DNA of 22,124 nt from a virus: positions 1-22,124 of the IMG/VR virus record IMGVR_UViG_3300030101_001247, one strand, 5' to 3'. The position numbers and the translations under genes are program-made. This document shows, piece by piece, positions 1 through 22,124 of this stretch (positions are counted from its first letter, which is position 1; every line of letters starts with the position of its first letter). The notes under the pieces were generated by a model that worked only from the letters and a program-made list of their open reading frames with translations, had not been told where the DNA came from and made no database searches.

Positions 1-156
1 GCTGCAAAGGTAATGCAGTTGGCACAGGGCGCACGGTCAGAGTACGTACAGCTGGAGGCAAGCAAGGACATCCTCGACAGGGCTGGCTTCAAGAGTCCAG
101 ACAGGATGATGCACCTACACGCAGGCGAGATATCTGTGTCGATCGATCTGAGCTAG
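1..156 (+). CDS. Probable small terminase subunit, C-terminal end (partial)
   Basis: An open frame runs from the first base to a TAG at 154-156 and gives 51 residues; the start lies outside the window. The readable part has a helix-like segment (ASKDILDRAGFKSPDRM) and ends in GEISVSIDLS. A 'DRAGF...P.R' segment followed by a short strand ending in SIDLS is what I recall at the C-termini of small terminase subunits of tailed phages. Those proteins recognise the packaging site and load the large subunit. The large subunit at 3368 lies downstream on the same strand, which supports this. The fragment is GC-rich (35 of the first 60 bases) compared with most of the window. It could instead be another DNA-binding phage protein; the fragment is too short to be certain. 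Confidence 0.5.
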   Translation, partial: AAKVMQLAQGARSEYVQLEASKDILDRAGFKSPDRMMHLHAGEISVSIDLS

Positions 157-274
157 GGCCGAGTGTAGATGTAGGGGGTGGGGGCAAAAAGTAGGCGGCA
201 GGCATACTGCAATGGACCTATACAAACATTCCTGCTAAAAAAGGCTTGTTGCACATATGCACTAGGAGGTCGCT
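157..274 (+). other. Intergenic leader before the small membrane protein
   Basis: This 118-base gap has two G5 runs separated by one T at about 174-184, and a small hairpin with stem GCAG (198-201) / CTGC (207-210) and a five-base loop. A near-perfect ribosome-binding site, AGGAGG, lies at 264-269, five bases before the ATG at 275. I see no convincing host-type -35/-10 pair and no terminator with a T tract. Because it lies next to the probable small terminase gene, it is one place a packaging recognition site could sit, but nothing in the sequence proves that. Confidence 0.4.
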
Positions 275-448
275 ATGACAGAGCAAGTCAACTACTGGTT
301 CCTTTACTGCGTCGATGTCATTCTGTGGATGGAAGCTGCATCAGGCATAAGCTATGAAGCATGGAACTTGATTCTGTTTGTTTTCTTACAGCCTGCATTG
401 ATTCTGTTGTTTTTTGGCTTATGGGTACGTGCGCGATTTGTGCGTTGA
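275..448 (+). CDS. Small hydrophobic membrane protein, 57 residues
   Basis: This frame starts at ATG 275, five bases after AGGAGG (264-269), the best ribosome-binding site in the window, and ends at TGA 446-448. The protein begins MTEQVNYWFLYCVDVILWME and has a strongly hydrophobic stretch at about residues 31-50 (NLILFVFLQPALILLFFGLW), then a basic tail RARFVR. This predicts one clear transmembrane helix with the C-terminus in the cytoplasm. A weaker hydrophobic stretch at 8-19 could make a hairpin. Similar tiny membrane proteins with a 'QPALILLFF' core are familiar in marine podoviruses, without assigned function. A holin-like or envelope-associated role is possible but unproven. The last 32 bases before the end of the stop are part of a repeat shared with the end of the terminase gene. 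Confidence 0.82.
   Translation: MTEQVNYWFLYCVDVILWMEAASGISYEAWNLILFVFLQPALILLFFGLWVRARFVR
416..447 (+). repeat. 32-bp direct repeat, copy 1
   Basis: This segment, beginning GGCTTATGGG and ending GATTTGTGCGTTG, matches 4862-4893 at 27 of 32 positions without gaps. It lies inside the end of the small membrane protein gene, where it encodes GLWVRARFVR. Copy 2 is in the same reading register at the end of the terminase, which encodes GLWARM and then stops. The two copies bracket a 4.4-kb block holding the 330-residue protein, the small basic proteins and the large terminase. Confidence 0.85.
435..447 (+). promoter_or_regulatory. Candidate phage promoter or signal, copy 1 of GATTTGTGCGTTG
   Basis: An exact 13-base word is found here, at 4881-4893 and at 8141-8153, each time on the + strand. 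Here it overlaps the end of the membrane protein gene and lies 32 bases before the ATG of the 330-residue gene at 480. Bases after it are AT-rich (448-463) but contain no clear host -10 box. T7-like phages commonly place short conserved promoters at or inside gene ends. The role here is inference from repetition and position. Confidence 0.5.
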
Positions 449-479
449 TATCTCGTTAACTATTCGATGAAGATGCGGC

Positions 480-1472
480 ATGAGAGATTATCAATCAGTT
501 TTTCTAAAAGCCGCATTCAACTCACTGCTTCCTGAGTTTATGGACTCTGACAGGTTGACTGCTGAGAGCGTGTCGCCTGAGCTTTTGGCTGTCCTGCGCA
601 AGATAAGCGATCACTATTACAAAGACGATGCAACGACTGCTGCGCATATTAGAAAGTATCAAGCGGCAGGGAAGGATCGTGAGGTTCGTGCGTTACGCGC
701 TAACCAGATTGATTATCGCCTGACCAATGATTTTTTTGGCACCAGTAGCTTCTTCAAAGATTTTGAAGATCAGGGCTTTTCTACAGATTTGAAGATGATG
801 CTCGGCACGTTTTCTGTGAAGCGTGATGGCGAAGGATATCGTATTTCTGATAAGTATGACTTCTCAAGCAACCCTAGCTTTGTGATGGAATATCTCGAAG
901 AGATAGGGGAGGTGATGCAAGATCAAGGCAATGACGTTGATTTTGTCACCCAGTTCAAAGCTGCTATGCGGCGATCCAGTATGAATAAAGATAAAGGCAT
1001 GATGGGTAGGGTGTACCCATACCTGCGCGTGCTTGGAAACCAGTTTGCGCCAGACACTGTATCGCCAGAAGAGGGCGGCGCAAAATATGTAGATATCTTT
1101 ATTCCTCCCGAAGATGCAGTAGAAGAAGATAGGCCATCACCTAGGCCTACTTGGTTTGAGAATGATAATATCCCGCCAGTATTCCCAGCCACTCCTATGG
1201 ATGAAGAGCGTAAGAGTTTGCTTGATACCGCTCTCAATGCTCTCTTTCCACCTGCGGAAGCAATGCTTGCGGTTGAAGGTACGGCAGAAATTGTAGAGCG
1301 CAGTGTAGATGAATCTAGTTTGTTTGGCGTTTACAGAGATCAGATAGGGCAACTGAAAGGTGAGCCATCTGTTCCTGTGCCTCAATCAAAGCCAACAAAA
1401 AGGCAAAGGCTCATAGATTCGATTGAGCCAAATGAAGATACTGTAGCTGTTGAGGCGAGAAGACTTGGCTAG
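480..1472 (+). CDS. Phage protein of unknown function, 330 residues
   Basis: The ATG at 480 is the first start after an in-frame TGA at 468, with only a weak purine-rich stretch (GAAGA) ahead of it. The N-terminal two thirds look folded. Landmarks are MLGTFSVKRDGEGYRISDKYDF (about residues 108-129, split by a short turn) and YPYLRVLGNQF (about 180-190) leading into YVDIFIPPED. The last third (about 220-330) is rich in Pro, Glu and Ser and probably flexible. I recall the 'LG.F......DKYDF' and 'YLR.LG...' pattern from uncharacterised proteins in other marine phages, without a known activity. No catalytic motif, signal peptide or membrane helix is evident. It opens the run of coupled genes leading to the large terminase. 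A virion-associated role is only a guess. Confidence 0.85.
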   Translation: MRDYQSVFLKAAFNSLLPEFMDSDRLTAESVSPELLAVLRKISDHYYKDDATTAAHIRKYQAAGKDREVRALRANQIDYRLTNDFFGTSSFFKDFEDQGFSTDLKMMLGTFSVKRDGEGYRISDKYDFSSNPSFVMEYLEEIGEVMQDQGNDVDFVTQFKAAMRRSSMNKDKGMMGRVYPYLRVLGNQFAPDTVSPEEGGAKYVDIFIPPEDAVEEDRPSPRPTWFENDNIPPVFPATPMDEERKSLLDTALNALFPPAEAMLAVEGTAEIVERSVDESSLFGVYRDQIGQLKGEPSVPVPQSKPTKRQRLIDSIEPNEDTVAVEARRLG

Positions 1473-1785
1473 AAAACCAAAAACTCCAGCTTGGACTCGC
1501 AAGGCAGGTAAAAATCCGAAGGGGGGCCTCAATGCAAAAGGGCGTGCTTCTTATAAAGGCGGCAAGCTAAGAGCGCCGGTACGATCAGGAGACAACCCGC
1601 GTCGTGCGAGTTTCCTTGCAAGAATGGGTGGGATGCCCGGACCGGAGCGTGACTCCAAAGGACGTCCTACTCGTTTGCTTCTTTCGCTACGTGCGTGGGG
1701 AGCTTCATCGAAGGCTGATGCGAAGCGTAAAGCAGCAGCCATTTCTAAGCGTAACAAAGCGAAGAAGAAGAGGAGTAAAGCCTAA
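1465..1785 (+). CDS. Small basic phage protein, DUF6321-like
   Basis: I choose TTG 1465 as the start rather than the farther TTG at 1450. It gives an N-terminus M-ARKPKTPAWTRKAGK, typical of this family, is preceded by GAGGCGAGA, and overlaps the previous gene by only eight bases (TTGGCTAG). The product is about 106 residues with the blocks KNPKGGLNAKGRASY, RSGDNPRRASFLARMGGMPG and KGRPTRLLLSLRAWG, then a Lys/Arg-rich tail. These blocks match my memory of the family named DUF6321 in marine phages and large viruses; that name needs an HMM check. Function is unknown. The high charge suggests DNA or RNA binding or packing with DNA in the virion. The stop overlaps the next ATG as TAATG. Confidence 0.85.
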   Translation: MARKPKTPAWTRKAGKNPKGGLNAKGRASYKGGKLRAPVRSGDNPRRASFLARMGGMPGPERDSKGRPTRLLLSLRAWGASSKADAKRKAAAISKRNKAKKKRSKA

Positions 1786-1928
1786 TGCCTATGGGTCCCG
1801 GAACTTATGGTTCAAAACGTGGTCGTCCTAAGAAAGCAGCAGCTAAGAAGGCTGGCGGTCTTACGGCAAAACAGAAGACACTTCCTAAGTCTCTTCAAAA
1901 CAGAATTATGAAAGCAAAGAAGAAGTAA
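1785..1928 (+). CDS. Small Lys-rich protein, 47 residues
   Basis: This frame starts at the ATG of a TAATG junction at 1785 and ends in another TAATG junction at 1928. The product begins MPMGPGTYGSKRGRPKKAAA and ends KAKKK. About a third of its residues are Lys or Arg. The opening 'GTYGSK.GRPKK' is a recurring N-terminus of tiny phage proteins encoded near terminase and head genes. No enzymatic motif is present; the GRPKK patch resembles an AT-hook-like basic stretch, which would fit DNA contact. Function is unknown. Confidence 0.8.
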   Translation: MPMGPGTYGSKRGRPKKAAAKKAGGLTAKQKTLPKSLQNRIMKAKKK

Positions 1929-2611
1929 TGTGTGTTGGCTCTCCAGAACCCAAGGAAGGTGCCACCAAAGATTCATCGGATCGTCTTCCGACTAATCTGA
2001 AGGCTGGCTTTGTCGAGCGGCGTCCGCAGCCTCGCATGTCTGAGACTGGGTTCTATGAGCAAGAGCGCGGTCGTGGGAAGGTAGCTGAAAAAGCTACTGG
2101 CGTCAGGCAAGCAACAACTGACGACCCACGCGAGCGTCCATCTACACCAGAGATGCGTGACCTTGCTGTTCGCAATATCCAAAAACGGATTGATGATCGA
2201 AATGATACTGTGAATCCGTTTGTTCCCGGCGGCAATGTGTTGAATGTTGTAAATGCTATGAGCAATTTTTTTGCAGAGCGATTGATCCGTGGTCTGCAAG
2301 CAGGACAAGACCCTGTGTATGGATCAAGTGGTGATGTCATTGGCTCACGTGATCCAGATACCGGAATACTTAAGGAGGGTCGTGATGATCTAACTGTTGG
2401 TGGTATTTCCTATAATACCATTGCAGAAGCAAATCGTGCTCGTGCTGCAAAAAATGCAAGAGAGCGTGACTCGGAAGTGCCAGATCGTCCAATAGCATCT
2501 GCTACTAATCCAGTAGTAACAGATACTAATCGTCGCTCGATGATTCCTTTGCGTCAGGCTAGGAGCTCAGCAGCATCTCGTGGCCCGGGCAGAAGAGGGA
2601 CAGGCTTGTAA
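1928..2611 (+). CDS. Phage protein of unknown function, 227 residues
   Basis: The ATG at 1928 overlaps the previous stop (TAATG), and its own stop overlaps the next ATG (TAATG at 2611). The protein begins MCVGSPEPKEG, close in style to the MCVFQTPSLPGP start of the small gene at 4997. 'MC.' followed by a Pro-rich stretch is a recurring opening of phage structural proteins. A Pro/Arg/Glu-rich first half (to about residue 95) is followed by a short more hydrophobic piece, NPFVPGGNVLNVVNAMSNFF, with a predicted helix near 100-125. The C-terminal quarter is Arg/Ala/Ser-rich and ends RGPGRRGTGL. It looks mostly unstructured. There is no lipobox or signal peptide. Function is unknown; placement in the packaging operon suggests a minor virion or packaging role. 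Confidence 0.78.
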   Translation: MCVGSPEPKEGATKDSSDRLPTNLKAGFVERRPQPRMSETGFYEQERGRGKVAEKATGVRQATTDDPRERPSTPEMRDLAVRNIQKRIDDRNDTVNPFVPGGNVLNVVNAMSNFFAERLIRGLQAGQDPVYGSSGDVIGSRDPDTGILKEGRDDLTVGGISYNTIAEANRARAAKNARERDSEVPDRPIASATNPVVTDTNRRSMIPLRQARSSAASRGPGRRGTGL

Positions 2612-2787
2612 TGAAAAAGAAGTCTCGCGTAAACGAAGCCGGTAACTATACCAAGCCAACGATGCGTAAGAATCTTTTCAATCGCATCAAGGCTGGTGGC
2701 AAAGGTGGCGCTCCCGGTCAGTGGTCAGCGCGTAAAGCTCAGATGCTTGCTTTACAATACAAAAAAGCTGGAGGAGGTTACCGATGA
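2611..2787 (+). CDS. Small basic protein with KGG.PGQWSARKAQ motif, 58 residues
   Basis: This frame runs from the TAATG junction at 2611 to TGA 2785-2787, overlapping the next gene by four bases (ATGA). The product contains NYTKPTMRKNLFNRIKAGG, then GGAPGQWSARKAQMLALQY and ends KKAGGGYR. The 'KGG.PGQWSARKAQ......KKAGGGY' pattern is widespread in phages and large DNA viruses. I recall it as the N-terminal half of a longer protein (family DUF5872, from memory) whose second half resembles the gene at 2933. Function is unknown. The charge and size would suit DNA binding. Confidence 0.82.
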   Translation: MKKKSRVNEAGNYTKPTMRKNLFNRIKAGGKGGAPGQWSARKAQMLALQYKKAGGGYR

Positions 2788-2933
2788 AGCTCAGCGAAAG
2801 GCAAAAGAAAACTTTGCTAAAGCATGCAAAGCATCACTCATCAAAGCACATGAAATTTATGAGAAGCCTGATGTCCAAAGGACAATCATTTACCAAGGCA
2901 CATAAGGCTGCTCAAAAGAAAGTCGGCACCTGA
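2784..2933 (+). CDS. Small His/Lys-rich protein, 49 residues
   Basis: The ATG at 2784 sits in an ATGA overlap with the previous stop and follows GGAGGAGG at 2770-2777, a good ribosome-binding site. It ends at TGA 2931-2933, overlapping the next ATG (TGATG). The product begins MKLSERQKKTLLKHAKHHSS and contains KHMKFMRSLMSKGQSFTKAH before ending KAAQKKVGT. 'KHSKHHS.KHM..MR..M..G..F..AH..A.KKVG' is a common tiny phage protein, seemingly two basic amphipathic helices. The His cluster could bind metal or nucleic acid. No function is known. Confidence 0.82.
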   Translation: MKLSERQKKTLLKHAKHHSSKHMKFMRSLMSKGQSFTKAHKAAQKKVGT

Positions 2934-3184
2934 TGTCGCGCTCTAAGTCACAACGCTCATTGATGAACTGGACAAAACAGAAGTGGAGGACGAAGAGTGG
3001 CAAACCCTCGACACAGGGTCCAAAAGCTACAGGCGAGCGTTACCTCCCGACGGCGGCTATTGAATCCCTTTCGGCCAGCGAATATGCAGCCACCTCAAGA
3101 GCAAAGCGAAGAGGTAAAAAAGCCGGAAAACAATTTGTCAAACAGCCTAAAAAAATAGCAAGAAAGACAGCGAGATACAGATGA
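2933..3184 (+). CDS. Small basic protein with GERYLP...KQFVKQPKKIA.KT motif, 83 residues
   Basis: The start at 2933 overlaps the previous stop (TGATG); the stop overlaps the next start (ATGA at 3181). Landmarks are MNWTKQKWRTKSGKPSTQG, then GERYLPTAAIESLSASEYAA, then TSRAKRRGKKAGKQFVKQPK and the end KIARKTARYR. In longer viral proteins I remember this block following the 'KGG.PGQWSARKAQ' block found here at 2611, so the two may be halves of one ancestral protein separated by the 49-residue gene. It is highly basic. Function is unknown; nucleic-acid binding is the natural guess. Confidence 0.82.
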   Translation: MSRSKSQRSLMNWTKQKWRTKSGKPSTQGPKATGERYLPTAAIESLSASEYAATSRAKRRGKKAGKQFVKQPKKIARKTARYR

Positions 3185-3378
3185 GTTCTTTTCTGCATTC
3201 TCTCAAGCCAGAAGAACGGCGCTTGCTACGCAAGGTTGTAAAGCATGTGCATTTTAAATATTTTCCAAAAGAGTTTTGCACTGACTATGAAGCAGACAAG
3301 CTCATAGCAACTATTGGACCAGAAACCGCTGCCACGCTTGTTCGTATTGGCAAGGATCACAAGGTAGATGAAATTTAA
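3181..3378 (+). CDS. Small protein immediately upstream of large terminase, 65 residues
   Basis: The ATG at 3181 overlaps the previous stop (ATGA) and its end overlaps the terminase start by eleven bases. The product is not Lys-rich like its neighbours. It reads as a helical N-terminus with LKPEERRLLRKVVKHVHFKY, then FPKEFCTDYEADKLIATIGP, then a short helix ending KDHKVDEI. 'H..HFP..F.TDYEAD..I...GP' is a recurring small protein directly before the large terminase in marine podoviruses, without a demonstrated role. Its fixed place and overlap suggest it acts with the terminase or is made in proportion to it. Confidence 0.8.
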   Translation: MSSFLHSLKPEERRLLRKVVKHVHFKYFPKEFCTDYEADKLIATIGPETAATLVRIGKDHKVDEI

Positions 3379-4882
3379 GTACAAGCCTGATGGTGAAGTG
3401 CTCAAAAGTTTTATGAGGGATGACACGTTTTTTCGTGGCATTCGTGGCCCTGTCGGTTCTGGCAAGTCTGTAGCTTGCTGCGTTGAAGTATTCCGCAGGG
3501 CCTTACAGCAGGAGAAAAACAGTGACGGCAAACGAAAAAGTCGCTGGGCTATCGTTCGTAACACCAACCCGCAACTGCGAACAACAACTATCAAAACGTG
3601 GCTCGACTGGTTTCCCGAAGATCAGTGGGGTAAGTTCTCGTGGTCTGTGCCATATACGCATAATATTAAACAGGGTGACATTGAGCTTGAGGTGATCTTT
3701 CTTGCTCTTGATCGTCCTGAGGATGTGAAGAAGCTGTTGTCTCTTGAGCTTACAGGCATCTGGATAAACGAAGCACGAGAAATACCAAAGTCGATTATTG
3801 ATGCGTGTACTATGCGTGTTGGTCGTTTCCCTTCAATGCGTGAGGGTGGCCCTAGCTGGTCCGGTGTTATTGCAGATACAAATGCTCCCGAAGAAGATCA
3901 TTGGTGGCCAATCATGGCGGGGGAGGTTCCAATCCCTGACCACATCCCTGCTTCTGAAGCAAAGATGTTGGTGAAGCCTGATAACTGGTGCTTTTACGTT
4001 CAGCCTCCCGGCATGAAAGAAAAGCGCGATGAAGATGGTGAAGTTCAAAGTTATGCTGTCAATGAAGAGGCTGAGAATGCTAAGCACATGCTCAAGAGCT
4101 ACTATCCAAATCTAATACAAGGTAAGGGTAAGACATGGATAGACGTGTATGTGATGAATCGACTTGGCACTATCCAAGACGGCAAGCCTGTCTACAACAT
4201 GTTTGTTAGCGATACACACATAGCCAAGGAAGAGATTCCAGTAGCTGACTCAATGCCTCTCTACTGTGGCCTAGACTTTGGTTTGACTCCTGCTGCTGTG
4301 TTTGGACAGAAGGTGCGTGGCCGCTGGTTTATTCTGCAAGAGATTGTAGCATTTGATATGGGTATTGTTCGTTTTGCTGAACTGTTGCGTGCTGAGATTG
4401 CAACGCGCTATGCAAACTGTGACGTTCATATATTTGGTGATCCATCTGGTGACTTTCGAGCACAGACAGATGAATCGACACCATTTCAAGTATTGCATGG
4501 TGCTGGCTTAGTAGCTCGCCCCGCTCCGAGTAATGATGTGTCTCTGAGGCTTGAAGCTGTAAGCACACCGCTCAACAGGATGGTTGATGGTAATGCAGGT
4601 TTTTTGATTGACTATAGGTGTAAAGAATTGATCAAAGGGTTTGAAGGTGGTTATGCGTATCGCCGCATACAGGTTTCTGGCGAGCGTTATGATGATCGAC
4701 CGGAGAAGAATCGCTTTAGTCATATCCATGATGCCCTTCAATATTTGATGCTTGGTGCTGGTGAAGGTCGTCAGGTTTTAAATCACAATGCACAAGGACG
4801 TGCGTTTAATGCAAGAACAGACTTTGATGTTTTCACTAGACAACCAAAGAAGCGTAGGCAAGGCTTATGGGCGCGTATGTGA
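3368..4882 (+). CDS. terL: Terminase large subunit (packaging ATPase and nuclease)
   Basis: This 504-residue motor protein cuts concatemeric phage DNA and drives it through the portal using ATP. The N-terminal ATPase domain has a P-loop GPVGSGKS at residues 27-34. A Walker-B-like strand TGIWINEA lies at 129-136, with Asn134-Glu135 where Asp-Glu is usual. A coupling-type segment is ADTNAPEEDHWW near 169-180. The C-terminal RNase-H-like nuclease shows the expected acidic residues: Asp303 in YCGLDFGLTPAA, Asp358 in IFGDPSGDF and Asp455 in HIHDALQYLMLG. Length is normal for the family. The ATG at 3368 overlaps the preceding gene by eleven bases. The stop at 4880-4882 overlaps the second copy of the repeated promoter-like word, and the C-terminal GLWARM lies in the 32-bp repeat. 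Confidence 0.97.
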   Translation: MKFKYKPDGEVLKSFMRDDTFFRGIRGPVGSGKSVACCVEVFRRALQQEKNSDGKRKSRWAIVRNTNPQLRTTTIKTWLDWFPEDQWGKFSWSVPYTHNIKQGDIELEVIFLALDRPEDVKKLLSLELTGIWINEAREIPKSIIDACTMRVGRFPSMREGGPSWSGVIADTNAPEEDHWWPIMAGEVPIPDHIPASEAKMLVKPDNWCFYVQPPGMKEKRDEDGEVQSYAVNEEAENAKHMLKSYYPNLIQGKGKTWIDVYVMNRLGTIQDGKPVYNMFVSDTHIAKEEIPVADSMPLYCGLDFGLTPAAVFGQKVRGRWFILQEIVAFDMGIVRFAELLRAEIATRYANCDVHIFGDPSGDFRAQTDESTPFQVLHGAGLVARPAPSNDVSLRLEAVSTPLNRMVDGNAGFLIDYRCKELIKGFEGGYAYRRIQVSGERYDDRPEKNRFSHIHDALQYLMLGAGEGRQVLNHNAQGRAFNARTDFDVFTRQPKKRRQGLWARM

Positions 4883-4893
4883 TTTGTGCGTTG
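4862..4893 (+). repeat. 32-bp direct repeat, copy 2
   Basis: This matches 416-447 at 27 of 32 positions, with mismatches confined to the middle. It spans the last six terminase codons and the stop. In both copies GGC-TTA-TGG-G..-CGT is read in frame as GLW(V/A)R, but here the next codons are ATG-TGA, so the protein ends while copy 1 continues as RARFVR. Confidence 0.85.
4881..4893 (+). promoter_or_regulatory. Candidate phage promoter or signal, copy 2 of GATTTGTGCGTTG
   Basis: This exact copy of the 13-base word begins inside the terminase stop codon and lies at the head of a 114-base gap before the gene at 4997. A perfect TATAAT (4899-4904) follows five bases later. The usual host -35 position holds no TTGACA-like hexamer, so a standard sigma-70 promoter is not clearly supported. 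A phage-specific promoter, or a host promoter with a weak -35, both remain possible. Confidence 0.5.
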
Positions 4894-4918
4894 CTTTGTA
4901 TAATAGGTGCGCGTTAAA

Positions 4919-4981
4919 GGTGGTTTTCGCTGGTTCCTAGGCTTAGGCGAGATTAAATCGGACGTACACTGTCCAGCCACC
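4919..4981 (+). other. Possible folded 5' leader RNA before the gene at 4997
   Basis: GGTGG (4919-4923) can pair with CCACC (4977-4981) and CTGG (4930-4933) with CCAG (4973-4976), enclosing a small hairpin CCTA/TAGG (4936-4939/4944-4947). An alternative hairpin GGAC/GTCC (4960-4963/4971-4974) competes with the second stem. There is no T tract after it, so it is not an obvious terminator. The stems are short and could be chance. The gap continues with a weak GAGAG ribosome-binding site at 4986-4990 before ATG 4997. Confidence 0.3.
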
Positions 4982-4996
4982 ACTTGAGAGACAGAT

Positions 4997-5215
4997 ATGT
5001 GTGTATTTCAGACTCCAAGCCTTCCCGGTCCTGATCCTTCTGTCGAAGCAGAACGACAAGAACGTATGGCTCAAGAAATGGCAGATGCGCGTCAGCGCAA
5101 GCAAGAAGCCCTTGAGGGCGAGGTGACTCGTCGTAAAAAAGGCTCTGGCGCACGCTCTCTGCTTACTGGTCAGAGTGGCGGCATCGGATTTTACAACCCG
5201 AATAGGAATGAGTAA
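4997..5215 (+). CDS. Small protein before the portal, 72 residues
   Basis: ATG 4997 follows GAGAG at 4986-4990; the stop overlaps the portal start as TAATG at 5215. The protein begins MCVFQTPSLPGPDP, has a long charged helix at about residues 15-50 (ERQERMAQEMADARQRKQEA), and ends in GARSLLTGQSGGIGFYNP. 'GRRSLLTG..GG.GF' is a familiar tail of small proteins encoded beside the portal in marine podoviruses. Function is not established. The coiled-coil-like helix and tight coupling to the portal suggest a minor head or connector component. Confidence 0.82.
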   Translation: MCVFQTPSLPGPDPSVEAERQERMAQEMADARQRKQEALEGEVTRRKKGSGARSLLTGQSGGIGFYNPNRNE

Positions 5216-6750
5216 TGCACGGCTTGGCAAAGAATTACCTCCAACGGTACGAAAAAGCTAAGTCGCACCGTCAACTTTTCGAGAACCTGTTTGATGAATG
5301 TTATGAATATGCTCTCCCGCAACGTGAAGGCTTTACGAAAATGTCTCCCGGTCAACGTAGAGATGATCGGATATTCGATGAAACGGCTGTTGTCGGCGTG
5401 CAAGAGTTTGCCTCACGTTTGCAGAACGGCATTTGCCCGAACTTTGCTAGGTGGGCAGATTTTATTGCTGGGTCTGAAGTTGAAGATGTTAATCAAGATC
5501 GCATCAATAATGAACTGGATGAAGTCACGGAATATGTTTTCGAGATCATCCAAAACTCAAACTTCGGGCAAGAAGCGCACGAGAGCTTCCTAGACCTTGC
5601 AGTTGGAACTGGATGTCTTCTTGTAGAAGAAGGGGATGCAATCAACCCTGTGCGGTTTAACGCCGTGCCATTGCCGCAAATCGTTCTTGAAAATGGACCT
5701 GATGATCGTATTGATCATGTCTATCGTGAACGTGAGTTGCGAATGAGAGATTTACCTATTGCATATCCAAAGGCTGTTTTGTCTGCGGATATGGCGTCTA
5801 AGGTAATGAATCAGCCTGATCGTAAATGCAAAATTATCGAAATTGTTTGCAAGCTGTATGATAAGCCAAACGTAGAACGACATGCGTTCTATGTTATCAC
5901 TAAAGAAGATGGTGAGTTGCTATACGAAGAGGAGTTTGAGGGTGCTGGCTCAAATCCTTTTGTTTGCTTCCGCTGGTCGAAAGCGGCAGGTGAAGTGTAT
6001 GGGCGGGGTCCACTTGTCAATTCTCTGTCGGCTATTAAGACTACTAACCTCACAATCGAACTTGTGCTTGAGAACGCACAGATGGCTATAAGCGGCATCT
6101 ATCAGATGGATGATGATGGTGTTATCAACACAGACACGATCAATCTGATTCCCGGCACGATCATACCAAAGTCACCGACAAGCTCTGGGTTACAGCCAAT
6201 ACGTGCCGCTGGTTCGTTTGATGTTGCGAATCTCATCCTCAGTGATATGCGTAACAATATCAAACGTGCTTTGTATAATGATATGCTTGGTGACCCAAAC
6301 CGTACACCTGCAACAGCGACTGAAGTAGCAGAGCGGATGGCTGATCTCTCCCGTCGCATCGGCTCTGCCTTCGGGCGTTTGCAAGCAGAGTTTATCCAAC
6401 CTGTACTTCAGCGTGTTGTCTTTATTCTGAAGAAGCAAGGTCGCATTGAAATACCAACACTGAATGGTCGTGAGGTAAAGGTTCGCTCTGTATCTCCCCT
6501 CGCACAGGCTCAAGCAAATCAAGATATTGCATCGATTGATCGTTTTCTTGAAATGGTAGGTGGTCGTTTTGGACCACAGATGGTAAACCTGCTAGTCTCT
6601 TCAGAAGAGGCTGCAACGTATCTTGCAAAGAAGTTTGGTGTCCCAGACACTTTGATTAGAGATGCTGCGCAGCGTGAACAAATCGTTCAGGCGATGGCAC
6701 AAATGCAGGGGATGCAGCAGAATGTCCAACCAAATGAAGGTCAGACTTGA
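5215..6750 (+). CDS. Portal protein (T7-like head-tail connector)
   Basis: This 511-residue protein has the features of the T7 gp8-like connector family. The N-terminal helix contains ENLFDECYEYALPQREGF (about residues 23-40). A VVGVQEFASRLQNGICPNFARW-type segment lies near 59-80, split here only by my reading. The central core has LLVEEG and FRWSKAAGEVYGRGPLVNSL (about 250-275). A long C-terminal helical domain carries TPATATEVAERMADLSRRIG and ends in a Gln/Met-rich tail. As a dodecamer at one capsid vertex it forms the channel for DNA packaging and ejection and the docking site for tail-tube protein A. The start overlaps the previous stop (TAATG). Length matches the family. Confidence 0.95.
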   Translation: MHGLAKNYLQRYEKAKSHRQLFENLFDECYEYALPQREGFTKMSPGQRRDDRIFDETAVVGVQEFASRLQNGICPNFARWADFIAGSEVEDVNQDRINNELDEVTEYVFEIIQNSNFGQEAHESFLDLAVGTGCLLVEEGDAINPVRFNAVPLPQIVLENGPDDRIDHVYRERELRMRDLPIAYPKAVLSADMASKVMNQPDRKCKIIEIVCKLYDKPNVERHAFYVITKEDGELLYEEEFEGAGSNPFVCFRWSKAAGEVYGRGPLVNSLSAIKTTNLTIELVLENAQMAISGIYQMDDDGVINTDTINLIPGTIIPKSPTSSGLQPIRAAGSFDVANLILSDMRNNIKRALYNDMLGDPNRTPATATEVAERMADLSRRIGSAFGRLQAEFIQPVLQRVVFILKKQGRIEIPTLNGREVKVRSVSPLAQAQANQDIASIDRFLEMVGGRFGPQMVNLLVSSEEAATYLAKKFGVPDTLIRDAAQREQIVQAMAQMQGMQQNVQPNEGQT

Positions 6751-6985
6751 CGGCTTTAATCGTGCTGAAGAAGCTGACAAACAAATTTCATTAACAATAT
6801 CTCAATTATTCAATACCGCTTCTGGTAAAGAGGTGTTGAGGTATTTGCGTTCTATTACTATTGAAGCAGTCAGTGGAGGGAACGTAAGTGATGCTGAACT
6901 CAGACATTTAGAGGGTCAGCGATATCTTGTTGGCGTTATCGAACGTCGTATCAAACATGCCGAAAGGATAAAAACTGATGAATGA
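6722..6985 (+). CDS. Phage protein of unknown function between portal and scaffold, about 87 residues
   Basis: The frame is open from 6662, but most of that overlaps the portal. I choose ATG 6722 (product MSNQMKVRLDGFNRAEEADK...), which overlaps the portal by 29 bases and has GGGG about twelve bases ahead; ATG 6734 is a close alternative. Landmarks are LFNTASGKEVLRYLRSITIE and DAELRHLEGQRYLVGVIERR. The 'G..VL.YL.SIT.......DAELRHLEGQR.LV..I..R' pattern is a conserved small protein at this position in marine podoviruses. It looks all-helical. Function is unknown; its place suggests a head-assembly accessory. Its end overlaps the scaffold start by eight bases. Confidence 0.78.
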   Translation: MSNQMKVRLDGFNRAEEADKQISLTISQLFNTASGKEVLRYLRSITIEAVSGGNVSDAELRHLEGQRYLVGVIERRIKHAERIKTDE

Positions 6986-7697
6986 TGCAGATAATGTGGA
7001 GGTTGCAGAAACCGAAGCACCTGTTGACGGTATCCAATCTGAATCCGTAGAACGTCCTGAGTGGCTTCCTGAAAAGTTTAAAACCCCAGAAGACCTTGTC
7101 TCATCTTATTCACATCTTGAAAGCAAGTTGGGCAAGACTGACGAAGAGTTGCGTGCAGCAGTCAAAGAAGAGTTGCACCAAGAACAATGGCAAGATCGAC
7201 CAGCCACCGTTGGTGATTATACTATCCCAGAATCCCTTGATGAAGAGGCGGCTGTTGGTGACGATCTCCTTAACTGGTGGGCGCAGTTTTCTTACGATCA
7301 TGGCTTTGGCCAAGATAAGTTCGAGGCGGGGATTGAGAAGTATGTCGATGCCCTTACCGGAGGTATCGATCTTGAAGAAGAACACACAAAGCTCGGTGAA
7401 AACGCTGACGCTCGTATTGAAGCTGTTAAGCTATGGGCAAACCAGTTCTTTAGTGAGGAACAATATGATGCTGTTGAACGTCTTGGTGAAACAGCCCAAG
7501 GCATCGAGGTCCTCGAAAAAGTCATGTCAGCAATCAACATAACTCCGGTTGCTGGTAATGTAGAAGCTGGAACCCAGTTGTCTGAAGACGAACTGCGCTC
7601 CATGATGATGGATGAACGCTATTGGAAACAAGGCGCTCGTGATCCAGCATTTGTGAAGCAGGTGGACGATGGTTTCTCCAAAATGTATCAAGGCTAG
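6978..7697 (+). CDS. Capsid assembly scaffolding protein
   Basis: This acidic 239-residue protein is typical of podovirus scaffolds (T7 gp9-like). The disordered acidic N-terminus is followed by RPEWLPEKFKTPEDLVSSYS (about residues 26-45), a motif found at the start of many such scaffolds. A long charged, largely helical middle follows, and the C-terminus has DERYWKQGARDPAFVKQVDD near 212-231, likely the capsid-binding end. It templates capsid shell formation and leaves before or during packaging. It starts eight bases inside the preceding gene and lies upstream of the capsid gene, separated from it by the acetyltransferase-fold gene. Confidence 0.93.
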   Translation: MNDADNVEVAETEAPVDGIQSESVERPEWLPEKFKTPEDLVSSYSHLESKLGKTDEELRAAVKEELHQEQWQDRPATVGDYTIPESLDEEAAVGDDLLNWWAQFSYDHGFGQDKFEAGIEKYVDALTGGIDLEEEHTKLGENADARIEAVKLWANQFFSEEQYDAVERLGETAQGIEVLEKVMSAINITPVAGNVEAGTQLSEDELRSMMMDERYWKQGARDPAFVKQVDDGFSKMYQG

Positions 7698-8208
7698 GTA
7701 TGGCCAGATAAAGGTAAAGCCTGCTACGGCAACTCATGCTGGAAAGCTGCAACACCTCCTCCGGTTGACAGATTTGCGTGAGTGTATGATTCAAGGTTCG
7801 ACACCGTGGCGGGCTTTACACTTACCTCTTACTATAAATGATGCTGAAACATTCACAGCCTTGGTTGGCAAAACACCAATCTGCATGGGTGGCGTGTTGC
7901 CTTTCCATGATGCAGAAGATCGCATCGGGTCTATCTGGCTTCTTGGTTCACCATTAGTCGAAGATCATGCTTTGGACTTTCACAGGATGGTGAAAGACAT
8001 GGTCTCTTATTTCCAAACGCAGTATGATATCCTTGAGAATGTTGTTCCGATTGATCATGTGCGCAGCATTAAATGGTTGCGTAGTCTTGGTTTTTGTTTT
8101 GCATATACTCCAACAATAGTGAATAGCTACGAAGTATTAAGATTTGTGCGTTGCGCATCTAATATAGAAGTGTCATTCGAGGAGGACGAACGGCCTGCGT
8201 CAAACTGA
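7669..8208 (+). CDS. T7 gp13-like internal virion protein A with GNAT-type fold
   Basis: This 179-residue protein opens with KVKPATATHAGKLQHLLRLT and has a central strand pattern TPICMGGVLPF and SIWLLGSP. It ends its core with ENVVPIDHVRSIKWLRSLGF (residues 123-142), the arrangement of the phage gp13-like family (DUF2833, from memory), whose fold resembles GNAT acetyltransferases. In T7 gp13 is needed for assembly; no acetyltransferase activity is established there. The start is uncertain. ATG 7669 gives about 13 extra residues and overlaps the scaffold by 29 bases, with AGGTGG just ahead. The usual family start would fall near an ATA codon at 7708, and ATG 7700 in another frame stops after three codons. 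The 3' part contains the third copy of the repeated 13-mer. Confidence 0.85.
   Translation: MVSPKCIKARYGQIKVKPATATHAGKLQHLLRLTDLRECMIQGSTPWRALHLPLTINDAETFTALVGKTPICMGGVLPFHDAEDRIGSIWLLGSPLVEDHALDFHRMVKDMVSYFQTQYDILENVVPIDHVRSIKWLRSLGFCFAYTPTIVNSYEVLRFVRCASNIEVSFEEDERPASN
8141..8153 (+). promoter_or_regulatory. Candidate phage promoter or signal, copy 3 of GATTTGTGCGTTG
   Basis: This exact copy of the 13-base word lies inside the end of the gp13-like gene, 135 bases before the capsid ATG at 8289. It is read as RFVRC, the same register as RFVR in copy 1. A TAATAT sequence (8160-8165) follows six bases after the word, comparable with TATAAT five bases after copy 2. The capsid needs the most abundant transcript, so a promoter here would make sense. 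Flanking bases are not shared with the other copies, so only the word itself is repeated. Confidence 0.5.
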
Positions 8209-8288
8209 TGGCCCACTCGGATAACCATATGACGAGAGACGCGGACAACCGGGACTTGTAAAATCTTGTAACAGGAAGGACTGTTGTT

Positions 8289-9098
8289 ATGGCGTCTACT
8301 TTAGATACCGCCTTTATCAAGCAGTTTGAGTCCGAAGTTCACATGGCTTATCAGCGTATGGGTTCTAAGCTAAAGAACACTATTCGTAATCAGCAGGTGA
8401 GCGGAAATGTTGTTCGTTTCCAAAAAATCGGCGCAGGAACTGCTTCCACAAAATCGCGTAACGGCAATATCACGCCTATGGAGTTGGTACACACCAACGT
8501 CGAGGCGACGATGGAAGACCATTATGCAGCCGAGTACATCGACAAGCTCGATGAACTCAAGACCAATATTGATGAGCGTCAAGCTGTAGCCACCTCGGCT
8601 GCTGCTGCACTTGGTCGTAAGACTGACGAGCTTATCTACACCGCTATGGATGCGGGTGCGAACTCTACGCAAATCCATGACACAAGCTCGGCCGTAGAAA
8701 AGGCTGATCTTCTGACTCTGTTTGAAACCTTTGGTACTGCAAATGTACCGGAAGATGGCCAACGCTATCTTGCGATGCACCCGAAAGGTTTTGCTGATCT
8801 GTTCCTTATCAACGAGTTTGCATCGTCTGACTTTGTTGGTGAGCAGAATCTGCCATTCGCAGGCGGCATGACTATGAAGCAGTTTCTTGGTTTCAACATC
8901 TTCTCAACCTCTGCAATCACTGCTGGTAAGAATATCGCATACCATCAGAATGCGGTTGGTATCGGGGTAAACTCTGAAGTTTCGACTGAAGTAAACTATA
9001 TCCCTGAGAAGGTATCGCACCTTACCACCTCGATGATGTCGATGGGCGCAGTTGTTATTGATGACAACGGTGTCTACGAAGTCCTCGACAACAACTAA
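8289..9098 (+). CDS. Major capsid protein
   Basis: This 269-residue protein matches the compact phage capsid family found in marine podoviruses (Pfam Phage_capsid_2, from memory). The N-terminal FIKQFESEVHMAYQRMGSKL is followed by NTIRNQQVSGNVVRFQKIG, then YIDKLDELKTNIDERQAVA (about residues 82-100). The middle has DGQRYLAMHPKGFADLF, and the C-terminal strand region ends SMGAVVIDDNGVYEVLDNN. It is shorter than T7 gp10A (about 345 residues) but normal for this family. It forms the icosahedral shell on the scaffold. AGGAAGGA at 8274-8281 is a strong ribosome-binding site. An 80-base untranslated gap and a candidate promoter precede it. I see no frameshift site giving a 10B-like extended form. 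Confidence 0.93.
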   Translation: MASTLDTAFIKQFESEVHMAYQRMGSKLKNTIRNQQVSGNVVRFQKIGAGTASTKSRNGNITPMELVHTNVEATMEDHYAAEYIDKLDELKTNIDERQAVATSAAAALGRKTDELIYTAMDAGANSTQIHDTSSAVEKADLLTLFETFGTANVPEDGQRYLAMHPKGFADLFLINEFASSDFVGEQNLPFAGGMTMKQFLGFNIFSTSAITAGKNIAYHQNAVGIGVNSEVSTEVNYIPEKVSHLTTSMMSMGAVVIDDNGVYEVLDNN

Positions 9099-9112
9099 GA
9101 GGGAGATTAGTC

Positions 9113-9376
9113 ATGGCTTATTCTGCATCTGGTCTTACTCGCATGGCAGGCGGTGGTGGTCATAGCCTTTGGTTCTATGACTCGACTGACGCTCTGACTG
9201 CTGTTCGTGTGTCAGGATATTTCAACAATGCTGCTAGTATGCTGAATGTTGGTGATGTTATCTTTGTATATGATAGCGATGCACCAACAATGGGTATCTC
9301 AGTTGTTCTGTCGAACACTGGCTCTGTTGTTGATATTGCTGACGGCACGGCTCTGACCGTAAGCGACAGCGACTAA
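9113..9376 (+). CDS. Probable capsid decoration or minor head protein, 87 residues
   Basis: This starts 14 bases after the capsid stop, with GGGAG ahead of ATG 9113. The protein has MAYSASGLTRMAGGGGHSLW, then SGYFNNAASMLNVGDVIFVY, then a short beta-rich end, ISVVLSNTGSVVDIADGTAL. The 'YFN.A..MLNVGD.I.V' motif occurs in small proteins directly after the capsid gene in many marine phages. A beta-barrel decoration or head-stabilising protein is the likely role, from position and composition, not shown by a known fold. The TAA stop forms part of an AGGAG that is the only ribosome-binding-like sequence ahead of the next gene. Confidence 0.82.
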   Translation: MAYSASGLTRMAGGGGHSLWFYDSTDALTAVRVSGYFNNAASMLNVGDVIFVYDSDAPTMGISVVLSNTGSVVDIADGTALTVSDSD

Positions 9377-9458
9377 GGAGATTGGGCGGCGGGTGTTTCC
9401 CAGCGGTTGAGCGACCTTTGGTCTGGGTACACTAGGCACTCGCCGTCCAAACCATTAG
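9376..9458 (+). promoter_or_regulatory. Structured RNA between decoration protein and tail-tube A, with displaced ribosome-binding site
   Basis: AGGAG (9376-9380) is followed after three bases by a 12-pair stem. GGGCGGCGGGTG (9384-9395) pairs with CACTCGCCGTCC (9437-9448), including two G-U pairs that work only in the + strand RNA. Inside, CCCAG (9399-9403) pairs with CTGGG (9423-9427), around either GGTT/GACC (9405-9408/9413-9416) or GACC/GGTC (9413-9416/9420-9423). Ten bases later is the ATG of tail-tube A, with no other ribosome-binding site near. No T tract follows, so it is not a standard terminator. It lies where T7 has its late terminator between genes 10 and 11. Candidate roles are bringing AGGAG near the start (as in T4 genes 25 and 38), RNase III processing, or pausing. 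Confidence 0.65.
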
Positions 9459-10046
9459 ATGACATCAAGCGCAGCAAACTCATCTGTTGATATCGCCGCT
9501 CGTGCATTGACACTTATCGGGGCCAACCCGATTTCATCGTTTGATGATACGAGCACAGAAGCAACTGTTGCTAACAATATGTATGAGGATGTTGCACGAG
9601 CATCTTTATGTATGGCGCGATGGCGCTTTGCAACCAATCAACAAGTTCTAAACTTATTGTCTGACGAGCCAACTGGTCGTTTTGATCAGGCATATCAGCT
9701 TCCTGCAAGTCTGCTGATGCTTCATGCTTTGACAGTGAATGATCTAGTTGTTGATTATACTGTATATGGCGATAAGGCATTTGCCGATACGAATGAAGCA
9801 GATCAAGTAGTTGCAGATTTTACCTTTCGGGCTGAAGAGAACACTTGGCCTTCATATTTTACTTTGGCAGTAGAATATCAGCTTGCTGCAATCTTTGCGG
9901 CTGCGATTGCGCGTGATGATGGTTTGATGAGAATCATGGATGAGAAATACAAAGTTGCTATGTCTCAAGCACGCACTCTCGATTCACAACAACAAACTAC
10001 GCGTAAGCTGATAACGAACAGGTTCAAAGTTGAAAGGCGTAGTTAA
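9459..10046 (+). CDS. Tail-tube protein A (T7 gp11-like)
   Basis: This 195-residue gatekeeper protein is encoded just before tail-tube B, as in T7. The N-terminus has AARALTLIGANPISSFDD, then STEATVANNMYEDVARASLC, MARWRFATNQ and a YQLPASLLMLHALTVND stretch. The C-terminal helix has EYQLAAIFAAAIARDDGLM and ends in a basic tail. It docks as a ring under the portal and starts the tail tube. ATG 9459 gives the expected family N-terminus. Immediately upstream is CATTAG, with no ribosome-binding site; the nearest AGGAG is 78 bases away across the RNA fold. Its stop overlaps the next ATG (TAATG at 10046). Confidence 0.92.
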   Translation: MTSSAANSSVDIAARALTLIGANPISSFDDTSTEATVANNMYEDVARASLCMARWRFATNQQVLNLLSDEPTGRFDQAYQLPASLLMLHALTVNDLVVDYTVYGDKAFADTNEADQVVADFTFRAEENTWPSYFTLAVEYQLAAIFAAAIARDDGLMRIMDEKYKVAMSQARTLDSQQQTTRKLITNRFKVERRS

Positions 10047-12283
10047 TGGCACGAATCAGAGTACCGCTAACCAGCTTCGACTACGGTGAAGTTAGTCCAA
10101 ACCTACGCTCTCGTACAGATTCCCAAGTTTATAATCGCGCCGCTCAAACGCTGCGCAATTTCTTTATTCGCTCTGAGGGTGGCTTAGAGAAGCGTGCTGG
10201 CACTCGCATTTGGGCTGCTGCCGAAAGTGCTGTTACATATTCAAGCAGTGCAACAGGTATGCAGGTTCGATTAGAGCCATTTGTATTTTCTGATGATGAG
10301 CAGTACATCATCGCATTCTCAAATGCGCGTTGTGATATATACCGATTGCTAACAAATGGGACAGTTTCTCACATACAGGGTTTGACTGCCGATACAGCAT
10401 CGGGTGCCTTGCCGTGGACTCAAGCAAAATTAGGCGAGCTTACTTTTTCGCAAGCTGGCGATGTGATGTTTATAAATCACACTACGTTTATGATTCGTAA
10501 ACTGGTTCGCACTGGGTTAACAACCTTCCAAGTTGATACGTTTGAGTTCGAGCAATCGTCAGATAATAATCTAACATTCCAGCCGTATCATAGTTTTCAA
10601 GATGTTGCCGTGACACTCACATCATCTGCAACGAGTGGTAGTGGAGCAACGCTTACATCTAGTTCCAACTACTTTGAAAGTGGTCATGTTGGTACGACGT
10701 TGCGTATTGGCCAGACTGATGCACTAATTACTGGGTTTACAAACGCAACAACAGTAACAGCAACAATCAAAGGTACACTGCGTCAACAGCTTGCTATAGA
10801 TGCTCTGGAAACAGTAGAGGGCAGCAGCACAGTATTGGTAACTCACGCACTGCATGGTTTATCTGCTTCTGCATCCATTGTTATTGATCGTGCAGCAGCA
10901 GTTGGTGGGATTGCTGCTTCTAATATAAATGGAACACGAACTATTTCGGCTGTTCTCGATGAGAATACGTATGAGATCACAGCCGCAGCTAATGCCACCA
11001 GCACGGCGGTAGGAGGTGGCTCCCCACGTATTGCGACAGGTGCAGCTACAACAGAGTGGGCTGAACAGTCGTATTCCTCCTTGCGTGGGTATCCTGCCGC
11101 CGTGACTTTCCATGAAGGGCGTCTTTGGTTTGCTGGCACACAAGCGCAGCCAAATCATTTGTGGGCGTCGAAAAGTAATAGGTTTTTTAATTTTGATGTA
11201 GGTGATGGCAATGATGACGATGCTATCGATGTGACTGGTGCTGTTGGTACGTTTGATCAGATAAGACATCTGGTATCAAATCGTGATCTGCAAATATTTG
11301 CCAGTGAATCAGAATTTTTCATTCCTGCATTTACAACAACACCAGTAACACCAGCAACAGCACAGGTTCGCAGACAAACACCATTTGGCTCAAACTTTGT
11401 CAGACCAGAGCCTTTGGATGGTGCAACACTGTATGTACAAAAAGCTGGTAATGCTGTGAGAGAATATATTTTCAGTGATACTGAAGGTGCATATGTATCA
11501 ACTGAACTGTCTGTTCTTTCATCACATCTAATTACAAATCCATGGCAACAGGCTGTATCTAAGGGCGCAATGGACAAGCCTGAGAGCTTTGCATTTTATG
11601 TTGGCAGCGATGGTGATCTCACCGTTTTTTATTCGATGAGGGCTGACAAAAGACAAGGGTGGATGCGATGGACGACAACTGGCAGCTTCCATTCTGTTTG
11701 TGCCGTAGGCACGCGTTTGTTTACGGCTACTGTGCGAGATGATGGGAGCGGTACAAACAAGTTTTATATTGAAGAGTTCCAAGCCGATCAGCCAATGGAT
11801 TACTGCAATACATATTCCGGTAGCTCTGGTGTGTTTAGTGTAAGCTCCAATTTCAATAATGGGGCTACTGTAAAGGTTGTAAATGGCACTGATTATCTTG
11901 GCGAGTTTACTGTTGCTTCTGGGAATGTGGATGTATCTGCTGTTGATGCTACTGTATCATCTGTTTCAATTGGCTTTGCTTTTACACCTACGATGAAAAC
12001 TCTGCCTGTTGATGGCAATGTTCAGAATGGTCCAATGACAGGTAAGCCACGCAGGATTACTTCTGTAATTCTTGACCTTGAAGATACATTGTCAGTGTCT
12101 GTTGACGGGACTGATTTGATTATTCGAAATGTGAATGATGATTTTAGTAATGCACGCACAGCGATTTCTGGCAAAAAAGAGTTTTTTGTTTTGGGCTTTG
12201 ATCGTGACCCGACAGTAACTGTATCTCAATCAGCGCCAATGTCGTTGTCATTGAATGGCCTTGTTATGGAGATGACAATCTAA
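10046..12283 (+). CDS. Tail-tube protein B (T7 gp12-like)
   Basis: This 745-residue protein forms the nozzle of the short tail. The diagnostic N-terminus is FDYGEVSPNLRSRTDSQVYN with LRNFFIRSEGGLEKRAGTR (about residues 12-55), shared by tail-tube B and stabilisation proteins across podoviruses. Further landmarks are PAAVTFHEGRLWFAGTQAQP (about 350-368) and LQIFASESEFFIPAF (about 415-430). The rest is beta-rich, with Thr/Ser/Gly-rich strands consistent with a propeller-like body. Length fits the family (T7 gp12 is about 794). It is coupled at both ends by TAATG overlaps (10046 and 12283). Confidence 0.94.
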   Translation: MARIRVPLTSFDYGEVSPNLRSRTDSQVYNRAAQTLRNFFIRSEGGLEKRAGTRIWAAAESAVTYSSSATGMQVRLEPFVFSDDEQYIIAFSNARCDIYRLLTNGTVSHIQGLTADTASGALPWTQAKLGELTFSQAGDVMFINHTTFMIRKLVRTGLTTFQVDTFEFEQSSDNNLTFQPYHSFQDVAVTLTSSATSGSGATLTSSSNYFESGHVGTTLRIGQTDALITGFTNATTVTATIKGTLRQQLAIDALETVEGSSTVLVTHALHGLSASASIVIDRAAAVGGIAASNINGTRTISAVLDENTYEITAAANATSTAVGGGSPRIATGAATTEWAEQSYSSLRGYPAAVTFHEGRLWFAGTQAQPNHLWASKSNRFFNFDVGDGNDDDAIDVTGAVGTFDQIRHLVSNRDLQIFASESEFFIPAFTTTPVTPATAQVRRQTPFGSNFVRPEPLDGATLYVQKAGNAVREYIFSDTEGAYVSTELSVLSSHLITNPWQQAVSKGAMDKPESFAFYVGSDGDLTVFYSMRADKRQGWMRWTTTGSFHSVCAVGTRLFTATVRDDGSGTNKFYIEEFQADQPMDYCNTYSGSSGVFSVSSNFNNGATVKVVNGTDYLGEFTVASGNVDVSAVDATVSSVSIGFAFTPTMKTLPVDGNVQNGPMTGKPRRITSVILDLEDTLSVSVDGTDLIIRNVNDDFSNARTAISGKKEFFVLGFDRDPTVTVSQSAPMSLSLNGLVMEMTI

Positions 12284-12711
12284 TGGACCCGTTTCTGATT
12301 GCATTTACTGCGTTCTCTACTATTAACCAGATGCAAAATGCCAGTGCTGAAGCACGCTATCGTGCGCAGCAAGCTAAGATCGAAGGTGAGAATGCAAGAC
12401 TAATGGGCCTTGAGCGTCACAATCAAAGGCTCGATCAGCTTTCTGTTGCTCTCTCTACAAACAATGCTGTTGCTGGTTTTATGGGACGCGATGATCGCAG
12501 CATTGACGCTATCAATCGCAGATTACGCAAAGATGCTGGAACAGATGTAGCACGTAATACAATGAACACATTAAATGCTGTAGCTGCATCTAACCTTGAA
12601 GCTGCTGTTGCTCTTGCAAGAGGCAAGAATCAACAGAGAGCTATTTTGCTCGATAGTTTGTCGTCTGGATATGTGAATCACTTGCGCTTCAAGGATGTGA
12701 GGTCTGGTTAA
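12283..12711 (+). CDS. Internal virion protein B (T7 gp14-like)
   Basis: This 142-residue protein starts MDPFLIAFTAFSTINQMQNA, a short hydrophobic N-terminus, followed by a long helical Ala/Gln/Arg-rich body with AEARYRAQQAKIEGENARLM. It sits between tail-tube B and two very large helical proteins, the T7 position of gp14. In T7, gp14 is ejected first and forms the outer-membrane part of the DNA channel. Sequence similarity alone is weak, so the assignment rests on position, size and composition. Both ends overlap neighbours as TAATG. Confidence 0.82.
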   Translation: MDPFLIAFTAFSTINQMQNASAEARYRAQQAKIEGENARLMGLERHNQRLDQLSVALSTNNAVAGFMGRDDRSIDAINRRLRKDAGTDVARNTMNTLNAVAASNLEAAVALARGKNQQRAILLDSLSSGYVNHLRFKDVRSG

Positions 12712-14885
12712 TGGCTGGTGTGATTAAGTCTAAAGGCAACCAAATTTTTACTACAGGTGTTCGTCAGGTCAACACAGATACTGGTAGTGGTCTTGTTGGC
12801 CAAGCTATGCAGCGTGCTAGTAATCGCATTGCCGATCAAATGTATCGTGATGCTGTTATTGAGCAACGTGAGTTTGGTGAACAAGCCGCTCTTACTGCTC
12901 CAATACGTGACGAAAAAACAAACAAGTTACAGTTTGTAGATATAACAGAAGATATGAGCCGCGTTGCACGGAACGCGGCTCGCCCCATTCTTGAGCGTGA
13001 CTACGCTAGAGCATTCAAAGTCGATGTTGAAACAGCGTTGATTAAAGCACGCTCAGAATCAAAAACATCTGATGAGTTTATATCAAAGTCCCAGACAATT
13101 ATCTCTGGGATGCGCGATGCTGTGCCGGATGAGTTTCAGTTCCTTACTGATCGTGTGATTGACGATAGCTCAACGATTGTTCAGAACCAGCATTACAATG
13201 CAATGCTGTTAGCAGAATCAAGAGAGCAAGAACGTATTCGTCTTGAAAATTTACAAATTCAATATGCAGATCAAGTTGATACTGTCAGAGCATTAGTACA
13301 AGACAATAAATACGGCAGTGCAAATGCAATGCGTGAAGCTATCCTTGCTGATATGCGTGAAACTGGCACTGAAGATGGCTTAACAGATCAATTTATTAAG
13401 AGCATTACAGATCAAGTCGATCAAGCCTACTACGGTGAGATTGCATATCGTGAAACAGATCGACTACTCAATCTCGGTGATGAAGAAGGTGTGTTTGCTT
13501 TAAGGAGAGCTTTTCTTACAGGAGATGCAAACGATTCTATTCCAACGATGGGTGTTGCTTCATCAGAACTTGATGATGATGGCAAACTACGTATCAACAT
13601 GACACCGAAACTGATCGATCAAGATCAGCTTGATAGCATAGGTAGTGTTGCTAGTCGGCGTGTGATTGCAAACCAAATTGGTGTTTTACATGGCGCATGG
13701 AGTGCGAAGTTAGCAGAACGGGCTGAAGCTGCTGCTGTTACAAATCTTATGAATGAAGTGGGTGATGGCAACTCAAATGTAACAGGCGATAAAGCAGCAA
13801 GTAGACTTGATGCAGGATTTGCAGCGGCTGGTGTTCGTACAGATGTAACAGGATGGGCGCTCGATGAAACTGTTTCAAAAATTATGGATAACGATCAACT
13901 GCTTTCTGTAATGGTAAATGGAAACATATTGCCAAAGTCATTTGCAGCGACTCTTGATGGTGTTGCAAGTGGCGATATACAGGTTACAGAAGGGGGTCTT
14001 AAAAATCTGCTTACACTTTACAACCTGTCTACCAAAGGTATTGGTGAAGCTGGTCCCGTCCACCGGCCCAAAGGCATGACAGATGAAACATTCATGTTCT
14101 TTGAAGCTGTGCATGGTTATGCAAATACATTCGGAGCAGATCGTGTTGCAGACGGTGTAAACTTCTTAAATATGGGATCGGGTCGTCTGAAAGAACTCGA
14201 ATCAAAAATTCAGATACTATTCAAACAACCCAATCAATCTGCTGAATCAATCATCTCTCAGTTTATGATTGAAAATCAGGATGATTTTGATGGCACGTTC
14301 TTTAGTCAGCCATTAACTCCCGGCTCCATTCAAAAACTTATGCCTGTTGCAATTCGTGCTTTTGGCTCTTTGCCAAAAGATCAAGCTGTTAAGGTTGTTG
14401 CTGATGCTTATCAAGCAATTTATGGAGAAACAAACCTGATTCGTTCACCAGATGGGTTTGAATACAAACGACATGAATTTGCACCTGAAACATTCTATGG
14501 CAGTCGTGGTAACACCTATAATGTTTTTCTTAACAAGGCTAATGACATACTTGCAGCTAACACTGGTAATGTAACTGATGTCATCGGTGAGACACATTTT
14601 TTGTGGCCCAGCAATCAATCAACAAATCGCAAAATTGTTTGGACTGTTGTTGATGCAGAGGGCAACTATGTCCGTCGTAATGGCTCTAGTATGCCACTTA
14701 CTATCAATACCGATCAGATTAACAAGTCTTCACAAATGCAATCTGCATTCAAAACAAACCTTGAAGCAAAGATTGCAAGAGCACGCAATGTTAGAAGCGC
14801 TGTGATAGAGCAAGCTGAAGAATCTTTAACTGGTACAGGAACTCAGGCTGAAGATTATCTGACACGCAGAGGTATTGTGAATTAA
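12711..14885 (+). CDS. Internal virion protein C (T7 gp15-like)
   Basis: This 724-residue, soluble, mostly helical protein is rich in Asp, Gln and Ala. It begins MAGVIKSKGNQIFTTGVRQV and contains QRASNRIADQMYRDAVIEQR (about residues 34-53), a signature I associate with gp15-like ejection proteins of marine podoviruses. In T7, gp15 forms the periplasmic part of the ejection tunnel with gp16. I find no lytic transglycosylase signature and no membrane helix. The size is close to T7 gp15 (747). It starts in a TAATG overlap and its stop abuts the next ATG directly (TAA-ATG). Confidence 0.87.
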   Translation: MAGVIKSKGNQIFTTGVRQVNTDTGSGLVGQAMQRASNRIADQMYRDAVIEQREFGEQAALTAPIRDEKTNKLQFVDITEDMSRVARNAARPILERDYARAFKVDVETALIKARSESKTSDEFISKSQTIISGMRDAVPDEFQFLTDRVIDDSSTIVQNQHYNAMLLAESREQERIRLENLQIQYADQVDTVRALVQDNKYGSANAMREAILADMRETGTEDGLTDQFIKSITDQVDQAYYGEIAYRETDRLLNLGDEEGVFALRRAFLTGDANDSIPTMGVASSELDDDGKLRINMTPKLIDQDQLDSIGSVASRRVIANQIGVLHGAWSAKLAERAEAAAVTNLMNEVGDGNSNVTGDKAASRLDAGFAAAGVRTDVTGWALDETVSKIMDNDQLLSVMVNGNILPKSFAATLDGVASGDIQVTEGGLKNLLTLYNLSTKGIGEAGPVHRPKGMTDETFMFFEAVHGYANTFGADRVADGVNFLNMGSGRLKELESKIQILFKQPNQSAESIISQFMIENQDDFDGTFFSQPLTPGSIQKLMPVAIRAFGSLPKDQAVKVVADAYQAIYGETNLIRSPDGFEYKRHEFAPETFYGSRGNTYNVFLNKANDILAANTGNVTDVIGETHFLWPSNQSTNRKIVWTVVDAEGNYVRRNGSSMPLTINTDQINKSSQMQSAFKTNLEAKIARARNVRSAVIEQAEESLTGTGTQAEDYLTRRGIVN

Positions 14886-17800
14886 ATGATTGCTGGTGTT
14901 GAAAGCTCTTACGTTCTCCCACGAGATATTGGCGCTGTAGAAAGTAGACCGTCAGATGGTGTGAGCTTTGGCGAAGCATTTCGTGCAACCTTTGCATATA
15001 ACTACAGGCCGCTGCTTGATGCTGCGGCAGAGCAAGTAGAGTTTGGCGCTCGTACATATGATCCTATGTTTGATCCATTCACACCAGAACGTATCGCTGG
15101 GTATGAAGATGAATTGAATGAACTAGCGCTTGCCAAAGACGAAGAACATTTTAAGTCCATCACATCAAACATTGATCGACGCAGGGCTGAGAAGCAAACA
15201 CTAGCGGAAGCTGGGATGTGGTCTGGCGGTATGTGGGTTGCTGCTTTGATTGACCCTATGAATATTGCTTTTGCAATTCCTGTCTGGGGACAGCTTGGCT
15301 TGATGGCCAAGGGTGGCATGACAGTAAGGCAGGCTGCTGCTGCATCAGCACGGGGTGGTTTTGTTACTGGTTTAGTATCTGAAGGCATACGCGCTCCTTT
15401 TGATAGAACAAATACTGCAACTGAAACTGGAATGAATCTTGCCACTATGACAGCGGTAAGCACGATTCTTGGTTCTGTGCCTGCTATGGCTCGTGGCAGC
15501 TATAATTCAGTGCGCAAAGGCGCTGCTATGCGCGATGAAATTTTCCAAGGCAAAGGCACACTACCTGAGTCATTTGGTGGACGTACTATTAGCTATGCTT
15601 CTAATGATACCGCACCACCGTCAGTGAGTGCAGCAAGACAGTCACAACTCAAAACGCTTGATGATGAAATTGCTAGAATACAAAAACTTCTCGATGAACC
15701 AGAAGCACTCGCAGCAGCATTAGCTGAAGCTCCCATTGAGGGAGCGCGTAATATTCCACTAGATCAATTACGTAAACAACTTGGTCAAGAGTTAGACACA
15801 CTCAAAAAGCAGCGCGTCACACAAAACAAACAAGCTCAAAAAGAAGCTGGTGGTGGTGATACTCCCGGCGTTTCTATCAAAGGCAAGAAAGTCACTATCG
15901 ATGAAAAAGCTCTAAGTGAAGAGTTTGATAAGCGGCCTTGGGTAAAACCAGAAGTTGAGGGTGCGCGTCCGTTCAAAGAATCTGATTTTCTCACACCACA
16001 AGAATGGTCTGATTTCCAAATCATTCGAGCTACTGTTCGTGATGAAATCAAAATGTCAAAAGGTCGGCCGACCAAATCAGCAAAAGTTGCTTATATTAAT
16101 AATACAAATAAGATTGCTTATGATCGCATGGCGCAAGGCAGTGATTTAGTTGAAACACCATTCACTAGCTCTTTAGCGTTTAGAATGCTTACAACACCCG
16201 GCAAACGCATTATGCGTGATGGCACGCCTCTGATGAAGCGTGCATATCACTTACTTGCTGGTGTTGATCAGTTCCGCACACTTAATGTGGAAACAGGCAG
16301 AACACAACATCAATCAGTTGCTCGTCGTGCAAAGACACATGTTGCTCGATCCATTACAACAATCAATGAAATGAAGCAGCTTTGGTCAAAGGATCAGCTT
16401 GGTCGAGGTTTAAGCACTGAAGTGTTGGGATATAACACAGATGATCTTGTTGCACGATCTCAGCAAAAACAAACATTCGATACATGGTTCGGTGGAATTG
16501 TAGATGCAAAGCTCATGCACTCTGCTGGGCGACTTGATTTGACTGATCTGTCTCCAGAGAACCAACAAGCTGTAAAGGTGCTCGATAGATTTTTCAAAGA
16601 TTATCAGATGGACCTGCAAGATTTGAACATGCTCTATGACGGAGCATGGTTCAAACAGCGCGTCGTCGATTTAAATGAAAAGATTGCTGCGATTCGTGAT
16701 GAAAACGCATCGAAGGGTGTTGCTCCAACAGAGAAGCAAGCAGCAGCATTGGAGAGTATGCAAAAGCAAGTTGAGTTCTTTGAAGAACTAATTGAATCTC
16801 GATTTGCAGAACGATATCAGTTCCCGATCTACTATGACAAAGGCAAGATTTTAAGCAGTGAGTCGGAAAGACAGCGTCTTGAACAAATCTTTGCTGATTG
16901 GATTAGGAATCATCCAATCAAGAAAATGTATAATGCAGAAACACAGCGTTTTGAGGCTGTGCGCAGTACAAAAACACCAGAACAAATTGCGAAAGACGCA
17001 GTTGCTGCAATCTTAGAAGAGGGTGAGCCTATCACAATCATGGATGTGGCTGCTGGTGCGCCAAAAGGCAAGCACTTGCGTCATCGTATGATTGATATTC
17101 CAGAGCATTTGATTTCTGACTTTATTATCAAAGACCCGCGTGTGTTGCACAGCTATGCGCAACGTGTTGGAAAGCGGATGGAGTTCGTCCGTAACTTTGG
17201 CAATCGCAGTATCGAAGAAATCCTGGATGAATTTGAAGTCGATATGCGTGCTGCCGGATATTCTGAAAAGAAAATACAAGGATTGCGGCAAGACTTTCTT
17301 TTCGATTATGAGCGGACGATGGGTGAGTACGTTAAAAGCCCAGATCGGTTTGATGCTCAGTTTGGTAAGGCTCTCAAAGAGATTGCTGGCATGTCATATC
17401 TTGATGCAGCATCAATTGCGTCAGTTACTGATGTTGGAAATATCATAATGGAGCGTGGCCCCGGGAATCTGTTCCTTGCTCATCGCTCTGAACTTGATAA
17501 AGCTCTGATGCAAAAAGCAAAAAATGTTGTTCGTCTTTCTGGTGAAGCAAACGAACTTGCACTCGGAGGCTTTCAGCAAAGATTTATTGCTGACAACATC
17601 GAAGGCATAAATCCCAATCTGCAAGAGCGAATTTTTAATCCTATTACACGTGCATATTATAATATTCCGGTGCTTGGTAATGGTCTTGGTACGTTGACGT
17701 ACTGGTTTAAAATGATTGATGGCGTGCATCGCTCCGGTCATTACATGGATGTCTTAATTAAAATGGCTAACAACACAGCGTCAAAAGCTGATGTGCAGTA

Positions 17801-18623
17801 TATGGCTCGTATGGGTTTGAACGAGGACGACGCACGTATCATTGCATCATATCCTCATGAAAAAGGTGATCGTTACATCTATGCCAATGTTGATGCTTGG
17901 CCAAAAGCTACAAAAGCGGAACGAGAGATTCTCCTTAAATGGAATACAGCTATGAATGCTGGTATTGGCAACACCATTCTACACGCTACTTCATATGATA
18001 AGCCTCGCGTTATGGATGGCGTTGTATATGTTCGCCATCGTCCGTGGATGAACAAGATTGGTCTTGAGGTCGACACGCGGGCGTCATCAGCATCTATCAA
18101 GGTTGCCCGGTTGGAAAGCCAAGCGATGACTATGCCATTCCAATTCTTCAACTTTATGCTTGGCGCTACTAATAGAATTACTGCTGGTATGTTTGATCCT
18201 ATGAAGCGTCATCGTCTTGTTGGCGGCGTTGCTTTAATCGGGCTGGGCTACAGTGTTCTGCATCTGAAACAACTTGGTAATCCGTGGTGGTTTGAGAAGC
18301 GCAGTAATACAGAAATTCTACAGCGCAGCATCGATCAATCTGGCCTCATGGGCGTTTATGGTGAGCTTGCATATATAGCAACACATGTTGCAATCGGCAC
18401 AGGCGTAATGACAGCCGATGAAGCTCTCCTCAAACCTAAATATAATCCAAGTATAGGTGATGTACTTACTGAACCTCTCGGTGCAGCACCGGGTATGTTG
18501 TTTGCTTGGTATCAGGCTGCTGAGCAATTCTTTAATGGAGAAGAAACAGAGGCCGCAAAGCAGTTTGGTTACAACTCGCCAACATCTCCATTGATTTCAT
18601 TCCTGCTTGATTGGTTTGAATAA
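14886..18623 (+). CDS. Internal virion protein D (T7 gp16-like)
   Basis: This 1245-residue giant ejection protein is comparable with T7 gp16 (1318). It has hydrophobic stretches at about residues 109-140 (AGMWSGGMWVAALIDPMNIA) and 181-201 (LATMTAVSTILGSVPAM). A coiled-coil-like segment lies near 250-320, rich in Leu, Glu, Lys and Gln. Long helical regions follow, and another hydrophobic stretch lies near 1108-1128 (VGGVALIGLGYSVLHL). It ends PTSPLISFLLDWFE. The family inserts in the inner membrane to complete the DNA channel. Unlike T7 gp16, no N-terminal soluble lytic transglycosylase motif is visible, so peptidoglycan opening must lie elsewhere. A 41-base gap follows before the fibre. Confidence 0.9.
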   Translation: MIAGVESSYVLPRDIGAVESRPSDGVSFGEAFRATFAYNYRPLLDAAAEQVEFGARTYDPMFDPFTPERIAGYEDELNELALAKDEEHFKSITSNIDRRRAEKQTLAEAGMWSGGMWVAALIDPMNIAFAIPVWGQLGLMAKGGMTVRQAAAASARGGFVTGLVSEGIRAPFDRTNTATETGMNLATMTAVSTILGSVPAMARGSYNSVRKGAAMRDEIFQGKGTLPESFGGRTISYASNDTAPPSVSAARQSQLKTLDDEIARIQKLLDEPEALAAALAEAPIEGARNIPLDQLRKQLGQELDTLKKQRVTQNKQAQKEAGGGDTPGVSIKGKKVTIDEKALSEEFDKRPWVKPEVEGARPFKESDFLTPQEWSDFQIIRATVRDEIKMSKGRPTKSAKVAYINNTNKIAYDRMAQGSDLVETPFTSSLAFRMLTTPGKRIMRDGTPLMKRAYHLLAGVDQFRTLNVETGRTQHQSVARRAKTHVARSITTINEMKQLWSKDQLGRGLSTEVLGYNTDDLVARSQQKQTFDTWFGGIVDAKLMHSAGRLDLTDLSPENQQAVKVLDRFFKDYQMDLQDLNMLYDGAWFKQRVVDLNEKIAAIRDENASKGVAPTEKQAAALESMQKQVEFFEELIESRFAERYQFPIYYDKGKILSSESERQRLEQIFADWIRNHPIKKMYNAETQRFEAVRSTKTPEQIAKDAVAAILEEGEPITIMDVAAGAPKGKHLRHRMIDIPEHLISDFIIKDPRVLHSYAQRVGKRMEFVRNFGNRSIEEILDEFEVDMRAAGYSEKKIQGLRQDFLFDYERTMGEYVKSPDRFDAQFGKALKEIAGMSYLDAASIASVTDVGNIIMERGPGNLFLAHRSELDKALMQKAKNVVRLSGEANELALGGFQQRFIADNIEGINPNLQERIFNPITRAYYNIPVLGNGLGTLTYWFKMIDGVHRSGHYMDVLIKMANNTASKADVQYMARMGLNEDDARIIASYPHEKGDRYIYANVDAWPKATKAEREILLKWNTAMNAGIGNTILHATSYDKPRVMDGVVYVRHRPWMNKIGLEVDTRASSASIKVARLESQAMTMPFQFFNFMLGATNRITAGMFDPMKRHRLVGGVALIGLGYSVLHLKQLGNPWWFEKRSNTEILQRSIDQSGLMGVYGELAYIATHVAIGTGVMTADEALLKPKYNPSIGDVLTEPLGAAPGMLFAWYQAAEQFFNGEETEAAKQFGYNSPTSPLISFLLDWFE

Positions 18624-18664
18624 TGTGCGTGGATAGCAGATGCGCTGCATGATAGGAGAAAACT
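18624..18664 (+). promoter_or_regulatory. Leader of the fibre gene with a degenerate copy of the repeated word
   Basis: TGTGCGTGG (18624-18632) differs at one of nine bases from the TGTGCGTTG core of the repeated 13-mer. It directly follows a stop codon, as copy 2 does. The four bases before it do not match well. A small hairpin GCAG/CTGC (18636-18639/18645-18648) and AGGAG (18654-18658) follow, with ATG seven bases later. A weak promoter for the fibre is plausible but unproven. Confidence 0.3.
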
Positions 18665-21535
18665 ATGACGATTAGCCTTTCAGATAATGATCCGCGTATT
18701 AGTTACAGCGTTTCTCAAGGTGTAACGCAAACTACGTTCACTGTTCCGTTTGAGTTCTTCGATCTCGATGATCTCAACGTATATGTTGATGGCACCCAGA
18801 AAACAAAGACTACGCACTATACTCTTGCTAGTGGCGGTAGTGGTTCTACTGGCTCTATCACTATGTCTGTTACTGGTGCCACTGGCGGTAGCACGGTGGT
18901 TATCACGAGGGACATCGATCACGAGCGCACGACAGATTTCCAAACATCTGGTCCATTCAATATCGCATCCCTCAACACAGAGTTGGATCGCTTTACTGCT
19001 ATCGCTGCTGATCTTCAAGATGGTATTGATCGCTCTCTTCGTCTTACTGATTTCGATGCAGCAGCAAGTCTAGTTCTACCAGATGTTAATACCCGTAAAG
19101 GTAAGACATTGGCATTTAACGCATCCTCTGGTGCGGTTGAATCTGGCCCTAGCATTTCTGATGTACAGACAGTTTCTGCTGCTGCGGCTGATATTGCAAC
19201 GCTGGCTGATATTGAAGACGGCACCGATGCTACAAACGCTATCCAAACAGTAGCTGGGATTAGTAGCAATGTAAGCACTGTTGCCGGGATTAGCGGAAAT
19301 GTAACTACAGTAGCCGGTATTAGTAGTAATGTTACATCTGTTGCTGCTGATGCTAGTGATATTGGCACGGTTGCATCTAACATTTCCTCAGTAAATACAA
19401 ACGCGTCTAATATAACTGCTATCCAAGGCGCGGCTGCAAATGCTACAACTGCCACGACTAAGGCATCAGAGGCGGCGGCTAGTCAAACGGCAGCAGCATC
19501 AAGTGCCTCCTCTGCCTCGACATCTGCTGCGACATCGACCACAAAAGCTGCCGAAGCGGCGACTTCTGCCAGCAATGCCTCGACCTCTGAGACCAATAGT
19601 GCGGCTTCTGCGACAGCGGCGGCCTCATCTGCCACAGCGGCGGCGGCAAGTCAGACAGCGGCTGCGGCAAGCGCATCTTCTGCAGCATCTAGTTTTGATA
19701 GTTTTGATGACAGGTATCTTGGACCTAAATCATCCAATCCATCTCAGGACAATGACGGAAATGCCCTAGTTTCTGGTGCGTTATATTTTAATAGCACAGC
19801 TAACGAGATGCGGGTCTATGATGGAGCCAACTGGATTGCCGCCACATCTGCTGGCAATGTCAGCCTGATCCTGTACGAATACACAGCGACATCAAACCAG
19901 ACCACATTCTCTGGCTCTGACGATAACAGCGCCACGCTGTCTTATACGGTAGACAATCTGCAAGTGGTCATGAACGGCATTGTCCTTGACCCGTCAGATT
20001 TTACAGCTACCAACGGCACATCTGTTGTGCTGGCGACTGGCGCTGCTGCTGGTAGTCTCATAAATATCTATGCGTTCAAAAGTTTTACCACGGCTGACAT
20101 GGTTTCTGCTTCGGCTGGCGGTACGTTTGCTGGCAATGTCAATATCACAGCACGGCTCGACGTGGACAACATCCGCATTGACAGCAACACCATTTCGACT
20201 ACCAGCGGTGACATGACGCTTGATGCTGTTGGCGATGTCATCATCGATGCAGACGGAGCAGATATCCGGCTAAAACATGCTGGCACAGAGTGGGGTCGGT
20301 TTGTAGACAGCACTAATAACTTTCTTATTCTTAATCCTATCGCTGATAAAGATATTATCTTCAATGGCATTGACGGCTCAAGCGAGATATCGGCTTTGAC
20401 GCTGGATATGTCAGATGCTGGTAAGGCTGTATTCAACGGTGGCGCAACCTTCGGCGGCAACGTCGGCATCGGGACAACTTCTCCTAACAGTCATCTGACA
20501 ACTCAAACTTCATCGACCAGCACATCAGCCTTTGATTTTGGAGTGCAGGTTAACAATTCATTCGCTTCCAATGACAGCATTTCCGCAATCGGCTTCCACA
20601 ACCGTGCAGACGTAAACGGCACAGGCGTAGGTGGAGCTATTGCCTATGTTGGCGGTGGTGCTAGTGGCGGCTCTGGAAACATCACATTCAATATCAAAGA
20701 CAACAGCGACATTTCAAATGTCGTCGATGTTGCTGATGAGAAGATGCGTATTAACAGCAGCGGCAACGTCGGCATCAATGAGACCAGCCCATCTACTTTT
20801 CTGCACATCGACAACGGTGGTGCAAACGGTTCTGGTCAAGCAGATGCCGTTAGGCTTCACAATCCCGGCACAACAGCCGGTGACGGTGCTGGCATCAAGT
20901 TCACATCAGGAACAAGCACAACAGGCGCTAGTATTTTCGGCATTGGTCAGGCTGCAAATAGCGCCAGTCTGGTATTCCGTGCTGGTGGTGACACAGAACG
21001 GATGCGTATTAATAACAACGGAACCATCATTTCACAAAATGTAGGGTCTACATCTGCAAATCTAGAAATCAACGGCGCATCGACAAACGGCCACTACAAT
21101 ATCCTGATGAATGGGGATAGTGGTAATGGCTACAAGATTGCGTTCAAGCATGGTTCCAGCGTCGTTGGCAGTATCATTACAACTAGTTCCAACACCTCCT
21201 ACAACACAAGTTCAGACGCCAGATTAAAGGAAAATATAGCTGACATGACCGGCGCAATCGCAAGGGTCAAACAGCTTTCTCCCAAGAGATTTAGCTGGAT
21301 TGTGGACGAGCTTGATGCCGCAAATGTGGACGGCTTTCTTGCCCATGAGGCACAGGCCATCGTGCCGGAGGCTGTGACCGGCAATAAAGATGCAGTAGAC
21401 GATGACGACAACCCCATCTATCAGCAGATCGATCAGAGCAAGTTAATACCTTTGCTCACCGGAGCATTACGCGAAGCCATCACCAAGATTGAGACACTAG
21501 AAACAAAGGTCGCAGCACTGGAGGCCGGAGAATGA
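18665..21535 (+). CDS. Tail fibre with T7-like attachment domain and C-terminal S74 chaperone
   Basis: This 956-residue fibre has four parts. About residues 1-150 (VSQGVTQTTFTVPFEFFDLD, DIDHERTTDFQ) are the T7 gp17-like domain that attaches to the tail. Residues 195-224 are three copies of a ten-residue repeat (TVAGISSNVS type), leading into an Ala/Ser/Thr-rich rod to about 345. Beta-rich fibre modules follow (GALYFNSTANEMRVYDGANW; two MRINS/NVGI cassettes). The final 107 residues are a peptidase-S74-type chaperone with Ser850-Asp851 and Lys855 in SDARLKENIADM, then FLAHEAQAIVPEAVTG and a C-terminal helix. The chaperone trimerises the fibre and is then cut off. AGGAG at 18654-18658 precedes the start. 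Confidence 0.93.
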   Translation: MTISLSDNDPRISYSVSQGVTQTTFTVPFEFFDLDDLNVYVDGTQKTKTTHYTLASGGSGSTGSITMSVTGATGGSTVVITRDIDHERTTDFQTSGPFNIASLNTELDRFTAIAADLQDGIDRSLRLTDFDAAASLVLPDVNTRKGKTLAFNASSGAVESGPSISDVQTVSAAAADIATLADIEDGTDATNAIQTVAGISSNVSTVAGISGNVTTVAGISSNVTSVAADASDIGTVASNISSVNTNASNITAIQGAAANATTATTKASEAAASQTAAASSASSASTSAATSTTKAAEAATSASNASTSETNSAASATAAASSATAAAASQTAAAASASSAASSFDSFDDRYLGPKSSNPSQDNDGNALVSGALYFNSTANEMRVYDGANWIAATSAGNVSLILYEYTATSNQTTFSGSDDNSATLSYTVDNLQVVMNGIVLDPSDFTATNGTSVVLATGAAAGSLINIYAFKSFTTADMVSASAGGTFAGNVNITARLDVDNIRIDSNTISTTSGDMTLDAVGDVIIDADGADIRLKHAGTEWGRFVDSTNNFLILNPIADKDIIFNGIDGSSEISALTLDMSDAGKAVFNGGATFGGNVGIGTTSPNSHLTTQTSSTSTSAFDFGVQVNNSFASNDSISAIGFHNRADVNGTGVGGAIAYVGGGASGGSGNITFNIKDNSDISNVVDVADEKMRINSSGNVGINETSPSTFLHIDNGGANGSGQADAVRLHNPGTTAGDGAGIKFTSGTSTTGASIFGIGQAANSASLVFRAGGDTERMRINNNGTIISQNVGSTSANLEINGASTNGHYNILMNGDSGNGYKIAFKHGSSVVGSIITTSSNTSYNTSSDARLKENIADMTGAIARVKQLSPKRFSWIVDELDAANVDGFLAHEAQAIVPEAVTGNKDAVDDDDNPIYQQIDQSKLIPLLTGALREAITKIETLETKVAALEAGE
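19247..19336 (+). repeat. Three tandem 30-bp repeats in the fibre gene
   Basis: Three in-frame 30-base units encode TVAGISSNVS, TVAGISGNVT and TVAGISSNVT (residues 195-224). A degenerate continuation follows (SVAADASDIG, TVASNISSVN, TNASNITAIQ). The units differ at synonymous positions while the residues are kept, so selection acts on the protein. The ten-residue period suits a coiled or beta-solenoid-like shaft where length can change by repeat gain or loss. Confidence 0.8.
19436..19690 (+). repeat. Ala/Ser/Thr-rich low-complexity rod region
   Basis: The translated segment (about residues 258-342) is almost wholly Ala, Ser and Thr with regularly spaced Lys, Glu and Gln (AAAASQTAAAASASSAASS type). 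The DNA is dense in gcggc and gcatc units. Such stretches form the helical triple coiled-coil rods of phage fibres. It marks the boundary between the T7-like base and the variable distal part. Confidence 0.7.
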
Positions 21536-22124
21536 GCAGAGCAAGAGAATTTGCAGACTTGGCCGGTTCGGCTGATGCGGGTGGTATCACGGGCAGGAAT
21601 CTTGTGGTGAACGGTTCGTTTGCTATCTCACAACGCGGAGCCAGCTTCTCAGCCCCAAACGGGACATACACGCTTGACCGTATGCGCTGTGCTCAAGCCA
21701 ATTCAGCCGACACAATTTCACAGCAAACATTTACTGCTGGGCAAACCGATGTCCCCGGCTCTCCGAAAAACTTTCTTCGCTTTGCATTTGGTGCTGCAAC
21801 CGCGAACCGTGTGTTGGAGACACGCATAGAGGATGTTTACACTGCGTCAGGTCAATCTATAACTTTGAGCTTTTACGCAAAGGCTAGTTCTGCACACACC
21901 TCCAGCATTGAACTGACGCAAAGTTTTGGCTCCGGTGGCAGCAGTGCTGTAGCGTTTGGCACTCAAAATTATGACATCACCACGTCTTTCCAGCGTTTTG
22001 AGTTTACGCTTAGTTGCCCCTCGATATCTGGAAAAACGGTAGGTGCTGGTAGTTATCTTTCGGCGGCTTTTGTTCGCAGTTTAAGCGCAGGCCCAAGCAT
22101 CAATGTGGATATTGCACTGCTAAA
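21532..22124 (+). CDS. Second fibre or receptor-binding protein, N-terminal part (truncated by window end)
   Basis: ATG 21532 overlaps the fibre stop (ATGA) and follows GGAG at 21527-21530. The 197 readable residues begin MSRAREFADLAGSADAGGI and continue GRNLVVNGSFAISQRGASFS, then YTLDRMRC, with later beta strands (SITLSFYAKASS, FQRFEFTLSC). 'NL..NG.F.I.QRG.SF......Y..DR' opens a jelly-roll, carbohydrate-binding-like module frequent in phage tail fibres and spikes, so it probably helps bind the host surface. The coupling suggests it is made with, and perhaps attaches to, the S74 fibre. The C-terminus is outside the window. Confidence 0.85.
   Translation, partial: MSRAREFADLAGSADAGGITGRNLVVNGSFAISQRGASFSAPNGTYTLDRMRCAQANSADTISQQTFTAGQTDVPGSPKNFLRFAFGAATANRVLETRIEDVYTASGQSITLSFYAKASSAHTSSIELTQSFGSGGSSAVAFGTQNYDITTSFQRFEFTLSCPSISGKTVGAGSYLSAAFVRSLSAGPSINVDIALL

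Follow-up and report, generated by a model that had tools for sequence, protein, structure and literature searches.

How does a ribosome reach the start codon of a tail gene when the only Shine-Dalgarno (SD) sequence for that gene lies 78 nt upstream, with a strong RNA hairpin in between? The question is raised by the junction in front of tail tube A in the window, i.e. the complete stretch of 22,124 nt (~22 kb) of IMG/VR record IMGVR_UViG_3300030101_001247, a marine phage. Its genes follow each other in the order terminase, portal, scaffold-like, internal protein, major capsid protein, 87-aa protein, tail tube A and tail tube B (phrog_376), and the closest cultured relative found was Pelagibacter phage Hodr (~51 % for the capsid protein, ~40 % for tail tube A). 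The features of the junction are as follows.

8289–9098, + strand: major capsid protein gene (phrog_3437), upstream of tail tube A and co-directional with it
9113–9376, + strand: 87-aa gene (phrog_18004, function unassigned), located between the capsid and tail-tube-A genes, with a TAA (9374–9376) that shares one base with the SD
9376–9380, + strand: SD AGGAG, the sole SD-like sequence for tail tube A; duplex with the anti-SD −8.2 kcal/mol
9382–9398, + strand: 5′ arm of the 17-bp stem, from folding and helix search
9399–9433, + strand: apical part, which contains a shorter inner helix (CCCAG/CTGGG, or another pairing) and is conserved in the nearest relatives only
9434–9450, + strand: 3′ arm of the 17-bp stem, from folding and helix search
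9451–9458, + strand: spacer of 8 nt from the stem to the start codon, no SD inside
9459–10046, + strand: tail tube A gene (phrog_394), the gene that the element would serve

A sequence-only reading of this stretch had located AGGAG exactly, and had described a stem of 12 pairs (9384–9395/9437–9448), two of them G-U, and an internal CCCAG/CTGGG helix. These pairs are present, with the two G-U pairs at 9386/9446 and 9392/9440, CCCAG at 9399–9403 and CTGGG at 9423–9427, but the helix is longer, i.e. 17 continuous pairs of which four are G-U. The sense-strand fold of 9376–9461 reached −38.6 kcal/mol (z −3.49, none of 200 shuffles as low), and the core helix −28.7 vs −10.2±2.6 in shuffles (none of 300 as low). 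Over the 110 bases from 9366 to 9475, the fold was stronger in the sense (z −2.87) than in the antisense direction (z −1.53), in line with the sense-strand RNA that the G-U pairs had suggested. The inner CCCAG/CTGGG helix is one possible pairing, found in the centroid, but the minimum-energy fold pairs the inner part otherwise. At 69 nt the hairpin is far larger than those of T4 and of most relatives, and none of 4227 Rfam families matched above its gathering score.

Since nothing SD-like lies between the stem and the start codon, AGGAG is indeed the only ribosome-binding-like site, at the linear distance of 78 nt previously noted. The folded distance had been put at about 13 bases and called somewhat long; it is 9 nt of unpaired RNA, i.e. 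one base before the stem and eight after it, and hence not long.

The element is very probably an accommodated (split) ribosome-binding site of the kind found at T4 genes 38 and 25, at the place that TPhi occupies in T7. The 30S subunit would bind AGGAG at 9376–9380 and the hairpin (9382–9450) would remain folded during initiation, which would put the ATG at 9459 at a normal distance from the SD and allow tail tube A to be translated. Acceptance of the folded hairpin by the 30S subunit, and the dependence of tail tube A on it, are inferred; rather more loosely, the hairpin might derive from a TPhi-like element ending the abundant capsid transcript, or still do part of its work. In the predicted ensemble with 30 nt flanks, the AUG of the window was mostly paired (unpaired probability 0.16) and the SD half open (0.56). 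In this longer fold, therefore, translation of tail tube A in the window may need an upstream ribosome, or may be weak.

The relatives show three solutions at this one junction. Searches of IMG/VR with the capsid and tail-tube-A proteins, plus seven annotated phage records, yielded 319 usable junctions, 148 of them distinct. Relatives in which the interval is unpaired or absent and tail tube A has an ordinary nearby ribosome-binding site had been named beforehand as counter-evidence; relatives without the hairpin exist, but 98 of the 148 distinct junctions (class A) keep the same architecture, i.e. stop codon, SD, hairpin, 5–12 nt and ATG, with no SD 3′ of the hairpin. The others largely fall into two groups. 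In class B (24 junctions, plus L117 and a few mixed cases) a hairpin, often with a T tract, is followed by an SD and then the ATG; members include Methylophilales phage MEP301, Dunaliella virus SI2, Vibrio phage 1.257 and a gut contig. In class S (21 junctions) the distance from stop to start is −1 to 13 nt; there is no hairpin and, within the clade, mostly no good SD. L117 was removed from class A, as the helix finder had spanned its real terminator. A tree was built from 142 tail-tube-A proteins; its main clade has 118 members, of which 95 are class A, 13 class S and 10 class B, and the whole tree requires at least 14 class changes. After clustering at 85 % protein identity class A alone filled 26 of 52 clusters. 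Considering that 13 of the 118 clade members lack it, the hairpin is not essential in general. Among 1002 ORFs of the window and 10 near-complete relatives, strong matches to the arrangement were confined to the tail-tube-A junction, where it occurred in nine genomes; three weak matches lay elsewhere.

The 87-aa capsid-adjacent protein has length variants, and another upstream gene is found in L273. In L007 and L239 the small gene is missing and tail tube A directly follows the capsid gene, with the element kept; the element therefore belongs to the start of tail tube A.

The spacing in class A was compared with that of ordinary genes. SD positions were scored in one register, i.e. by the base opposite a fixed anti-SD base, and in this register ordinary genes of these phages have a median spacing of 4.0 (capsid, n=108, sd 1.4; small gene, n=127, sd 1.1). 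Class A shows the same median of 4.0 (sd 2.2, 97 % between 1 and 8, register-normalised) if the hairpin is left out of the count; with the hairpin included, the linear spacing is 25 (range 21–75) and tracks hairpin length (r 0.98), the hairpins themselves measuring 18–69 nt (73 sequences). The distance from stem to ATG is 5–12 nt in all 98 class A junctions (mean 7.4, sd 1.2) and at least 14 nt in class B, L117 being the exception; it separates the classes despite having played no part in their definition. The distance between SD and stem (sd 1.2) is also steadier than that between SD and upstream stop (sd 2.4), and the strongest SD-like match in class A spacers is merely −2.3 kcal/mol.

The stem itself is conserved as a structure. 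In 52 distinct hairpins with four-base loops, eight of nine stem pairs have changed on both sides, giving 81 two-sided cells vs 28.5±4.2 after shuffling (0 of 500) and 2–19 in slid registers. Choosing the hairpins with a helix finder raises the proportion of paired cells, but two-sided change does not arise in this way. Even the closing pair varies between C-G, A-U, G-C and U-G. The compensating changes that the sequence-only reading had called for are thus found in the stem, but conservation of the inner part is limited to the nearest sequences, and the alignment covers the relatives with four-base loops, the window with its own long-looped subclade lying outside it. Taken together, the conserved architecture, the conserved folded spacing, the covariation and the mutually exclusive alternatives in relatives support the reading as a split site, i.e. 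a hairpin that brings a distant SD close as in T4 genes 25 and 38, which had been proposed from the window.

The loops of the relatives are often UUCG or GNRA tetraloops. In the subclade nearest to the window (L083, L084, L087, L088 and L090–L094), the variable loops retain a CTCCC core, complementary to GGAG of the SD. The complement extends to 7 bp in L093 and L094 (GGAGTTT/AAACTCC) and to 8 bp in L095 (CCTTGGTC with GACTAAGG). A shuffle test for an SD-loop pseudoknot was strong for these three, borderline for the window (p 0.04) and not significant for most others; judged from such complementarity, a pseudoknot in this subclade is possible, and we do not claim it. Sequestering of the SD by the 3′ spacer was rejected as a general feature, the flanks pairing no better than letter-shuffled ones (median p 0.62).

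The hairpin could instead serve the upstream capsid transcript, as a weak intrinsic terminator or a barrier to 3′-exonucleases, with the position of SD and start a by-product. The place is, as had been recognized, that of the T7 late terminator, between the capsid and tail-tube-A genes, and several outgroups carry a true terminator there: MT838907 and Vibrio phage 1.257 have a hairpin and T tract followed by an SD. UUCG and GNRA loops are common in terminators too, and the SD-hairpin-ATG arrangement also occurs behind unrelated capsid and gp32-like genes, i.e. abundant messages, which a role in ending or protecting the capsid message would explain. However, the T tract was rightly reported missing: in the window the stem is followed by no U tract (sequence ACCATTAG), and in 97 of 98 class A junctions no T run longer than three occurs within the 10 nt 3′ of the stem (T score 1.07 vs 1.90 in class B), which argues against efficient intrinsic termination. 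A search for a T7-type RNA polymerase gene found none in 15 records (the window and 14 relatives), which weighs little against this explanation as no positive control gave a signal. A terminator or barrier leaves unexplained why the folded SD-start spacing equals the normal value and why SD and hairpin are lost jointly, and we consider this explanation unlikely. Two outgroup phages, L133 (3653–3712) and L135 (3427–3470), have a clear intrinsic terminator (GC hairpin and TTTTTT) and then an ordinary SD at the tail-tube-A junction.

Coupled re-initiation would assign the hairpin another task, i.e. drawing the start near the upstream stop so that the terminating ribosome restarts, with the SD a mere helper. 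That coupling is accepted at this junction is indicated by the hairpin-less relatives in the clade, such as L017, L019, L020, L024, L026, L028, L048, L055, L056 and L058, where the small gene's stop and the tail-tube-A start are −1 to 6 nt apart and most sequences have little or no SD. The effective stop-to-start distance in class A is likewise short (13.3 nt), but it is more variable when folded (sd 2.8) than the folded SD-start distance (sd 2.2), the SD adjoins the hairpin even where up to 13 nt separate stop and stem, and the two relatives without the small gene retain the element behind the capsid gene. Stop-start coupling is the likely solution in class S and may add to class A too, yet as the explanation of the element it is quite improbable. 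The third alternative, an RNase III processing site separating capsid from tail messages, had been left room by the sequence-only reading. T7 late mRNA is processed by RNase III, and the 17-bp stem of the window with its further inner pairing could suggest the same; however, the helix stays below the long duplex of about two turns expected of such sites, the stems of 95 of 98 class A junctions are only 7–12 bp and thus short for RNase III, which takes away most of that room. We regard this alternative as extremely unlikely, and a split ribosome-binding site remains the preferred reading.

There are indications that the arrangement is more widespread. A pattern restricted to UUCG loops (AGGA, GGGGCUUCGGCCCC, 3–11 nt, ATG) matched at least 120 IMG/VR stretches, vs 67 when GTA replaced ATG and 17 when ACGT replaced AGGA; the matches overstate bridged sites as some of them are ordinary A-tract/T-tract terminators with AGGA inside the stem. 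Among the matches listed, the ATG opens an ORF of at least 60 aa in 101 of 120, and nearly all have an ORF ending a few bases before the SD. The upstream genes among the matches listed include those for major head proteins of several families (phrog_283, 1328, 371 and 10) and for single-strand DNA binding proteins (phrog_224 and 1192); also among the matches listed (L359–L478), a 92-aa ORF follows a protein of ~325 aa (320–335 aa, function unassigned) in 25 cases. Speculatively, and with more doubt than conviction, SD-hairpin-ATG could be a device that phages commonly use downstream of genes with very high expression, such as unrelated capsid families and gp32-like genes: one hairpin would close or protect the abundant upstream message and, once folded, would leave the next gene translatable, though at a set lower rate. 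The present clade would have derived the device from a TPhi-like terminator that lost its U tract and whose SD moved to the 5′ side, and in the subclade of the window SD-complementary loops might add a pseudoknot switch.

Gene finders that seek an SD just before the start would class such genes as SD-less. Moreover, hairpin length, stem and loop vary in this natural series while the folded spacing is held, which makes the rule that the 30S subunit follows readable and testable. Since terminator plus SD, bridged SD and stop-start coupling exclude each other at this junction, they also form a clear evolutionary series at the podovirus capsid-tail boundary. In the literature searched, which covered few subscription papers, we found no report of the tail-tube-A junction element in marine podoviruses.

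To our knowledge, ribosome sites bridged by a hairpin are known mainly from two T4 genes. These two and T7 gene 11 were scored as controls by the same method as the relatives: T4 genes 25 and 38 fell into class A, and T7 gene 11 into class B. The element shares with TPhi, which in T7 lies between the capsid gene (10) and the tail tubular A gene (11), the place in the gene order and a strong hairpin, but in T7 the hairpin is followed by TTTTTT and an SD of its own (AAGGAGG), whereas the window lacks the T tract and has its SD before the hairpin. There is also a resemblance to the CUUCGG intercistronic hairpins of phages (Tuerk et al. 1988, cited in PMC8948821), which have several functions: many relatives carry C(UUCG)G loops in intergenic hairpins. 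Here, however, the loop may just as well be GNRA or other, and it is the position relative to SD and start that is conserved.

The closest likeness is to T4. For gene 38, a reduction of the SD-start spacing from 22 to 5 is experimentally established (PMC3014915); at the gene 37–38 junction, AAGGAG, a UUCG hairpin, AAAT and ATG follow each other, and no SD lies 3′ of the hairpin (linear 20, folded 0 in register units), as in our element, which serves another gene in another phage group and, in the window, has a hairpin of 69 rather than 20 nt. For gene 25, the spacing is reduced from 27 to 11, with proof from reporters and probing and conservation in T-even phages (PMC3014915). A conserved hairpin likewise separates SD and start at the gene 26–25 junction (linear 25, folded 7 in register units), but there in close T-even relatives only, whereas the tail-tube-A element covers a more divergent group with extensive covariation. 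The principle is already known; what is new is a well-conserved case, found at a new junction and documented by far more natural sequences.
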